A DNA stretch of 64,000 bases from positions 744,001 to 808,000 of the forward strand of contig BAFH01000004.1 of assembly GCA_000296795.1 (NCBI GenBank). The letters run 5' to 3'. The notes under the pieces are model-generated. The model saw nothing but the letters and a program-made list of their open reading frames with translations. It was not told the DNA's origin and searched no databases. The first letter of the stretch is position 1; each line of letters begins with the position of its first letter. The DNA is from Candidatus Jettenia caeni (GTDB lineage: Bacteria > Planctomycetota > Brocadiia > Brocadiales > Brocadiaceae). The position numbers and the translations under genes are program-made. Of this stretch, positions 1 through 64,000 are shown piece by piece.

Positions 1-363
1 GGCATCTTCCAGCCAGTACAAATTGCCTCAATCATCGCACTCCGGGAATGTGATAAATATGCAAAAGAGCAGGCAAAAATTTATCAATCCAGAAGGGATG
101 TGCTCTGTGATGGACTTAACCGTATCGGATGGGATGTAAAAAAACCTAAGGCATCTATGTTTGTTTGGGCGCCTATTCCTGAAAAATATCGTTCTATGGG
201 TTCGGTAGATTTCGCCTTTAAACTTATTAATGAAGCTGAAGTAGCCGTTGCACCTGGCGCTGCCTTTGGAGAGAATGGTGAGGGATATCTGAGGCTTGCA
301 ATAGTAGAAAATGAATTGCGTTTAAAACAAGCCATACGTCAAATTGATCGTGCATTAAGATAA
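1..363 (+). CDS. Aminotransferase class I/II, AlaC/DapL type (3' part only)
   Basis: The window opens inside this gene. The frame is open from base 1 and stops with TAA at 361-363, leaving about 120 C-terminal residues. They read like the small domain of fold-type-I PLP aminotransferases, with the stretch [14 protein letters not shown] and a [20 protein letters not shown] block typical of glutamate-pyruvate aminotransferase AlaC and LL-diaminopimelate aminotransferase. The conserved C-terminal Arg that binds the substrate carboxylate is probably in '[10 protein letters not shown]'. The PLP lysine lies upstream of the window, so AlaC cannot be told from DapL. The latter would fit the DAP-type MurE encoded at 52 kb. 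The gene ends 28 nt before rnfC and may share its transcript. Confidence 0.85.
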
Positions 364-391
364 ATTACATACAAAAGTAAGATCTGTAAAC

Positions 392-1753
392 ATGATAACC
401 CTTGTCAAATCAAAATTAAAAACCTTTGTTGGCGGTATCCATCCTGTTGAGGATGGAAAATCTCTTACGAAGGATAGAAAAGAGGTACTTGCCCCGCTTC
501 CAAAGATCGTATACTTACTTATGAGCCAGCATATTGGCGCTCCTTGCAAACCCATTGTTAAAAAAGGGGATTATGTAACAAAAGGCCAATTGGTTGGAGA
601 ATCGCAAGGTTTTATATCTGCGAATGTACACGCCTCTATTTCGGGTAAAGTAACCGATATTGTATCATGGCCACATCCAGTTACTGGCATAAAATCTCCG
701 TCGGTTATTATCGAAAGAACTGATGAAGATTCATGGACGGAAGGTACCAATGTCGAAACCGATATAGATCTCATTTCTTCTGATGAAATTAAACAGCGTA
801 TCCAATCAGCAGGAGTTGTGGGATTAGGTGGCGCCACTTTCCCTACTCATGTAAAACTTACCCTGCCGAAAGATAGACCTATCGATACCGTTGTAATGAA
901 CGGTGCTGAATGCGAACCCTACCTTACCTGTGATTATCGGCTTATGCTTGATAGATCACGCGAAATTATCCAGGGCTTAAAGCTTATTATGAAGTGTATC
1001 GGATGCAAAAAAGCGCATATCGGCATTGAGGCGAACAAAGAAGATATTTATACCCTTTTCAGAGATATTCTATCAGATGAGCCGGATATTAAAGTAGATC
1101 TTATGGAAGTAAAATATCCACAGGGAGCCGAACATCAACTTATTAAGGCATTATTGAACAGGGAATTTAAACCAACGCAATTACCTTTAGAGGTAGGTGC
1201 TATTGTAATTAACGTAGGCACCGCTTTTGCCGTGTATGAAGCAGTAAAATTTAAAAGGCCTCTCATTCAGCGCATAGTTACCGTTACCGGGAATGGGGTA
1301 GAAAATCCGCAAAATTTCCTCGTTCGTTTAGGGACACCGATCAAACATTTACTGGAAGAAGCAAGGGTCGTTTCAAATATCGATAAGATTATTTTTGGTG
1401 GCCCTATGATGGGCATTGCACAAGGCAATATAGATACCGCCGTTACCATCAAAGGAACGGGAGGTATTCTCGCATTCAAAGGTACTCAGCAACGGAACTC
1501 CCATGCATGCATTCGATGTGGACGTTGCATTGATAGTTGTCCGTATGGACTTAATCCCAGCATATTAAGTATCCAAAGTGAAGCAAAAGAGTTTAATCTG
1601 GCGTTGGAAAATAACGTAATGGAATGTAAAGAATGTGGTTGCTGCACATATATTTGTCCAGCAAAAAGACCCATTGTCCACCTCATTAAATTTGCAAAGG
1701 CTGAGATTGCTAAACAAAAGGCACAGAAGGCAACGCCGGTCGAACGAAAATAA
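392..1753 (+). CDS. rnfC: Rnf electron-transport complex subunit RnfC
   Basis: RnfC is the peripheral NAD(H)-oxidising subunit of the membrane Rnf complex, which couples ferredoxin:NAD+ electron transfer to ion transport. The 453-residue protein has the RnfC N-terminal region ('GGIHPVEDGKSLT'), a glycine-rich nucleotide/FMN-binding stretch ('GVVGLGGATFPTHVKL') and an NGAECEPYLTCD motif. Two ferredoxin-type [4Fe-4S] motifs follow: C373-x2-C-x2-C-x3-C383-P and C412-x2-C-x2-C-x3-C422-P. The length is normal for the shorter RnfC forms without a long Ala/Lys-rich tail. The stop lies 2 nt before rnfD, so C, D and G form one tight operon. Confidence 0.95.
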   Translation: MITLVKSKLKTFVGGIHPVEDGKSLTKDRKEVLAPLPKIVYLLMSQHIGAPCKPIVKKGDYVTKGQLVGESQGFISANVHASISGKVTDIVSWPHPVTGIKSPSVIIERTDEDSWTEGTNVETDIDLISSDEIKQRIQSAGVVGLGGATFPTHVKLTLPKDRPIDTVVMNGAECEPYLTCDYRLMLDRSREIIQGLKLIMKCIGCKKAHIGIEANKEDIYTLFRDILSDEPDIKVDLMEVKYPQGAEHQLIKALLNREFKPTQLPLEVGAIVINVGTAFAVYEAVKFKRPLIQRIVTVTGNGVENPQNFLVRLGTPIKHLLEEARVVSNIDKIIFGGPMMGIAQGNIDTAVTIKGTGGILAFKGTQQRNSHACIRCGRCIDSCPYGLNPSILSIQSEAKEFNLALENNVMECKECGCCTYICPAKRPIVHLIKFAKAEIAKQKAQKATPVERK

Positions 1754-1755
1754 AA

Positions 1756-2787
1756 ATGTTAAACCAAGTTCAAGATAAAAGTATTTTAATTGCTAGCGCA
1801 TCCCCTCATATTCGTGATACAGACAGTATTCCACGGATAATGTGGGCCGTGGTACTCTCTTTAGTTCCTGCCGGGATCGCCGGTATCTTTACCTTCGGAT
1901 ATTACTGTCTGTACGTCATTTTATTAAGCATTGTAAGTGCTATTTTCACTGAAGCGCTTATTCTATGGATGCGAAAGATATCAGTCATAAGTACCTTGAA
2001 GGACGGTAGCGCTGTTGTTACGGGTATCTTATTAGCATATACCTTACCTCCTGGCGTGTCATGGTATATACCTGTAATCGGCTCTTTCTTTGCAATTGCC
2101 ATTGTAAAACATGCTTTTGGAGGACTTGGAAATAACATCTGGAACCCGGCGTTGGCAGCACGCGCATTCCTGCAAACTGCTTATCCTGCCGCTCTTAATT
2201 CAGATTGGCGTGTCTTACAACATGGAATTGGCAATCTTTTTCATAACATAACAGAAATTGACCCTGAAGGAAATATGGTAGATGCTGTAACAAGAGCAAC
2301 ACCGCTAGCAAAAGAGGCAGGGGCAGAAGCATACCATTTCATGCAACTCCTCATAGGAAGCGTACCAGGCTGTATCGGTGAAACTTCCACAATTGCCTTA
2401 TTGTTGGGTGGCGCCTATCTAATCTATAAACGTTACATAAACTGGTATGTACCAGCTTATTATATAGCTACGGTTTTTATTATGGTTTTAATTTTACCCT
2501 CACAAATAAAAACACCATGGGCCAATAATCCCTTTTATCACATTCTTGCAGGAGGGTTGATTCTTGGGGCGTTTTTTATGGCAACAGATATGGTTACCTC
2601 TCCCTTAACAAAATCAGGGCTTATCATTTTTGCTGTTGGTACAGGTGTATTAACAGTACTGATTCGTTTTTATTCTGGCTACCCAGAGGGTGTGTGTTAT
2701 TCTCTATTGCTTATGAACACAGCAACACCTCTTATTGATCGATTCACAAAACCCCGGCTATACGGTACCAGAATAAAGAAAGCTTAA
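1756..2787 (+). CDS. rnfD: Rnf complex membrane subunit RnfD
   Basis: RnfD is a polytopic inner-membrane flavoprotein of the Rnf complex, related to NqrB. The 343 residues contain many hydrophobic segments and the family blocks 'GGLGNNIWNPALAARAFLQ' and 'FFMATDMVTSPLTKSG'. The sequence DAVTRATPL places Thr182 where the family carries its covalently bound FMN. The 'SGAT' form is replaced by 'TRAT', with the acceptor Thr kept. The gene starts 2 nt after rnfC and stops 1 nt before rnfG, which suggests translational coupling. Confidence 0.94.
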   Translation: MLNQVQDKSILIASASPHIRDTDSIPRIMWAVVLSLVPAGIAGIFTFGYYCLYVILLSIVSAIFTEALILWMRKISVISTLKDGSAVVTGILLAYTLPPGVSWYIPVIGSFFAIAIVKHAFGGLGNNIWNPALAARAFLQTAYPAALNSDWRVLQHGIGNLFHNITEIDPEGNMVDAVTRATPLAKEAGAEAYHFMQLLIGSVPGCIGETSTIALLLGGAYLIYKRYINWYVPAYYIATVFIMVLILPSQIKTPWANNPFYHILAGGLILGAFFMATDMVTSPLTKSGLIIFAVGTGVLTVLIRFYSGYPEGVCYSLLLMNTATPLIDRFTKPRLYGTRIKKA

Positions 2788-2788
2788 G

Positions 2789-3517
2789 ATGCAAAAGAAG
2801 ACACAATACACGGTTGTTCTGACTCTCGTTTCCCTTTTGGCTTCTCTTGGAGTCTCATCAACCTTTTTGCTTACCAAGAGTACCATCAAAAAAAAGGAAC
2901 TGGCTACCCGGATGGAGGCATTGTATACCGTGTTACCTGGCCTGGAAAGTCCAATAGAAATTACTTCCCCAAATACAACTGACCAGGACCATGTTTATAA
3001 AGGTATCAACAAGAAAGGCCAGGTTATTGGCTATGCAGCGTACGGGGAAGCGCAAGGATATTCAAGTAAGATTAAAATCATGGTTGGAATCGATCCCAGC
3101 TTTGAAAAAATTCTCGGTATCAACATTCTTGCACAAAATGAAACTCCTGGTTTGGGAACAAAAATGACTGATATCGAGAGTACCTCTACACTTTGGAGTA
3201 TAATTTTTGGCAAAGAACCGAAACCGCTAGACCGGGATAGCAATGAATCATGGAAATTACCGTTCTTTAAACAACCGGAAAGAGTTAAGAAATTTGGATT
3301 ATCAAAAAAGGTAAAAAATAAAACTCAACCGTGGTTCCAGGAGCAATTCAAGCAAAAAATGTATAATCAGCTTGTTGTCTCAAAAGTAAAAGATGCTGAT
3401 AAAATTACCGCTATTACAGGAGCTACCATATCTACAAAAGCAGCAATCAATGCTGTACGGAATGCCATAGATAAAATCAAGAACATTGCTCAACCTGTGG
3501 ACTGGGAAATCAAATGA
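2789..3517 (+). CDS. rnfG: Rnf complex FMN-binding subunit RnfG
   Basis: RnfG is a single-span membrane protein with a periplasmic FMN-binding domain. An N-terminal hydrophobic segment (about residues 8-29) is followed by an FMN_bind domain. It includes 'GLGTKMTD', typical of RnfG/NqrC, and the flavinylation motif TGAT at residues 210-213, where Thr213 should carry the phosphoester-linked FMN. At 242 residues it has a usual length. It is the last rnf gene here. The usual rnfE, rnfA and rnfB do not follow, and the next gene is scpB 18 nt downstream. Confidence 0.93.
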   Translation: MQKKTQYTVVLTLVSLLASLGVSSTFLLTKSTIKKKELATRMEALYTVLPGLESPIEITSPNTTDQDHVYKGINKKGQVIGYAAYGEAQGYSSKIKIMVGIDPSFEKILGINILAQNETPGLGTKMTDIESTSTLWSIIFGKEPKPLDRDSNESWKLPFFKQPERVKKFGLSKKVKNKTQPWFQEQFKQKMYNQLVVSKVKDADKITAITGATISTKAAINAVRNAIDKIKNIAQPVDWEIK

Positions 3518-3535
3518 TCTTTTGTAAACGGCATT

Positions 3536-4069
3536 TTGTATATGAGAGAAATAGAAGAAATTAAACCTATTGTTGAATCATTGATATTTGCAGCCGAAGA
3601 ACCTATTACGCTACGAAAACTGAAGGATATCATTGAAGATATTGATAGCACTCAAATTCAGGAGGCCATTACACAATTAAAGAACGACTATGAGATACAA
3701 GGAAGATCATTTCAAATTGAAGAAATTGCCGGCGGTTATCAGTTATATACAAAACCTGAATATTATGAATGGATAACCAAATTAAGAAAGAAATCGGGAG
3801 AAACGAGACTTTCACAGGCAGCTCTCGAAACACTCGCTATAATTGCCTATAAACAACCTATCTTAAGGGCAAATTTAGAATCCATCCGTGGAGTCCAATC
3901 AGGCCAAATTATTCGATTGCTTATGGAAAAAGACCTTGTTAAGGTCGTAGGAAGGGATGAGTCATTAGGACATCCTTTACTCTATGGCACCACAAAAAAA
4001 TTTCTTGAATATTTTGGGTTAAAAGATATTAAAGATTTACCTAAAATTGAAGAATTAGAAGCCCCTTAG
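3536..4069 (+). CDS. scpB: Segregation and condensation protein ScpB
   Basis: ScpB is the winged-helix kleisin-interacting subunit of the SMC-ScpAB condensin that organises the chromosome. The 177-residue sequence carries two winged-helix units. The signature region of the second is 'LSQAALETLAIIAYKQPILRANLESIRGV', followed by 'LMEKDLVKVVGRDESLGHPLLYGTT', close to the ScpB consensus. Two starts are possible, at 3536 or at the second Met at 3542 (MREIEEIKP), which fits the family N-terminus slightly better. No scpA neighbour is present. Confidence 0.93.
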   Translation: MYMREIEEIKPIVESLIFAAEEPITLRKLKDIIEDIDSTQIQEAITQLKNDYEIQGRSFQIEEIAGGYQLYTKPEYYEWITKLRKKSGETRLSQAALETLAIIAYKQPILRANLESIRGVQSGQIIRLLMEKDLVKVVGRDESLGHPLLYGTTKKFLEYFGLKDIKDLPKIEELEAP

Positions 4070-4157
4070 TAAGGATAAATACTTCCCGGCGCATATACAT
4101 ATTTTTTGCATGAAGCGTGTTTTCTCTGCTCAATGACGAACACCACGGAAAATAGAT

Positions 4158-4847
4158 ATGAAATTCAACAAATTACACGCATGGAATGTAGATTATAAAA
4201 AAGCCATTCAAATTCAACAAACGCTAAGGGATTTATTAATTATAAAAAAATCATCCGGGAAAATAGATACGATAGCAGGCGCCGATGTTTCCTACGACAA
4301 ACAGAGTGATTATTTCTTTGCAGGTGTGATTGTATTTACCTTGAACAAATATTTAGAGCAGATTGAAGAAGCTACAGCAATAGGCAAGGCAAGATTTCCT
4401 TATATTCCCGGGCTGCTTTCCTTCCGTGAGGCGCCTATCCTGCTTAAGGCATTTCGTAAACTCAAAAACGAGCCCGATATTATTCTGTTTGATGGGCAAG
4501 GAATTGCCCATCCCCGGCATCTTGGCCTGGCATCTCACATGGGGTTGATTCTCGATAAACCAACCATTGGGTGCGCAAAGAGTAGATTGGTAGGAGAATA
4601 TAGTCCCGTTGAAAATGCGGTAGGCTCATACACAAAGCTTCTATACAAAAATGAGGTTGTAGGGGCTGCACTTCGAACCAAGATAAATACAAAACCTGTA
4701 TTTATATCTCCCGGACATAAAACAAATCTGGCATTTGCGATCCGTATTGTTATGGCAAGCTGCTACAGATACCGTATTCCCGAACCTATAAGACAGGCCC
4801 ATTTATTAGTAAATAAATTAAGGAAAGAATCACATTTACAGAAGTAA
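4158..4847 (+). CDS. nfi: Endonuclease V (deoxyinosine 3' endonuclease)
   Basis: Endonuclease V nicks DNA near deoxyinosine, and in many organisms cuts inosine-containing RNA, starting alternative excision repair of deaminated adenine. The 229-residue protein shows the family motifs in order: 'IAGADVSYD' with metal-binding Asp43 (counterpart of E. coli Asp35), 'FREAPILLKAF' with the catalytic Glu, and 'LFDGQGIAHPRHLGLASHMG' with the second metal-binding Asp and the wedge region, followed by 'PTIGCAKSRLVGEY'. It lies 88 nt after scpB and 11 nt before the next gene, so it may be co-transcribed with both. Confidence 0.95.
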   Translation: MKFNKLHAWNVDYKKAIQIQQTLRDLLIIKKSSGKIDTIAGADVSYDKQSDYFFAGVIVFTLNKYLEQIEEATAIGKARFPYIPGLLSFREAPILLKAFRKLKNEPDIILFDGQGIAHPRHLGLASHMGLILDKPTIGCAKSRLVGEYSPVENAVGSYTKLLYKNEVVGAALRTKINTKPVFISPGHKTNLAFAIRIVMASCYRYRIPEPIRQAHLLVNKLRKESHLQK

Positions 4848-4858
4848 GGAGTTTTGTT

Positions 4859-6556
4859 ATGAAAATAAAGGCTGTAATCTTTGATTTGGATGATACCCTA
4901 TATGATTGTACAGGTCTGCTTATCGATGCATCAAGGAAACGCGCAGCTAAAGCGATGGTCGAAGCAGGACTACCATGCACAGAAGAAGAAGCCTATCAGT
5001 TACAAAAAGAACTTTCCGATAAATACGGCCCATATCATCTGGTATTCAACGAAATCGTAAACAAATATCGTGCAAATACGACGTTAATCAATATTGCCTA
5101 CAAGGCATACAACAGCAGCGAGGTTTCTGAGATCAAACCATTCCCCGATGTTATTCCTACGCTTAAAGAATTAAAAGACAGAGGTTACTATCTTTTCCTT
5201 TTATCTGTAGGCGTTCACGAACGTCAGGAGAATAAGATAAACATTCTTGGATTAAGACCATATTTTGATGAGATTGTAATTAACGATCAGGAGATTGGTC
5301 CCCTTATGGAGGATTGCATCCGTAATCTTATTGGAAGATATACTATCAGCCCTTGCGAAACGGTTATGGTCGGTGACAAGATACGGGATGAATTGCGAAT
5401 TGCAAAATCCTTAGGCATGATCACTATTCAAATGCTGCATGGAAGGTATAAGAATGAGCCCTCTATGAATGAATATGATAGACCTCATTATAAAATTAAA
5501 CGCATCTTCCAGGTCCCTACCATTCTACAGCTCAACAATGTAGGAAGGACACCCGACAGGCTAAAAATTGTTGCTATTGGAGGAGGTACAGGACTTCCCA
5601 TTATGCTGGAAGGTTCAAAAACATACAGTAAACACCTTACCGCTGTCGTAACCGTTACCGATTCAGGCAGAAGCTCCGGTGTTCTGCGGGAAGAATTTGG
5701 AATACTTCCGCCAGGAGATGCGAGAAATTGTCTTGCGGCGCTCTCTGAAACGGAAGAACAGGAGCGAGACTTGTATCAACTGTTCCAATACAGATTCAAC
5801 AAAGGATCATTGGAAGGCATGAGTCTTGGAAATCTGCTCATGGCTGCATTGACTGATATTACCGGTAGTTTCGAACAGGCGATTAAAAAGGCAAGTAAGA
5901 TATTGAGTATTCGGGGTAAGGTACTTCCTTCAACCCTTACAAACACTCATATTTGTGCAGAATTAGAAGATGGAACCAAGGTAGAGGAAGAATTTAATGT
6001 ACGTGCCCTGGGAAAAGCACCCATTAAAAATGTCTTTTTGAAAACCAAAGATGTGACACCTCTCCCGGAAGCTGTAGAAGAAATTCTAAAAGCAGATATT
6101 ATTGTGATAGGACCAGGCAGCCTCTATACAAGCCTTATAACAAATCTCCTGGTCTCAGGCATCAGAAATGCCATCCGAGATAGCAAAGCTAAAAAGATTT
6201 ATATCTGCAATATTGTCACTCAACCTGGACAAACTGATCACTACAAGGTTTCTGATCATATCAATGCTGTTGTAAAATATCTTGGGGATGGTGTGCTCGA
6301 TTATGTCATTGTGAATAATAATATCCCCCGTAAAGACATCCTTGATAAATATCAAAAAGAAGGGGCTGAATTAGCTTTAATGGATGAGGGCGTTTATAAT
6401 TTGAATGTGAATATTAAGAAGGCCGATTTGATTGAGGACATTAACCAAAAACGCATTCTTTGGGAGAAACAAGACCTAATACGGCATGATCCTGACAAAC
6501 TTGCTGATTCGATTTGCAGAGTATATGCCAATTTACCATTATTAACAATAAGATAA
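4859..6556 (+). CDS. HAD-family phosphatase fused to YvcK/CofD-like UDP-sugar-binding protein
   Basis: This 565-residue protein has two domains usually encoded separately. Residues 1 to about 225 form a haloacid-dehalogenase hydrolase of the pyrimidine 5'-nucleotidase/YjjG type, with motif I DLDDT (Asp9 and Asp11) and the late motif 'VMVGDKIRDELRIAKSLG'. From about residue 235 comes a YvcK (GlmR/CofD-like) domain: 'VAIGGGTGLPIMLEG', 'TVTDSGRSSGVLREEFGILPPGDARNCLAALSE' and 'IVIGPGSLYTSLITNLL'. YvcK proteins bind UDP-N-acetylglucosamine and steer carbon into cell-wall precursors. A fused HAD phosphatase suggests a sugar-phosphate or nucleotide side reaction, but the substrate is unknown. The ATG at 4859 has an AAGGAG-like site just upstream. 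Confidence 0.88.
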   Translation: MKIKAVIFDLDDTLYDCTGLLIDASRKRAAKAMVEAGLPCTEEEAYQLQKELSDKYGPYHLVFNEIVNKYRANTTLINIAYKAYNSSEVSEIKPFPDVIPTLKELKDRGYYLFLLSVGVHERQENKINILGLRPYFDEIVINDQEIGPLMEDCIRNLIGRYTISPCETVMVGDKIRDELRIAKSLGMITIQMLHGRYKNEPSMNEYDRPHYKIKRIFQVPTILQLNNVGRTPDRLKIVAIGGGTGLPIMLEGSKTYSKHLTAVVTVTDSGRSSGVLREEFGILPPGDARNCLAALSETEEQERDLYQLFQYRFNKGSLEGMSLGNLLMAALTDITGSFEQAIKKASKILSIRGKVLPSTLTNTHICAELEDGTKVEEEFNVRALGKAPIKNVFLKTKDVTPLPEAVEEILKADIIVIGPGSLYTSLITNLLVSGIRNAIRDSKAKKIYICNIVTQPGQTDHYKVSDHINAVVKYLGDGVLDYVIVNNNIPRKDILDKYQKEGAELALMDEGVYNLNVNIKKADLIEDINQKRILWEKQDLIRHDPDKLADSICRVYANLPLLTIR

Positions 6557-6955
6557 AACTTTGCAAAGCATCAATCAACAACAAGACTTAAAACACAACA
6601 AATCTGAGTTTTTTGTAAAGAAAAGATTACCTCTGTATCATACTCAAAGCATCCCAAATGTATTTACGCCGCATTGAATATTCGTTTCATATCTTACTCT
6701 TTCTTTCCTGACAAAAAGTTTTATAGGTCAAATAAAGCAAAGTTAAGAGAATAAACAGCAGTAACCCCGATAGGTGAAAAGAAATACTCTGACAGGTAAT
6801 TGCAACGAAAAAATATCATTGATTTTGATTATAATTATCTGTATACATATATTCATAATTTAGACAAATCATATTTATCCAGGCATGCTTCAATGCCTTT
6901 TAAGGCATGTTGAGGCATAAGAATATCTGTTTATAGAGAAAAGAAAAAAATAAAT
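6557..6955. other. Intergenic region with a small palindrome
   Basis: About 400 AT-rich bases with no credible reading frame. Near the 3' end there is a perfect inverted repeat, ATGCCTT-TT-AAGGCAT (6893-6908), set among further copies of the unit GGCAT (about 6882-6918). It lies about 50 nt before the start of the downstream coiled-coil gene and could be a regulator-binding site for it. No obvious terminator follows the YvcK fusion gene. Confidence 0.35.
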
Positions 6956-7438
6956 ATGAAAAAATCAAATGCGAAGCAGATGTCTAACCCCACAGAAGCC
7001 ATAGTATCATTAGAAAAAGAACTAAAAAATTTTGATAAACAAATTAAGGTCTTACTAGCAGGTTTCTCATCTTTGGTTAAGAATTTTGATACTGTTGTAA
7101 AAAAGATTGATACCCTTGAAAAACGAATAGACATCATGGAAAAGACCTCACATTCTTCAATCAAAACCCTTGAGATAAATAAAAAACAAACGGAGTCTGC
7201 GTTAAAAAATTTTCTGGAATTAGAAAAAAAGATAGGGTCCGGGATTAAGGAGCTTATCACCAGGAATAAAGAGATGGAAGATGTGGCAAAAAGGTCGAAA
7301 ATCATGGAAAAGAACCTTGAATTGTTAAAATCAAGCCTTGAAATAATAGAAAATGATGTTTGTGAAATCGAAGATATGAATGAAGAGGTATTAGATATCA
7401 TGCAACAGATACAGGATTCTTTAGAGGAGAATGATTAG
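6956..7438 (+). CDS. Small coiled-coil protein, function unknown
   Basis: No family is recognised. The 160-residue product is rich in Lys, Glu, Leu and Ile with heptad-like spacing through most of its length, consistent with one long coiled coil. There is no signal peptide or membrane segment, so it is probably cytoplasmic. The C-terminal part is acidic and ends 'QIQDSLEEND'. It is probably transcribed with the lysine-rich gene 53 nt downstream. The antisense frame over the same bases is a Ser/Phe-rich mirror of the coiled coil and was dismissed. A structural or scaffolding role is only a guess. Confidence 0.6.
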   Translation: MKKSNAKQMSNPTEAIVSLEKELKNFDKQIKVLLAGFSSLVKNFDTVVKKIDTLEKRIDIMEKTSHSSIKTLEINKKQTESALKNFLELEKKIGSGIKELITRNKEMEDVAKRSKIMEKNLELLKSSLEIIENDVCEIEDMNEEVLDIMQQIQDSLEEND

Positions 7439-7491
7439 AGGTATTTATTTCGTGTCAAGGCTTACCTTACTACTATTATAGGAGTGAAAAT

Positions 7492-7788
7492 ATGAGTGAA
7501 GAAAAAAATACTGCTCTTGAAGGACAATCTCCAAAGAAATCTGCATCACGCCAAAAACCTCTTGTCAAAAAGCCCAAAAAGGAACAAACAAAACCAGACA
7601 TCCAGACAAAATCCCTCCCCGATGCAGAATCTGCTGCATCATTTGTAAAAAAGATTCATGAAATTGCTGATAAAATAGAAGAGAAACCTATAAAATCGTT
7701 TGAGAAAAAGGAACAGGCAGAGATCATTAAATCTTACGAGAAATTAATCTGTAAGATGGTGCGGGAAATTAATAATTCCAGACGATAG
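7492..7788 (+). CDS. Lysine-rich small protein, function unknown
   Basis: The 98-residue product starts at an ATG preceded by ATAGGAGTG (Shine-Dalgarno-like). The first half is a low-complexity Lys/Pro/Gln/Ser segment resembling histone-H1-like or disordered nucleic-acid-binding tails. The second half ('AASFVKKIHEIADKIEEKPIKSFEKKEQAEIIKSYEKLICKMV') is predicted helical. It follows the coiled-coil gene and converges with aroK after 26 nt. No catalytic motif is visible. Binding to DNA or to the coiled-coil partner is speculation. Confidence 0.55.
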   Translation: MSEEKNTALEGQSPKKSASRQKPLVKKPKKEQTKPDIQTKSLPDAESAASFVKKIHEIADKIEEKPIKSFEKKEQAEIIKSYEKLICKMVREINNSRR

Positions 7789-7814
7789 AAAGAGAAAGGT
7801 AAGATGCTGGAATC

Positions 7815-8363
7815 TCATACATTACTACAATTTTTTAAAGCTACTGTATAATTTTGAGTAAAAGCAATTATTTTATTTACTGTGTCGTTTATGGGTAGAA
7901 CGGTTGTATCAAATACAAAATCTGCTGCTTTATCATAAAGTGATCTTCTGTATGCTAAAAGATATTCAATTTCCTGATAGCCGTTCAAATTCGTAAGATT
8001 CGGTCTTTTATGTTGTGTCTGAATATTCTCATAAATTCGCTTGTATATAGTATTCACATCAGCTTCCAGGAGGATTACAATTCCATTTCTTTTCAGCCTC
8101 CTGACATTCTCTTCTCTAAGAATTACCCCTCCACCTGTAGCAATAATCGTATCATTTAAACGGCACAACTCTTCAATAATCCGCACCTCAATATCTCTAA
8201 ATAGATCTTCTCCACCTTCAGCAAAGATATTTTGAATTGTCCTCTTCTCACGCTGCTCCAGATACTCATCCGCATCAATAAACACCTTACCAAGCCGCTG
8301 GGCAAGTATTCTTCCTATGGTTGTTTTACCAGTGCCACGAAATCCAATTAAGATAATATTCAT
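7815..8363 (-). CDS. aroK: Shikimate kinase
   Basis: Shikimate kinase phosphorylates shikimate at the 3-OH in the chorismate pathway. The 182-residue protein has the P-loop GFRGTGKTT (residues 7-15), the shikimate-binding Asp in 'FIDADEYLEQREKRTIQNIFAEGGEDLFRDIE' with the FR pair, and 'IIATGGGVILREENVRRL', all canonical. A lid-like 'RPNLTNL' segment follows. It is the last gene of the leuA-aroDE-aroK run, 19 nt after aroDE, so two consecutive pathway steps are joined with dehydroquinate dehydratase in one operon. Confidence 0.95.
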   Translation of the reverse strand: MNIILIGFRGTGKTTIGRILAQRLGKVFIDADEYLEQREKRTIQNIFAEGGEDLFRDIEVRIIEELCRLNDTIIATGGGVILREENVRRLKRNGIVILLEADVNTIYKRIYENIQTQHKRPNLTNLNGYQEIEYLLAYRRSLYDKAADFVFDTTVLPINDTVNKIIAFTQNYTVALKNCSNV

Positions 8364-8382
8364 GTACTAAAAGTGATCTCCG

Positions 8383-9861
8383 TCACTCCCCATGATATAG
8401 TTTTTTATAGGCAATTTTCTCAATTAATTCAAGTGATGGCATCTGCCCTGTCCACAATTTATATTGTGCTGCTGCCTGGTGTACAAACATTGACAAACCG
8501 CCTACAGTCCTACAGCCCAGACTTTTGGCATCGCGTAATAATCTCGTTTCCGGAGGATTATAAACAGTATCAAAGACAATCATGTTGGGTTTTAGATAGT
8601 TTTTATCAATTGGGGTTTCATGAACTGAAGGAAACATACCCACAGAAGTTGCATTAACTACTATGTCCGCTTCTAGTGCCGGGAGATCACTGAATTTCCT
8701 GTAAAAACAGTCAACTTCACAGGCAAGTGATTGTGCCCGTTCATAATTTCTGTTGAAAATCGTTATCTGTGCCTCACGTTCCTTTAATCCGAAAGCAATC
8801 GCACGGGCTACCCCCCCTGCCCCGAACAACGTAACCTTTTTTCCCTGTAAACTTCCCGCCTTTGCTGCCATTCCGGATACGTTATTTATATCTTCTAATA
8901 CTCTAACAGCAGCTTCACAATCTGTATTAAAACCAATTAATCGTCCGTCTCTGTTTACAATCGTATTAACTGCTCCAATCTTCTTTGCTATTTGATCTAT
9001 TCCATCCAGATGACCCATTACAGATTCTTTATGAGGAATTGTTACACTATAACCCTTTATATCTAATCCTCTAAATTCTCTTATAAAATTCCCAATAGTA
9101 TCCACTTTAAAAGGAACATATATATTATGGAAACCCATCTCCTTAAAAAGGGTGTTATGAATAGCGGGACTGATGCTATGAGAAACCGGATTTCCTATTA
9201 ATCCATAAATCGATGTATGTTTATCCTGCCTTCTCACGTGATACGTATTAAGAAGTTCGTGAATACTAACCTGTCCGGGAGCTGATTCCTTTCCTGATTG
9301 AAGAGAAGCAAAGGTCAAATAGCTGCCAAATTTCTTATATAATATTCGGCTAATAATGCCATACTCACCCATACAGAACGAAATTGTTGGCATATCAACC
9401 TGCTGAAGCAATTGATATATCTTAACATTATCGGTAATACCGTTCGCATAAGGAACTATTTTTATAATGTCAGCGCCACTTTGCTTAAGTCTTTGAAAAA
9501 TACCTGTAAGGTCATCGGGTGTTTTATCAAAGTTATGATAAGACACGATTCGCTTTGTTTTGCCGGTATTGTTTACCTTTTGAATACTATCATGCTCGAC
9601 ATCTATGTAATCAACTTGTAATTCGACAGCAAGCTTTAGGAGTGAAATCCTATCTTCTTCACTCCCGGTAAATTTACCACCTTCCCTGACAGGCCTGTTT
9701 GTAACAATTACCGGCTTTATGCATCCTTTTAACAGCCGTTTTAAATTCAGGTCTTTTATATAATCAATGCGTAATTCGACAATATCTGCAACCTCTGATG
9801 CCTCTGCAATATCCTTAAGGGCATCTTCAAGGTTATCTGCAATAATAGGTACACAAATCAT
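8383..9861 (-). CDS. aroDE: Bifunctional 3-dehydroquinate dehydratase (type I)/shikimate dehydrogenase
   Basis: One 492-residue chain carries two shikimate-pathway enzymes. Residues 1 to about 215 are a type I dehydroquinase with 'ELRIDY', the catalytic His in 'VSYHNFDKTP' and the Schiff-base Lys in 'GADIIKIVPYAN'. From about 218 on is shikimate dehydrogenase: 'YGLIGNPVSHSISPAIHN' (substrate-binding serines), 'YSVTIPHKESV' (catalytic Lys), 'GFNTDCEAA' (Asp) and the NADP-binding 'LFGAGGVARAIAFGL'. AroDE fusions are known from plants, chlamydiae and some planctomycetes. The fusion channels dehydroquinate to shikimate, which the downstream aroK product then phosphorylates. Confidence 0.95.
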   Translation of the reverse strand: MICVPIIADNLEDALKDIAEASEVADIVELRIDYIKDLNLKRLLKGCIKPVIVTNRPVREGGKFTGSEEDRISLLKLAVELQVDYIDVEHDSIQKVNNTGKTKRIVSYHNFDKTPDDLTGIFQRLKQSGADIIKIVPYANGITDNVKIYQLLQQVDMPTISFCMGEYGIISRILYKKFGSYLTFASLQSGKESAPGQVSIHELLNTYHVRRQDKHTSIYGLIGNPVSHSISPAIHNTLFKEMGFHNIYVPFKVDTIGNFIREFRGLDIKGYSVTIPHKESVMGHLDGIDQIAKKIGAVNTIVNRDGRLIGFNTDCEAAVRVLEDINNVSGMAAKAGSLQGKKVTLFGAGGVARAIAFGLKEREAQITIFNRNYERAQSLACEVDCFYRKFSDLPALEADIVVNATSVGMFPSVHETPIDKNYLKPNMIVFDTVYNPPETRLLRDAKSLGCRTVGGLSMFVHQAAAQYKLWTGQMPSLELIEKIAYKKLYHGE

Positions 9862-9972
9862 ATAGTTATAAGAAAATGTTATTTGACATGGATGTAAGAA
9901 ATTTATTTCATATGCAGAAGTACCTCTTCACTTTCCGGTACGTTAAGGAATGCTTTCTCTTTTCCAGTATTT

Positions 9973-11505
9973 CTAAGGATGAATCGTGTATTTTGGATTA
10001 TTTGCTGCTGCTTTATTAATCGCATGCAAATAAGCCTTTGCACTGGCTTCAATGATATCGGTACTTACCGCGCGCCCTGCTATGGATTTACCATTCACAT
10101 CAATATTTACATAGACCTCACCCATAGCATCTTTTCCACTGGTAACAGCTTGAATATTGTAATCCTGTAATTTACCAGGAATTCCTGTCGATAGATCAAT
10201 AGCCTTAAAAAGTGCATCAATGGGACCATCACCGATGGTAGCATTATCCACGGTGCTACCATCCTGCAATTTGAGCCGCACCCCTGCAGTTGGCACGGTA
10301 TTTGGTCCACAACTGATGCTAAGACCTTCTAATTGGAAAATAGCAGGAACTTCCATTTTCTCGATACCAATAATAGCCTCAATATCCTCATCAAATACCT
10401 CTTTTTTTTTGTCCGCAATATGTTTGAACTCTTTAAAAGCTCTCTCAAATTCTTCTTCCGACAACTCGTATCCCAGCTCTTTTATTCGTTCTTTAAGGGC
10501 ATGCCGTCCTGATAGCTTTCCCAGTACAAGCCTGGTTTTCAGATGTCCGACATCTTCCGGTTTTATAATTTCATAGGTAGTACGCTCCTTGAGTACTCCA
10601 TCCTGATGTACTCCCGACTGATGTGCAAACGCATTTTCACCGACAATAGCTTTATTCCTCTGCACTCTCAGCCCTGTCAGAGTACTTACTAATTTGCTGG
10701 TAGCAATTAACTCCTTAGTGACAATGCGCGTGGAACAATGATAAAAGTCCTGTCTCGTCTTAAGAGCCATAACAATCTCTTCCAGGGCTGCGTTCCCCGC
10801 CCTTTCACCGATACCGTTTATAGTACACTCCACTTGTTGTGCGCCAGCCTTCACAGCAGCCAGAGAATTAGCCACAGCAAGTCCAAGATCGTTATGACAA
10901 TGTACGCTGATTATTGCCTTATGAATGTTTTTAACATGTTCTTTGAGTCCACGAATAAGAGAGGCATAATGATCCGGCACTGCATAGCCCACGGTATCAG
11001 GGATATTGACCGTTTTTGCGCCAGCATCAATGACAGCCTCTACAACCTGAACGAGAAAATCCAGTTCCGTCCGCGATGCGTCTTCAGGTGAAAATTCTAT
11101 GTCATCCACATACTTTCGGGCATATTTGACCGCCTTAACTGCCAAATGAATAATTTCTTCCTTTGCCTTGAGTAATTTATATTTCCTATGTATTTCAGAA
11201 GTCGCCAGAAAGATATGGATTCGTGGCTTCTCCGCTTTCTCAAGCGCCCTCGCCGCACTATCAATATCCTTTTCAACTGCACGGGCAAGACCTGCTACAG
11301 AAACCCCCCGTACATCCTGGGCAATCCTCTTAACTGATTCAAAATCACCCTGAGAAGATACGGGAAACCCTGCCTCAATAACATTTACCTGTAACAAAGC
11401 CAATTGCCTGGCAATCTGGACCTTTTCATTGATATCTAAACTGGCACCTGGTGATTGTTCTCCATCACGAAGGGTCGTATCGAAAATAATGATATTATTA
11501 GCCAT
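9973..11505 (-). CDS. leuA: 2-isopropylmalate synthase
   Basis: LeuA condenses acetyl-CoA with 2-oxoisovalerate, the first committed step of leucine synthesis. The 510-residue protein is full length. It has the HMGL-like TIM barrel with 'IIIFDTTLRDGEQSPGASL', the metal site 'HCHNDLGLAVANSLAAVKAGA', a GENAFAHQSGVHQDG block and the C-terminal LeuA allosteric dimer domain (from about residue 390, 'GPNTVPTAGVRLKLQDGS'). It is separated from aroDE by 111 nt. A plausible sigma-70 promoter lies about 48-76 nt upstream of the start. There is no clear leader peptide. Confidence 0.96.
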   Translation of the reverse strand: MANNIIIFDTTLRDGEQSPGASLDINEKVQIARQLALLQVNVIEAGFPVSSQGDFESVKRIAQDVRGVSVAGLARAVEKDIDSAARALEKAEKPRIHIFLATSEIHRKYKLLKAKEEIIHLAVKAVKYARKYVDDIEFSPEDASRTELDFLVQVVEAVIDAGAKTVNIPDTVGYAVPDHYASLIRGLKEHVKNIHKAIISVHCHNDLGLAVANSLAAVKAGAQQVECTINGIGERAGNAALEEIVMALKTRQDFYHCSTRIVTKELIATSKLVSTLTGLRVQRNKAIVGENAFAHQSGVHQDGVLKERTTYEIIKPEDVGHLKTRLVLGKLSGRHALKERIKELGYELSEEEFERAFKEFKHIADKKKEVFDEDIEAIIGIEKMEVPAIFQLEGLSISCGPNTVPTAGVRLKLQDGSTVDNATIGDGPIDALFKAIDLSTGIPGKLQDYNIQAVTSGKDAMGEVYVNIDVNGKSIAGRAVSTDIIEASAKAYLHAINKAAANNPKYTIHP

Positions 11506-11552
11506 AAGTATTTTTTGTATCTAAAAGTTTAGTTCCCGGTACAATTCGATAA

Positions 11553-11581
11553 ATTTTACTACATGCCCTTATCACATTCAA
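11553..11581 (-). promoter_or_regulatory. Candidate sigma-70 promoter of leuA-aroDE-aroK
   Basis: On the minus strand, TTGAAT (11576-11581) and TAAAAT (11553-11558) are separated by 17 nt, in the right place for leuA. The -10 box matches five of six consensus bases and the -35 box four of six. No attenuator-like hairpin is evident between the promoter and the start codon. Confidence 0.4.
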
Positions 11582-11739
11582 TAACTATTTATTATTTGCC
11601 TATATTCTCTAAGTCTTTATAGAATAATACTCTATAAAATAAATTTATCACACCTCATCTGTCTATAACAGTATTGCTTCATGTTATGAAAAAAAATGAA
11701 ACCATACCTATACAATTTTTGTTATAACTATATGTGAGG

Positions 11740-11763
11740 GAATTGGTTGAATCATTCCAATTC
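11740..11763 (+). promoter_or_regulatory. Inverted repeat, possible operator of the annealing-protein operon
   Basis: GAATTGG (11740-11746) and CCAATTC (11757-11763) form an inverted repeat with a 10-nt spacer, immediately upstream of the short gene at 11807. Placement between a divergent promoter region and the start favours a regulator-binding site over a terminator, because no T-run follows. Confidence 0.3.
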
Positions 11764-11806
11764 TCAAAATACCAAATCCTGTATAACAATTGGAGGTAAA
11801 GTAATC

Positions 11807-11950
11807 ATGACAATAACAAATAATGATTGTCCACAAAATCCAAATTTGGAAGTTAATGCAAGGACTATAGTTCTGAAAACGCCAAATAGGAAATCTAAGA
11901 TTGAGATCTACATCAGTGAGTTTTATTACAAGAAATACTCAATGGAGTAA
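11807..11950 (+). CDS. Small protein upstream of the Mgm101-like gene
   Basis: A 47-residue product starts at the ATG at 11807, which has a good GGAGG 10 nt upstream (11792-11796). The frame opens further upstream at 11747, but that start has no comparable site. The sequence is polar and resembles no family I recognise. It stops 24 nt before the Mgm101-like gene and should be translated from the same message. A role as a small partner, or simply a leader ORF, cannot be decided. Confidence 0.5.
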   Translation: MTITNNDCPQNPNLEVNARTIVLKTPNRKSKIEIYISEFYYKKYSME

Positions 11951-11974
11951 AAAATAAGTAAGGAGATACGCATC

Positions 11975-12802
11975 ATGACTCAAAAAACTGAAGAAAATAT
12001 TTCACCTGAAACAGGTGACACACAATTAATACAACTTAATGATTTTGACAAAGAAATCGAAAAACTCATTCCTACCTGTGGAACAGTTGAGCTTACGGAA
12101 CAGCAGAAGCAAGCATTATTCAGACCGGTAAACGAACAAGACATCGAAATTCGTCCCGATGGCCTGATTTATTTGCCTTGGGTCGAATATGTATCAAGGC
12201 TCAAGGAAGCTTTCGGCCTTAATTGGGCAATTGTACCTCAGGGAATGCCCAAACATAATGGAGATTACCTTGTGTGGGGCTTTCATCTTATTATCCAGGG
12301 GAAGCTGGCCGGATTTGCAATTGGAGAACAGGAATATAACCCAGATAATGCATATATGAGTTGGAGTGATGCATGTGAAGGTGCAAAGAGTAACGCCCTG
12401 ATGAGGCTGTGTAAGGGCATAGGAATAAGCCTGGAGTTATGGAAACCATCATTTGTGAATGCCTGGAAAGAGAAATATGCAGAATCGTATTGGGATACCG
12501 ATAAACATGGCAAGAGAAGAAAGTTCTGGAGAAAAAAACCTCTGACTCAATCAGAAGGAAAAAAAGAAGTTACCCCTTACAAAACGGTAAATCCTACGAG
12601 TTATACCAATACAGATAAAATTAAACCCCTCACACCATCTGAGCTTGTAAGGAAAATCCGGGGCGCTGAATCACTGCCACATTTGAAAAATATCTGGAGC
12701 AAGCATCATAAATGTCTGGATACCTATGCGCCCAGAGACAAAGAACTCGTTACGAAAGCCAAAGATGGAAAGAAGAAAGAGCTGCTGACAACTGTTAAAT
12801 AA
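11975..12802 (+). CDS. Mgm101-like (Rad52-type) single-strand annealing protein
   Basis: The 275-residue protein closely resembles the conserved core of Mgm101, the mitochondrial Rad52-related recombination protein of fungi. In order it has 'DIEIRPDGLIYLPWVEY', 'LKEAFGLNWAIVPQG', 'GKLAGFAIGEQEY', 'ACEGAKSNALMRLCKGIGISLELWKPSFV', and a basic tail 'GKRRKFWRKK'. These line up with Mgm101 blocks such as DGLLYLPEIKY, GEQDYF and EGCKSNALMRCCKDLG. Such proteins bind single-stranded DNA and anneal complementary strands; bacterial relatives are often phage-derived. No phage structural genes surround it. An AAGGAGAT site precedes the ATG. The C-terminal about 95 residues are Lys/Thr-rich and unassigned. 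DNA repair or natural uptake is a possible role (inference). Confidence 0.8.
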   Translation: MTQKTEENISPETGDTQLIQLNDFDKEIEKLIPTCGTVELTEQQKQALFRPVNEQDIEIRPDGLIYLPWVEYVSRLKEAFGLNWAIVPQGMPKHNGDYLVWGFHLIIQGKLAGFAIGEQEYNPDNAYMSWSDACEGAKSNALMRLCKGIGISLELWKPSFVNAWKEKYAESYWDTDKHGKRRKFWRKKPLTQSEGKKEVTPYKTVNPTSYTNTDKIKPLTPSELVRKIRGAESLPHLKNIWSKHHKCLDTYAPRDKELVTKAKDGKKKELLTTVK

Positions 12803-13432
12803 TGAACTTTTGAATGAGGTTAACAGGAAGGGTTTTAAAGGAACACAGGGAAAAATTGTGAAGATTGTTCGGCTTCTCTCTAACAGAAGACCTGGGTAAA
12901 TCTTCCACTTATCTGGAACAATTTTTAGTTTTTACTCGCTACATTCTTAACTTCGCATCTATACTCACCTATTACCCCTTAAAGCAATCGCTTAAAAGTT
13001 GGTGTTCTATATACGAACTTGGTCTTCATTCTCCGTCTACTTAAAACCCTTTAACCTGTTACCCCAGGAAAGCGCCGTTCTCTTGACTATGAGATCATTA
13101 GGTATTGTTGGCGCCTTGGTTCTATTTTCTGCTGCCCATCTTCAACTCATATTTTCCTCTTGATCGCAACGAATCTATACATTCTACACCTCTTCCCTGT
13201 CACTTTAATTTTATTAGTATTCATAAATATCTAAACCTCCGCTTCCTATACAATATTTTTTGGAAAATACTAAAATCAATGCATTTGAAAAACGTAAAAT
13301 ACCCTGAAAATTAACTATTTGACATTCAGATACTACTTTGATAGATTTTACTACTTTATAATACTATTTGCCCCGATACATAAGACTATAAATCGTTAGT
13401 ATTCATCTATTATTTTCGTGTAAGGTTTAAAA
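12803..13432. other. Gene-poor region between the annealing protein and the TPR gene
   Basis: About 630 bases without a convincing gene. A 69-codon frame at 13105-13314 has no ribosome-binding site and an unbiased composition. An imperfect inverted repeat of about 20 bases (12818-12838 and 13041-13063, core AAGGGTTTTAA) spans about 245 bp and might mark a decayed small element. The last 120 bases are very AT-rich and probably hold the promoter of the TPR gene. Confidence 0.35.
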
Positions 13433-15163
13433 TTGCTCAATATACCTATAAAAAGACATTTCCTGATACTTTCATTGCTAGCTACTATTCCGTTAGCATG
13501 CAGAACCCCTCATTATACAGAGGTTGAGAATAAAACAAAAAAGGGATATCTGACTTCAGCTACTGATAAGATTGCAGGTGCAAATACGCCAGAACAACAT
13601 AAGGTAATAGGTATTTCTTATTTTAAGAAAGGAATGATAGATGAATCTTTGGAGGAATTGAAACTTGCTTCTGAGAAAATACAAGAAGATGCTGAATTGC
13701 ATCATTACCTGGGAAAGATCTATTATGATAATAACAAACCAGATGAAGCAATTGCAGAGCTCCTTGCTGCCGTTTCTTACTATAAGATAACGCAGACGGC
13801 AGAAAAGGCAGATGCTTACAATGACCTCGGTTTAGCGTACAAAGATAAGAATGCGTTCTCAGAATCTCTCACAGCTTTTAAAGAAAGCCTCGAATTGAAC
13901 CCTTCAGCTACTGATACAAACTATCATGTGGGATTGCTCTACTATAAGAAAAATATGCTTGATGATTCCATTACCTATCTTAAAAAGTCGATCAAACTTG
14001 ATCTGAAAAACGCAGACGCCCATTTCACACTCGGATTGGTATACTACACAAAAAGTCTCTATGATAAAGCAACAAGTGAGTTTAAACAAACTATCGAATT
14101 GAATTCCAAGGATGCAGAGGCGCACAATTATCTCGGCTTGCTTTATTACCAACAAGGAGATCTTGAAGAATCGATCGCTGAGCACAAGGCCGCACTCCTT
14201 TCGGATCAAAATTACCCCGACGCTTATAATAATTTAGGCATTGCCCTTTATGCAAAAAATAATACCAAAGATGCAATAGATGCCTTTAAAAAAACACTGG
14301 AACTGCAACCGGACTTTGCTGAAGCCTACTTCAATCTTGGTCTCATTTACAGTGAAGAAAATAAAACTAAAGATGCTGTATCCTCCTTGGAACAGGCAAT
14401 TAAACTTAATCCCAAAATTGCTGAAGCCCATTTCACCTTAGGAGAGATTTACACAAAAAATGATATGCAGGAAGAGGCATTATCCGAATATAAAAAGGCT
14501 ATTGATAGCAAACCTGACTATGCGGAGGCGTATTACAATTATGCTGAACTTAATGCTACAAAGGGGATGCATGATAGATCCATCGCTGCCTGGAGTAAAA
14601 CTATTGAATTAAATCCTAACAATACTGATGCTTACTTTAATCTGGGAATAGCGTACTATAATCAGGGAGATCTTGACAAGGCTATCTCTTTGTGGATCAA
14701 GGTTATTGAAATCAATCCAAATGATTATGATGCCCTGATAAATCTTGCAGATGCATATAATGCAAAAGGTTTATTAGACAAAACTATACAAACATGGGAG
14801 AAGATTACCGAAGTTTATCCAAACCATGCAGGGTTATACTATAAATTAGGCAATGCCTATGCAAAGAAAAATATGTATAACACTGCCCTTGTCCAGTGGG
14901 AAAAGGCAATAGAGATCGACCCTAACCTTGTGAACGCTTATTATAACCTCGGACTCACTTACCAAAAGATTGGCAAATGGGATGATGCTATTGAGGCATA
15001 TAAGAAAGTTTTAGATATTAACGCAGATGATATTGATGCACACAGAAATCTAGGACTCCTTTACAAGGAAAAGGATATGCACGTTGAGGCCGAATCAGAA
15101 TTTGCCATTTATAAGATGTTAAAATCTACCCGTTCATCCATAAGCATACCTGAATACGAATAA
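13433..15163 (+). CDS. TPR-repeat probable lipoprotein
   Basis: The 576-residue protein begins with a signal sequence ('HFLILSLLATIPLAC') whose Cys at the end of the hydrophobic stretch could be a lipidated residue, although the -3 residue is Pro. The rest is an almost uninterrupted array of about 15 tetratricopeptide repeats with the usual 34-residue period and patterns such as 'AEAYFNLGLIYSEENKTKDAVSSLEQAIKLNPK'. TPR arrays form superhelical protein-binding surfaces. Large TPR proteins are common in planctomycetes. The start is TTG (13433) with AAGG a few bases upstream. The partner and pathway are unknown; it stands alone between intergenic regions. Confidence 0.85.
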   Translation: MLNIPIKRHFLILSLLATIPLACRTPHYTEVENKTKKGYLTSATDKIAGANTPEQHKVIGISYFKKGMIDESLEELKLASEKIQEDAELHHYLGKIYYDNNKPDEAIAELLAAVSYYKITQTAEKADAYNDLGLAYKDKNAFSESLTAFKESLELNPSATDTNYHVGLLYYKKNMLDDSITYLKKSIKLDLKNADAHFTLGLVYYTKSLYDKATSEFKQTIELNSKDAEAHNYLGLLYYQQGDLEESIAEHKAALLSDQNYPDAYNNLGIALYAKNNTKDAIDAFKKTLELQPDFAEAYFNLGLIYSEENKTKDAVSSLEQAIKLNPKIAEAHFTLGEIYTKNDMQEEALSEYKKAIDSKPDYAEAYYNYAELNATKGMHDRSIAAWSKTIELNPNNTDAYFNLGIAYYNQGDLDKAISLWIKVIEINPNDYDALINLADAYNAKGLLDKTIQTWEKITEVYPNHAGLYYKLGNAYAKKNMYNTALVQWEKAIEIDPNLVNAYYNLGLTYQKIGKWDDAIEAYKKVLDINADDIDAHRNLGLLYKEKDMHVEAESEFAIYKMLKSTRSSISIPEYE

Positions 15164-15256
15164 AGAAACATCTTTCCGGTAAATAATTCGCTGGCTCAAT
15201 CGAAAGCGATGGAGCAGCAATGCAATAGGTAAAACTCACTACAGTTTATCTAAAAT

Positions 15257-16771
15257 TTACAAGCTATCTGCAACAGGCTTTACCGGCAAAACTACTGAAA
15301 ATTTCGCAAATTCTCCCTCTACACTATCAATAATAAATTTGCCACCGTGAGCAGTAACAATACCATGGCTTACGCTTAAACCTAATCCCGTTCCTTTATC
15401 TCTCGGTTTTGTGGTAAAAAATGGATCCATTACTTTATGCACGATATGAGCAGGTATGCCGATACCATGATCATAAAACGTGATTTTTACATAAGGATAA
15501 TTATTTAACATTATCTCTTCACCTAGGATTTCAAGAATCTTGTTATCATGTATTTTCGGATATTTTTGGTTCAGGGCATATCGTGCATTACTTATGGTAT
15601 TTAAGAAGACCTGTTGTATTTGATGTGGATTTGCAACTATTTTTGGCAGGCTCTTTGGAACATTCGCCTTTATCTGAATACCCTCTTTTTGCAATTGAGC
15701 CTTTGTCAGTATAAGCGTATCAGACAGGATTGTATGCATGCAAACATCACTCTTTTTTTCTTTTGTATCACTTGGCCTGGAGAAAGAAAGGAGGCTGTGC
15801 ACTATGCCGGCAACACGATCGCCTTCCTTGATAATTCGCCTGGCAAGATCTTGTTCGCTACTCCCTTCTTTGCTCTCATTAAACAATATTTGGGCACAAT
15901 TGATAATACCATTTATAGGATTATTAATCTCATGAGCTACCCCTGCCGCCAGTTCACCTAATGATGCCAAATGCCTGGAGCGTTCAGCCTCCCTTGATAA
16001 TAATACCTTTTCAGTAATATCCCAAAAAATACCTGATATTCCAATAATATCACCCTTTTCATCTTTCATAGGGGTTTCCACCATACGGATGATCAATTCT
16101 TGCCCGTCTTTGATATATTTCTCTTCTCTATCCTCAGCCTGTCCTGATTCTATAACCCTTTTATCTCCTGCCCGGTATTTTTCAGCAAGCTCTTTAGGAA
16201 AAAACTCATAATCTGTCCTTCCATAGATTTCATCTGGTCTGATGCGCAAATCCTTAGCTAAACTCTCATTACAGGATACATACATTAAATTTTTATCTTT
16301 ATAAAATATCCTTTGGGGAAGATTTTCAAGTAACAATCTATGTCTACTCTCATTCATACGGAGTAATTCCTCTGCTTGCCTTTGATTCATCCGTTCCTCT
16401 GCCTCGCTTAATGCCCGCTCAATGGAAGCAACTAGCGATGTCAGATTATTCTTTCTCACATAATCTTGAGCGCCAGCTTTCATGTATTCTACCACTACAT
16501 CCCCACTTATAACACCTGATATGATAATAAATGGCAGATCCATTTTACTTAATTGCAATTGTATCAGTGCACCAATTCCACTGAAAAATGGCATGGAATG
16601 TTCAGAAAGGACAATATCCCATACTTGCCTTTCAAGTTCCATCTTCATCGCTGAAGCTGTTTCGACCCTTTCAAATATCGGATCATAGCCACCTCGTCTT
16701 AATTCACAAAGCACTAAATCAACATCATGTAATGAATCATCGACAATTAAAACGCGAAGCGGCTTACCCAT
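15257..16771 (-). CDS. Hybrid sensor: pseudo-receiver, PAS, histidine kinase
   Basis: Domains in order, numbered from the Met at 16771: REC (about 3-125), PAS (about 150-265, 'HRLLLENLPQRIFYKDKNLMYVSCNESLA' with a PAC motif), HisKA with H-box 'AAGVAHEINNPINGI', and HATPase with N-box 'NTISNARYAL', G1 'DHGIGIP' and G2 'GTGLGLSVSHGIVTAHGG'. It is an NtrB/ZraS-type cytoplasmic kinase without membrane segments. The acidic pair of the receiver (Asp11-Asp12) is present, but the phosphoacceptor position reads LSEHSMP, Glu57 instead of Asp, so it cannot be phosphorylated normally. The frame extends 14 codons upstream, but the ATG at 16771 has GAAGGGT at proper spacing. No response regulator is adjacent. 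Confidence 0.9.
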   Translation of the reverse strand: MGKPLRVLIVDDSLHDVDLVLCELRRGGYDPIFERVETASAMKMELERQVWDIVLSEHSMPFFSGIGALIQLQLSKMDLPFIIISGVISGDVVVEYMKAGAQDYVRKNNLTSLVASIERALSEAEERMNQRQAEELLRMNESRHRLLLENLPQRIFYKDKNLMYVSCNESLAKDLRIRPDEIYGRTDYEFFPKELAEKYRAGDKRVIESGQAEDREEKYIKDGQELIIRMVETPMKDEKGDIIGISGIFWDITEKVLLSREAERSRHLASLGELAAGVAHEINNPINGIINCAQILFNESKEGSSEQDLARRIIKEGDRVAGIVHSLLSFSRPSDTKEKKSDVCMHTILSDTLILTKAQLQKEGIQIKANVPKSLPKIVANPHQIQQVFLNTISNARYALNQKYPKIHDNKILEILGEEIMLNNYPYVKITFYDHGIGIPAHIVHKVMDPFFTTKPRDKGTGLGLSVSHGIVTAHGGKFIIDSVEGEFAKFSVVLPVKPVADSL

Positions 16772-17156
16772 TTTAATTACCCTTCTGTAATAATGAGTTT
16801 TTGTTAAAATCAATCTTTTATGATTGATATAGATGAGTTCACATCACAAGACCCCGGCCGATACTAGCGTTTTCATTAAGGAGCGTATCAATTTCCCGTA
16901 TAAATATAAGTAATTATTATAGTATCAAGACCAAAATTTACAAATTATTTTAAATACAACTGTTTGTAAAATTAAGTATTTGGTAAACTTGAATATTTAT
17001 AATTAACAATAAAGTTTTAGTCAAATTATTAATAAAAATATGAACACGGTTAAATAACATTTGGAGAAAGGAGGGTTTACTATTTAAGATTGTATTGAGA
17101 TATTAATTCGCATGTAATTAAATTAACAGGTATTTTTACAAGATGAGGTCAAATGT
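16772..17156. other. Divergent intergenic region
   Basis: About 385 very AT-rich bases between the divergent kinase and secreted-protein genes; it should hold both promoters. A purine-rich GGAGAAAGGAGGG (17062-17074) looks like a strong ribosome-binding site but no start codon follows at the right distance, and the frames behind it close at once. No other structure is seen. Confidence 0.3.
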
Positions 17157-17846
17157 ATGAAAAAACTGCTTATTACAATTTCTATTTGCTTATTGTATCC
17201 GTCAATTTCTCATTATGCCCTGGCACAACAAGGTCAAAAAATTACACCCTCAGAAATCCTTGGGGAAAGAAGGGAATATTATTTCGATGATGATAAAGTT
17301 GATGAAATGCCCGCAGGATTTCAAAGTACTCTAACAGGCAAGGGTAAAGCAGGACGTTGGATGGTTATGAAAACAGAAAAAGCAACTTCGCCTGATAATG
17401 TAGTTGTACAAACCGGAACAGATGATACAGATTATCATTTTCCACTTTTGATACTGGATAACCTATCCTATAAAGATCTCATGGTATTTGTAAGATTCAG
17501 AGCTGAAACGGGCAAAGTTGATCAGGCAGGTGGATTGGTCTTCAGATATAAAGACAACAACAACTATTATGTACTCGGGGCAAACGCTTTGGAAAATAAT
17601 GTCAGACTATATAAAGTTGTTAATGGAAGCCGGAAGCAAATTGGAGGTAAAAATACAAAAGTAACTTTGGGTGAATGGCACTTATTAAAAGCTGTTTGTA
17701 AGGAAGATAAGATTCAATGTTTTCTTGATAATACAAAGGTAATAGAAATAACAGATGATACCTTTGATAGTGGAAATGTAGGCATGTGGACAAAGTCCGA
17801 CTCCTCTACACTTTTTGATGATCTGGTAATCCAGGAAACCAAATAA
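17157..17846 (+). CDS. Secreted LamG/DUF1080-like domain protein
   Basis: The 229-residue product has a clear Sec signal peptide (MKKLLITISICLLYPSISHY, then ALA-QQ as probable cleavage site), so it is exported. The mature part reads as one concanavalin-like beta-sandwich of the DUF1080/LamG type: 'PAGFQSTLTGKGKAGRWMVM', 'GGLVFRYKDNNNYYVLGANALENNVRLYKVVNGSRKQIG', 'GEWHLLKAVCKEDKIQCFLDN' and 'GNVGMWTKSDSSTLFDDLVIQ'. Such domains bind carbohydrates or occur in putative glycoside hydrolases. No catalytic residues can be named. It is followed by a strong hairpin and is probably monocistronic. Confidence 0.75.
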   Translation: MKKLLITISICLLYPSISHYALAQQGQKITPSEILGERREYYFDDDKVDEMPAGFQSTLTGKGKAGRWMVMKTEKATSPDNVVVQTGTDDTDYHFPLLILDNLSYKDLMVFVRFRAETGKVDQAGGLVFRYKDNNNYYVLGANALENNVRLYKVVNGSRKQIGGKNTKVTLGEWHLLKAVCKEDKIQCFLDNTKVIEITDDTFDSGNVGMWTKSDSSTLFDDLVIQETK

Positions 17847-17866
17847 ACAAATTTAATCTGAAAAAA

Positions 17867-17911
17867 TAGTAAAATCCCCCTTTATAAAATCAACAAGGGG
17901 GGATTTTACTA
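17867..17911. terminator. Long GC-rich hairpin, bidirectional terminator or dispersed palindrome
   Basis: Arms TAGTAAAATCCCCC (17867-17880) and its complement (17898-17911) are perfect over 14 bp with a loop of about 17 nt. It lies between the convergent secreted-protein and hydrolase genes, so it can terminate both. The AAATCCCCC...GGGGGATTT type is also a common dispersed repeat in environmental genomes, so it may be one that was co-opted. Confidence 0.6.
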
Positions 17912-17975
17912 CAGGATACTGAGAACCAGCTCATAAGGTAAATTTTATTATTGATTCTCTTTATCGTAAAATTTT

Positions 17976-18611
17976 CTATGAGAAAAAGGGATTATGCTGT
18001 TTTTCTTCACCTATAGTAGTAGGTAATCCATGCCCCGGATAGACAATTACGCTGTCTCCCAAAGTAAACAGACAAGTTTTTATTGAGTTAATTATCTTAA
18101 CATAAGAACCACCGTAGAGGTCTGTCCTGCCAATTGAGCCTGCAAAGAGCGTGTCGCCAACAAATACAGCATTATCTATGAGGAAACATACACTGCCAGG
18201 AGAATGCCCTGGAGTATGTATAACCCGTAAGACCTCGTCTCCAAGAGGAATTTCTTCATTATCTACCAGTGGCCTATCTACTGTTGGCAGGGGAATAGAG
18301 GGCATTCCAAATGTATGTGTCTGATCATCCAAATAATTTAACAGGGGTATATCCCCTGAATGAAGCAGGAATTTTGCACCGGTCGAATCTTGTAAAGATC
18401 TTACTCCCCCCACATGATCAAAATGTGCATGGGTATTCAAAATATATTGCAAGGTAAGATTGTGCTTTTTTAAGAAATCGAGAATTTCTTCTGGATTACC
18501 ACCAGCGTCTATTACTATTGCATTATGGTCCTTTTTGGAACCAAGAATGTAACAATTCACTTCAAGGGGACCGACTGTCAGCGTCTCAAAAATGATATTC
18601 TGTAATTTCAT
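17976..18611 (-). CDS. MBL-fold metallohydrolase, glyoxalase II-like
   Basis: The 211-residue protein has the complete metal-binding set of the metallo-beta-lactamase fold: 'THAHFDHVGG' (HxHxDH), 'HTPGHSPGSVCFLI', 'VFVGDTLFAGSIGRTDLYGG' (bridging Asp), and the C-terminal 'VIVYPGHG'. It is the YcbL/type II glyoxalase-like subgroup, which hydrolyses thioesters such as S-lactoylglutathione or other thiols, and lacks the substrate-binding C-terminal domain of true GloB. The exact substrate is unknown. Confidence 0.9.
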   Translation of the reverse strand: MKLQNIIFETLTVGPLEVNCYILGSKKDHNAIVIDAGGNPEEILDFLKKHNLTLQYILNTHAHFDHVGGVRSLQDSTGAKFLLHSGDIPLLNYLDDQTHTFGMPSIPLPTVDRPLVDNEEIPLGDEVLRVIHTPGHSPGSVCFLIDNAVFVGDTLFAGSIGRTDLYGGSYVKIINSIKTCLFTLGDSVIVYPGHGLPTTIGEEKQHNPFFS

Positions 18612-18722
18612 TGATCAAAAAACTATTTGTTCCTCAATACTAATATTAATAAATCAATTTGTATCCTTATCATATAGAAAAACCCTCACTAGCTTACATT
18701 ATTTTTGTGAAGATTTTTTCTA

Positions 18723-18899
18723 TTAACTGAGAGGCACCTGCTTTCGCTTATAATATTCACTTGAATGAGTATGTTCCAGAAATAACTTATAATTCATATT
18801 TTTTATCCATATCTCAAACTCCTGAAATTCCATATTTAAAGCACGAGCATACGTACAAATTTCAGAACCAGCAGTTTTCAAATTTTTCATAATAATCAT
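18723..18899 (-). CDS. Possible small protein (58 aa), unknown
   Basis: A 58-codon frame, MIIMKNLKTAG... to ...KRKQVPLS, opens in the otherwise gene-free stretch 18612-19089. Composition is ordinary (charged residues, Tyr, Met and Trp) and it is intact, but there is no clear ribosome-binding site and I recognise no family. The rest of the stretch is AT-rich and should hold promoters for the flanking genes. Confidence 0.3.
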   Translation of the reverse strand: MIIMKNLKTAGSEICTYARALNMEFQEFEIWIKNMNYKLFLEHTHSSEYYKRKQVPLS

Positions 18900-19089
18900 A
18901 AAATGTTTACCTACTTGTTAAGAATAATAGTATTTATAATCTCCTGGATTTCTATAATTATACTAAGGTAAAATAAAAATTATTCTGAAAAAAACATATA
19001 AAATCCAATTAACGTATTGTTTATTTTTACAAATAAACAGTCATTATACCAATTACGAAGCAAGAAGGCAAAAAATTAAGATAATTTTT

Positions 19090-20010
19090 ATGAACTTTAT
19101 TCCAAAACAACATCTGGAAATTGGCAATTATATAAAATACATAGACGAGATTCTTCATAAATGCGATAAAGGAATTGAGTACTGTAAGATATGTCCTAAC
19201 GAGTTTGTATGCGCAGAATTAGAAAAAGATGACTTCGGACTAAAAGGTTCGACCGTATCAGATATCCTGACTGCCATTCAATATGCTCTTAATAAAATCC
19301 CTGGATTTTTAAACCCTGACAAGAGGGAGAATCTTAGGACACATATCAAAAACTATATAGCTGAATCGCCTATTCATGAACGAGACATTTGGGAAAATAG
19401 CATTCTCAATATATTACTTGATAAAAAGCTTGCCAATCAATTCTATAAACCTGAAGCAAAAATAGGGAAAATCCGGACATTACTTACCTATAACGCCAAC
19501 ATTAGTTTTTCTATCTACTTAACATGCCTCTATCCAAATAATAATGACATCGTGCCAGAGACATTAAAGACTTTGCACTGCGGGTTTATCCCGAATAATA
19601 CCATGATGGTAAATCAATTTGCACAAAGAAGACATACCGACATTATAATTCCCCCTGCGATAAATCATATAAAGTACTGTCTTGAGAAAGAAATGAATGA
19701 AATATTAGAAAAGTGTGATAGAAACGATATAGGGCTTGCAACCGCTTTATGCTACTATGCCGTACTTACAAAATCATTAATCCCGGAGAATATAGCGGTA
19801 ACAGGTGGATTGGACGGTCAAGGAAGGGTATTACCAGGAGCATCGCTGGATAGCAAAATAGAAACAGTCTTAAGGGAGTTACATTTTATAGACAAGATCA
19901 TCATCCCTAAGGGTTCATTATTGAGCATTCCTATTCCCGGTAATATATGTATAATTGAGGTAAGCGATCTCGAACAAGCAATAGACAGTGTCTTTAAAAA
20001 TACTAATTAA
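19090..20010 (+). CDS. Cys-cluster protein with degenerate Lon-like C-terminal domain
   Basis: The 306-residue protein begins with a tight cysteine cluster, C25-x6-C32-x2-C35-x5-C41, suited to bind zinc or an Fe-S cluster. The middle is helical and unassigned. Residues from about 213 to the end resemble the Lon (S16) proteolytic domain: 'GLATALCYYAVLTKSLIPENIAVTGGLDGQGRVLPGASLDSKIETVLRE' follows the Lon order 'ATAL...AMTGEI..GRVLPIGGLKEK'. The catalytic Ser region (DGPSAG in Lon) reads CDRNDIG and the catalytic Lys position is Asp, so it should be inactive as a peptidase. No ATPase domain is present. Function is unknown; a binding or regulatory role is inference. Confidence 0.6.
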   Translation: MNFIPKQHLEIGNYIKYIDEILHKCDKGIEYCKICPNEFVCAELEKDDFGLKGSTVSDILTAIQYALNKIPGFLNPDKRENLRTHIKNYIAESPIHERDIWENSILNILLDKKLANQFYKPEAKIGKIRTLLTYNANISFSIYLTCLYPNNNDIVPETLKTLHCGFIPNNTMMVNQFAQRRHTDIIIPPAINHIKYCLEKEMNEILEKCDRNDIGLATALCYYAVLTKSLIPENIAVTGGLDGQGRVLPGASLDSKIETVLRELHFIDKIIIPKGSLLSIPIPGNICIIEVSDLEQAIDSVFKNTN

Positions 20011-20191
20011 TTCAATAGAGATGCGGTTATAGTCCCAAGGTAAGATTTATTTTACTTCTTACGGTAACGCATATGCCCCTATGGGGGTTATTTCAAAAAC
20101 TATAGTAATCCAAAAATAAAACTGAACACAATGAGACTGGGTTTGTTCGTGCCACCTTATCATAATAATGTCCGATTTCATCCTTTGCACA

Positions 20192-20404
20192 CTATAATCC
20201 CGTAGGGATGTCATGATTATAGCAAAAATTAGAAAAAAACCCTTAAACCCCGAAGGGGTGACATAGGAAAAACCTGTGTTGATATATCATTCAGGATTTG
20301 ATGGTATGGTAATATTCTATTAGCATCATTTCACCCCTTCAGGGTTATTCATTATGGTTGTTCCATGCCTATAATCATGACAGCCCTTCGGGCTTGAAGT
20401 ATAG
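20192..20404. repeat. Nested inverted copies of intergenic palindromic repeats
   Basis: The intergenic stretch 20011-20537 holds four related GC-hairpin units. The outer pair, 20192-20222 (core CCCGTAGGGATGTCATGATTATAG) and 20369-20404 (inverted; core CCCTTCGGG), match over about 25 bases. The inner pair, 20246-20266 (CCCCGAAGGGGTGA) and about 20330-20350 (inverted, CACCCCTTCAGGG), match over about 14. A shorter unit, CCCCTATGGGGG, sits at about 20075-20086. They look like dispersed extragenic palindromes rather than a single terminator. No gene is seen in this interval. Confidence 0.55.
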
Positions 20405-20537
20405 TAATTAATGATTGAAAACCGAACGACATGGCGGAAAAGAAGCGCGTGCTTATCATGCCGTTCGAGAATGCACAATGCGAAAAATCAGGTATTGATA
20501 TGTAAGGACTAATATGACATGAGCGTTTACTATTGAT

Positions 20538-22019
20538 TTATAATTTCACGGTTAATCCCTGAGCCATCTTAATCTCCATAGCATGGTTAACTGTCCAGGC
20601 CGTGCGATGCGTCACCACATCAATGAGTGTGCTGCCCGATGGCAATCCCGTTCCACTCTTTTTAACACCGCCAAAGGGTAAATGCACCTCTGCTCCAATA
20701 GTAGGCAAATTCACATAGCCAAGTCCGTATTCACAATCTTCCCGGATCCTTCTCGCCTTTCGATAATCTTCGGTAATTACGGCACAGGTAAGACCATAAC
20801 CGGTATCATTATGAACCTCTATAGCCTCGTCAACATCTTTTACCGGAATAATGGCAACATGTGGCCCGAAAACCTCCTCATGGAGTACACGGCTTTTCGG
20901 ATTATTCTGCATGCGATATACAAAAGGAGACATAAAATAACCTTTTTTATACGGATTGTCCATAAGCCTTCCACCATCCAACAACACCTTTGCACCCTCT
21001 TTTTTAGCAAGTTCGTTGTATTGTGCAATCTTTTCCGTTGCTGCCTGATTGATTACAGGGCCCATGAATACAGATTCATCCAGAGGATCACCGATCTTTA
21101 TCCTCTTTGTTATTTCAATAAACCTCTTTTCAAATTCTGTAAACACCTTCTCATGTACAATGAACCGGCTTGCAGAGGTGCATCGCTGCCCTGAGGTCTT
21201 AAAGGCGCTGATAACAGCCGCATTCACAGCAATATCCAGACTGGCATCATCGAGCACAATGAGTGCATTTTTTCCTCCCATCTCACAGGCAGCCATTTTA
21301 TTATCAAACCCGGCGACAGTCCTCTTTATTTCTGCTCCCACAGCATTAGAACCAACGAACAGCACGACATGGGTATCCGGATGTTTCACTAACAGGTCTC
21401 CACAACTCCCATGTATGATATTAATCACACCTGGTGGAAAACCAGCCTTATGCGCATATTCGGCAATCACATTACCTACGCATGCCGTTTCCCGGGAAGG
21501 CTTAAGAATAACCGTATTCCCTTCTACTACTGATGGACAGACCAGCCACAGGGGAACAGCAAAAGGAAAATTCCACGCAGTAATCGCCGCAACAACCCCC
21601 TTCGGCTTTCTGCGCATGAAAGAATCTTTTTCCGGAATTTCAGAGTCAACCACATCACCGTGAGGCATCCGAACGGTACCAAATACATATTGGGCCATGT
21701 GGATACCTTCTGTTACATCTGCACGGCTTTCTACGATTCCTTTTCCACACTCTTTTGCCATTAAGCGGGCAATCTCTTCTCGATCTTTTTTTATTAACTG
21801 GGTAAACTCATCAAGGTATTCACCCCGTTTAATCCGCGATAGATGCCTCCAACCATCGTAAGCCGCTTGTGCAGCGTTAACGGCATCATTTACATCTTTC
21901 TCAGATGAAAGCGGGAATGTCCCCAACACTTCATCAAAACTAGCGGGACTTCTGCTTTCAAACCGTTCACCAGATGCCCCATCAACAAATGCCCCATTAA
22001 TATAATTTTTCCCTTCCAT
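20538..22019 (-). CDS. NAD(P)-dependent aldehyde dehydrogenase
   Basis: ALDH superfamily, 493 residues, full length. Motifs: 'AITAWNFPFAVPLWLVCPSVVEGNTVILKPSRET' (Asn and Lys of the cofactor and oxyanion sites), 'CEMGGKNALIVLDDASLD' (general-base Glu), 'KTSGQRCTSASRFIVHE' with the catalytic Cys near residue 280, and 'EEVFGPHVAIIPVKDVDEAI'. Over the C-terminal region it is closest in feel to the aminoadipate-semialdehyde (ALDH7) type, so it may oxidise a small aliphatic or amino aldehyde. It is monocistronic, and by eye more GC-rich than its neighbours. Confidence 0.92.
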   Translation of the reverse strand: MEGKNYINGAFVDGASGERFESRSPASFDEVLGTFPLSSEKDVNDAVNAAQAAYDGWRHLSRIKRGEYLDEFTQLIKKDREEIARLMAKECGKGIVESRADVTEGIHMAQYVFGTVRMPHGDVVDSEIPEKDSFMRRKPKGVVAAITAWNFPFAVPLWLVCPSVVEGNTVILKPSRETACVGNVIAEYAHKAGFPPGVINIIHGSCGDLLVKHPDTHVVLFVGSNAVGAEIKRTVAGFDNKMAACEMGGKNALIVLDDASLDIAVNAAVISAFKTSGQRCTSASRFIVHEKVFTEFEKRFIEITKRIKIGDPLDESVFMGPVINQAATEKIAQYNELAKKEGAKVLLDGGRLMDNPYKKGYFMSPFVYRMQNNPKSRVLHEEVFGPHVAIIPVKDVDEAIEVHNDTGYGLTCAVITEDYRKARRIREDCEYGLGYVNLPTIGAEVHLPFGGVKKSGTGLPSGSTLIDVVTHRTAWTVNHAMEIKMAQGLTVKL

Positions 22020-22189
22020 AGTCCTTCTTCCTCCCTCATAAATTTATAGAGGTTTTACCTTGCAAATTGGCAGACATTAAAAAGTATACTAACTTCCAAG
22101 TTTTTTTGATATAGTATTATTTAGCAAATTCTGTCTAAACTATCAATTAAATATCAAGGAAGTCTATCAGAGACATGGAGTGAGAATAC

Positions 22190-22483
22190 ATGCATATACA
22201 AAAAAGGATCAATCGCTTTTATTATACAAGACCAGATGGTTATCCTCAAATCAGGGTTCACCATAAAAAAGGGGCAGGGAAGAAAATGCCACGCTATCTT
22301 TTGAAGTGTGGTTGTTGCGATGGAAAGCTCGAGATATACTACGATGAAGAAGGACTAGAAATAAACGGGGTGAACGGCTCAATTGATGATTGGCGTGAGA
22401 TTCTTCTCCCACTGCTGCGAATTGAAAAAGAATTAGGCTATGAGAAGCGAAGCACATCCAACAAAAAAACATTGATGGGTTAG
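22190..22483 (+). CDS. Small hypothetical protein with CGCC motif
   Basis: The 97-residue product is not recognised. A Met at codon 33 (22286, 'MPRYLLKCGCCDGKLEIYYDEEGLEINGVNGSIDDWREILLPLLRIE') begins the compact-looking part, with a CxCC cluster and a Trp-containing acidic segment. The upstream ATG at 22190 is preceded by GGAGTGAG at suitable spacing, so it is retained as the start. The C-terminal codons overlap the left copy of the direct repeat that frames the DUF6119 region. Confidence 0.55.
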   Translation: MHIQKRINRFYYTRPDGYPQIRVHHKKGAGKKMPRYLLKCGCCDGKLEIYYDEEGLEINGVNGSIDDWREILLPLLRIEKELGYEKRSTSNKKTLMG

Positions 22484-22510
22484 CTCCGCATAACCTATCT
22501 TACTTGACTT
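22458..22510. repeat. Direct repeat, left copy
   Basis: This 53-bp stretch matches 24413-24466 in the same orientation at about 80% identity with one 1-nt gap. Shared blocks include CCAACAAAAAA, CATTGAT, GGTT, GCTCC, TAACC and ACTT. Each copy contains a GGTTA...TAACC-like dyad. It covers the end of the preceding 97-codon gene. The pair encloses the DUF6119 gene and the MITE-like palindrome. Confidence 0.5.
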
Positions 22511-22565
22511 ATAAAACACAAGCAAAATGGCTGCTGAATAGGCCAATTTGCTAACTCGATAGAGC

Positions 22566-24168
22566 CTAGTGCTGCCTATATCCCACACGAACAATTGACT
22601 CATATCCAGCGTTAGAGCATTGTCTTTGCCACTCAGCAAGTTTCATCAAGAAAATCAATGATTTGATTTCAGAAATCTTTGTGAATTGTGTTTTTCGTTC
22701 AAAAATAAGCCAAAGGCATATCTTTTTTGGTCTGATGTCTTGTCCGTCGATTTGGATTGAGGAGGTTCGAGTTTGTAAAATTTTAACTGTCGCAACTGCC
22801 TGATCTATTGCATAGGCAAACTTTTGCGGAGTACCAATTTTAACAAAAAACGCTGTATTGTCTTTGAACAAATCCAGTTTTTCTATTTTGTACTGTTGTA
22901 AAGTGGTTACATGCCTATCTAAATTCATGTAGCCATCATTTTCTCTCAAAGAGTTGAAATGATATTCAGCATAACCGTGAGCACCCCTTTTCTTCATCAG
23001 AAAGGTCGTTTCGCCACTGCTTAAATACCGAATTAGAAAAGTTGATATTTGGGTTTTCAAAGACAATTCTATCATCAATTTGTTTCTTCAGAAATTCAAT
23101 ATAGTTTTGGTTGAAAATATGCCAATCGCCATCACGGAGAAAATGCCTCTCGTCATCGACATAATCAAGAAAATATTTCAGTGGTTTTGTATAACCCTTG
23201 TTATGCTCGTCTGAAACTTTAATTTTGAGTTTGTTAATGTTAGTCGCAAGATCAATATTGTGTCGGTTTATAAAATCGTGAAGAACAGAAAAATTGAGTT
23301 CTCCTTCTACATCCTGCCCTTGTCGGTCAAGTATAAAGCGATACTGATTTTTACCCAGAAAAACAAAATCAACACCAGAAACTGTCGCCTCTGCTGGCTG
23401 TAGACCAGCGTTCGTACTGTTTAGAATTTCTTGCACAAGTATTTGATCCAGTTCTGCTATTTTTATCTTATCTGCAATAGCTGTTGCTCTGGGTAAAATT
23501 ATCTTAGGGCTTTTCAGTAGTTCTTCATCAATAGCCTGGACTAATTCAGGTAGATCATCTGGCAATATTTCTAAATGCAACTGTGCCGAATTGCCAAAAC
23601 TTGCAACCTCTCCCCATTTATCCTTATCAATCGTCTTGGCCTTAACATAGTGTATAGATTCTCCGCTATCATATTCAAACTCGCTATTTTCCTGATAAGA
23701 AATGATTGTTTTGCTTTTCTTGCCACCAAACAATTTCGAATTTTTGAGCTTGAGATTGTTGTCAGCTATCCTCTCGGCAAGATTGATCCCAAAATCTGTA
23801 TCGCAAAAATCCTTGAGATAAAAGTGCGATTTTCCCATGCTGATTGCATAAGACAACGATGAATTTGAGATCAAAAATACTCCAAAATAAACCTTGTTCT
23901 TTGGTTTACTATCCAAACCAAAATAACCTTCGTACAGATCGGCCCACCAAATATCAATGTCCTCCGGTTCTTTTGAAAAATAAAATGAAAGGGTAAAGCC
24001 GTTAACACTTTTCTGTCCGGCAAGAGAGAGGCCGACGGTTTGTAGTTTTTCAAGCAATTTCGACTCTTTGACCTTTTCGATTTTGTAAATATTGTATTTG
24101 GCCATACCTTCAGTTAAAATCCAATAACCTCTAATACTAGAAAAGTCTCTATTATACCACCAGCTCAA
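22566..24168 (-). pseudogene. DUF6119/TIGR04141 'sporadically distributed' protein, frameshifted
   Basis: Two overlapping minus-strand frames form one family member of about 510 residues. The N-terminal frame (24168 to 22966; probable start Met at 24105, MAKYNIYKIEKV) has 'VYFGVFLISNSSLSYAISMGKSHFYLKD', 'DFGINLAERI', 'EVASFGNSAQLHLEILPDDLPELVQAIDEEL' and 'LDYVDDERHFLRDGDWHIFNQNYIEFLKKQIDD'. The C-terminal frame continues from about 'RGAHGYAEYHFNSLRENDGYMNLDRH' to 22566. The join lies in the AAAAGGGG run at about 22983-22997; dropping one G restores one frame. These patchily distributed proteins are often found beside restriction systems. It may be a true mutation or a homopolymer error. Function is unknown; a defence role is an inference from context. 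Confidence 0.75.
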
Positions 24169-24295
24169 CTGATGGCTAAATTAGCCAAAAGGGTTAAAAG
24201 ATTAAATTTGTAACTTCATGATACTTGGCTGGTTTCTCACTTTACCTCGATAACAAGGATATTTTAAGTAAAGTAGTAAGGTTGGGTGAAGCGAA

Positions 24296-24403
24296 CAGAC
24301 TGGGTCAAATGAACTTTTAACGGCATTTTCTATACAGTATATTGTAGTGTATGAATTAATAACTACTATATATGAATAAAAAATGTCCATTTGACCCAGT
24401 CTG
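24296..24403. mobile_element. MITE-like 108-bp palindromic element
   Basis: Perfect 16-bp terminal inverted repeats, CAGACTGGGTCAAATG (24296-24311) and its complement (24388-24403), enclose 76 AT-rich bases with no reading frame. The trinucleotide GAA flanks both ends directly and could be a target duplication. A terminator would be expected to have a shorter loop. The rest of the gap between the DUF6119 and ASCH genes (24169-24489) shows nothing else apart from the right-hand direct repeat. Confidence 0.5.
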
Positions 24404-24412
24404 GAAGTATAC

Positions 24413-24466
24413 CCAACAAAAAAGGCATTGATAGGTTCGCTCCAATTAACCCATACTACTTAACTT
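24413..24466. repeat. Direct repeat, right copy
   Basis: This 54-bp stretch is the partner of 22458-22510 at about 80% identity, in the same orientation. It starts 9 nt after the MITE-like palindrome and ends 23 nt before the ASCH gene stop. Together the two copies bracket about 1.9 kb. Confidence 0.5.
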
Positions 24467-24489
24467 TGTATTTACACATCTGATTCATC

Positions 24490-24858
24490 CTAAATATAAA
24501 CAAATGACTGTGGTGGTTTTAAACCAAACTGCTCTTCAATACAATATGGCTTCAAATATCTTACGTATTTTTTTATCTTTATTGCATACCCGTTTTCAAG
24601 CCCGCTAAAATAATTAAAAAAATACTCTTCTGTAATGCCAGCAAACTTTTTGGTCTGCTCCCATAGATCAAATATATCCCCAGCCAAGATATGATCTACT
24701 TCAAATTCTCCGATAACTTTGCTAATTGGCGCCGAGGCATATACCACTATTTTTTTAACTTCTTGCCTTTTAAAAATCGATCTTCTAAATTCGTACTTTT
24801 TCTCTCCGCAGAATATTTTATCCACAAATTCTGGTTTAATAGACAATAATACTTTCAT
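24490..24858 (-). CDS. ASCH-domain (PUA-like) protein
   Basis: The 122-residue protein is a single ASCH domain. It opens with 'VLLSIKPEFVDKIFCGEKKYEFRRSIF', the typical helix with G-x-K-x-x-E-x-R, followed by 'KKIVVYASAPISKVIGEFEVDHILAGD', the central strand pair. ASCH domains are PUA-like folds that bind RNA or modified nucleotides; some are hydrolases. Its ATG lies inside the end of the PIN-GNAT gene (23-bp overlap), which points to translational coupling and joint function. It would be the last gene of the type I restriction operon. Confidence 0.85.
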   Translation of the reverse strand: MKVLLSIKPEFVDKIFCGEKKYEFRRSIFKRQEVKKIVVYASAPISKVIGEFEVDHILAGDIFDLWEQTKKFAGITEEYFFNYFSGLENGYAIKIKKYVRYLKPYCIEEQFGLKPPQSFVYI

Positions 24859-26350
24859 CCGTCTTTGTCTCCCTTACTATTAATTTAAAATCATCAAAAC
24901 TTATCTTGGCAAAACCTCTAGGAGCAGAATTAACGTTGGGGATAATCTTCAAATTAATCAGATCGTTTAACGTAATCCTTTTTGGAAAAGAATATGCATA
25001 TAAAAAATTAACAATAAAAGGCCGATTATTACGTTTATAATTCCAATGCTCTAATAATTCCTGAATCGAAAAGACGCTTCGTTTTCCGCACAAATGTATA
25101 AACTCATGTTCATCTTTAATATTGGTTATAACACTTTCAACGATACCTAAAGTTGTCACTACGCCCTTATAAAGTCCTCCCGTACGATAAAAAGCAATCA
25201 TATCCCCCGATTCAAGATTTCTCTCAATCGATCTGGAAATATACACCTTGCTTATTGCATTTCGAAATGGCTCATTTTCTACATAATCGGCGGGGAATTC
25301 TGTCTTTAAGATAGAATCGGGAAGCAGATTGGTGTGATATTCCGGATATATTGGGACAATAAATATACTTCCCTTTGTTGAAATATAAGGGAATGTTACT
25401 TTGGGAACATCTCTGTTTGCTTTTTTTGAAAAATTACGAACATAAACCAGTTCTTCATTAGAACCGGATTTTTTATGCCCATGAAACACAAAACCATAAG
25501 TTTCCAACAAAGCAATCAGACGTTGCTGTTCAAGACGCTTATTGAATATGGTAACGTATATCTCTTCAGTCTTTGCTTGAATTGCGTTATCAAAAATAAT
25601 CTTGAGAAATCGTTCGCCAAGTTTAAAACCGTTATAATCAACCTTGAACGTTCCGATCTTAAGCCTTTTCTTTTTAGAAAAAGCAGGGATAATATCTGAA
25701 TAATCTTCAGTCCCCCGTTCTATTTTAAGATACAGAAATGCCAGTAGTTTATTATCTTGCTTACAAACATAGGCTATTTCATCTGCTTTCCTATTGAACC
25801 ATTTATCAAAACCGGGATAGTCTTGTTTTAATGTAGAAAAGAATTCATCAGCAAGATTTAAATTGCCAAAATGCTCTTGCTTGACCGAAAGGACTTTATA
25901 GTTTTGAAGTTTGGGGTTCTCCACCGTAACTTTTTCGAGAAAGGAATCGATAGTAAATACGCGATCACATACACCCAGAAGCAAAGCCTTGTGGAAAATT
26001 TGCTTATCTTCGCTAATCAAAATATCAACCCGATTATTAACCAATTCATTTAACAAGGTGGTATCACTTAAATCATTTTTGTCATTGTCAATTTTCGAAC
26101 ATACTTGTTGTACTGTGTGATTTATCGGGGCTTTGGTCTTAAGCTGGTGATAATTACCCAACTTAATATTAAACGTTGCAACCGTTTTCGGATCTTTGTG
26201 CTTGTTTATTTCCTCGACTGTCACTGGATGAACACATTTCTGATAATGCAAGTCATCAAGCCATTTAAATAAAATGCCTATATCGGGATTTACTACATTT
26301 CCTGCCTCCCTATGAATAACTATGTTTGTGTCCAGTAACACTTTCATCAA
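24836..26350 (-). CDS. PIN-GNAT-PUA/EVE-like fusion protein
   Basis: The 504-residue protein seems to have three domains. Residues 1 to about 142 are a PIN ribonuclease: 'MKVLLDTNIVI' (Asp7), 'VTVEEINKH' (Glu46), 'NDLSDTTLL' (Asp93/Asp96) and 'ISEDKQIF' (Asp115), so the acidic site looks intact. Residues about 150-310 look like a GNAT acetyltransferase ('KIGTFKVDYNGFKLGERFLKIIFDNAI' and 'LIALLETYGFVFHG'). Residues about 330-500 resemble a PUA/EVE/ASCH fold ('KVYISRSIERNLESGDMIAFYRTGG..GVVTTLGIVESV'). It starts 26 nt after hsdS and overlaps the ASCH gene. A toxin or defence effector acting on RNA is plausible (inference). PIN and GNAT are good assignments; the third domain is less sure. Confidence 0.75.
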   Translation of the reverse strand: MMKVLLDTNIVIHREAGNVVNPDIGILFKWLDDLHYQKCVHPVTVEEINKHKDPKTVATFNIKLGNYHQLKTKAPINHTVQQVCSKIDNDKNDLSDTTLLNELVNNRVDILISEDKQIFHKALLLGVCDRVFTIDSFLEKVTVENPKLQNYKVLSVKQEHFGNLNLADEFFSTLKQDYPGFDKWFNRKADEIAYVCKQDNKLLAFLYLKIERGTEDYSDIIPAFSKKKRLKIGTFKVDYNGFKLGERFLKIIFDNAIQAKTEEIYVTIFNKRLEQQRLIALLETYGFVFHGHKKSGSNEELVYVRNFSKKANRDVPKVTFPYISTKGSIFIVPIYPEYHTNLLPDSILKTEFPADYVENEPFRNAISKVYISRSIERNLESGDMIAFYRTGGLYKGVVTTLGIVESVITNIKDEHEFIHLCGKRSVFSIQELLEHWNYKRNNRPFIVNFLYAYSFPKRITLNDLINLKIIPNVNSAPRGFAKISFDDFKLIVRETKTDESIIVY

Positions 26351-26376
26351 CTCATTATTCCATTTAAAATCTAAAA

Positions 26377-27741
26377 TTATCCCTTAACAAATGCCTCTCG
26401 CAAAACAGACTGCATCAGCATTTTGGCTTGTTCCTTGCGTTCGCATATTCGTTTTTCCAATTCGTCTATCATGGTCATAAGTTTATCCACCCGCTCAACA
26501 ATAGCTTTTTGTTCAGCAATGGGGGGAAGAGCTACCGGCAATTTGCATAAGAGCTTCTGGTTGAGATTATCCATTGTTTGACCAACTGAATCTTGCAACA
26601 GATAAGCTTGCGATTTTGTGGAGCAATACGCCATTCGAAAATACACTTTATCTACACATAAAACTCTAAGGAAAAAAGAGCCCGTACCGCATAACCACCC
26701 ATTTTGCAGTTCTTGAACAATCGCACATTTGCTGAGGTTACCACGTCTGGCAATAATTAAATCGCCTTGTTTTAGGGAGTATCTTTCCAATCTCTCTTTG
26801 GTTTTTTGTGAGATACACATCCGTTCATCTGCACATATTTTCCCATCAAGAATATTCATAGGATTGACAACGGGTATTCCACCGCTAACATAGTCTGATT
26901 TATGAAGCATTGAGCCAAACGGCCCTGTAGAGAGTTCTTCACATATCTCTACCACCCGGCACCATACCCATCTATCGGGCAAATCAAAAGGCTTTTCTGC
27001 TTCAGCAATCGGTGCAATCGGTTTATCTTTCTTAATTCTTATCCTGAGCGAAGTCGAAGGGTTTCCTTCTTTTATCAGTCGCTCTTTTTCGGCTTTGATC
27101 TTCTCAAGCAATTTTGAGGCGTGATTATCTCCGCTGATAAGATCAGGATGTTGCTCGCGCCATTTGGCCGTCAGCTTTCCTTCAATAGCCTCTTGCAATA
27201 TTCTTAGGCGAAGTTGTTTGAGAAAAGACTGCTGGTGAGTTATCTCACTGCCCAAATGATCCATTTCATTTTCAATTCTTTTGAAAAAGGAAACGACCTT
27301 TTTTTGGAACTCAATATCCGGCAAGTAAATTTCAAGAGGCAGAAAATGTTTAGGTTTTATTTCTGTTTTTATACCGCCCTTAACCTGATCTTTAAGTGTT
27401 TGTACAAAAGATTGACTCCTGACAAATCGCTGAAAGTAATCTATATCTATTTGCCTTTCATCAAAAATGTAGGACGAGTAATGAATAGTCGCCGTAATCG
27501 GTTCTTCTCCATGATAAACAGCAAGAGCACCCTTTGAAACATTGATCCCAGAAATAACAAGATCTCCGGGTTCGATAATGATCATATCTGTCTTTGAACC
27601 TTTATTAGAAAGGTGAATTTTACCGAAAAAGTCGATCTTATTCAGCCTTTTCAAGCCCTGCACAGCTTCATCATCCGGGTCATATCTGCCTTCCCGTTCT
27701 TTCAAAAACTGACTGATTTTTACCTTCTTCCACTCACCCAT
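26377..27741 (-). CDS. hsdS: Type I restriction enzyme specificity subunit HsdS
   Basis: HsdS gives the DNA target of the HsdR2M2S complex. The 454 residues hold two target-recognition domains (about 1-150 and 250-400). Each is followed by a helical spacer: 'EFQKKVVSFFKRIENEMDHLGSEITHQQSFLKQLRLRILQEAIEGKLTAKWRE' and the C-terminal 'PIAEQKAIVERVDKLMTMIDELEKRI..AKMLMQSVLREAFVKG'. The first TRD is unusually close to the N-terminus. Between the halves lies a short PSTSLRIRIKKD stretch that derives from an inserted dispersed repeat. The gene overlaps the end of rhuM by 8 nt. Confidence 0.92.
   Translation of the reverse strand: MGEWKKVKISQFLKEREGRYDPDDEAVQGLKRLNKIDFFGKIHLSNKGSKTDMIIIEPGDLVISGINVSKGALAVYHGEEPITATIHYSSYIFDERQIDIDYFQRFVRSQSFVQTLKDQVKGGIKTEIKPKHFLPLEIYLPDIEFQKKVVSFFKRIENEMDHLGSEITHQQSFLKQLRLRILQEAIEGKLTAKWREQHPDLISGDNHASKLLEKIKAEKERLIKEGNPSTSLRIRIKKDKPIAPIAEAEKPFDLPDRWVWCRVVEICEELSTGPFGSMLHKSDYVSGGIPVVNPMNILDGKICADERMCISQKTKERLERYSLKQGDLIIARRGNLSKCAIVQELQNGWLCGTGSFFLRVLCVDKVYFRMAYCSTKSQAYLLQDSVGQTMDNLNQKLLCKLPVALPPIAEQKAIVERVDKLMTMIDELEKRICERKEQAKMLMQSVLREAFVKG
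27042..27061. repeat. Dispersed 'CTGAGCGAAGTCGAAGG' repeat inside hsdS
   Basis: The bases TCCTGAGCGAAGTCGAAGGG match a motif that recurs between genes in many bacteria and, read in this frame, typically gives the peptide PSTSLR. Here it lies within hsdS and keeps the frame, giving NPSTSLRIRIKK in the linker between the two halves. Confidence 0.6.
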
Positions 27742-28785
27742 TCTTCCGCCCCTTTTTCTTCGGAAGGTGTTTTGCCGCTTCCTGTTCTATCATTTTTAAA
27801 GCCTCATCATCGGCAAGCGTTTCTGCTTCAGCCTCACTCTTCAAACGATTTTTATTAAAAACCTCATAATGTTCCAAAGCCAGTGCATCAGCAACTTCTT
27901 TGGTTACGGTTCCGGCATGCTCAAGGATATCACGTTCATGAAACTTGAGAAACGCGTCAAGCTTTTTGCGCCAGTCGCGCATGAAGACCTGCCGGTGGCG
28001 TCTCGCCTGGTCTTCAGCATAATCAAGGTACATGATCACGATTCTGTTAAGCTGTTCCATTTCTTTTTCATTGAGGTAATTCTTAGCAGTGGTCCATCGC
28101 CCTGACGCACCTTGACGCCTTTCCATGCGGTAAGACCCATATTGGGTTTTGATGCATCTGCCCGCTCGGAAATTATCTCTGCTGCCGTCTTGCCGGAGAC
28201 AGCGAAATGGAGTTTGTTCTGAACTATTTTGAAAAACTCCAGGGTCTCTTCCGCCTTCGGGTCATAATCCACTGCCAGCTTATAAATATCCCAGATTTTC
28301 TGATAAAACCGCTTCTCGCTGGAACGGATGTCGCGAATACGCTCAAGGATTTCATCAAAATAATCAGAGCCGATGTTTACGGCCTGCTTAAGCCGTTCAT
28401 CATCCATCGTGAAGCCCTTGACTAAGTACTCATTAAGCCGTTCCGTAGCCCACCGGCGGAATTGGGTACCCCGATGAGAACGGACACGATAGCCAACTGC
28501 AAGAATGACCGGAAGGCTATAAAATTTCCGCGCGCGGCTGACCTGTCTCCCACCCTCGACTTGAACTTTTAAGTTTTCCTTACAAGTTGATTCTTGAGGC
28601 AATTCTCCTTCTGCGTAAATCTCTTTGAGATGAATCGTAATATTCTGCGGTGTCGTCTGGAACAAGTCCGCCATAGCCGCCTGAGTTAACCAGATGGTCT
28701 CATCTTCCAACCGTACTTCAAGCTTTGTTTGTCCATCTTCCGCCTGGTAAATAATGAGCTGGGATTTATTTTCTGCGTTATCCAT
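27734..28785 (-). pseudogene. rhuM: RhuM-family protein, frameshifted
   Basis: Two overlapping frames form one RhuM (virulence-associated) protein. The first (28785 to 28036) has the N-terminal part 'LEVRLEDETIWLTQAAMADLFQTTPQNITIHLKEIYAEGEL', 'REFYSLPVILAVGYRV'-like 'KFYSLPVILAVGYRVRSHRGTQFRRW' and 'DYDPKAEETLEFFKIVQNKLHFAVSGKTAAEII'. The second (28126 to 27734) has the C-terminal part 'AKNYLNEKEMEQLNRIVIMYLDYAEDQA'. One T missing near 28100 (GATGG for GATTGG) would join them as GDWTTAKNYL. The family is often embedded in type I hsd operons, and here it overlaps hsdM and hsdS by 8 nt each. Its biochemical role is unknown. The defect may be real or a sequence error. Confidence 0.8.
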
Positions 28786-30211
28786 GCTCCAACTCCTTTC
28801 TCAATTGTTGAAGAAGCTCATCACTCTTTCGAAATGATTCGTGAATCATCGTCACCAGTTCCACACTTGAATACGCGTGTTTTTCTTCAGGTGTATGCGG
28901 ATTTTTTATGTCGAGATTATAGCCATTGGAGGCAATCGTATCAATAGAGACCTTCCACGCCTGTTTATTCTCATTTCGCTTCTTCCACCACTTCTTAAGA
29001 TCGTCAAACTCGCTTTTCTGTATCGGTTTCGTCTTGCTATATGCCTTAACGCCTTCGGGCAGTTTGTGTTCCCAGTACCATATTTCTTTGGTCGGTTTAC
29101 CTTTTTCAAAGAAAAGCAGATTCGTTGCAACGCTGGCATACGGCTGAAAGACTGAATTTGGCAACCGCACGATGGTGTGCAGATTACAATTTTCCAACAA
29201 ATGCTGGCGAATACGCTGTTTTACGCCGTCGCCGGTCATCGATCCATCCGGTAAAACAATACCGGCACGACCTCCTTCTTTCAAATACCGCACCATGAGC
29301 ATTAAGAACAAATCAGCGCTTTCCGTCGTGCGGAAATTTTGGGGAAAGTTAGTCTCTACCCCATCAGTAACCGAGGCGCCAAAAGGCGGATTGGCAAGGA
29401 TGACATCCACCCTGTCTTTTTGTCCGATTGAGGTATATTCACGGTTTAAGCTGTCGGTATAATCTACATTCGGCACTTCGATATCGTACAATATCAAATT
29501 GGTTACACAGAGCATGAAGGGAAGTGGTTTGAATTCCATACCGTGAATGCTTTTTTCAAGTGCCCTAAGATCCTCAATGCCTTTGATGTCCTGTTTACGG
29601 ATATTTTCTATAGCGCTGGTTAAGAACCCGCCGGTACCGCAGGCAGGGTCCAGCACTTTTTCTCCCAGGCGAGGATTGATCATTTCCGTGATAAACTCTG
29701 TCAAGGCACGGGGAGTATAAAATTCCCCATAATTTCCTGCGCTTTGAAGGTCACGCAAGATCGTTTCGTAAATATCGGCAAAGACATGACGGTCTTCCGA
29801 ACTATTAAAATCAATCTGATTTAACTCATTGAGCACCTGTCGGATGATCGTCCCGTTCTTCATGTAGTTATTGGTGCCATCGAATATCTCGCGGATAATG
29901 AGGGCGCGCTTATTGCCGGAACTCACATCGAGGTTTTTTAACTGCGGGATCAATGTGCCGTCAATGAAGTTTTTCAACTCATCACCGGTCATGCCCTCGT
30001 CATCAGCCGCCCAATTGCGCCATTGCAATTTCTTCGGCATCGGGGAAACATATTTGTCGTTGAGAAGCTCAATCTCCTTGTCCTTGTCATCAAGGATTTT
30101 GAGACTAATCATCCATCCCAACTGCTCAATGCGCTGTGCATCTCCGGACACGCCCGGATCCTTGCGCATAATGTTCTGTAATGTTTTTATAATATTCCCG
30201 ATGTTTTTCAT
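28778..30211 (-). CDS. hsdM: Type I restriction enzyme methylase subunit HsdM
   Basis: HsdM is the adenine-N6 DNA methyltransferase of the complex. The 477-residue protein has the helical HsdM N-terminal domain (about 1-150, 'GMTGDELKNFIDGTLIPQL'), the AdoMet-binding motif I 'KVLDPACGTGGFL', and catalytic motif IV 'VDVILANPPFGASV'. 'FYTPRALTEFITEMINPRLGEKVLDPACG' is typical of type I methylases. Its stop overlaps the rhuM start by 8 nt. It lies downstream of the GxxExxY gene and hsdR, so all subunits are on one strand. Confidence 0.95.
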   Translation of the reverse strand: MKNIGNIIKTLQNIMRKDPGVSGDAQRIEQLGWMISLKILDDKDKEIELLNDKYVSPMPKKLQWRNWAADDEGMTGDELKNFIDGTLIPQLKNLDVSSGNKRALIIREIFDGTNNYMKNGTIIRQVLNELNQIDFNSSEDRHVFADIYETILRDLQSAGNYGEFYTPRALTEFITEMINPRLGEKVLDPACGTGGFLTSAIENIRKQDIKGIEDLRALEKSIHGMEFKPLPFMLCVTNLILYDIEVPNVDYTDSLNREYTSIGQKDRVDVILANPPFGASVTDGVETNFPQNFRTTESADLFLMLMVRYLKEGGRAGIVLPDGSMTGDGVKQRIRQHLLENCNLHTIVRLPNSVFQPYASVATNLLFFEKGKPTKEIWYWEHKLPEGVKAYSKTKPIQKSEFDDLKKWWKKRNENKQAWKVSIDTIASNGYNLDIKNPHTPEEKHAYSSVELVTMIHESFRKSDELLQQLRKELEHG

Positions 30212-30228
30212 CTTGTTTCACTTGTTTC

Positions 30229-30256
30229 TCTCACAAAGCACACAGAGATCACAAAG
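30229..30256. repeat. Inverted repeat, left arm around the GxxExxY gene
   Basis: This 28-bp segment (starting TCTCACAAAG) matches the reverse complement of 30645-30672 at 24 of 28 positions. It ends 2 bp before the stop codon of the GxxExxY gene (stop codon first base at 30259). Such ACAAAG-rich tracts are not coding. Confidence 0.6.
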
Positions 30257-30258
30257 TT

Positions 30259-30639
30259 TTAAATAGTCCCGTTAATAACTCGCCGAATACCATTCTTTAG
30301 TAAAATTTCATTAAAATTGATGAGTAAACCCAATTTCTTATTTGAAAGACGTATATAGGTAAGAAGTTGTTTCAAATGAATATCTTCAATTTGTTTAACA
30401 GATTGTAACTCTATCAAAACGCTATCATTTACGACGATATCTGCCCGATATCCTTCATCTATGATTATTCCCTCATAATTTATTGAAATACTTTTTTGCA
30501 CCTCTGCTTTATAACCATTTCTGCTCAACTCAAAAACAAGCGCTTTTTCATACGCGGATTCCGGCAGACCTGGGCCCAAGGCAGAATGAACCTTAATAGC
30601 CAACCCAATAATTTTTTCACTTAATTCATTTTCATTCAT
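30259..30639 (-). CDS. GxxExxY protein (PD-(D/E)xK nuclease superfamily relative)
   Basis: The 126-residue protein has the family's naming motif at G24-L-P-E27-S-A-Y30, the N-terminal 'NELSEKIIGLAIKVHSALGPG' helix and the core 'YRADIVVNDSVLIELQSVKQIEDIHLKQLLTYIRLSNKKLGLLINF'. The fold is related to PD-(D/E)xK nucleases. The usual E-x-K at the core reads E-x-Q here, so catalysis is doubtful. It sits between hsdR and hsdM, tightly framed by inverted repeats, which suggests an inserted cassette. No biochemical function has been firmly assigned to the family. Confidence 0.88.
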   Translation of the reverse strand: MNENELSEKIIGLAIKVHSALGPGLPESAYEKALVFELSRNGYKAEVQKSISINYEGIIIDEGYRADIVVNDSVLIELQSVKQIEDIHLKQLLTYIRLSNKKLGLLINFNEILLKNGIRRVINGTI

Positions 30640-30644
30640 TTTTT

Positions 30645-30672
30645 CTTCGTGAGCTTTGTGTTCTTTGTGAGA
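30645..30672. repeat. Inverted repeat, right arm around the GxxExxY gene
   Basis: This is the partner of 30229-30256, 24 of 28 bases complementary. It begins 5 bp upstream of the GxxExxY start codon and ends 5 bp before the end of hsdR (30678), so the gene plus its two arms (30229-30672) forms a 444-bp unit in the intergenic space. Confidence 0.6.
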
Positions 30673-30677
30673 ACTCT

Positions 30678-33083
30678 TTACGCTGCTGTATATAGTTCAT
30701 GCTCCAGTTCTTCAATAACATGAAGATACTGATCCCTCCCGCAAAACATCTGCACGATTTCCGTGGGTGTCCCGATTTGATTAAATGGTTCTATTCTCAA
30801 AATCGTAAGGTCTTCTATATTTTCAATACCCTCATCAGCATATTTATCCAGGAGGGCATCAATAACCTTCCGCGCTTTCTCCCCATATTTAGAGAAATAA
30901 TTGCGTTTCTTTATATTTTCCGCGCGCTCCCGTCGGGTAAGTGCAGGCATATCCAAAGCAATGTGGCAGATAAGGTCAAATACATCCAAATCCTTCTTTA
31001 CCTCTGCCATCAGGTTTTCCGGAATAATCCCTTGTGATTCTAACTCCTCGATAACTGCTTTTTTTTTATGAGCACCGTTCCATCGGGCAAGAAAATTATC
31101 GAGTGATTGAAACTCCTGCAAGATGCCCTTCTTTGTGTAGTCCTTGAGGCTTTCGGTAATAAGTTTTCCATCTGCGTCCAGATGCTGAACCCGTTCGTTT
31201 AACACTGAAACATCCACTCCGGCCACATATACTTTCTGACGAGGTTCAGATACAATTGTACCACCCTGGATAATTTCCGGTTGTGTGGGGTATTCGACCG
31301 ATGTTTCTTCTTCAAAATCCACCGGTTGGCCGGTTTCCGGGTCAATGACTTCCTGGTCTTCTTCCGGATAAATATCCTGATCCGTTAATTCCTGTTCGCC
31401 CGTAACTTCTTTGATCATAACCGGGTCGCCGTCAAAAGCCGGATCAGCGAAAAGATCCGTCACATTACGGAAATCCATAATGGCGAAGAAGGTCTTGCCA
31501 TACTCTTCATTAATACGAGTTCCGCGTCCGATGATCTGCTTGAATTCGGTCATTGATTTGATGTTTGAATCAAGCACGATTAGTTTGCATGTCTGTGCAT
31601 CAACGCCGGTGGTCATCAATTTCGACGTGGCAGTGATAACCGGATAACGCTCCTCAGGATTTATGAAATTGTCCACTTCGCGTTTACCTTGTTCATCATC
31701 ACCGGTAATGCGCATGACATATTTATAGTTTTCCCGAACCACATCGGCATTTTCGTTGGCGATAGCCTGCCTTATTCGTTCGGCATGCTCTATATCCACA
31801 CAGAAAACTATCGTTTTATCGAATCGGTTTGTTTTCCGTAAATATTCCGACACCCTTTTGGCTACCAGTTTTGTCCGTTCATCAATCACCAAATTTCTAT
31901 CAAAGTCTTTGATGTTATAAACATGATCCTCAACCTCATTGCCATCCCTGTCTTTTTTACCCGCTTCAGGCCGCCAGCCTTCAAGATCGGTATTAAGCCC
32001 AACCCGAATGACTTTGTATGGGGCCAGAAATCCGTCTTCAATGCCTTGTCTGAGCGTATAGGTATAAATCGGATCACCGAAGTATGTGATGTTTGATACT
32101 TCCTTTGTCTCCCTCGGTGTTGCAGTAAAGCCAATATGCGTGGCGGAACGAAAATAATCAAGTATCGCCCTCCATGCGCTATCAGCGGCCGCACTCCCAC
32201 GATGGCACTCATCAACGATCACCAGATCAAAAAAATCACGGCTAAACTCTTTGTAAGCATCCTTGTCTTCATTGTAGTTTGTTAATCCCTGATAAAGGGC
32301 AAGATAAATCTCGAACGCCTTATCAATCTTTTTCTTTTTTATGACAGTCATCTTTTTTTTAAAGTGCTTAAAATCATTGCGCCTGGTTTGATCAATAAGC
32401 ACATTGCGGTCGGCCAGGAATAGGATTCGTTTTTTGTGTCCGTTTTTCCAAAGACGGTAAATAATCTGGAAAGCGGTATATGTCTTTCCCGTTCCGGTAG
32501 CCATTACAAGAAGAATTCTGTTCTGCCCGCGTGCGATAACTTCCACGGTTCGGTTAATGGCTATTTGCTGATAATAACGAGGCAACCGTCCTGATCCGTC
32601 AAAGAAGTAATCAAAAGAAGCAATCTCTTCCTGCCGGGGCGTTTCAATCTTCTTATACCTTTTATACATCTTCCAAAGCTCGGCAGAAGAAGGGAAAGCG
32701 TCTAAAGACAATTCTTTCTCGATTTGCTCAGAGAAACCGGAGCGATCATGTTGAACAAAACCATCGCCATTTGAGCTGAACGCAACCGGAACATCAAGTG
32801 TCTCTGCATAGCCTAACGCCTGCTGTAATCCGGCTCCTACGGAATGATTGTTGTCCTTTGCTTCAATAACGGCAATAGGAATATTCGGCTTGAGGTAGAG
32901 AATAAAATCGGCACGTTTTCTTTTCCCCCGGGCAGTCTTGTTACCTTTGACAAAGATTCGTCCGTCAGTAAAAAAGACCTCTTCCCGGACTTGCTTCTCA
33001 ACATCCCATCCGGCTTTAACCAGTGCCGGCAGAATGAACTGCGTGCATATATCTCTTTCAGACAAATCTTTTTTATTACTCAT
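30678..33083 (-). CDS. hsdR: Type I restriction enzyme endonuclease/translocase subunit HsdR
   Basis: HsdR cuts and translocates DNA in the type I complex. The chosen start at 33083 (MSNKKDLSERDICTQF) matches the family N-terminus; the frame opens 25 codons further upstream. Domains: a PD-(D/E)xK nuclease ('RADFILYLKPNIPIAVIEAKDN', about residues 55-80), a superfamily 2 helicase with Walker A 'VMATGTGKTYTAFQIIYRLW' and DECH box 'DLVIVDECHRGS' plus 'HIGFTATPRETKE', helicase C ('IVFCVDIEHAERI', 'QIIGRGTRINEEYG') and a C-terminal helical region (EcoEI type) binding HsdM. About 801 residues, no interruption seen. It is first in the operon; its promoter should lie in 33084-33302. Confidence 0.94.
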   Translation of the reverse strand: MSNKKDLSERDICTQFILPALVKAGWDVEKQVREEVFFTDGRIFVKGNKTARGKRKRADFILYLKPNIPIAVIEAKDNNHSVGAGLQQALGYAETLDVPVAFSSNGDGFVQHDRSGFSEQIEKELSLDAFPSSAELWKMYKRYKKIETPRQEEIASFDYFFDGSGRLPRYYQQIAINRTVEVIARGQNRILLVMATGTGKTYTAFQIIYRLWKNGHKKRILFLADRNVLIDQTRRNDFKHFKKKMTVIKKKKIDKAFEIYLALYQGLTNYNEDKDAYKEFSRDFFDLVIVDECHRGSAAADSAWRAILDYFRSATHIGFTATPRETKEVSNITYFGDPIYTYTLRQGIEDGFLAPYKVIRVGLNTDLEGWRPEAGKKDRDGNEVEDHVYNIKDFDRNLVIDERTKLVAKRVSEYLRKTNRFDKTIVFCVDIEHAERIRQAIANENADVVRENYKYVMRITGDDEQGKREVDNFINPEERYPVITATSKLMTTGVDAQTCKLIVLDSNIKSMTEFKQIIGRGTRINEEYGKTFFAIMDFRNVTDLFADPAFDGDPVMIKEVTGEQELTDQDIYPEEDQEVIDPETGQPVDFEEETSVEYPTQPEIIQGGTIVSEPRQKVYVAGVDVSVLNERVQHLDADGKLITESLKDYTKKGILQEFQSLDNFLARWNGAHKKKAVIEELESQGIIPENLMAEVKKDLDVFDLICHIALDMPALTRRERAENIKKRNYFSKYGEKARKVIDALLDKYADEGIENIEDLTILRIEPFNQIGTPTEIVQMFCGRDQYLHVIEELEHELYTAA

Positions 33084-33209
33084 TTGTTTCTGATCTGTAA
33101 AATGATGCCATACTTTACAAATATGATTTACTCCTGTCAAGAAACAAAAATATGGCATTTTCCTTTATTTTAAATGTTTCTTTTTTCCATTATTTCTGAT
33201 ATTTTGTGT

Positions 33210-33240
33210 GGTAGGGCGTATAGAGTAATACGCCCCTACA
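33210..33240. repeat. Intergenic palindrome of the GTAGGGGCGTAT type
   Basis: GTAGGGCGTAT (33211-33221) and ATACGCCCCTAC (33228-33239) form a near-perfect inverted repeat with one unpaired base. It lies between the divergent hsdR and tsaB genes. The sequence type is a common dispersed palindrome in many environmental bacteria. It is unlikely to be a terminator, since both genes point away from it. Confidence 0.5.
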
Positions 33241-33302
33241 AATAATACCATGATAATCCATCATTATTTTGAGTAACAACATTATGAAATCGCTATAAAC
33301 TT

Positions 33303-34013
33303 ATGAAAGTACTTGGAATAGAAACATCGGGAAGTATCGGAGGTGTTGCTGTTTGTGAGAATAAGCATGTTATTGCTGCCAGGGATTTAGAGGCTGGTAT
33401 GCAGCATGGTAGAGAATTAGTACCAACCATTAAGGATATCTTTCAACAGATTGGTTGGAAATTTAGTGATATCGATCTTATTGCTGTCGACGTAGGACCG
33501 GGATCGTATACGGGATTGCGCATAGGAGTAACATGTGCAAAGACTATGGCTTACGCATTACAAAAACCGGTTATTGATGTACCCATATTCGATAGTATCA
33601 TTGAAAACTATATCATGGATTCCATACCTGTATGCCCTATTCTCGATGCGAGACGGAATCATGTCTATGCCTGTATCTATCAACCAGTCCCTATTCGTCT
33701 TGATCATGGGGTGAAAGTTGTTCAGAAGAAAAGGGTATCCGAATTTCTGGTAATGCAGCCTGAGGAACTTTTATCTATCCTCCCGCGGCCTGTGGTTGTT
33801 TTTGGGGATGGCGTTTCGGCATATAAAGATATATTTCAACAGAAGGATATTTTTATAGATGAAGAAGAGAAAGCAATACCAAAGGCAAAGTATGTGGCTT
33901 TTTTGGGTGAGATGGCATACGAATCGGGAAGGCGATGTGAAGCAGATCAATTACTGCCAATGTACCTGCGACGAGCAGAAGCTGCTGAGAAATTGGAAAA
34001 TAAGAAATTTTAA
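33303..34013 (+). CDS. tsaB: tRNA threonylcarbamoyladenosine biosynthesis protein TsaB
   Basis: TsaB is the actin/HSP70-fold partner of TsaD in making t6A37 on ANN-decoding tRNAs. The 236-residue protein opens with 'MKVLGIETSGSIGGVAVCEN' and has 'GRELVPTIKDIFQQIGW', 'VDVGPGSYTGLRIGVTCAKTMAYAL' and 'CPILDARRNHVYACIY', all TsaB signatures. It has a normal length. It converges with gspF, 20 nt separating the stops. Confidence 0.93.
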   Translation: MKVLGIETSGSIGGVAVCENKHVIAARDLEAGMQHGRELVPTIKDIFQQIGWKFSDIDLIAVDVGPGSYTGLRIGVTCAKTMAYALQKPVIDVPIFDSIIENYIMDSIPVCPILDARRNHVYACIYQPVPIRLDHGVKVVQKKRVSEFLVMQPEELLSILPRPVVVFGDGVSAYKDIFQQKDIFIDEEEKAIPKAKYVAFLGEMAYESGRRCEADQLLPMYLRRAEAAEKLENKKF

Positions 34014-34033
34014 CTTCCAGATTACTAACGGTA

Positions 34034-35236
34034 TCAAAACCGCAGGTCATTCACACTGAGTATTGCCGTTAACATAGAGATGACAATTACACCAACAATA
34101 GTACCCATAAGTAATATAAGCACAGGCTCTACTGCCGTTACAAGTCTCTTCATACGCTGCTCTACGTCAGCGTCAAAATTATCAGCAACTTTCAGAAGCA
34201 TCTTGTCTAAATTTCCCGTCTCTTCACCAACTTTCAATAAATGCACGGCAATCTCTGGCAGAAAACCCCTTTTGGCAAGTGATACGGTAAGACCAGACCC
34301 CTCTTTTACATTACCTTTTACACTTCCAAGAATATCGGCAAGATAGTGATTCGATAACACGTCTTTAACAATATCCATAGATTTAAGTAATGATACACCG
34401 TTTTCCAGTAATGTACCTAATGTCCTGGCAAATCGCGATATTTGTACTTTCCAGAGAAGATTACCAATAACAGGCAACTTTAACTTTTTCTGATCTATTT
34501 TTATTGATGTCTTCTTATCCCTCATAGCTCTCTTATACAAGAAGAATACGGCAATCGCTACAATAATTAAGACCCAACCGTATCGAATGGAATAATGACT
34601 CATACCGATAAGCACCTGGGTTGAGAAGGGAAGAGAAATTCCCATACCCTCGAATATCTGAGAGAATTTAGGTATAACATAAATAACAAGAGCACTTATT
34701 GATACGAGACCAGTAACACTCAGTAATAAAGGGTATACCATCGCTGAAATGATTTCACCCCTCACTTTTTGTATTTTTTCCTGATATGATCCTAATCTCT
34801 TGAGTACCTGCGGCAATACCCCGCCTTCCTCCCCTGCACGTATCATATTTACATAAACACTCGAAAACATCTTAATATGATTTGTGAGGGATTCAGCAAA
34901 AGACTTTCCGGACTTAATTCCGTTGAGCACATCTTCAATAACACCTTTCATGCTATTATTATTTTGAGATGATATTAAGATAGATAAGCTTTTATCGATA
35001 GGAATGCCTCCCTCAAGAAGTGTTGCAAGTTCCTGAGTAAAGGGTAAAACGGCTTTCTTATTTGCGCGATTTAAGAGTAAGCCAAATTTTTTATTCTTAT
35101 CTACCTGATAAACATGTAAAATGATATGTCCTGACTTGCGGAAATCATTAATTAAGTCTACCTTACTGGCAGCCTCTTTCTCCCCTTCAATAATACTACT
35201 GGAAGAAGTCAATAATCTGTATTTAAATGTACTCAT
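34034..35236 (-). CDS. gspF: Type II secretion inner-membrane platform protein GspF
   Basis: GspF is the polytopic platform on which the secretion ATPase acts. The 400-residue protein has two T2SSF repeats: 'FTQELATLLEGGIPIDKSLSIL...SFAESLTNH...VYVNMIRAGEEGGVLPQVLKRL' and 'FARTLGTLLENGVSLLKSMDIV...GLTVSLAKRGFLPEIAVHLLKVGEETGNLDKMLLKVA'. Three hydrophobic segments are present, the last at the C-terminus. It is the last gene of the gspD-to-gspF operon. The partner ATPase GspE, usually directly upstream, is not in this cluster. Confidence 0.93.
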   Translation of the reverse strand: MSTFKYRLLTSSSSIIEGEKEAASKVDLINDFRKSGHIILHVYQVDKNKKFGLLLNRANKKAVLPFTQELATLLEGGIPIDKSLSILISSQNNNSMKGVIEDVLNGIKSGKSFAESLTNHIKMFSSVYVNMIRAGEEGGVLPQVLKRLGSYQEKIQKVRGEIISAMVYPLLLSVTGLVSISALVIYVIPKFSQIFEGMGISLPFSTQVLIGMSHYSIRYGWVLIIVAIAVFFLYKRAMRDKKTSIKIDQKKLKLPVIGNLLWKVQISRFARTLGTLLENGVSLLKSMDIVKDVLSNHYLADILGSVKGNVKEGSGLTVSLAKRGFLPEIAVHLLKVGEETGNLDKMLLKVADNFDADVEQRMKRLVTAVEPVLILLMGTIVGVIVISMLTAILSVNDLRF

Positions 35237-35259
35237 AAATAATTGCTGATGTTATGGAA

Positions 35260-35913
35260 TTATTCTTTCATGCCTGGTCTCATTACAACGGTTTGTTCTT
35301 CACCATACCAATCAAGTTTAATGAGATTTGATTCTATATTTTTTACTTTATATTCCGCTATTTCATCACCTTCTTCAACAAAAATAAAAGGTTTTTTATT
35401 AGCCACCTTATTTGGATTTTCGATTAATGCTTTTTTTGTATTTCCCAGAATCAATATCCCTTGCAGTACTATTTTCGCGGGAGTCCCTCTTGGCTTTTGC
35501 TGGCTCACCACAGTCTGTCCAATTCTTTCTTCTTCTTCATCATCGTCCTCCTCTTCTTTATATACCTCTTGTTTTGAATCTTTTTGTATCTCAGAAGAAA
35601 CCCAGGCGGCACGGTTCGGCGAGAATGGGTTACTTGATAGTATATGCTCATAATAATTTATCTCTTTCGCATTTGTAACCAGAGAAGGCAACATATTTTT
35701 ATTAACCGGCGGTCCCTCTTTGTATTTTTCTGATCTCACGACATCCTCAGTTGGACGATACACTAACCATACGCAAAGAATGGCAAGGACGGCAACACTT
35801 ACAAAAAGACTGAGATTTATTATGGGTAAATAATATTTCCACTGTTTTATCTTTTTTTTAAAGATTTCTATAACAACCCACACTGATTTCGTATTCATAT
35901 GAATAAATTTCAT
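35260..35913 (-). CDS. gspC: GspC-like (PilP-like) secretion protein
   Basis: The 217-residue protein has a short cytoplasmic tail, one membrane segment (about residues 30-50, 'LPIINLSLFVSVAVLAILCVWLV') and a periplasmic part. After an acidic Glu/Asp-rich linker ('EEEDDDEEEER') comes the homology-region-like fold 'IVLQGILILGNTKKALIENPN..KKPFIFVEEGDEIAEYKVKNIESNLIKL', typical of GspC/PilP, which contacts the secretin. The PDZ domain of classical GspC is missing. Its position between gspM and gspF fits a C or P role. It starts 4 nt after gspM. Confidence 0.75.
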   Translation of the reverse strand: MKFIHMNTKSVWVVIEIFKKKIKQWKYYLPIINLSLFVSVAVLAILCVWLVYRPTEDVVRSEKYKEGPPVNKNMLPSLVTNAKEINYYEHILSSNPFSPNRAAWVSSEIQKDSKQEVYKEEEDDDEEEERIGQTVVSQQKPRGTPAKIVLQGILILGNTKKALIENPNKVANKKPFIFVEEGDEIAEYKVKNIESNLIKLDWYGEEQTVVMRPGMKE

Positions 35914-35917
35914 GGAA

Positions 35918-36520
35918 TCACAGCTTCTTTTCTATAGAGGCAACTGCCGTTAAAGTAGATGAAATATTTGCACCTTTTATAACATCAAAACCTAAGGTTT
36001 TGATCCTTAAATTATCTATAAAAAGGAATTTATCATCATTATATTCTATATCATATAAAAAATTTTGTAACTTTTGAGAACTATCCAATTCGGTTATTTC
36101 AAAATTAATTGATACCGTAACGAGATACGGTTTTTTATTAATTACTTCTTTCTTTAAGGCTGTACTTCTTGAAACGCTTAATCCATTCTTGACAGCAAGG
36201 TTATTTACTATCTCCTGTAATTTTGCAAAAGCAAGTTCTTCGGTTTCCTCAGACAAAAATTTTCCCTGGAGTTTTGTATAATATTCTTCCAGATCATTTA
36301 ACCTGCCCTCATAGTAATTTTTATTGGAAACAAATGAATAGTATTTCTTCAGCAGGTTCTTTTGCGTCTCTAATCGCTCTTTCGTTTCGTGAATTGATTC
36401 AAAAAAGGGGGTAATAAGAACTTTATCAATAGCGATATAAAAAAGAACGCTGAGAGCTACAATCAGCAGTATCCTTTCTCTTAACTTGAATTTTCTAAAG
36501 ATCTCTAAGAGTTTTTCCAT
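35918..36520 (-). CDS. gspM: GspM-like (PilO-like) secretion protein
   Basis: The 200-residue protein has a short N-terminus, one hydrophobic segment (about residues 16-32, 'ERILLIVALSVLFYIAIDKVLI') and a coiled-coil plus ferredoxin-like domain ('ETKERLETQKNLLKKYY', then 'VSINFEITELDSSQKLQNFLYDIEYNDDKFLFIDNLRIK'), the layout of GspM/PilO. Such proteins form the periplasmic stalk with GspL. It lies 7 nt after the gspL-like gene, as in known systems. The sequence similarity is weak, so the call rests on topology and order. Confidence 0.7.
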   Translation of the reverse strand: MEKLLEIFRKFKLRERILLIVALSVLFYIAIDKVLITPFFESIHETKERLETQKNLLKKYYSFVSNKNYYEGRLNDLEEYYTKLQGKFLSEETEELAFAKLQEIVNNLAVKNGLSVSRSTALKKEVINKKPYLVTVSINFEITELDSSQKLQNFLYDIEYNDDKFLFIDNLRIKTLGFDVIKGANISSTLTAVASIEKKL

Positions 36521-36527
36521 AATTTAT

Positions 36528-37814
36528 CTACATCTTAATATTTACTTTTATGCGGAACTTTTCCCGTCCGCTTTGTGTCTTCGTAACGGGCGATATTAAA
36601 CCTACTCCAAAAAAAAGTGGTGAATTTTCCAGAATCGGTATCAGGTTTGTAGAAGATACCGCATCGCCTTCTATCTCAAAAGTATTTTTCTCAATGTTCA
36701 TGGCTTTTACCCATGCATCGTTTGGCAATACCTTTGCTAATTCTAAGATTACATCGATCCTTGATACATATTTCCCCTTTATTTCATCTATCTTAGTAAC
36801 GGATTCCTCTAGCATTGTTATACGCTCTTGTAATTTCTCAACAGCAAGCACATCTTTTTTAATTGATTTAGCCTGAGCGTTTATGGTTTTTAGTGTTGCC
36901 ATATTGTTCATCTTTTGAATATAAGGAACAAGAAATGCAAAAAATAGTAAAAAACCCATAATGAAACACATCAATACAATCTGAGGATTTAATCGTTTCT
37001 TGCGTGTCTTAACAAGACTCATATTACATGAGTAGTCAGATAGACCATAAAGCGCGCATCCATAGGATTCAGAATAATCATCCATCAATCGATAAGGAAT
37101 TTTGTATTTATCGAGTGAGAAAACCCCATTATTAGCGCTCGTTAACAATATCTCTTCGGGAGGATTCGCTTTCAGCCAATTGGCTAATTCAGCCTCTGTT
37201 TTTATCATAGCTGATAAAATCAAACGGTCTTTTTCATAGAGATTATAACTGTAACTTTCCGTATTCTTACCAATCAACACAGTAAGATCTTCCTTTTCCT
37301 CTTCCTCCAGTATAGGCAGAAAAGCAAAAGGTGAAATAATAACCCGTGAAGGGTTAATCTTTAAGATGTGCAATTTAGAGAGAATAGTATCCAATTCCAT
37401 TTTTTTTACTGCAATAACAAGAACTCTGGTATCTTGCCTGGTTTGAGAGACTGAATAAGAATCGAAATGAATATCGAAATAAACATTCTCATTACTAAAA
37501 GGTATAAAACTGTCTAATTGATATTCAAGCGCTTCTCTTAACTCTTTGAGATTCGCATGAGGATAATTCATCTCTCTCACAATCGTATATTCTCTCGGCC
37601 AGGAGAAGATAATTTCTCCTTCAAATTTTTCCAATGGCAGCGATAGAGATTCCAGTTGCTGGGTATCCTTGAGCATAAAATCCTTGATGGTATAAGTCTC
37701 ATGAGAATAATGAATGAGTTTTTTATGGACAACCGTTATAATAAGATCGTCCCCTCTGAGCGATAATCCCATCGCCCTTTGAAAAAACATATTTACAAAT
37801 GGTATTCTATTCAT
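36528..37814 (-). CDS. gspL: GspL-like protein (PilM-like plus PilN-like)
   Basis: The 428-residue protein matches the GspL plan: a cytoplasmic actin-like (PilM) part of about 270 residues ('GLSLRGDDLIITVVHK', 'YPHANLKELREALEYQLDSFIPF'), one membrane segment ('IVLMCFIMGFLLFFAFLVPYI', about 285-305) and a periplasmic coiled-coil plus PilN-like domain ('SRIDVILELAKVLPNDAWVKAMNIEKNTFEIEGDAVS'). It recruits the ATPase to the membrane. Order L-M-C-F is as in fused-PilMN secretion loci. Confidence 0.78.
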   Translation of the reverse strand: MNRIPFVNMFFQRAMGLSLRGDDLIITVVHKKLIHYSHETYTIKDFMLKDTQQLESLSLPLEKFEGEIIFSWPREYTIVREMNYPHANLKELREALEYQLDSFIPFSNENVYFDIHFDSYSVSQTRQDTRVLVIAVKKMELDTILSKLHILKINPSRVIISPFAFLPILEEEEKEDLTVLIGKNTESYSYNLYEKDRLILSAMIKTEAELANWLKANPPEEILLTSANNGVFSLDKYKIPYRLMDDYSESYGCALYGLSDYSCNMSLVKTRKKRLNPQIVLMCFIMGFLLFFAFLVPYIQKMNNMATLKTINAQAKSIKKDVLAVEKLQERITMLEESVTKIDEIKGKYVSRIDVILELAKVLPNDAWVKAMNIEKNTFEIEGDAVSSTNLIPILENSPLFFGVGLISPVTKTQSGREKFRIKVNIKM

Positions 37815-37838
37815 ACTTGCTTGAAATCTCTACTACTG

Positions 37839-38906
37839 TTAAGGATACGCTGCAATAACTTTACAATTATCCAGACTTTTCTGAATAACGATTTTATAAG
37901 AATTTTTTATCTTATCTGAAGAAGCAATTGCATAAATTGTCATATAATTTGAATCAGAGATTGTTAAATAATTTAAAATCTTCTGATAATCCTTACCTAC
38001 AATACCAAACTGTGATAAGAGATCTTTCAAAGAATCTATCCTTTTAACACTCCCCCATTTTTTCCTAAATTGAATTATCGCTTCAGCAATTTCGGAAGTA
38101 AACATAGGAACAGAGGAAAAAACTTCTCTCGATGCAAAGTTCACATTTATTTTCCCTGCACCGTAAATAGTTAAGTGTTCTCTTATCATCTCAAAGATGT
38201 GTGGAGTAACACCTTTCACCAATGCCATTTCCTCGATAGATTCAAATGATCCATTTTTTGGCTCATAGGGATCTGGTAAAGAACTATAATAATCTTTTTC
38301 GGCGCCGTTAATATGGTGTAAATCATCTTTATCAAGCCAATCCAGGAGAGAATCTGTTATCGTTTCTGCAGTAAGTATATCTAATTTGCAAAAAGTAAGA
38401 AATTTAACAAAAGTATCCTTCGTATCATCTGTTATTTTGTTTATATTTATCTTTCCACTCTCATCACTAATAAATACATCACAATTTCTCTCTCCTATTT
38501 TTACAGAATAGGGTCTACTCCTTGGTTTCCAGGGGCGTCTGCCAGCTATATTCTTATTTTTTTTATTATCATATAACAACCGATTCCCTTTTATCTTTTT
38601 GACATCTTTATCCCCTGTATCTTTTTCTTCGATTCCTGTCCCCACAAGCATCCGGGTAGCATAAATACATGCTCCTCGTGCTGCGTAAATATTTTTTATA
38701 CGTTCTGTAGAAGTAATTTCTGTTTTTATGGCAACACTCGTATTTCGTGTAAAACTTAATGCAACAAAACCCAAAATTACTATTGTCCAAAGGCTAAAAA
38801 TTAGTACGTAACCATGATCGGCGATATAATCTCTTGCTCCTCCCCATATCTTGATACCTTGAGTTTTATTGCCTTGGGAATTTTTCCACTTATTTTCTCT
38901 TTCCAT
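37839..38906 (-). CDS. gspK: Type II secretion minor pseudopilin GspK
   Basis: GspK caps the pseudopilus tip. The 355-residue protein has an N-terminal leader before 'GYVLIFSLWTIVILGFVALSFTRN', the hydrophobic pseudopilin helix, and the large GspK globular part with its SAM-like helix-hairpin motifs ('DESGKININKITDD' and 'GKINVNFASREVFSSVPMFTSEIAEAIIQFRKKWG'). The ATG at 38906 makes the gene overlap gspJ by 106 nt. No later in-frame ATG, GTG or TTG precedes the hydrophobic segment in a better position. Confidence 0.88.
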   Translation of the reverse strand: MERENKWKNSQGNKTQGIKIWGGARDYIADHGYVLIFSLWTIVILGFVALSFTRNTSVAIKTEITSTERIKNIYAARGACIYATRMLVGTGIEEKDTGDKDVKKIKGNRLLYDNKKNKNIAGRRPWKPRSRPYSVKIGERNCDVFISDESGKININKITDDTKDTFVKFLTFCKLDILTAETITDSLLDWLDKDDLHHINGAEKDYYSSLPDPYEPKNGSFESIEEMALVKGVTPHIFEMIREHLTIYGAGKINVNFASREVFSSVPMFTSEIAEAIIQFRKKWGSVKRIDSLKDLLSQFGIVGKDYQKILNYLTISDSNYMTIYAIASSDKIKNSYKIVIQKSLDNCKVIAAYP

Positions 38907-39523
38907 TTTAAATCTGTGCCTTTTATACTAACAGAGTCCCGATCCATCGCTTTAAAGTCTTTTTCGTTATCGCTATCCTCTTTATCAAGATATTCAAACG
39001 ATATCGTATCACAATCCTTAAAAAAAGTTGTAGTGTCTCTATCCATAATTAACTTGTTTTCAATTTCCTCAAATAGTTTGATAAGCGCCGGATTTCCCTT
39101 CGACTCAGTATACATAAGATCGTATTTACCATTCTCGCGAAGTACAATTTTATACGTAGCAATTATCATTCCTTGTCCATAATGTTTCTTTAGAGAAAGT
39201 GGTGATACAAAAATCAGTACATCTTTCTCTCCTGAAAAATAAAAACTTTCTTTTTTTTTGCTTTCCATAAGAGATGGCGCAGGGGTATTCTTCTTATCAT
39301 TGGTGTTATCACTTGTGGCTTTTAAAATATACAACGAAGATACTTGTTGCCAGAAGAAATCGAAGGAAGCTTTTTCTTTTGTTGAATTATTAAACCAAAT
39401 TTCCTCCCTTTCCATCGAAAATAGGCCCAATCTTATAGCGTAAGCACTGGACATAATTAAAATTGTACCAATAAAAACCGCTATAAGTAATTCGAATAAT
39501 GTGAATCCTCCGTTACGTTCCAT
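38801..39523 (-). CDS. gspJ: Type II secretion minor pseudopilin GspJ
   Basis: The 240-residue protein starts with a class III leader, MERNGG/FTLFELLIAVFIGTILIMSSAY, with Gly at -1, Phe at +1 and Glu at +5 as required for prepilin peptidase. The globular part has 'EEIWFNNSTKEKASFDFFWQQVSSLYI' and 'SFEYLDKEDSDNEKDFKAMD', consistent with GspJ, which in the complex binds GspI and GspK. Its 3' end overlaps gspK by 106 nt in another frame. Confidence 0.8.
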   Translation of the reverse strand: MERNGGFTLFELLIAVFIGTILIMSSAYAIRLGLFSMEREEIWFNNSTKEKASFDFFWQQVSSLYILKATSDNTNDKKNTPAPSLMESKKKESFYFSGEKDVLIFVSPLSLKKHYGQGMIIATYKIVLRENGKYDLMYTESKGNPALIKLFEEIENKLIMDRDTTTFFKDCDTISFEYLDKEDSDNEKDFKAMDRDSVSIKGTDLKWKEKISGKIPKAIKLKVSRYGEEQEIISPIMVTY

Positions 39524-39567
39524 GTATAATTCTATTCCAGAACAAATACCTCTTGTGAATAACTGGT

Positions 39568-40155
39568 TTATTCAGATAGAGATTTTTCTTTTTTATCTTT
39601 TGTTATCTTTTTATTATCCTCAGATTCAATATCCTTAGATTCAGGAGAAGAAAAAACGGTATCGATAATTATCCCTCCAACTTCTGTATTCAATAATATA
39701 ATCCCTTTCGGAAGAAATACTTTGTTATCTTCTTCTCTACTCAATATATTTGAACGTAATTTTTCTTTCTCTTCTTTATAGGTATCAACTTCAACTACTT
39801 TCCATTGGATCCCGTTTTTTGTTTTACCCTCAAAAATTTTCTTTTCATCGAGATTAATAGGGGTCTTCTCCAGAATACCCAGGAATGCTTCTTCCGTTTT
39901 AGTTCTGGCGAGCAGTACCAGCTTTATGTGATCATCAATTCTTCCTCGTAATTTTGAGGAATTTCCCACTAAACTAAAAAAAATACTTAGAGAAACAGCC
40001 ATAATTGCCAGGGCTACCATAACTTCAAGAACAGTAAACCCTGTTAAAAGCTCTTGGCGAGATTTTATATCCTGCCCAAACTTTCTATCACTTTCATTCT
40101 GCCGTGCAGAATATAGTTCTTTTTCTCCTATGGTATAGCCGTGTTGATTATTCAT
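39568..40155 (-). CDS. gspI: GspI-like pseudopilin
   Basis: The 195-residue product contains the prepilin motif 'LLTG/FTVLEVMVALAIMAVSLSIFFSL' with Glu at +5, preceded by a leader of about 38 residues, which is long for this class; the true start may lie further in. The rest ('TEEAFLGILEKTPINLDEKKIFEGKTKNGIQWKVVEVDTY') fits the GspI pattern. Position between gspD and gspJ supports the call. Confidence 0.75.
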   Translation of the reverse strand: MNNQHGYTIGEKELYSARQNESDRKFGQDIKSRQELLTGFTVLEVMVALAIMAVSLSIFFSLVGNSSKLRGRIDDHIKLVLLARTKTEEAFLGILEKTPINLDEKKIFEGKTKNGIQWKVVEVDTYKEEKEKLRSNILSREEDNKVFLPKGIILLNTEVGGIIIDTVFSSPESKDIESEDNKKITKDKKEKSLSE

Positions 40156-40187
40156 CTGTGCGTAGGGTAAATACCGATTTGATACTC

Positions 40188-42206
40188 CTATCTTTCAACA
40201 TCGTTTGCTTTTCCCCTTAGTAATGGCTCTATCTCCCTGAGTTTCTTTTCAAAGGCGTCCGTTAATGAATCCGCTTCTTCTGCAGTAGCTGCAATATAAG
40301 GGGTTAATAACATTAATAATTCTGTCCTTCTATTTCGAATAGATGTAGTTTTAAACAAGTTTCCTAAAAAAGGGATATCTCCCAAGATTGGGATCTTCTC
40401 CACTGTTTTTTCATTTCTTTGCTCAATTATACCACCTAAACTAATGGTATGCCCGCTTTTTATAACAAGCGATGTCTCTGCCTGTCGGGTAGAGAATGTT
40501 GGTGAATTAGTAACCCCTGTCGTGGTTGTTTGTGCATCACTTACTTCTTGTTTTATATCCAGGGTAATAAAATCGTTTTCTGCAATATGAGGAGTTACCG
40601 TAAGAATAATACCGGTTGGACGATACTGAACTTGCTCAAATGTTACCGTGGTTCCTGTTTGCTGACCTGAACTTGTAAGAATGGGCACTTCACTACCAAC
40701 TTGTATATTTGCAGGTTGCTCATCCCGTACAAGGATATGGGGAGCGGATAATATCCTTGCCCTTGAATTTATTGCAAGGATTTGCAATAAAAGATCAAAA
40801 TCCCCTCTATCAATCTTTACAAACGGCCGGCCTGCTGTAGGGAGGAGATCGCCCAATCCCCGTAACTCTACACTACTCCCTACATCAACTGCCCATTCTG
40901 CCCCGTAATCCAAATCGTCCCTCAAATTGACTTCCAGGATTAAGGCTTCAATAAAAACTTGTTCCGGGGTAGCATCTACGGCTTCTATGATTGCTTTGAT
41001 ACCCCGGTAATCGCTCGGTAACGCCTTAACCACAATTGAATTTGTTTTCGGATCGGCTACAATTTTCATAGCCTCAAGCTGTTCTTTCCCCACTACTTTC
41101 GGTTGTGCTGCCATTTTTTCAGCGTAAATCTGTGTCAGGACCGGTACTATTGTCTCTGCTTTTTGATGCTGCATTTTATAAACATATATCCTCGTTTCCT
41201 CTTCTAATGCCGTGGGCGCCACATCAACATTTTTTATCCAGAGATCAATTTTTGGCAAGAGCTCCGGTAGCCTGGTAATAACTAACATCTTATTTGTATC
41301 CGAAAATGGTATGAAATTAAACCCACCTTCAGCGCCTACCTTTCCACCCAGTGATTGTGCAAAGGTCGTAAGATCCTTCGCCATATTTCTTGCATCTACA
41401 TATTTAAAATCGTAGAACTTTACCGCCTTGCCAGCAAAGAAGGGAACATCAAAGGTTTTTATCAGGGTAAGGAGTTTCTCCATATTTGACGCAGATTCGA
41501 TAAGGATGATAAATTGAGATTCACTATGAGTAACGATATTCCCTATACTGGAAATGAAGGGCCGTAATGTCGCCTGCAAATTTTTTGGACTTTCATACTC
41601 CAGGGGGACTATTTGAATTATTATATCCTTACTCCAGGGAGGAATTTTATCCCCTAAAATAACAACGTTTGATTCTTGCCGGGCATCTGCTTTGGGAAGT
41701 ATCCTGTAAATTTCTCCTTCTTTTATCATGGCAAAATTATATACATTGAGGAATGTCTTAAGCATCGAAAGAAGCTCTTCTTTGTAAACCTGTCCGGTGA
41801 TATGGAGATTAATTCTACCGCCTACCCTGTTATCTAAAATATAGTTTAGATTAAGAATCTCACCTAAAATAACATTCAAAATATCTTTTATTTCCGCATT
41901 CTCAAAATTAAATGCAACGTCAATTTTATCACCTTCATACTGTGGTCTATGAAAAACAGGTTCGGGTTTTTTATGTTCTGCCGGATATACGAATTCATTG
42001 GGTATATCTTTTTTTTCCTCTTCCGCTTTCGCCTCTTTTTTGGTCGAGATCTCATATTCCCAAGCCTTCTTTTCTATTTCTTCTTTTGTAGTAGAAAGGG
42101 TTATAGGCTTTTTAAACGGTGCAAATTCCAGCTTTTTAACTTGCTTTCCATGACAACCAAAAAGGATCAAGATAGGTACTGCTACACATAACAAGCGTTT
42201 CATCAT
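40188..42206 (-). CDS. gspD: Type II secretion outer-membrane secretin GspD
   Basis: GspD forms the outer-membrane pore. The 672-residue protein starts with a lipoprotein signal (MMKRLLCVAVPILILFGC), whose Cys18 is the likely lipidation site. N0/N-type domains follow ('VAFNFENAEIKDILNVILGEILNLNYILDN...GRINLHITGQVYKEELLSMLKTFLNVYN' and 'AKAVKFYDFKYVDARNMAKDL'). The secretin core follows, with 'VPILTSSGQQTGTTVTFEQVQYRPTGIILTVTPHI', 'RQAETSLVIKSGHTISLGGIIEQRN' and 'IPILGDIPFLGNLFKTTSIRNRRTELLMLLTPYI'. An SD-like GGGAGAG precedes the start. It is the first gene of the gsp operon. Confidence 0.94.
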   Translation of the reverse strand: MMKRLLCVAVPILILFGCHGKQVKKLEFAPFKKPITLSTTKEEIEKKAWEYEISTKKEAKAEEEKKDIPNEFVYPAEHKKPEPVFHRPQYEGDKIDVAFNFENAEIKDILNVILGEILNLNYILDNRVGGRINLHITGQVYKEELLSMLKTFLNVYNFAMIKEGEIYRILPKADARQESNVVILGDKIPPWSKDIIIQIVPLEYESPKNLQATLRPFISSIGNIVTHSESQFIILIESASNMEKLLTLIKTFDVPFFAGKAVKFYDFKYVDARNMAKDLTTFAQSLGGKVGAEGGFNFIPFSDTNKMLVITRLPELLPKIDLWIKNVDVAPTALEEETRIYVYKMQHQKAETIVPVLTQIYAEKMAAQPKVVGKEQLEAMKIVADPKTNSIVVKALPSDYRGIKAIIEAVDATPEQVFIEALILEVNLRDDLDYGAEWAVDVGSSVELRGLGDLLPTAGRPFVKIDRGDFDLLLQILAINSRARILSAPHILVRDEQPANIQVGSEVPILTSSGQQTGTTVTFEQVQYRPTGIILTVTPHIAENDFITLDIKQEVSDAQTTTTGVTNSPTFSTRQAETSLVIKSGHTISLGGIIEQRNEKTVEKIPILGDIPFLGNLFKTTSIRNRRTELLMLLTPYIAATAEEADSLTDAFEKKLREIEPLLRGKANDVER

Positions 42207-42364
42207 CTGTAACTCTCCCGGAGGGGTAACTTATTCATAATACAACTTTTATACTGATTTTGTGTTTCTGCGAAGGAAATACGATCTAAATCACTTTTTC
42301 AATTATACGTTATATGTTTAATCTTAATTACTTATGATACTACTTCCGGTGGGTAAATTCAGAG

Positions 42365-42454
42365 TGGTGCGGAAGGGGGGATTTGAACCCCCACCCCGGT
42401 ATCAGCGGGACTAGCCCCTCAAACTAGCGCGTCTGCCGATTCCGCCACTTCCGC
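42365..42454 (-). tRNA. tRNA-Leu (anticodon GAG)
   Basis: On the minus strand the sequence folds as a class II tRNA. The acceptor is GCGGAAG pairing with CTTCCGC, then discriminator A and an encoded CCA (42365-42367). The anticodon loop reads TTTGAGG, so the anticodon is GAG (codon CUC/CUU). A long variable arm (TAGTCCCGCTGATACCGGGG region) and the T-loop GGTTCAAATC are present. Length is 90 nt with CCA, 87 without. It lies about 160 nt upstream of gspD on the same strand. Confidence 0.95.
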
Positions 42455-42790
42455 ATTTCATAGAATTGTATATATCTGATTAAACCAAAAATATCGTATA
42501 ATTCTAACATTCTGTTATAAAAAGTCAATTATTTTTAGACACCTTATAGATTATTTTATCAACTTTCTTTCTATGATTCATTACAATTATGTACCTTAAG
42601 AATACATTTCTGTCGCCTTACATTTATTTTTCTCATGGAATATGATACTGAATTTTACCTATAAAAATGCCACAAATGTTTCGTATATTTTGTGTTAAAA
42701 TCTTTATTATTATACCATAAATATTGGCACATAATATGTTGGTAACTGTAAACACCTACCTTTTTGAATCTTTATATTGTAATTATAAAA
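42455..42790. other. AT-rich intergenic region
   Basis: About 335 bases between tRNA-Leu and the pseudopilin gene contain only very AT-rich sequence. It should include the tRNA promoter (minus strand) and the pseudopilin promoter (plus strand); I see no reading frame, repeat or hairpin of note. Confidence 0.3.
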
Positions 42791-43495
42791 ATGATTACAA
42801 AAAATTATGGATTTACTATTATTGAGTTATTGATAGCTGTTACTGTTGTTACCATCTTAATGAGTATCATCCTCCCCATGCTCTCCATTATCCGACACAA
42901 AGCACAGCAAGTTGTGTGTAGCAACAACCTACGTGAATTATTTCTTGCCTTTGAACAATACGCTAATGATAATAACGGTTTACTTCCCCGTTCAAACAAT
43001 AATAATCAAAGCCGGGATAATTCAAAAACCTGTAGCGCAGAAGTTTGGTTTAAAGCGGTTGATCATTACTTAACTTCGTCAATCATACCAAATGAAAGGG
43101 ACAAAATCTCATATGAGGAACGGCTTTTACTCATAAAACAAGATCCCATTTTTAAAACCGTACCTCTTTCTAAACAAGATACGACTCGCACGATTAAGAT
43201 GAACCGATATCTGGTACCCAAATCCGAATGTCAACGATCTATTGAATCTATTCAAAATCCAACAAGAACGGTATTGTTGTTCGATGGCCGAATTGATAGT
43301 AGTGGAGTTGCAAATGATTTTGAAGGATCGCACAATATCGTTGCACAAAGGCATTCAAAGGCTGCAAACATTCTCTTTGTTGACGGCCATGTAGAATGCA
43401 TACAAAATGGCGATTCAGATGGAACAACAAATGAAGGCTGGTCAAATTCCCATGCAGGGCGAGAGTTAGTCTGGGACCCGGACGTCGATCCTTAA
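42791..43495 (+). CDS. Pseudopilin with C-terminal H-x9-DG signature
   Basis: Starting at the ATG at 42791 (not the upstream TTG), the product has a prepilin leader MITKNYG/FTIIELLIAVTVVTILMSIILPML with Glu at +5 and a hydrophobic helix. The C-terminal 'RHSKAANILFVDGHVECI' has the spacing His-x9-Asp-Gly that is typical of the many planctomycete and verrucomicrobial type II pseudopilins of the DUF1559/H-X9-DG class. It stands alone, divergent from the gspD operon and convergent with ftsQ, and may supply the major pseudopilin that the gsp operon lacks (inference). Confidence 0.82.
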   Translation: MITKNYGFTIIELLIAVTVVTILMSIILPMLSIIRHKAQQVVCSNNLRELFLAFEQYANDNNGLLPRSNNNNQSRDNSKTCSAEVWFKAVDHYLTSSIIPNERDKISYEERLLLIKQDPIFKTVPLSKQDTTRTIKMNRYLVPKSECQRSIESIQNPTRTVLLFDGRIDSSGVANDFEGSHNIVAQRHSKAANILFVDGHVECIQNGDSDGTTNEGWSNSHAGRELVWDPDVDP

Positions 43496-43512
43496 TTTAC
43501 CCTAAACAATTT

Positions 43513-44457
43513 TTAGCGCTCTTCTCTTAAGTCATCAACCTTTGCCCATCGCTTGCCTACAGGTTTTTTCCAGCGAACATCAATATATTCCATTTGTCTC
43601 AGATTTGTTCCTTCTGATTTTGCAACACTGAGAAGATTCTGAAGCTTCTCTTCATCAGAAAGTTCGTTCTGTTCATTACAGAAAGAAGAACATCCCCATC
43701 GTATTTGTGTATTATTCTCTGTCCATAATATAATATCGCTTTTACCTGTAGACCGCCTTTTACATACATTTGATACATCTACGACTAAAATTTTAAAAAT
43801 ATTATGTATATTGTTTGCCTTGAGAAACTTTATGAGATTTACTCCTGCTTTAATCCCTCTATCATCCCATGTATTTCCGTATAAAGGTAACTTTGAAAAC
43901 CGATTACCCCGAATATACGGACTATCATATTCCGCATTTGGCAACAGATAATATTCTTTTGGTAATAAAATACATTCATCATCAACAAGATAGGTATTCT
44001 TCCCACTTTTAATCACAGCCGCAGGCTTACGCAGTACCAGGGTAATACTTAATGTATTGGGAAATATTTTCTTGATCGAATCTACTTTTTTAATCAAAGC
44101 AACCTCCTCATAAACTTCTGCAATTTTTTGCGTTAGATCGTTTTCATACATGTTATAACGTTCATTCAAGGTCTTTATATTTTTTATATATTCAGAAAAA
44201 CGATCAGTTACCCAAGGTGGGGTTTGAAATGAGAACGTGGAAGGGCTAACTTTGAAAACCGTTAAATCTGTTAAAGAATACCATACCTTCTTTAATCCCC
44301 ATATTACCAAAATTGTTACACATACAAACACAAGATATCGTAAACAAAAAAAGTACAACACCCTTTTTATTTCAGCCTTCTTCGCGGAAAAGAAGTGAAC
44401 AAAATACTTGAGATGTAATGTATTATGAATAATATCTTTAACTTTGTATTGATTCAT
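43513..44457 (-). CDS. ftsQ: FtsQ-like cell-division protein
   Basis: The 314-residue protein has a cytoplasmic N-terminus, one membrane segment (about residues 33-58, 'YFFCLRYLVFVCVTILVIWGL') and a periplasmic part with POTRA-like and FtsQ beta domains ('VFKVSPSTFSFQTPPWVTDRF', 'VDSIKKIFPNTLSITLVLRKPAAVI', 'YLVDDECILLPKEY' and 'YIDVRWKKPVGK'). FtsQ links the divisome with FtsL and FtsI. It overlaps the end of ddl by 20 nt. It is the last gene of the cluster: ftsA and ftsZ, which normally follow, are replaced by the convergent pseudopilin gene. Confidence 0.82.
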   Translation of the reverse strand: MNQYKVKDIIHNTLHLKYFVHFFSAKKAEIKRVLYFFCLRYLVFVCVTILVIWGLKKVWYSLTDLTVFKVSPSTFSFQTPPWVTDRFSEYIKNIKTLNERYNMYENDLTQKIAEVYEEVALIKKVDSIKKIFPNTLSITLVLRKPAAVIKSGKNTYLVDDECILLPKEYYLLPNAEYDSPYIRGNRFSKLPLYGNTWDDRGIKAGVNLIKFLKANNIHNIFKILVVDVSNVCKRRSTGKSDIILWTENNTQIRWGCSSFCNEQNELSDEEKLQNLLSVAKSEGTNLRQMEYIDVRWKKPVGKRWAKVDDLREER

Positions 44458-45439
44458 CTACATTTACAAGGGTATTCTGAAAAGCCAGATTAACAATTTC
44501 CCTGCAGAGTGATGGAAAGGATATACCCGCTGCCCTTGCCGCCTTTGGCAGCAGACTTTTTTCAGTAAAACCGGGGATTGTATTTACTTCTAACAAATAA
44601 AAGTTCGCCTCAGTATCCATTAATATATCCACTCGTGAGAATCCTTTACAACCAAGTACCCTATGTGCATTTAAAGCTAGTTCCTGCGCCCTGTTATAGA
44701 GAAAGGAAGGGAGATACCCAAGGTTGTATGGAGCATCTCCTGCTATATCCTTGCCTTCCGAGGTTATTTCTACAATCAAATATTGCGTTCTACCATCTTT
44801 ATATTTAGCATCGTAATTAAAAAATTCCATTGCTGGTTTGATTTCAATAATAGGTAATGCCTTATCATCTAATATCCCAACCGTAAATTCCCTGCCTTCT
44901 ATATACCTTTCTATAAGTAATTCACATCCAAACTCAAATGCTTTTTCTAAATTTATGCGAAGATTATTACCATCCCTCACAATTGATATTCCGATACTAG
45001 AACCGTTTCTCGTCGGCTTTAAAATCACAGGTAAACCGAACTTTTTTATCTCATGTTCTATTTCAGTCATTTCCTGAAATTCTGTTATTGCAATATAATC
45101 TGGCGTTTTCAGACCCATTTCGATAAAACACTTTTTTGTTGCCAGCTTATCCATTGCAAGTTTACTGGCATTTATGCCGGAACCTGTATAGGGAATGCCC
45201 TTTGATTCTAAAAGTTGTTGCACACCCCCATCCTCGCCAAAACATCCATGTAAGGCAATAAAAGCAACGTCTATTTCCCTGGTATCAAGTTCTTGAATCT
45301 TTTCGTCTTTCACATCAATACAAAAAACGTTACATCCTGCATCCATTAATGCCTTCGCCACTGCATTGCCTGAACGTAAAGATATTTCACGCTCATGAGA
45401 TGTTCCTCCCATTAATACCGCAATATTTTTCGGCTTCAT
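44438..45439 (-). CDS. ddl: D-alanine--D-alanine ligase
   Basis: Ddl joins two D-Ala residues for the UDP-MurNAc-pentapeptide. The 333-residue ATP-grasp protein opens with 'IAVLMGGTSHEREISLRSGNAVAKAL' and has 'VAFIALHGCFGEDGGVQQLLESKGIPYTGSGINASKLAMDK', 'GLPVILKPTRNGSSIGISIV', 'LLIERYIEGREFTVGIL' and 'FYLLEVNTIPGFTEKSLLPKAARAAGISF'. All ATP, Mg and substrate motifs look intact. It lies 13 nt after murC. The upstream murB usually found here is absent. Confidence 0.95.
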   Translation of the reverse strand: MKPKNIAVLMGGTSHEREISLRSGNAVAKALMDAGCNVFCIDVKDEKIQELDTREIDVAFIALHGCFGEDGGVQQLLESKGIPYTGSGINASKLAMDKLATKKCFIEMGLKTPDYIAITEFQEMTEIEHEIKKFGLPVILKPTRNGSSIGISIVRDGNNLRINLEKAFEFGCELLIERYIEGREFTVGILDDKALPIIEIKPAMEFFNYDAKYKDGRTQYLIVEITSEGKDIAGDAPYNLGYLPSFLYNRAQELALNAHRVLGCKGFSRVDILMDTEANFYLLEVNTIPGFTEKSLLPKAARAAGISFPSLCREIVNLAFQNTLVNVDESIQS

Positions 45440-45452
45440 GCAATATATTCCT

Positions 45453-46871
45453 CTATCCTAAATTTGATACTAAATCATAAGCGACTTTCCCTACATCGCC
45501 TGCGCCCATTGTTATTACCACATCGCCGGGTTTTACCTGGAAAGAAAGCTCTTTTGTGATATCACATAAGTGTGGAATATAACGTACGTCGACACCCATA
45601 GCGCGGGTCTCCTCGCATAATTTCATCGAGTTCATCGCCGCCCTCTCATATTCGCTATCACGGGCTGCATAAATATCCGCAAAAATCACCTTATCTGCAT
45701 TCTGAAAGGATCTTGAGAACCCCTTCAGTAAATGACGGGTTCGGCTATATTGATGCGGTTGGAATACACACCATATCCTTTTCCCGGGATACAGCCCCCT
45801 TGCCGCTCGTAAGGTAACACTTATCTCCGTCGGATGATGCGCATAATCATCAATTATCGTAACATCCTTCCTCACCCCAACTATTTGAAACCTCCTGTTC
45901 GCCCCGTTAAACGATGCCAATGCAGCTTTCATAGCATCTTTCTCCACTCCAATATAGGTACATACCGCGGTTGCCGCCAATGCATTCAATACATTGTGCG
46001 CACCGGGTATTTTCAGCAAAAATTCATCAAAAAAGGTATCTTTCCGAAAGATTTTAAACCTCGTTACGCCGTCATTTACCGAATGGATCTCGCCACGCCA
46101 GTCAGAGGCATTCTCCAGTGAATAGGTCTCCACCTTACAATGGGCTCTTTGTATCGCAAGCGCTACGTTGGCATCGTTATTGTTTACTACCAGGAGGCCT
46201 TCTTTTGAAATCAACGATGCAAAATCACCAAACGCATGGATTATCTTTTCTATGTTCTCATAATAGTCCAGGTGATCCTCTTCTATATTCGTAATCACCC
46301 CTATCTGAGGAGCAAGGTTTAAAAATGACCGGTCATACTCGCAGGCCTCTGCCACAAATAAGTTTCCCTTCCCCAAATGTGAATTTCCACCAATATCGGG
46401 CACTTCTCCTCCTATGACAAATGTCGGGTCTAACCCTGATGTCTTTAATATGGTAGAAATCATTGCACTGGTGGTGGTCTTTCCATGCGTGCCGCTAATC
46501 GCTATTCCCCGTTTCTCTTTCATCAGGGAACCGAGTATTTGTGAATACTTCACCACCTTTATCCCTAATTTCCTGGCAGTCTTCAGATCCGGATTATCTT
46601 CAGAAATTGCCGAAGAAACTACCACCACATCGGTCTTGGACGTCATGAAACTCCCATCCTGCTTTATGTTAATCCTGGCGCCCATTTTCTCTAAGGTTGA
46701 AGTTAATGAAGAGCTCCTTACATCCGAACCGGTTACGACACAACCTTCATTGATAAGAATACGTGCAATAGCACTCATCCCTATACCACCAATTCCAATA
46801 AAGTACACACAATGCCCACTTGAAGGACGATAATTAAACTGATTCTCTAACGGCCCCATATATGCTTGCAT
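45453..46871 (-). CDS. murC: UDP-N-acetylmuramate--L-alanine ligase
   Basis: MurC adds L-Ala to UDP-MurNAc, the first peptide step. The 472-residue protein has the N-terminal UDP-binding 'HCVYFIGIGGIGMSAIARILINEGCVVTGSD', the P-loop 'GIAISGTHGKTTTSAMISTIL', 'VTNIEEDHLDYYENIEKI', and the C-terminal 'TIIDDYAHHPTEISVTLRAARGLYPGKRIWCVFQPHQYSRT'. All Mur-ligase motifs are present. A second Met (codon 5) could also be the start. A gap of 127 nt separates it from murG upstream. Confidence 0.95.
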   Translation of the reverse strand: MQAYMGPLENQFNYRPSSGHCVYFIGIGGIGMSAIARILINEGCVVTGSDVRSSSLTSTLEKMGARINIKQDGSFMTSKTDVVVVSSAISEDNPDLKTARKLGIKVVKYSQILGSLMKEKRGIAISGTHGKTTTSAMISTILKTSGLDPTFVIGGEVPDIGGNSHLGKGNLFVAEACEYDRSFLNLAPQIGVITNIEEDHLDYYENIEKIIHAFGDFASLISKEGLLVVNNNDANVALAIQRAHCKVETYSLENASDWRGEIHSVNDGVTRFKIFRKDTFFDEFLLKIPGAHNVLNALAATAVCTYIGVEKDAMKAALASFNGANRRFQIVGVRKDVTIIDDYAHHPTEISVTLRAARGLYPGKRIWCVFQPHQYSRTRHLLKGFSRSFQNADKVIFADIYAARDSEYERAAMNSMKLCEETRAMGVDVRYIPHLCDITKELSFQVKPGDVVITMGAGDVGKVAYDLVSNLG

Positions 46872-46998
46872 GCCCGCTTCCCCTTTGATAAATTTGCTGG
46901 ATTTTCCCCTCCTCTATCGTAATTACCAACCAATACTCTATTTCGATACTTTTTTAAACGATTAAGGAACCATATAAGCCTAATCAAGAGATATTAAG

Positions 46999-48123
46999 TT
47001 ACCCTATAGTAAGTACAAATTCAGCGTTTTTTAGACTAATCACCCTGCATATACTATCAACGACACAGACTGTTGCATTAGGAATTCCCATCCCTTTATT
47101 AAACATCTTCATCCTATCATATTTTTCCTTATTATGAAGGAGATCGGTAATAAGTTCTATGAGTTTTTCAGGCGTCAGATCAAATTGCTGTAACAAATAC
47201 CCTCCACCATTGCTTACTAATTCCATTGCATTCCAGTATTGATGATTGTCGGCAGCATATGGATATGGTATTAATATAGCAGGAATACCTATTGCAGTAA
47301 TTTCAGCAATTGTAGTTGCACCCGCTCTACAAACAATTAAATCTGCCATAGTAAGAGCACTACCCATATCGTCGAGAAAGCTACATACAAATGCATCTAT
47401 TTTCGTTTGTTCATATGCTGCTTTTACCGTTTTATAACTATATTCACCGGTACAATGGATTATTTGTAATTCGTTTGATAATAATTCTAATCTGGGTAAA
47501 CATCTCAATATAACTTCATTAATAGCCTGTGCTCCCTGACTCCCACCGGTAATAAGCAGCGTCTTCTTAGAATGACTTAATCCGAATTTCCCTGAAGGGC
47601 ACATTTTTTTGCTGTATAAAATATCCTTTCGAATCGGTGTCCCTGTTACACGAACAATCTTTGCCTTGCTGAACCATTTAACAGACCCTCGCCAATGGCA
47701 ATATATCTCGTCAACCCACCTGGATAAAAATCGATTCGCCTTGCCGGGAATTACATTTTGTTCAAGCAATACCGATGGAATACTAAGCAATTTTGCAGCA
47801 ATAATTGGCGCAGCAGATGCATACCCGCCTAAACCAATCACAATATCAGGTTTCAATTTTCTCATCTCAACTAAGGATTCTACAACACCTATAAACAGAG
47901 CACCTACAAAGGTAAATATATGTTTCCATGATTTCTTCCATTCTTTTGCACTCGTTTGCCGAAATTGGAATCCCCGTTGCTCTACACATCGCTTCTCAAA
48001 TTCTTTTCCCGTTCCAAAAAATACAATTTTTGCATCATGAAACCGGAACCGAATTTCTTCTGCGGTACTCAATCCAACCATGAGATGCCCGCCAGTGCCG
48101 CCCCCTGCAAAAATTACTTTCAT
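46999..48123 (-). CDS. murG: UDP-GlcNAc:undecaprenyl-PP-MurNAc-pentapeptide GlcNAc transferase
   Basis: MurG makes lipid II from lipid I at the inner face of the membrane. The 374-residue GT28 enzyme has the N-terminal G-loop 'VIFAGGGTGGHLMVGLSTAEE', 'PDIVIGLGGYASAAPIIAAKLLSIPSVLLEQNVIPGKANRFLS', the second G-loop 'LLITGGSQGAQAINEVI' and 'DLIVCRAGATTIAEITAIGIPAILIPYPYAADNHQYWNA' (UDP-binding). About 10 residues after the last motif the C-terminus is typical. The coding order in the cluster is ftsW-murG-murC. Confidence 0.95.
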   Translation of the reverse strand: MKVIFAGGGTGGHLMVGLSTAEEIRFRFHDAKIVFFGTGKEFEKRCVEQRGFQFRQTSAKEWKKSWKHIFTFVGALFIGVVESLVEMRKLKPDIVIGLGGYASAAPIIAAKLLSIPSVLLEQNVIPGKANRFLSRWVDEIYCHWRGSVKWFSKAKIVRVTGTPIRKDILYSKKMCPSGKFGLSHSKKTLLITGGSQGAQAINEVILRCLPRLELLSNELQIIHCTGEYSYKTVKAAYEQTKIDAFVCSFLDDMGSALTMADLIVCRAGATTIAEITAIGIPAILIPYPYAADNHQYWNAMELVSNGGGYLLQQFDLTPEKLIELITDLLHNKEKYDRMKMFNKGMGIPNATVCVVDSICRVISLKNAEFVLTIG

Positions 48124-48150
48124 TTTCTCTACCCCTTTTCCTTCTCATGA

Positions 48151-48185
48151 ATACATTCTATAAAAAATAAATATACAGAATGTAT
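48151..48185. other. Hairpin between ftsW and murG
   Basis: ATACATTCT (48151-48159) and AGAATGTAT (48177-48185) make a perfect 9-bp dyad with an AT-rich 17-nt loop in the 121-nt gap upstream of murG. It has no T-run and could be an attenuating hairpin or regulator site separating two parts of the cluster. Confidence 0.25.
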
Positions 48186-48244
48186 CATAAGATAACTATG
48201 TGTGTATAATTTACCTGCATGATTTGCTATATAATTCCACTCTG

Positions 48245-49453
48245 TTACCAGGAGAAATTTGCTATTTTAGCAGCGATCTTATGATAAATCCTCATGAAAA
48301 CTGGCGGCTTATTCTCTGTATCTTGAAGAGAGTCCATATTGTCAACAGATACCGGTAAATTTTCTCCTGGCGCAGAATGTCTTGCCACATTGATCAATAT
48401 ACCAATCCCTGCCATTGAAAATAAAAGAGACGATCCTCCTGAACTAACAAAAGGTAAAGGGATACCTTTTGTTGGCATCATGCCAGAAACAACTGCAATA
48501 TTAATAATCGCTTGCAATCCAAACATTATGGTAATCCCAAGCCCCAAAAAGAAGCCAAATATATCCTTGGCTGAATGTACAATTTTTAACCCCTGCCATA
48601 GTAATAATATAAATAAACTTATAACAACTATCACCCCAAGGAAACCAAACTCCTCACCAATAATGGTAAAGATAAAATCGCTACTGCTTTCTGGCAAGAA
48701 GAAGAGTTTTTGCTTGCTGTTTCCAATCCCTAAACCTGTCAAACCACCGGAACCAAGGGCAATCCACGATTGAATTACGTGATACCCTGTCCCGGAAGGA
48801 TCTTCCCATGGGTTCCAAAAGGCCATGAGTCTGTCTTTTCGATATGAGACCTCAAATAACATTTTATGAAGAAATGGTACCGCAGCTATGATCATAAAAG
48901 AAATAAAAATGATCCTCGTTCCACCAACAATAAGCATAATAAAAGATAATAGTGCAATAAATGCAGCAGTTCCGAAATCAGGTTCAATAACTATGAGACC
49001 GCTTATTAATGCTACAACGCTGATGGGTATTATGAACCCATACATAAATTTGGACATACGGTCGTAATTTTCTGCAATATGATTCGAAATATAGAGTATC
49101 ATTGCTAGTTTCGCAAACTCTGATGGCTGGATGCCAAACATCGAACTCAATCGTATCCATCTCCGTGCACCATTGGTAACAGTGCCTATTCCTGGCACCA
49201 ATACCAGCAGGAGAAGAATACCAGACACAACAAGAATGGGCACACTGAATTTCTGTAAATAATGATAATCCACCTTTGCTATTATTATCAACAACCCTGA
49301 GCCTACACCTATCCATAAAAGATGTTTCATAAATTGATAACTACTTCCTTTTACTCCAAAAGTCACCATATCAGTACTGTATACGGTAACAATGCTAAAC
49401 CCTAAGAGTGCAACCATGATATATATAATAAAATGCCAGGGTTTCACCAACAA
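48245..49453 (-). CDS. ftsW: Peptidoglycan polymerase FtsW (SEDS family)
   Basis: FtsW is the SEDS glycosyltransferase of septal peptidoglycan. The 402-residue protein has about ten membrane segments and the family blocks 'GARRWIRLSSMFGIQPSEFAKLAMILYISN', 'GLIVIEPDFGTAAFIALLSF', 'DRLMAFWNPWEDPSGTGYHVIQSWIALGSGGLTGLGIGNSKQKLFFLPESSSDFIFTIIGEEFGF' and 'KGIPLPFVSSGGSSLLFSMAGIGILINVAR'. The putative catalytic Asp is in the 'PDFGTA'-downstream region. It starts 12 nt after mraY; murD, usually in between, is missing. Confidence 0.94.
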   Translation of the reverse strand: MLVKPWHFIIYIMVALLGFSIVTVYSTDMVTFGVKGSSYQFMKHLLWIGVGSGLLIIIAKVDYHYLQKFSVPILVVSGILLLLVLVPGIGTVTNGARRWIRLSSMFGIQPSEFAKLAMILYISNHIAENYDRMSKFMYGFIIPISVVALISGLIVIEPDFGTAAFIALLSFIMLIVGGTRIIFISFMIIAAVPFLHKMLFEVSYRKDRLMAFWNPWEDPSGTGYHVIQSWIALGSGGLTGLGIGNSKQKLFFLPESSSDFIFTIIGEEFGFLGVIVVISLFILLLWQGLKIVHSAKDIFGFFLGLGITIMFGLQAIINIAVVSGMMPTKGIPLPFVSSGGSSLLFSMAGIGILINVARHSAPGENLPVSVDNMDSLQDTENKPPVFMRIYHKIAAKIANFSW

Positions 49454-49465
49454 ACTCCTTTAATC

Positions 49466-50530
49466 TTACAATAAAATAAAACTGAATCCGGCCAGGAGAA
49501 CTGCAATAATCCAGAACCGGAAAGTAACTTTTGTTTCAGACAACCCTTTGAACTGGAAATGATGATGCAGGGGCGCGCAACGAAAAATTCTCTTCTTTGT
49601 CATTTTATAGAAGGAAACTTGCATGATGACAGAAATTGTCTCAGCAATAAAGATACCTCCGATAACAATCATTACCACTTCTTGTTTTACAATAATAGCA
49701 ACGAGCCCCAGTACGCCTCCCAATGCTAATGAACCTGTATCACCCATAAAAACCTGAGCAGGAAAACAGTTATACCATAAAAATCCTAAACCTCCTCCTG
49801 CAAGTGCAGCACAAAAAACGCTCAATTCCTGACTTCCTGCAATATAAGGAATATTCAGATAATTACTGAAATCTACATTCCCCGAAATATAAGCAATAAC
49901 AGTAAAAACAGCGCCTGCTATAATGCTGCACCCTATCGCTAATCCATCCAGCCCATCAGTAAGATTCACAGCATTTGACATCGCCACAATAAAGAAGGTA
50001 ACGACTAGTATATAAAAAGGTCCTAAATCAGGTTTAAATTCTTTTATAAAAGGAATTACTATCTGTGTACCCCACGTGAATTTATTAAAATGAAAATATA
50101 AAATTAACCCTAATACGAGTCCCAATGCCGATTGAAATAAGAATTTTGACATATCACTTAAACCTGGTGCGTCTTTCTGTGTTAGTTTGATATAGTCATC
50201 AATGAACCCAAGAGCGCCAAACCATATCAGCGTAAACATTAATAAAAGGACATACCCATTATAAACGTTACACCAGAGTAAAGTAGAGATAAGAATAGCA
50301 ACAATTACAATCGTTCCTCCCATAGTAGGGGTATTTTTTTTACTGGAATGCATACGTTTTAGTTCTTCGGAATCCGTTTTTGTCGTATCTTCACCAATCT
50401 TCAATGATCTGAGTTTCTTGATGAACCAATGACCAAAAAAAATACTGATGAAAAATGCTGTAAAAGCAGCGAAACATAAACGAAAAGCTACGGATTCAAA
50501 TATTTCTAATGAAAACCAATGGTATAGCAA
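49466..50530 (-). CDS. mraY: Phospho-N-acetylmuramoyl-pentapeptide transferase MraY
   Basis: MraY transfers phospho-MurNAc-pentapeptide to undecaprenyl phosphate (lipid I). The 354-residue protein has about ten membrane segments, the Asp motif 'FGALGFIDDYIKLTQKDAPGLS', 'SNAVNLTDGLDGLAIG', 'GFLWYNCFPAQVFMGDTGSLALGG' and the His motif 'RCAPLHHHFQFKGLSE', all diagnostic. It has a normal length. A 93-nt gap separates it from murF upstream. Confidence 0.96.
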   Translation of the reverse strand: MLYHWFSLEIFESVAFRLCFAAFTAFFISIFFGHWFIKKLRSLKIGEDTTKTDSEELKRMHSSKKNTPTMGGTIVIVAILISTLLWCNVYNGYVLLLMFTLIWFGALGFIDDYIKLTQKDAPGLSDMSKFLFQSALGLVLGLILYFHFNKFTWGTQIVIPFIKEFKPDLGPFYILVVTFFIVAMSNAVNLTDGLDGLAIGCSIIAGAVFTVIAYISGNVDFSNYLNIPYIAGSQELSVFCAALAGGGLGFLWYNCFPAQVFMGDTGSLALGGVLGLVAIIVKQEVVMIVIGGIFIAETISVIMQVSFYKMTKKRIFRCAPLHHHFQFKGLSETKVTFRFWIIAVLLAGFSFILL

Positions 50531-50623
50531 GTCTCTTAACCTCGTTAATTATTCATTATCTCTTAAGTCAATTATCTTTGAAATAATTGATACATTCTCT
50601 TTTTATCAATAATTCTTTTTCCG

Positions 50624-52030
50624 TTAAAAACAGTTATGACTCAGTTCCTGTTTAAGAAAAAATTCCCTAAATTTCTCAATAATTTTTTCCATATGCATAC
50701 CCCTGGAGCCTTTAATTAATACGGTATCATCCTCTTTCAGAGTATTTATTTCGGATGCTGAAATATCCGCAACCTCTTTAAAACTCATGATCCGGCTTTC
50801 CGGCATACCGGATAACTTTGCAGCCCTTGCAATATCACATGCATGCTCTCCCACTGTCCATAACGCATCAATATTAAGACGAGCCACCTTCTCTCCAACT
50901 TCTCTGTGTAGCTGATATGATTCTTTCCCTAACTCTAACATATCTCCACAGATGAAAACCCTTCTATTCCTCGTATTGATTTCACCAAGATACTGCAAAG
51001 CAGCATTTACCGATTCAGGATTTGCATTATATGCGTCATTAATAACGGTAATATTTCCTATACACTGCTGTTCCATTCTCATCGAGGGCAATTTAAAAGA
51101 GGAAAGAGCATCCTTTAGATCACGGAGATCATGACCTAATGCATAGCAGATTGCAAAAGATGCCAGACAGTTGTTTATATTATGATCTCCAGGAATCGGA
51201 ATATAAACATCTAAATAGCCATTAATTGTTATCATATAGCCTGTATTTTTCTTCTTTACATCTGTACATCTTATCTGTGCATGATGATTAAAACCAAAGC
51301 TTACAGACTTTCCCTTATACCGGTCAGCAATCGTAATACACCATGGATTATCAATATTGTATACAAACACACCGCCAGTCCGGATATTCTCTAATATTTC
51401 GCCTTTTGCCCGGGCAACACCTTCAATACTTCCGAGTCCCTCCAAATGAGTTTTTGAGATGTTAACAATTACAGCAATCTCTGGATTACTAATTTCAGAA
51501 AGACGTAAAATTTCACCAGGGGCATTCGTACCCATCTCAAGAACACCATACCGGTGCTTATTTTCTATTTCAAATATCGTTATCGGCACACCGATAAAAT
51601 TATTGAAACTTTTCTGTGATTTTACCGTCGGGCTAAAACACGACAATAAGTGGTATGTCATTTCTTTTGTAGTAGTTTTTCCATTACTTCCCGTAATACC
51701 GATAATCCGTGTACCCAATTTTTGACGATAATATTTTGCCAAATCACCTAAAGCCGTTATAGTATTTGCTACTTGAATTATAGAAGAACTCCTGCCCTTC
51801 AAGTCCAAGGTATGCTCGCGGGAAACAACCACACCTATAGCTCCGTCATCTATCGCCTGGACAATAAATTGATGGCCATTAAAATGTTCTCCCGGAATTG
51901 CGAAAAACAGATCACCGTTTTGAACATTCCGACTGTCAGTTGACACACCTCTTATTCTGGCATTTTTATCTGCAAATGTCAGTTGTCCATTAACGGCTTT
52001 GGCAGCTTCTTCAAAAGATATGGTTTCCAT
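50624..52030 (-). CDS. murF: UDP-MurNAc-tripeptide--D-Ala-D-Ala ligase
   Basis: MurF adds the D-Ala-D-Ala dipeptide made by Ddl. The 468-residue protein has the N-terminal UDP-binding 'VSTDSRNVQNGDLFFAIPGEHFNGHQFIVQAID', the P-loop 'IIGITGSNGKTTTKEMTYHLL', 'ISKTHLEGLGSIEGVARAKGEIL' and the C-terminal 'VINDAYNANPESVNAALQYLGE' and 'GDMLELGKESYQLHREVGEKV'. All three Mur-ligase domains are full. It lies 14 nt after murE. Confidence 0.95.
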   Translation of the reverse strand: METISFEEAAKAVNGQLTFADKNARIRGVSTDSRNVQNGDLFFAIPGEHFNGHQFIVQAIDDGAIGVVVSREHTLDLKGRSSSIIQVANTITALGDLAKYYRQKLGTRIIGITGSNGKTTTKEMTYHLLSCFSPTVKSQKSFNNFIGVPITIFEIENKHRYGVLEMGTNAPGEILRLSEISNPEIAVIVNISKTHLEGLGSIEGVARAKGEILENIRTGGVFVYNIDNPWCITIADRYKGKSVSFGFNHHAQIRCTDVKKKNTGYMITINGYLDVYIPIPGDHNINNCLASFAICYALGHDLRDLKDALSSFKLPSMRMEQQCIGNITVINDAYNANPESVNAALQYLGEINTRNRRVFICGDMLELGKESYQLHREVGEKVARLNIDALWTVGEHACDIARAAKLSGMPESRIMSFKEVADISASEINTLKEDDTVLIKGSRGMHMEKIIEKFREFFLKQELSHNCF

Positions 52031-52044
52031 ACTTACCTATTACC

Positions 52045-53520
52045 TTAGCTATTAAAATTTGCTATTAAATTATTTTGTAATCTATGTCTTACAACCTCAT
52101 GATCATGAAAAGGAGTCATAGTATCTTTTGATATCTGATATTGCTCATGGCCTTTGCCTGCAATAATTACAACATCTCCGCTTTTTGCTTCTAAAAGGGC
52201 TTCTTCAATAGCGCTTTTTCTATCAGGTTGTATGCGAAAGGCAGCTTTACTGCTTAACCCTTTTTGAATTTCATGAATAATACTACAAGGATCCTCAGAA
52301 CGGGGATTATCGCTTGTTATCCAGAAAAGATCGGAATATTTTTCTGCGATATGCCCCATCTTAGGTCTTTTTTTTCTATCCCGGTCTCCGCCGCATCCAA
52401 AGACGAGTAAAATACGTCGGGTTGTTATCTCTCTGAGAGTGCTCAAAATTACTTGCAACGCCTGATGTGTATGGGCATAATCAATATAAACAAGAAAATC
52501 CTGTCCACAATCAATTTTCTCCAATCGACCAGGAACCATAGGTAAAGATTCGATGCCTGTTTTTATTGTATCGATTGTAAACCCTTGCGCCAAAGTACTT
52601 GCAGCAGATGCTAACGCATTATAAATATTGTGTTTTCCCACCAATTTTAGATGGATCGTCTTTTTCCCCCAGGGAGAATTGAGTAAAAACCTTGTTGTAT
52701 CATTACCCAAATGGATATCCTCTGCTATCACATCGGCATTCTTTCTCTTTATACCATACCAAATTACCCGTGACTTCGTACACTGTGCAAAATACCTACT
52801 CATATTATGATCAGCATTCAGTACAGTCATTGCCCCTGAATCTAATTTTTTTACCAATTTTAGTTTTTCTTCTCTATAACTTTTTATATTTTCATGGTAA
52901 TCAAGATGTTCAGCAGATAAATTTGTAAAAATTGCAGAACTGAAATGAATACCATCTAACCGGTGTTGGGATAAGGCATGAGAAGACGCTTCAATCACAG
53001 CGTACCGTATATCAGATTTAAGCATTTGTGAGAGATAACTCTGTATTTCAACAGATTCAGGAGTCGTTTCCTGAGCAGGAATAACTCTCTTTCCAATTTG
53101 ATATTGAATGGTCCCAATAAGACCAGCTTCACTGCCAGAAGCCTCAATAATTGATTTTGTAAGATAGGATGTTGTTGTTTTACCGTTTGTTCCTGTAATG
53201 CCAGTTACTATCATTTTGGAAGAGGGCTCATCATAAAAATGATTACTCATACATGCCAGAGCCTGGCGTGTATCCGGCACGATAATTTGAGGTATTTGCA
53301 AAGCAACTTCACTTCTTTTCTCAACAACAAGAGCTACAGCCCCTTTTTCTATTGCCTTAACAAGGAAATCATGCCCATCCAGCTTATGACCTTTGATTGC
53401 AACAAACACACAACCCTTTTTGACTTTACGAGAGTCCTGTGTTATCCCGCACACATCCTTCTCCACAAAATCATAAGATTTGTATCTTTTTAGACAGGAA
53501 CAAAGCTCACGTAATTTCAT
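52045..53520 (-). CDS. murE: UDP-MurNAc-L-Ala-D-Glu--meso-DAP ligase
   Basis: MurE adds the third amino acid of the stem peptide. From the Met at 53520 the protein is about 491 residues; the frame opens 19 codons earlier, but this start overlaps the preceding small gene by only 14 nt and matches the family N-terminus. It has 'GITQDSRKVKKGCVFVAIKGHKLDGHDFLVKAIEKGA', the P-loop 'VTGITGTNGKTTTSYLTKSII' and 'TNLSAEHLDYHENIKSYREEKLKL'. The 'ITSDNPRSEDP' motif (DNPR) specifies meso-diaminopimelate, so the wall should be of the DAP type. Confidence 0.95.
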   Translation of the reverse strand: MKLRELCSCLKRYKSYDFVEKDVCGITQDSRKVKKGCVFVAIKGHKLDGHDFLVKAIEKGAVALVVEKRSEVALQIPQIIVPDTRQALACMSNHFYDEPSSKMIVTGITGTNGKTTTSYLTKSIIEASGSEAGLIGTIQYQIGKRVIPAQETTPESVEIQSYLSQMLKSDIRYAVIEASSHALSQHRLDGIHFSSAIFTNLSAEHLDYHENIKSYREEKLKLVKKLDSGAMTVLNADHNMSRYFAQCTKSRVIWYGIKRKNADVIAEDIHLGNDTTRFLLNSPWGKKTIHLKLVGKHNIYNALASAASTLAQGFTIDTIKTGIESLPMVPGRLEKIDCGQDFLVYIDYAHTHQALQVILSTLREITTRRILLVFGCGGDRDRKKRPKMGHIAEKYSDLFWITSDNPRSEDPCSIIHEIQKGLSSKAAFRIQPDRKSAIEEALLEAKSGDVVIIAGKGHEQYQISKDTMTPFHDHEVVRHRLQNNLIANFNS

Positions 53521-53803
53521 GTTCTGCTGCCGAATCCTCTTCAAATAGGTTATTTTTCTCTGACGAAGAATAATCAATTTTTAGTGTTGCATCAAAACCC
53601 TGTGTCCGTTTACTTCCTGATTGAGTAATCCGTTCGTAGAAACACTTTGTTTTATCGATTTTATCAACTTCTTCAGCATATTCCTTTAGGAGCCTGTCCA
53701 GCGTTTCCCTGTTGGTAGTACGAGCTACTTCCAGTTCTTTTTCTGTTGCATAAAGACTATACCATAGAATAAAATTTTGTTTTTCAATTTCTTTGTCTTT
53801 CAT
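53507..53803 (-). CDS. Small unknown protein between ftsI and murE
   Basis: The 98-residue product is not recognised. It is charged, begins 'MKDKEIEKQNFILWYSLYATEKELEVARTTNRETLDRLLKEYAEEVDK' (helical, coiled-coil-like) and ends in an acidic, Ser-rich tail ('SSSEKNNLFEEDSAAEHEIT'). There is no membrane segment or signal. It overlaps the murE start and lies 120 nt after ftsI in the same direction, so it is carried in the dcw transcript. An accessory cell-wall or division role is only inferred from position. Confidence 0.55.
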   Translation of the reverse strand: MKDKEIEKQNFILWYSLYATEKELEVARTTNRETLDRLLKEYAEEVDKIDKTKCFYERITQSGSKRTQGFDATLKIDYSSSEKNNLFEEDSAAEHEIT

Positions 53804-53923
53804 CTTCGTCTTCCTGTTTACTAAGATGATTATCGTAACAAAAACAAAAAATATTTCATGATTCTTTTCTTAGCCGTTACCATTGCCCTTACATTGCTTT
53901 TAAAAAGCATACATAATCCGCAA

Positions 53924-55645
53924 TTATTGCATCGCCATCTGGAATTTTAAAGGCTCAACTCCAAGATAGAGCAACGACCTTCGAATAATTTCCCGCACCG
54001 CAGGAGCCGCAACGGTACCGCCGTAATATGCACCGTTCTGAGGCTCATTAATCATTACCAATACACAAATACGGGGCTGGTCTGCAGGAGCATAGGCAAT
54101 AAAAGAACCCACATATTTTTCGTGAGAATATCGTTTTCCCTCATCAGAAGTTTTTTGTGACGTACCTGTCTTCCCGGCAATATCATACTCAAATAGATTT
54201 GCACTTTTTCCAGTACCTTCCGTAACAACCTTCATCAATATAGGATTCATCATATTACGTGCAATATTTACATTCATTACCCTTCGAACAAGTTGCGGAT
54301 GTTGAAATTCTTCTTTTATTTTATTATCGTCACTTACCATTGACTTTATAATACTCGGCTTCAGTAATACCCCTCCATTCGGGATAGCACAAAAAGCTGT
54401 AATAAACTGCAATGGTGTAACAGCAACCTCATGTCCTATCGAAATAGATACCAGAGAGTAGGTGTCTGACCACTGCTTAGCTGGACGGAAGATACCTCCG
54501 ATTTCCCCTGGTAGTTCAATTCCCGTCTTTTCTCCAAATTTAAACTGCTTAAGATATTGATACATCTTTTGTATCCCCATAAGCATTCCTAACTTGGCCA
54601 TTCCAATATTACTTGAATAAGAAATAATTTCAGCAACAGTAAGATTGCCATGACCTCCGTGAGTATCATGAAGAGTTCTGCCTTTTATTTCATAAACACC
54701 ATTATTGCAAAATAAAACATCATCAGGTCTTACTATACCTTCTTCCAGTAAGCCTGAAAGTACAATAGGTTTCATTAACGAACCAGGCTCATAACAATCG
54801 GTAATAGCAAGATTTCTCCGGTTATTTGAATGATATTTCTTGAAATGATTCGGATTATAGGTAGGATAATTGGCCATACCAAGCACTTCACCTGTCATCG
54901 GATCCATAGCAATTGCTGTTGCGGAGGAAGGCATCCACTTCTCACAGGCAATCCCTAATTCTTCTTCAACGATATGCTGAATATTAGCATCAATTGTCAG
55001 AACAACAGTATTTCCATGCCTAGGCAATTGCACCTTTGAGTCCGGTGTGATAATCTGGCGCTGCAGTGCATCTCGGAAAATGAGTTTATATCCCGATTTC
55101 CCCGATAACATATCATCAAATGATAATTCAATACCTTCTATTCCTTTCTCATCAATATTGGTAAATCCAAGGACATGACTTCCTAATTGCTGATTGGGAT
55201 AAAACCGGTGATATTCGTGACTCATATAAACACCTTTTAATGACAACTTTGCTATTGCACGAAGTTCTTCATCACCTATCTTTCGCTTAATCCAAACGAA
55301 TCGCTTATCTTTATTCAGCAGTTTGATTAACTTTGAGGAGTTAAGCTTTAAAATCTTACTGAGATGATATGCTACATGAGGGATGTCTTCAATTTCAGTA
55401 GGGTCAGCATAAATAGAACCTACTTGTAAAGATTCTGCAAGTGTATTTCCATTCCGGTCTAAGATTGAACCTCTTCTTGCGGGTAGCTCAATCTTCTTAC
55501 ACTGCTGCGCTTTGGCTAGTTTTGTATATTTATCATGATCAATTATTTGAATACCCGCTAAACGAATAGCAAGGAAGATAAAAACTGCGATGAAAAAAAC
55601 ACCAATACTATTTACCCAAAACCTATGTTTTTTTAAAGGCAACAC
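53924..55645 (-). CDS. ftsI: Septal peptidoglycan transpeptidase FtsI (class B PBP)
   Basis: FtsI crosslinks septal peptidoglycan. The 573-residue protein has an N-terminal membrane anchor (about 12-28), the PBP dimer domain ('LPARRGSILDRNGNTLAESLQVGSIYADP'), and the transpeptidase domain with SxxK 'EPGSLMKPIVLSG' near residue 287, SxN 'SYSSNIGMAKLG' and KTG 'GKTGTSQKTSDEGKRYSHEKYVGSFIAYAPAD' near residue 490. All catalytic motifs are intact. No PASTA domain is present. It follows ftsL after 55 nt. Confidence 0.95.
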   Translation of the reverse strand: MLPLKKHRFWVNSIGVFFIAVFIFLAIRLAGIQIIDHDKYTKLAKAQQCKKIELPARRGSILDRNGNTLAESLQVGSIYADPTEIEDIPHVAYHLSKILKLNSSKLIKLLNKDKRFVWIKRKIGDEELRAIAKLSLKGVYMSHEYHRFYPNQQLGSHVLGFTNIDEKGIEGIELSFDDMLSGKSGYKLIFRDALQRQIITPDSKVQLPRHGNTVVLTIDANIQHIVEEELGIACEKWMPSSATAIAMDPMTGEVLGMANYPTYNPNHFKKYHSNNRRNLAITDCYEPGSLMKPIVLSGLLEEGIVRPDDVLFCNNGVYEIKGRTLHDTHGGHGNLTVAEIISYSSNIGMAKLGMLMGIQKMYQYLKQFKFGEKTGIELPGEIGGIFRPAKQWSDTYSLVSISIGHEVAVTPLQFITAFCAIPNGGVLLKPSIIKSMVSDDNKIKEEFQHPQLVRRVMNVNIARNMMNPILMKVVTEGTGKSANLFEYDIAGKTGTSQKTSDEGKRYSHEKYVGSFIAYAPADQPRICVLVMINEPQNGAYYGGTVAAPAVREIIRRSLLYLGVEPLKFQMAMQ

Positions 55646-55700
55646 GTTGGTAATTTTATAAAATTATATAAATTAAGCGGATAATGTAAGATCAAACCTT

Positions 55701-56072
55701 CTAATTATGTAATGAACAGCAATTTAATAGGGGCACTTTTTGTGTATATAAATCTTCTGTCAAGCTTGTTTTTATTAATCCCGTTGCATTTCTTTCTCTA
55801 TTTACTTGCCTTGCTACCAATATCGCTGGTAAATCTCCCTGGGGAATGAGAGGCAACTTGAGTATCTGTATCTTATAGGCAATAATGTCAGGTGATAATA
55901 AACGACTGACATGATAATTCACCTTTCTACTCTTTTCCGACAATTCGGCACAATCCTTTTGTAACTTAGCTACTTGATATCCTATTTCTACAATTTTATT
56001 TCTCTCCCATACCACGAGTGTTGCCATCATAATAGTGATAAAAAACATCAACAATATCCTTGCTATACCCAT
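55701..56072 (-). CDS. ftsL: FtsL-like division protein
   Basis: With the ATG at 56072 (AAAGGA just upstream; the frame opens 11 codons earlier inside rsmH), the product is about 123 residues: one membrane segment ('MGIARILLMFFITIMMATLVVWERNKIVEIGYQ') followed by a coiled-coil ('VAKLQKDCAELSEKSRKVNYHVSRLLS'), the FtsL layout. Sequence similarity is weak, as usual for FtsL; its place between rsmH and ftsI supports the call. The C-terminal about 40 residues are not typical. Confidence 0.75.
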   Translation of the reverse strand: MGIARILLMFFITIMMATLVVWERNKIVEIGYQVAKLQKDCAELSEKSRKVNYHVSRLLSPDIIAYKIQILKLPLIPQGDLPAILVARQVNRERNATGLIKTSLTEDLYTQKVPLLNCCSLHN

Positions 56073-56073
56073 A

Positions 56074-56976
56074 TTAAATCCTTTCTGCCGCTCTAAGTTT
56101 TGCACTTCTGCATCTTATGTTTTTTTCTATTTCAGCTTCACCTGGACTTATAGGCTTTTTTGTAAGTATCTTAAATATCCCCTGATTCGCTTTTTCTACG
56201 AATTTGTTCTTCACAATTCGGTCTTCAAGGGAATGGAAACTAATAATCACAATACGAGCCCCGGCAAACATATAATGATGAATTTTATCCAAAAAATTTC
56301 CTAAACTATCCAATTCTCTGTTTACAGCAATTCTCAATGCCTGAAATGTCCTGGTAGCAGGATGAATTTTACTTTTGCCGACAGGAACAATTCGCTCGAT
56401 TATAGCAGCCAATTGTCTTGTTGAAGTAATCCCTGTCTCTTTTTCTGCTCTTAGTATAGCACGCGCAATTCTTCTCGACCATCGCTCCTCTCCGTATTTC
56501 TTCAATAATTCTTCCAGTTCCTTTTCAGAAAGCCTCTGAATCAGATCATGCACTGTAACGCCTCTTGATCGATCCATCCTCATATCGAGCGGGCCTTCTT
56601 TTGAGAAACTGAAACCACGTTCTGCCCAATCAAATTGTAGCGAAGAGGCTCCCAAATCAAGTAAAACACCATGTACTTTGTCAACCCCTGCTTGTCGCAA
56701 TACTTCATCAACATCGGAATAATCGGCATGATAAAACTTACCTATAGTATTATTTATTTTTGATAAATATTCTTTAGCTATGTACAGTATTTGCAAGTCC
56801 TTATCGATGCCAATCAAAAGTCCATTTGGTTTGACTTTTTCTATTATTTTACTTGCATGCCCGCCACTTCCTACTGTACCATCCAATATGATTTGTCCTG
56901 GCTTCAAACATAAATAATTTAGCACCTCTTCAATCATTACCGGTATGTGAGGAGGGTTATTTACCAGATCATCCAT
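56074..56976 (-). CDS. rsmH: 16S rRNA m4C1402 methyltransferase RsmH (MraW)
   Basis: RsmH N4-methylates C1402 in the ribosomal P site. The 300-residue protein has 'HIPVMIEEVLNYLCLKPGQIILDGTVGSGGHASKIIEKV' (AdoMet motif), 'LLDLGASSLQFDWAERGFSFSKEGPLDMRMDRS', 'RRIARAILRAEK', 'HPATRTFQALRIAVNRELDSL' and 'VIISFHSLEDRIVKNKF'. It is a standard second gene of the dcw cluster, 38 nt after mraZ. Its stop is one base from the ftsL start. Confidence 0.95.
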   Translation of the reverse strand: MDDLVNNPPHIPVMIEEVLNYLCLKPGQIILDGTVGSGGHASKIIEKVKPNGLLIGIDKDLQILYIAKEYLSKINNTIGKFYHADYSDVDEVLRQAGVDKVHGVLLDLGASSLQFDWAERGFSFSKEGPLDMRMDRSRGVTVHDLIQRLSEKELEELLKKYGEERWSRRIARAILRAEKETGITSTRQLAAIIERIVPVGKSKIHPATRTFQALRIAVNRELDSLGNFLDKIHHYMFAGARIVIISFHSLEDRIVKNKFVEKANQGIFKILTKKPISPGEAEIEKNIRCRSAKLRAAERI

Positions 56977-57014
56977 TTTATTACATGAAACTTTTATAAA
57001 ACATGGTAAAGTAC

Positions 57015-57482
57015 TTACTCCGCTTCGTCTGAAGAACGGTTAAATTGAAATAAATCCTCTGCAATCTCTTCAAATGCTTTCTCATATTCCAACTCAAAAT
57101 CCTTCCATCTTTTTTCATCCCAAATCTCAATACGGCTATGTACCCCTACAATCACAATATTCTTTTGAATCTTAGCAAAATCTTTCAAATATTGAGGAAT
57201 CAGTATACGACCTTGCGGGTCACATTCCGGAATTTTCTGCGCTTTAGAAAAAAAAAGGCGCTGGAATTGACGCGCCTTTTTATTAGTAAAAGAGAGTTGT
57301 TCGATCCTTGAAACGACATTCTGCCATACTTTGGGTGTATACATGAACAGACACGTATCTAGTCCTCGAGTTATAAAAAATCCCTTACCTTCTACCTCTA
57401 TGTTGATACCCTCACGTAGAGGAGCCGGTATGGCTAGTCTATTCTTGTCATCAATTGTGTGATGGTATTCCCCGGTGAACAT
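57015..57482 (-). CDS. mraZ: Transcriptional regulator MraZ
   Basis: MraZ is an AbrB/SpoVT-fold regulator of the dcw operon. The 155-residue protein has two SpoVT-like repeats: 'GEYHHTIDDKNRLAIPAPLREGI...FFITRGLDTCLFMYTPKVW' and 'FSKAQKIPECDPQGRILIPQYLKDFAKIQKNIVIVGVHSRIEIWDEKRW'. A GGGGGA site precedes its ATG. Three 10-bp-phased direct repeats in front of it look like its own operator, so auto-control of the cluster is likely. The C-terminal acidic tail is longer than in enterobacteria. Confidence 0.95.
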   Translation of the reverse strand: MFTGEYHHTIDDKNRLAIPAPLREGINIEVEGKGFFITRGLDTCLFMYTPKVWQNVVSRIEQLSFTNKKARQFQRLFFSKAQKIPECDPQGRILIPQYLKDFAKIQKNIVIVGVHSRIEIWDEKRWKDFELEYEKAFEEIAEDLFQFNRSSDEAE

Positions 57483-57496
57483 TTATAAATTTTCCC

Positions 57497-57522
57497 CCAC
57501 TTTTCACCACTTAATACCACTT
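57497..57522 (-). promoter_or_regulatory. Three MraZ boxes in the dcw leader
   Basis: On the minus strand AAGTGG occurs three times at exact 10-bp steps (plus-strand CCACTT at 57497-57502, 57507-57512 and 57517-57522). This matches known MraZ targets, which are direct repeats of a GTGG/TGGG-type unit with a 10-bp period in front of mraZ. They lie between the -10 box and the mraZ start, where MraZ binding would block transcription. Confidence 0.75.
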
Positions 57523-57531
57523 ACCGTAATG

Positions 57532-57559
57532 ACAATAAACTTTTTTAGATATTTGTCAA
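57532..57559 (-). promoter_or_regulatory. Promoter of the dcw cluster
   Basis: On the minus strand TTGACA (57554-57559) is a perfect -35 box, followed after 16 nt by TATTGT (57532-57537), four of six matches to the -10 consensus. The expected start of transcription falls on the first MraZ box. This agrees with mraZ being the first gene of the operon. Confidence 0.6.
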
Positions 57560-57745
57560 GAAGTATTTTTCTTGTTACTTTACAGAGAATAAAATCAAGG
57601 TATCCTTGCATACAATTAGATGTATTTTTTAAAATATAGATATACTATATATTGTATAATACTTTAAATATTTTTAAAGAAATACTTAAACTTATTTTTT
57701 TAACTCATAAGGCTTATAACATTGATTAGCTGTCTAAAATAATGT

Positions 57746-58834
57746 ATGATAATTTTAATGAATGTTATTGTACCTAAGTCAGTTGAAATCTGTACTAAAT
57801 TAGCCGATTTCGATTATGATCTTCCAAAAGACTTAATTGCACAGCAACCGTTGGAAAATCGGGATGATGCGCGACTTTTGATACTCTATCGGAATACAGG
57901 TAAAATAGAACACCGTAAATTTTATGAAATTACTGATTATCTTTCCGATGGGGATTTATTGGTTCTCAATAATACCAAGGTAATTCCAGCACGCATACGA
58001 GGAAACAAGACCAGTGGCGCTTCAATTGAACTGCTATTTATAGAAGAGTTAGAAGAGAATCAATGGAAGGTATTAATAAAATCAAGGGCAAAATTAAGAG
58101 AAAAAGAAGAAATACGTATTGATAGCAAGATAATCTCTGTAAATTTACTCGGAAGATCAGAAGATGGTGCATGGTATGTAGAGTTTAATAAAGATGTTGA
58201 TATAAAAAGAATTATGAATAAAATAGGAGAAATGCCTCTGCCTCCCTATATAAAACGCAAGAAAGACAGCAACGCATTATATTCGCTGGATCAAGAACGA
58301 TATCAAACGGTATTTGCCAAAAAAGCAGGCGCTATTGCAGCTCCAACAGCGGGTTTGCATTTTAGTCAAAATATTCTTAAGAATATAAAGACACTTGGAA
58401 CAGAAATAGAATTTATTACCCTCCATGTAGGTTTAGGTACTTTTCTGCCCATTAAAACAGAAGATATCCGAAACCATCAGATGCATAAAGAATATTATGA
58501 ATGTTCTGAAGAAGTTGTTAAAAAAATAAAGAAGACGAAAGAAAAAAATAACCGTGTAATCGCTACGGGAAGTACCGCATGTCGCGTTCTCGAAACGGTT
58601 GCCGTGAATGGTAAAGCACCACAACTTTCTGGTTGGACAAGTTTATTTATACACCCTCCTTATCATTTTCAGTATGTTGATATTTTACTTACTAATTTTC
58701 ATCTCCCGAAAACCACACTATTATTATTAGTCTCTGCCTTTGCAGGGAGGGAAAATATCATGAATGCTTACGAAATAGCCAAAAGTAAAGGATATCGTTT
58801 TTTTAGCTATGGAGATTGCATGATGATTATTTAG
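57746..58834 (+). CDS. queA: tRNA preQ1(34) S-adenosylmethionine ribosyltransferase-isomerase
   Basis: QueA builds epoxyqueuosine on tRNA by transferring the ribosyl part of AdoMet to preQ1. The protein has 'DFDYDLPKDLIAQQPLENRDDARLL', 'DGDLLVLNNTKVIPARIRGNKTSG', 'RYQTVFAKKAGAIAAPTAGLHFS', 'LHVGLGTFLPIKTEDIRNHQMHKEYYE', 'VIATGSTACRVLETVA' and 'TNFHLPKTTLLLLVSAFAG', the full QueA set. The frame starts at 57746 with about 20 extra N-terminal residues before the usual start, including a second Met at codon 5; the start is unsure. It is divergent from the mraZ promoter and convergent with yqeY. Confidence 0.95.
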   Translation: MIILMNVIVPKSVEICTKLADFDYDLPKDLIAQQPLENRDDARLLILYRNTGKIEHRKFYEITDYLSDGDLLVLNNTKVIPARIRGNKTSGASIELLFIEELEENQWKVLIKSRAKLREKEEIRIDSKIISVNLLGRSEDGAWYVEFNKDVDIKRIMNKIGEMPLPPYIKRKKDSNALYSLDQERYQTVFAKKAGAIAAPTAGLHFSQNILKNIKTLGTEIEFITLHVGLGTFLPIKTEDIRNHQMHKEYYECSEEVVKKIKKTKEKNNRVIATGSTACRVLETVAVNGKAPQLSGWTSLFIHPPYHFQYVDILLTNFHLPKTTLLLLVSAFAGRENIMNAYEIAKSKGYRFFSYGDCMMII

Positions 58835-58852
58835 GGGAAAAGTAAGAATTTA

Positions 58853-59293
58853 TCAACTTCCTAATTTTTCCCTTAAATACATTTGTACCTTTTTTCCGTC
58901 TAAGACACTGCCATGTTTGCTCATAATTAATTTCATTGCTGCTCCCATCTCTTTTGCAGTAAACTTATTACTTTCAATAACTTCACTAACGATTTTTTTA
59001 ATCTCATCATCTGAGAGTTGTTCCGGCAGGTATTCCTCGACAATTGCAATCTCTCTATCTAATTCCTTTACCTTCTCAGGCAGATGCAATCTTTCATATT
59101 CTTCGCAAGTTTTTTTGAGTTTCTTATAATATCCACGAACGACCTCAGTATAATCAATTTGATCTTTTGGTTTACCAGATGTATCGGCAATCTTAACATC
59201 AGCAAGCATCATACGCAATACCGATGTCCTTAATTTATCTTGTGCCTTCATAGCCGTTTTTAAGTCTTCTGTTATCCGATCTTTCAAATTCAT
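58853..59293 (-). CDS. yqeY: GatB/YqeY domain protein
   Basis: The 146-residue protein is a stand-alone YqeY domain, the helical tail module of GatB ('LKDRITEDLKTAMKAQDKLRTSVLRMMLADVKIAD', 'EREIAIVEEYLPEQLSDDEIKKIV' and 'GAAMKLIMSKHGSVLDGKKV'). In GatB this part helps bind tRNA; the free-standing protein's job is not settled. It starts 3 nt after the zinc-ribbon membrane protein gene and is co-transcribed with it. Confidence 0.9.
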   Translation of the reverse strand: MNLKDRITEDLKTAMKAQDKLRTSVLRMMLADVKIADTSGKPKDQIDYTEVVRGYYKKLKKTCEEYERLHLPEKVKELDREIAIVEEYLPEQLSDDEIKKIVSEVIESNKFTAKEMGAAMKLIMSKHGSVLDGKKVQMYLREKLGS

Positions 59294-59296
59294 GAT

Positions 59297-59581
59297 CTAT
59301 TCCTCTTTAAATGAATATCCCCCAACTTTATGTCCACAATTGGGACAATACAAGGGTGCGCCCTCGTAATATTTACCACAATACTTACAAGGTGTTAAGA
59401 TTTCTACTCTTTTAACCTGCTTTGCTCTTACTACCAGATAGAGCGGTAAAAACACAATCATCAGAAAAAATACCCCTAACATCCAGCCTACAGCGGTAAG
59501 AGTTTTGTACCCTCTGTTTTTAGCATCCATATACACCCAAACAGCCACTCCTGCTGCAATAATTAATCCAAGAAATCTCAT
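59297..59581 (-). CDS. Two-span membrane protein with zinc ribbon
   Basis: The 94-residue product has two hydrophobic segments (about 2-18 'RFLGLIIAAGVAVWVYM' and 30-52 'AVGWMLGVFFLMIVFLPLYLVV') and then a zinc ribbon, 'CKYCGKYYEGAPLYCPNCGHKV', with two CxxC pairs 12 residues apart. Such short zinc-ribbon membrane proteins are widespread but uncharacterised. It is transcribed with yqeY. Function cannot be inferred. Confidence 0.75.
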   Translation of the reverse strand: MRFLGLIIAAGVAVWVYMDAKNRGYKTLTAVGWMLGVFFLMIVFLPLYLVVRAKQVKRVEILTPCKYCGKYYEGAPLYCPNCGHKVGGYSFKEE

Positions 59582-59787
59582 AACTCACCCTTTCCAAATT
59601 CTTAGAAATATTAGCACATAAAATTTTTCGAATCAAACAATTATCAGGATCCCCAGTCCGATTCAAAAACATTAGCATAGTAAGAAAATTGCTCTTGAAA
59701 GAATTAAACCTTTTAGTACAATAGCATTTTATATTTTAACATGAATTATTACAATAGATACAATAAATCTGTTACAGGAGATTGGTA

Positions 59788-59979
59788 ATGAAATACCTAT
59801 ATACGGCCGAAAATTGTCCGAAATGTGAGTCTTTAAAAAAGAAATACAAGACTGAAGGTGTACAATTTATCGAAAGGGATGCAGACCGGATTAAGCGGCC
59901 AGATGATGAAATCGACCGTGAAGCTTTGGTACAAGCTTCAATGCAAAATATGGAACTACCGGTAGAGGTAGATATGTAA
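59788..59979 (+). CDS. Glutaredoxin-like mini-protein
   Basis: The ATG at 59788 has AGGAG 7 nt upstream (59776-59780) and is preferred over the earlier TTG. The 63-residue product has 'YLYTAENCPKCESLKKKY' with a CPKC redox motif (Cys10 and Cys13) and ends 'NMELPVEVDM', close to the cis-Pro strand of the thioredoxin fold. The later strands and helix of a full glutaredoxin are missing. It may be a small thiol redox protein; it converges with the ABC permease gene. Confidence 0.75.
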   Translation: MKYLYTAENCPKCESLKKKYKTEGVQFIERDADRIKRPDDEIDREALVQASMQNMELPVEVDM

Positions 59980-59981
59980 TT

Positions 59982-60740
59982 TTAACCTTTAGCTAAACCC
60001 CAGCGTTCTCTTATATGCTTTTCCATTTTAACAAAAAACAAGCGGTCGACTAAAATACCAATAATAATAATTACAATCATTACGGCGATAACCTGGCTCA
60101 TATCATTTAATTCTCTTCCGATCATTAAAAGATGCCCCAGCCCAAGGCATACAATTAACAACTCACCAGCCATCAATGAACGCCAGGCAAAAGACCATCC
60201 TTGCTTCATCCCTGTAATGATATAGGGAAGAGCAGCAGGGAGAATAACCTCAAAGTACAAATTCAATCCTCTTGCTCCCATAGTCTTTGCTGCGCGAATA
60301 TAGAGAGGAGGAACACTTTTAATTCCCGCATCTGTTGCAATGGTAATAGAAAGCACAGCGCCCATAGCAACTAAAAATATAATGGCCTTGTCATTTAAGC
60401 CAAACCAAAGTAGTGCCAGGGGTAGCCAGCAAATTGTAGGTAATGTTTGTAAGCCCGAGATTAAAGAACCAAGCGTTTCTTCGAAAATCCGAATTCTTCC
60501 AATAAGCAGACCCAAAAGAACACCGATGACGATGGAAATCCCATATCCAATAGCAATTCTTTTCATACTAATCGCTATCCCTATAAGGAACGTTTGATCT
60601 TGAAACCCATGAATCAGGGTTTTGTATACTGAAACGGGGGAAGGAAGAACATATTCTGGCCATATTGCCAACCGAAATAATAACTCCCAAATCCCAAGTA
60701 ACAGGGTAAAGAATATCACTTTTTTAAAGATACTGTACAT
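59982..60740 (-). CDS. ABC transporter permease, SsuC/TauC-like
   Basis: The 252-residue inner-membrane protein has six hydrophobic segments and the BPD-transport motif 'AAKTMGARGLNLYFEVILPAALPYIITGMKQGWSFAWRSLMAGELL', whose EAA-like loop contacts the ATPase. The closest groups are SsuC, TauC and NrtB (sulfonate, taurine, nitrate). It is the last gene of the ATPase-downstream transporter operon, 3 nt after the ATPase gene. The substrate cannot be read from the sequence. Confidence 0.88.
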   Translation of the reverse strand: MYSIFKKVIFFTLLLGIWELLFRLAIWPEYVLPSPVSVYKTLIHGFQDQTFLIGIAISMKRIAIGYGISIVIGVLLGLLIGRIRIFEETLGSLISGLQTLPTICWLPLALLWFGLNDKAIIFLVAMGAVLSITIATDAGIKSVPPLYIRAAKTMGARGLNLYFEVILPAALPYIITGMKQGWSFAWRSLMAGELLIVCLGLGHLLMIGRELNDMSQVIAVMIVIIIIGILVDRLFFVKMEKHIRERWGLAKG

Positions 60741-60743
60741 GTA

Positions 60744-61685
60744 TCAAATCCCTCCACCAATATCCATTTTTGCTGGTTCGTCTGTTGTACATTTTATGTC
60801 ACACTCGACACAAGAATCGATATCCATCTCGCACTGCACAACTTTATTGATCTCCGCTTTCAGCTCTTTCATAACCCATGTAGAATACTCCGCTACATTT
60901 ACATCATTATCATCACGAGGCCTTGGTAAATCAACCAAAAATTCTTTCTTAATTTTTCCTGGTGTGGTGGAAAGGACTATTATCCGGTCTGCTAAACATA
61001 CAGCCTCCCGGATATTATGGGTAATAAACAAGATTGTTTTTTTTGTTTTTAACCATATATTCTGTAATTCAAAATGAAGTATCCATCTTGTCTGTGCATC
61101 GAGCGCCGAAAAGGGCTCGTCCATCAAAAGCATCTCCGGATTCATCGCAAGGGCTCTTGCTATAGCGACACGCTGCTTCATTCCGCCGGAAAGTTCATGC
61201 ACATGTGAATTCTGGAATTTTGACAAATGAACCATTTTAAGATATTCAATCGCTGTACTTCTCCTTTCACTACCGTTAACGCCCTTTAATTTTAGCCCAA
61301 ATTCAACATTTTTTATCACATTCATCCATGGAAAAAGAGCGGCCTCTTGAAATATAACAACCCGGTCCGTTCCTGCGCCATTTACTCTACGGCCGTTAGC
61401 CCATATCTCTCCGGAATCTGCCTTCTCAAGTCCTGCAACAATGTTTAAAAGAGTCGTCTTTCCACATCCGGAAGGTCCGACGATACATACAAATTCCCCT
61501 TGCCGTATTTCAAGGTTTATATCTTCTAATACATAAACCTTTCCATTCTTTGACTGGAACGATTTAGATAAATGTTGAATACATAATTTCGTAGATGTTT
61601 GTACTTCGGTTTTGACATTTGTATAATCCAACTCTACGAGACTATCAATTCCTATGCTTTCTGACACGACGTTACTACCTCCCAA
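60744..61685 (-). CDS. ABC transporter ATPase, SsuB/TauB/NrtD-like, with Cys-rich tail
   Basis: The 313-residue protein has Walker A 'IVGPSGCGKTTLLNIVAG', Q-loop 'VIFQEAALFPWMNVIKNVEFGLK', signature 'ELSGGMKQRVAIARALAMNPEMLLMDEPFSALDA' (signature, Walker B) and switch His 'LFITHNIREAVCLADRI'. An unusual C-terminal extension ends in a cysteine cluster C285-x6-C292-x2-C295-x3-C299, which could bind a metal or Fe-S cluster and may regulate transport. It starts 17 nt after the binding-protein gene and ends 3 nt before the permease. Confidence 0.9.
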   Translation of the reverse strand: MGGSNVVSESIGIDSLVELDYTNVKTEVQTSTKLCIQHLSKSFQSKNGKVYVLEDINLEIRQGEFVCIVGPSGCGKTTLLNIVAGLEKADSGEIWANGRRVNGAGTDRVVIFQEAALFPWMNVIKNVEFGLKLKGVNGSERRSTAIEYLKMVHLSKFQNSHVHELSGGMKQRVAIARALAMNPEMLLMDEPFSALDAQTRWILHFELQNIWLKTKKTILFITHNIREAVCLADRIIVLSTTPGKIKKEFLVDLPRPRDDNDVNVAEYSTWVMKELKAEINKVVQCEMDIDSCVECDIKCTTDEPAKMDIGGGI

Positions 61686-61702
61686 TAGCCATAAATTATT
61701 TT

Positions 61703-62740
61703 CTATCGTTCATCCACAAGCGGCAACGATTTCTCCTTAAGCACTTCATTAAGTAAACGCAAATCGATCATACCCGATAAATCAGGCATCTTCTTCCCTA
61801 AAAAGCCAGCATTATACGCCATCTCCGCATAAGAAACCAGGGAGAGGACAATAGGATCATACGTAATTTCTAATTTTGAAAAAGCACCGTCAATTACTTC
61901 TTTCGGTAATTGTATTCCAGAAATGGCCTTAATCTGCTTACAAATAATCTTCCTTGCTCTTTTAGGGTGTTGATTAATCCACTGGCTTATTCTAACATGT
62001 GCCCCTAACCACTGCTTTACTAAATCAGGATGTTTCTGTAAAAATTCTGTCCCGACAATTATCAGCGTTGAACAGAAACGACCATCTTTCCATAAGCTTT
62101 TCTCATCAAGAAAAATCTTACCTTTTCCCTCGATAACGAGTCTGGTTCCCCACGGTTCTGGCACCCAAGCTCCATCAATTTGTTTTCTCATAAAAAGATT
62201 CAATATATCAGGATTACGTAAAGGCAGGATATTAACCGTCCCTCCCCTTTCTCGAGGTTTCAAACCACTTTTTCTCAGATATTCCCGAAGGGCAATATCC
62301 TGTGTGTTTCCAAGCTGTGGTGATGCAATACGCTTTTCAGAAAGATCGGCAGCCTTTTCCATTCCAGAGTCCGGCCTTACAATAAACAACGCCCCACCGC
62401 TTACTACACCAGAAACTACCTTGAACGCCTTACCGCCTGACCGTACATACCCATTTATAGCAGGACTGGGACCAACATATGCAATATCGATATCCCCGGA
62501 AAATACTGCCTCAATGATAGATGGGCCTGCATTAAAAAGGGTAGTCTTTATCTTAATTTCAGGCCCTAAGTAAGATGCAAAAGTACCGTTGGCTAATCCA
62601 AGAACCGCTTGTGCGTGAGTAATATTCGGAAAATACCCAACACGGATTACAGAATTATTGGCCTTCTTCGAACAGGCAATACCATGTATAATAAAAAAGA
62701 ACAAAAGTAACAAAACACCAAAAAATCTTAAAATCTTCAC
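61703..62740 (-). CDS. ABC transporter substrate-binding lipoprotein, SsuA/TauA-like
   Basis: The 345-residue protein has a lipoprotein signal 'FFFIIHGIAC' (lipidation at Cys23) and the NMT1/SsuA-type fold: 'VIRVGYFPNITHAQAVLGLANGTFASYLG', 'AVFSGDIDIAYVGPSPAINGYVRSGGKAFKVVSG', 'IASPQLGNTQDIALREYLRKSG' and 'DGAWVPEPWGTRLVIEGKGKIFLDEKSLW'. Bound ligands in this class are sulfonates, taurine, nitrate or thiamine precursors. It follows the Rrf2 gene by 122 nt, which carries an operator-like palindrome. Regulation by that protein is likely. Confidence 0.88.
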   Translation of the reverse strand: MKILRFFGVLLLLFFFIIHGIACSKKANNSVIRVGYFPNITHAQAVLGLANGTFASYLGPEIKIKTTLFNAGPSIIEAVFSGDIDIAYVGPSPAINGYVRSGGKAFKVVSGVVSGGALFIVRPDSGMEKAADLSEKRIASPQLGNTQDIALREYLRKSGLKPRERGGTVNILPLRNPDILNLFMRKQIDGAWVPEPWGTRLVIEGKGKIFLDEKSLWKDGRFCSTLIIVGTEFLQKHPDLVKQWLGAHVRISQWINQHPKRARKIICKQIKAISGIQLPKEVIDGAFSKLEITYDPIVLSLVSYAEMAYNAGFLGKKMPDLSGMIDLRLLNEVLKEKSLPLVDER

Positions 62741-62828
62741 TCTCTTCTTTTATCCCAATTTATTCATAAATTATAAAATCATTAAAACACGAACCTGGAA
62801 AGCCATGGATTAGTAAAAATTCACAAAA

Positions 62829-62845
62829 TCTACCATATTGGTAGA
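62829..62845. promoter_or_regulatory. Operator-like palindrome upstream of the transporter operon
   Basis: TCTACCA-TAT-TGGTAGA is a perfect inverted repeat in the 122-nt gap between the Rrf2 gene and the binding-protein gene. The minus-strand sequence here reads AATGTCTACCA; the same AATGTCTACYA occurs at the -10 end of the Rrf2 promoter (about 63357-63367). A shared regulator site is therefore likely, with the Rrf2 protein as the obvious candidate. Confidence 0.6.
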
Positions 62846-62862
62846 CATTTAGTTAAAATTTT

Positions 62863-63321
62863 TTATATTGCATAAGTAAAGACATCGCTCTCTTTCTTAT
62901 CTAACGATTCTTTAGCACGTTTACACATATCCGCAAAGGTCATGGTATCTAATACATCAGTTATAGCATTTCGAATATCCATCATCACACTCCGTATTAC
63001 ACAGTTGACTTCCTCCGAACACGGCTTGTAGGCCATCTTACTTACGCAGTTTACCGGTGCAATTGCCCCATCAAGTGCTCGAATCACTTCACCTAAAGTA
63101 ATGAGGTCAGGTGATCTTGCTAATTCATAACCACCCTTAAGACCCATCTTACTATTGAGTATGCCTACTTTTCTTAATGTAAGAAGTATATTTTCTAAAA
63201 ATTTTTGTGGTATCCTTTCCTTTGCAGAAATCTCTTTAATCTGCAGGGTTCCCTTCTGATAATTCATCGCAAGATAAATCATTGCACGAAGGGCATAATC
63301 ACTTTTTTTAGAGAGTTTCAT
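62863..63321 (-). CDS. Rrf2-family regulator with probable Fe-S cluster
   Basis: The 152-residue protein has the Rrf2 winged helix: 'MKLSKKSDYALRAMIYLAMN', 'ISAKERIPQKFLENILLTLRKVGILNSKMGLKGGYELAR', and the dimer helix. Three cysteines, Cys92, Cys101 and Cys107 ('NCVSKMAYKPCSEEVNC'), lie where IscR and NsrR ligate an Fe-S cluster, though the first spacing (x8) is longer than in IscR (x5). Stress, NO or iron-sulfur signals are therefore possible inputs. It stands upstream of the transporter operon and downstream of its own promoter. Confidence 0.9.
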   Translation of the reverse strand: MKLSKKSDYALRAMIYLAMNYQKGTLQIKEISAKERIPQKFLENILLTLRKVGILNSKMGLKGGYELARSPDLITLGEVIRALDGAIAPVNCVSKMAYKPCSEEVNCVIRSVMMDIRNAITDVLDTMTFADMCKRAKESLDKKESDVFTYAI

Positions 63322-63363
63322 AAATATTCTCTATGAGGAACAAGTTATATAAAACTAGTAGAC

Positions 63364-63391
63364 ATTATAATAAAAGAATACGAAATGTCAA
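63364..63391 (-). promoter_or_regulatory. Sigma-70 promoter of the Rrf2 gene
   Basis: On the minus strand TTGACA (63386-63391) and TATAAT (63364-63369) are both perfect consensus boxes with 16 nt between them. GTCTACTAG follows directly and shares the GTCTACYA element found in front of the transporter operon, so the promoter is probably autorepressed. The start codon lies about 43 nt downstream of the -10. Confidence 0.8.
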
Positions 63392-63397
63392 CTAATT

Positions 63398-64000
63398 TTA
63401 CATTATTTTTGCAGCAGTAATAATTGCTTTATCCAAAGTATTGAATTTTTCTATATATTCGACACGCTCACATCGTAAATCTGACACCTGTTTTATAATA
63501 TCATCAACACTATAAAATTTTTCAACATCGTATTTAGATAAATCTACACCCTCAATAAATGAAGGAACTTCAAGGTTCCAGTATTTATCTTTACCCCATA
63601 TGTTAGTACCACGTACAATGCCCCGAATAATGGATGACATCTCCGGAATTTCCACTCGCTGCACCTTGCGCTTCGTTACCTTTCCACCATCTGACTGTTT
63701 TTCGATAATCTCTCCAAGACCACCGGTATTTAACTGATAGCAATGTACCTTGCGCTCATGCCTTTTAACAAAATCATAGAACCAATTTCCTTCATATGAT
63801 TTATCCCCTATGATAAAAGGATTCGTACCTACTTCCCGAATCGATTCCCCTGCACGTCTTGGATCACCAGCCGATGTTTCAATAGATTCACCTAGCATGA
63901 ACACTGCAGCCGCCTGTTCAGAGGTAAGTCTAACGGCAAGCGGTACAACGGTATGACGGCGCGTAATAAAGGCAATTATAAGCCCATCAACTTCATCAAT
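63398..64000 (-). CDS. Phosphoenolpyruvate carboxykinase, ATP-type (3' part only)
   Basis: The frame runs from the window edge to 63398, about 200 C-terminal residues. The blocks 'FITRRHTVVPLAVRLTSEQAAAVFMLGESIETSAGDP', 'VGTNPFIIGDKSYEGNWFYDFVKRHERKVHCYQLNTGGLG' and 'RVEIPEMSSIIRGIVRGTNIW' match the C-terminal part of ATP-dependent PEPCK. The enzyme links oxaloacetate and PEP in carbon metabolism. The catalytic kinase motifs lie upstream of the window. The stop is 7 nt from the -35 box of the Rrf2 gene, so that gene has its own promoter. Confidence 0.8.
   Translation of the reverse strand: MDEVDGLIIAFITRRHTVVPLAVRLTSEQAAAVFMLGESIETSAGDPRRAGESIREVGTNPFIIGDKSYEGNWFYDFVKRHERKVHCYQLNTGGLGEIIEKQSDGGKVTKRKVQRVEIPEMSSIIRGIVRGTNIWGKDKYWNLEVPSFIEGVDLSKYDVEKFYSVDDIIKQVSDLRCERVEYIEKFNTLDKAIITAAKIM

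Follow-up and report, generated by a model that had tools for sequence, protein, structure and literature searches.

A GxxExxY gene and its arms between hsdR and hsdM

Within the window, i.e. the whole 64-kb stretch of Candidatus Jettenia caeni DNA that was analyzed, a gene of the GxxExxY (PDDEXK_3) family encoding 126 amino acids was located at positions 30259..30639 (- strand). Its upstream neighbor is hsdR of the EcoAI/FtnUII type (30678..33158) and its downstream neighbor hsdM (28778..30211), both of which are also encoded on the - strand. The gene is enclosed by two arms of 28 nt, one on its 3' side (30229..30256, + strand) and one on its 5' side (30645..30672, - strand), which are complementary at 24 of 28 positions. 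The hsdR stop codon lies 5 nt and the hsdM start codon 17 nt outside the respective arm. A preliminary description of this DNA had reported the same gene and arm dimensions and a 444-bp unit between the two host genes; these statements proved to be exact. Moreover, the arm pair is the only one in the window among inverted pairs matching at 24/28 or more positions with a gap of 300–500 nt, and no such pair was obtained in six first-order Markov resamples of the window.

The composition of the arms, which was not part of the preliminary description and refines it, is regular. Each arm consists of three 7-nt words of the form CACRRAG separated by 2-nt spacers, resulting in a period of 9 nt. The 3'-side arm comprises CACAAAG (30232–30238), CACAGAG (30241–30247) and CACAAAG (30250–30256) with the spacers CA and AT, while the 5'-side arm, read on the other strand, comprises CACAAAG (30663–30669), CACAAAG (30654–30660) and CACGAAG (30645–30651) with the spacers AA and CT. 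Mismatches between the arms are confined to spacers and purine positions. A second array of the CACRRAG type was not found elsewhere in the 64-kb window, and scanning the window against Rfam returned one tRNA and nothing more.

Further features of the window were recorded. Two adjacent genes at 24490–26350 match the PADLOC candidate defense pair PDC-M11A/M11B and form a defense island together with the adjoining type I restriction genes. At 24296–24403, upstream of the PDC-M11B gene end, a 62-nt loop separates the halves of a 23-nt inverted repeat (91%), CAGACTGGGTCAAATG, which is not of the word-array type. In the hsd region, a RhuM-family gene (27734–28785) is frameshifted, being read in two frames (PF13310 positions 1–164 and 166–249). 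A frameshift is also probable at 22566–24168, where an open reading frame in another frame follows and overlaps a DUF6119/TIGR04141 gene. Hairpins with CCCGAAGGGGTGACAT are located at 20191–20400, and this motif recurs in an insertion disrupting a GxxExxY cassette of a relative (genome G002, locus L197).

The window protein matches TIGR04256 (GxxExxY; 138.3 bits versus a cut-off of 35, E 1e-40) and PF13366 (133.9 bits versus a cut-off of 22, E 4e-39) over its full length, and a sequence search of the PDB returned zero relatives. Its AF2 model (pLDDT 94.5) was compared to the PDB by means of Foldseek, and the best matches were Cas4 SSO0001 (4ic1, E 3.6e-4), LHK-Exo (E 8.4e-4) and lambda exonuclease, with TM-scores of only about 0.5. 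Based on this model, the protein is predicted to represent a minimal Cas4/lambda-exonuclease-type nuclease with E27, D67, E77 and a QxxxY motif. It resembles Cas4, lambda exonuclease and RecB-type nucleases in its predicted fold and in the E...D...ExK and QxxxY motifs, but differs from them in its small size (about 120 amino acids in the family), the missing Cas4 iron-sulfur region and its location in a word-ended cassette. Residues E27, Y30 and D67 are invariant in 67/67 compared copies and K79 is present in 66/67, the exception being the window copy, in which codon 79 (30403..30405, - strand) specifies Gln instead of the catalytic Lys. The orthologs at the hsd sites L045, L046 and L050 read ELKS at this place. 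The window protein is accordingly assigned to the PD-(D/E)XK fold but deviates from the catalytic D...ExK pattern, and judging from the K79Q exchange it is probably nuclease-dead. Since K79 was lost in this copy alone of 67, the window cassette was probably inactivated recently. Carriage by phages or plasmids was considered and rejected: viral contigs yielded no relative with three proteins of the window genome as queries, a weak search relying on single-protein patterns, and among 72,556 plasmids one query had only 7 matches.

Framing of GxxExxY genes and the arm word code

Seven GxxExxY family matches, i.e. six full copies and the truncated copy L007, were identified in the genome harboring the window. 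Short words recurring every 8–9 nt make up the inverted arms around each of the six full copies; the words are of the CACRRAG type in four copies, CACAGAT in L006 and ACAGGATAA in L005, and the truncated copy has decayed arms. An arm-pattern search of this genome gave 35 matches versus one for the reversed pattern, many of the former representing arm pairs without a GxxExxY gene.

In order to evaluate further copies, a locus was regarded as framed when an inverted arm pair scored at least 11. Framing applied to 88% of 67 copies from the same order, 85% of 60 further copies from elsewhere in the phylum, and 59% of 79 loci retrieved GTDB-wide, compared to 1.5% of 790 random placements with the same geometry. 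The GTDB-wide loci, for which three closer GxxExxY copies of the window genome served as queries, were chosen solely by likeness to the window protein and originate from many phyla, including archaea. Around them, words in the right orientation reach a density of 2.0–2.4 per 150 nt versus a background of 0.085 (about 25-fold), and 405 CRCNRAG words were counted versus two CRCRGAT and one ACAGGAT. Similar arms, which the preliminary description had proposed to look for around other family members, therefore frame most of them in the genome, the order, the phylum and beyond; their absence around every other member, named there as counting against a mobile cassette, did not occur.

The arm word is tightly linked to the protein clade. 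The clades feature the word types CACRAAG (period 8), CRCARAG (8–9), CACGAAT (10), ACAGGAT (9), CACAGAT (9 or 10), CACGAAA, CACGGAA and CACTGAAA. Within genomes, arms differ the more from one another the more their proteins do (r=0.42 for the correlation of the two distances, p=0.0005, phylogeny uncorrected). Furthermore, when cases from elsewhere in the phylum were assigned the word belonging to their closest protein in the order (46–78% identity), 39 of the 44 classifiable new cases were predicted correctly versus 22.9 by shuffling (p=0.0002, likewise uncorrected for phylogeny). At this level of protein identity, unconstrained non-coding DNA is expected to be scrambled. The word code is compatible with recognition by the protein and with strict joint inheritance alike and does not by itself separate the two; common descent of the linked gene and arms yields part of the co-variation.

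The word-array architecture is not private to GxxExxY, since genes for four-helix S23 proteins (PF05635) in the order are framed likewise, namely in 94% of 34 loci versus 3.5% of controls. Their arm words include GTTAGTG, TTTAGGAG, AACGGTTTA and, in some cases, GGCACAAA. S23 proteins are known from insertions (IVS) in rRNA genes, among them those of CPR bacteria (PMC11270868). The Coxiella IVS encodes an S23 protein between terminal inverted repeats and forms a 28-bp stem that is cut by RNase III, and an old hypothesis regards S23 IVS as mobile elements (PMC4990558). Moreover, 18 S23 genes were reported from cas loci, frequently close to cas4 or cas6 (PMC3936711).

Turnover of insertion sites and gene-less arm pairs

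Comparison of related hsd operons, as advised in the preliminary description, revealed the slot between hsdR and hsdM in several states. It is empty in L051, contains other filler in L043, L044 and L055, harbors gene and arms in the window, L045, L046 and L050, and in L047 and L048 contains arms whose enclosed gene is deleted or rearranged. Related operons all carrying the gene without arms, which had been put forward as evidence against the cassette, were not encountered, the occupied sites L045, L046 and L050 being armed. The slot between pyrE and the Sdh_cyt gene (pyrE/sdh) is empty in L183, L184 and L185, full in the window genome and L189, contains a deleted gene in L182 and, in L188 and L190, arms of another kind enclosing a different GxxExxY gene that is deleted; L186 carries the sequence TTTACCGCGGTGAAA, which resembles two joined arm ends. 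At the sites of L006 and L001, species of one genus possess different cassettes, arms and gene both having been exchanged. Turnover of site states was observed at the HlyD-type site and at the NTP-transferase site; ABC-transporter, HlyD-type and sugar-nucleotide genes are among the hosts.

The slot between cas4 and cas1 was compared in 13 genomes. It is empty in G039 and contains S23 with CAGAAT-type arms in the window genome and G001. In G002 the occupant is GxxExxY, its CACGAAT arms matching perfectly (38/38), and in G020 and G022 it is GxxExxY between ACAGGATAA arms; six genomes possess arrays without a gene that are related to AACGGTTTA. Hence, two unrelated families alternate in one slot, each with its own arms. 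A further GxxExxY copy (L002) is located between cas6 and cas2; at this site (L002, L254) the arms are tandemly multiplied (AACCACAAAGGACACAAAGGTT repeats), and the number of repeats differs between two species of the genus. Cassettes in such fixed slots are polymorphic for presence and absence and replace one another. A target-site duplication was not visible in the hsd, pyrE and cas4/cas1 comparisons, in which the empty sites originate from diverged relatives, and no transposition intermediate was found. In G020, one arm occurs in two inverted copies (L341 and L342) that point outward, have matching flanks and lie about 7 kb apart, perhaps representing a composite element.

Gene-less arm pairs were analyzed in genome G234. 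Neighboring pairs point inward in 30 cases and outward in one, with spans of 80–630 bp. Among eight gene-less pairs, at least two are nested, one of them with three levels of different words, and apart from nested words their interiors are unrelated. In 28 of 29 pairs the two arms agree in their sub-word, CAC or CGC (p=5e-5), while spacer similarity within an element does not exceed that between elements. Shared sub-words accompanied by unlike spacers argue for recognition rather than recent copying. Arms as recent mutual copies were rejected for the same similarity of spacers within and between elements, and a copied-MITE model was rejected because the eight elements have no common interior. 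Across 246 genomes of the phylum, an arm-pattern excess of at least 5 was found in 60 of 112 genomes with GxxExxY versus 18 of 134 without (phylogeny uncorrected).

Nature of the cassette and significance

Based on these results, it is rather probable that the 444-bp unit of the window belongs to a widespread class of small cassettes that are or once were mobile and whose protein recognizes its own end words. Such cassettes comprise inverted terminal arrays of two to three short words around one small gene and reside between operon genes, mostly in operon direction. That gene and arms enter and leave as a unit is strongly suggested by the turnover of the sites, and the word code points to recognition of the end words by the GxxExxY protein, which may also act in trans on gene-less arm pairs. 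Guided by the predicted fold, it can be guessed that recognition would serve end-processing in movement or copying. Most copies would then decay by internal deletions, leaving the arms behind. The mobile cassette proposed in the preliminary description is thus supported within limits: framing and site turnover fit, but no target duplication or transposition intermediate came to light, and some interiors have decayed with their arms kept.

Known mobile elements share some of these features. The inverted repeats at the termini, the occurrence of internally deleted sites beside intact and empty ones, the nesting and the gene-less derivatives are reminiscent of MITEs and insertion sequences. Unlike in an insertion sequence, the protein of the only open reading frame is of the PD-(D/E)XK type and is not a known transposase; unlike MITEs, the eight G234 elements have ends but not interiors in common; and unlike in both, the ends are tandem 7-nt words differing by protein clade. 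REP/RAYT systems (REPtrons) likewise feature short inverted sequences scattered between genes and a rare associated gene, but the cassette possesses a PD-(D/E)XK protein and no HUH/Y1 tyrosine nuclease domain. REP sequences are of the palindromic type, and the cassette words are not. Homing endonuclease elements also combine a small nuclease gene, presence or absence at fixed sites and the lack of a transposase; in contrast to them, the cassette is not associated with an intron or intein, occupies many unrelated intergenic sites and has its own inverted ends.

The arms might alternatively be non-autonomous and moved by an unrelated enzyme, such as a host or IS transposase, or by recombination, with GxxExxY and S23 as captured cargo or addiction-like genes. 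This is considered unlikely, yet two unrelated proteins with one architecture and one cas4/cas1 slot agree with it, and GxxExxY therefore cannot be the sole mover. Arm matches also far outnumber GxxExxY genes in many genomes (153 versus 5 in G234, 207 versus 2 in G224), and 18 genomes show a clear arm excess with no GxxExxY gene detected. The shared S23 slots and the unrelated interiors fit the recognizing-cassette interpretation least well and keep transport by another enzyme under consideration. However, the protein predicts the arm word across the phylum and within genomes, which mere cargo would not need to do, and a non-systematic search identified no common transposase.

Selection at the RNA level is improbable. 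Here, the arms would pair in the operon transcript, RNase III would remove the stem so that the insertion is tolerated, and spread might proceed through RNA, as envisaged for 23S rRNA IVS. The orientation of the genes, which follows co-directional neighbors at 44 loci and opposes them at 6 (50 loci), agrees with this, as does the role of S23 as the IVS protein with the RNase III-cut stem mentioned above. The Coxiella IVS moreover resembles the cassette in its size (about 430–450 nt), single small ORF, inverted terminal repeats and scattered distribution. The cassette differs in lying between hsdR and hsdM instead of in an rRNA gene, in encoding a PF13366 protein of predicted nuclease fold instead of S23 (PF05635), and in its arms being clade-specific word arrays. 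Selection for an RNA stem is not supported because arm mismatches are G-U-compatible in 98 cases and incompatible in 98, and because words match better than spacers (0.89 versus 0.55 paired). Furthermore, the words retain their primary sequence from phylum to phylum, which pairing alone would not require.

A static arrangement, with the arms as regulatory hairpins or attenuators and the gene as an ordinary, variably lost operon member, is already disfavored and appears very improbable. The hsdM-abutting arm may provide part of the hsdM ribosome-binding site (GTGAGAGG..ATG), and arms persist after gene loss; against this stand different arm types with different genes in one slot of close relatives, many plainly empty slots, unrelated functions of the host genes and nested pairs. 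It is scarcely credible that GxxExxY is an accessory nuclease of restriction systems with the words as chi-like or self-marking sites, for although the window copy resides in hsd, others reside in cas operons and the predicted fold is Cas4/lambda-exonuclease-like, other slots lie among pyrE/Sdh_cyt, ABC-transporter/HlyD-type and sugar-nucleotide genes, no PADLOC model matches the protein and the window copy has lost the catalytic lysine.

Returning to the recognizing cassette, the chances appear evenly balanced that it constitutes a new class of elements occurring in bacteria as well as archaea. In this class, the clade-specific word code of the inverted terminal arrays would be read by a Cas4/lambda-exonuclease-like protein, at least one unrelated protein (S23) would use the same architecture with different words, and the two would be rivals for slots between operon genes, including those in CRISPR-cas operons. 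The cassette anatomy and the word code appear to be new: in a literature library with few subscription journals, two papers mention GxxExxY but do not deal with such cassettes, six arm sequences were found only in one unrelated paper, and no paper was found that joins the family to repeats. If true, the interpretation would provide one explanation for the large and very widespread GxxExxY family, for the many dispersed 'CACAGAG'-type repeats and for the puzzling presence of S23 genes at cas loci (PMC3936711). Moreover, the clade-to-word code would represent a natural series of protein–DNA recognition, built on a single small protein whose numerous variants each have their own predicted 7-nt word.
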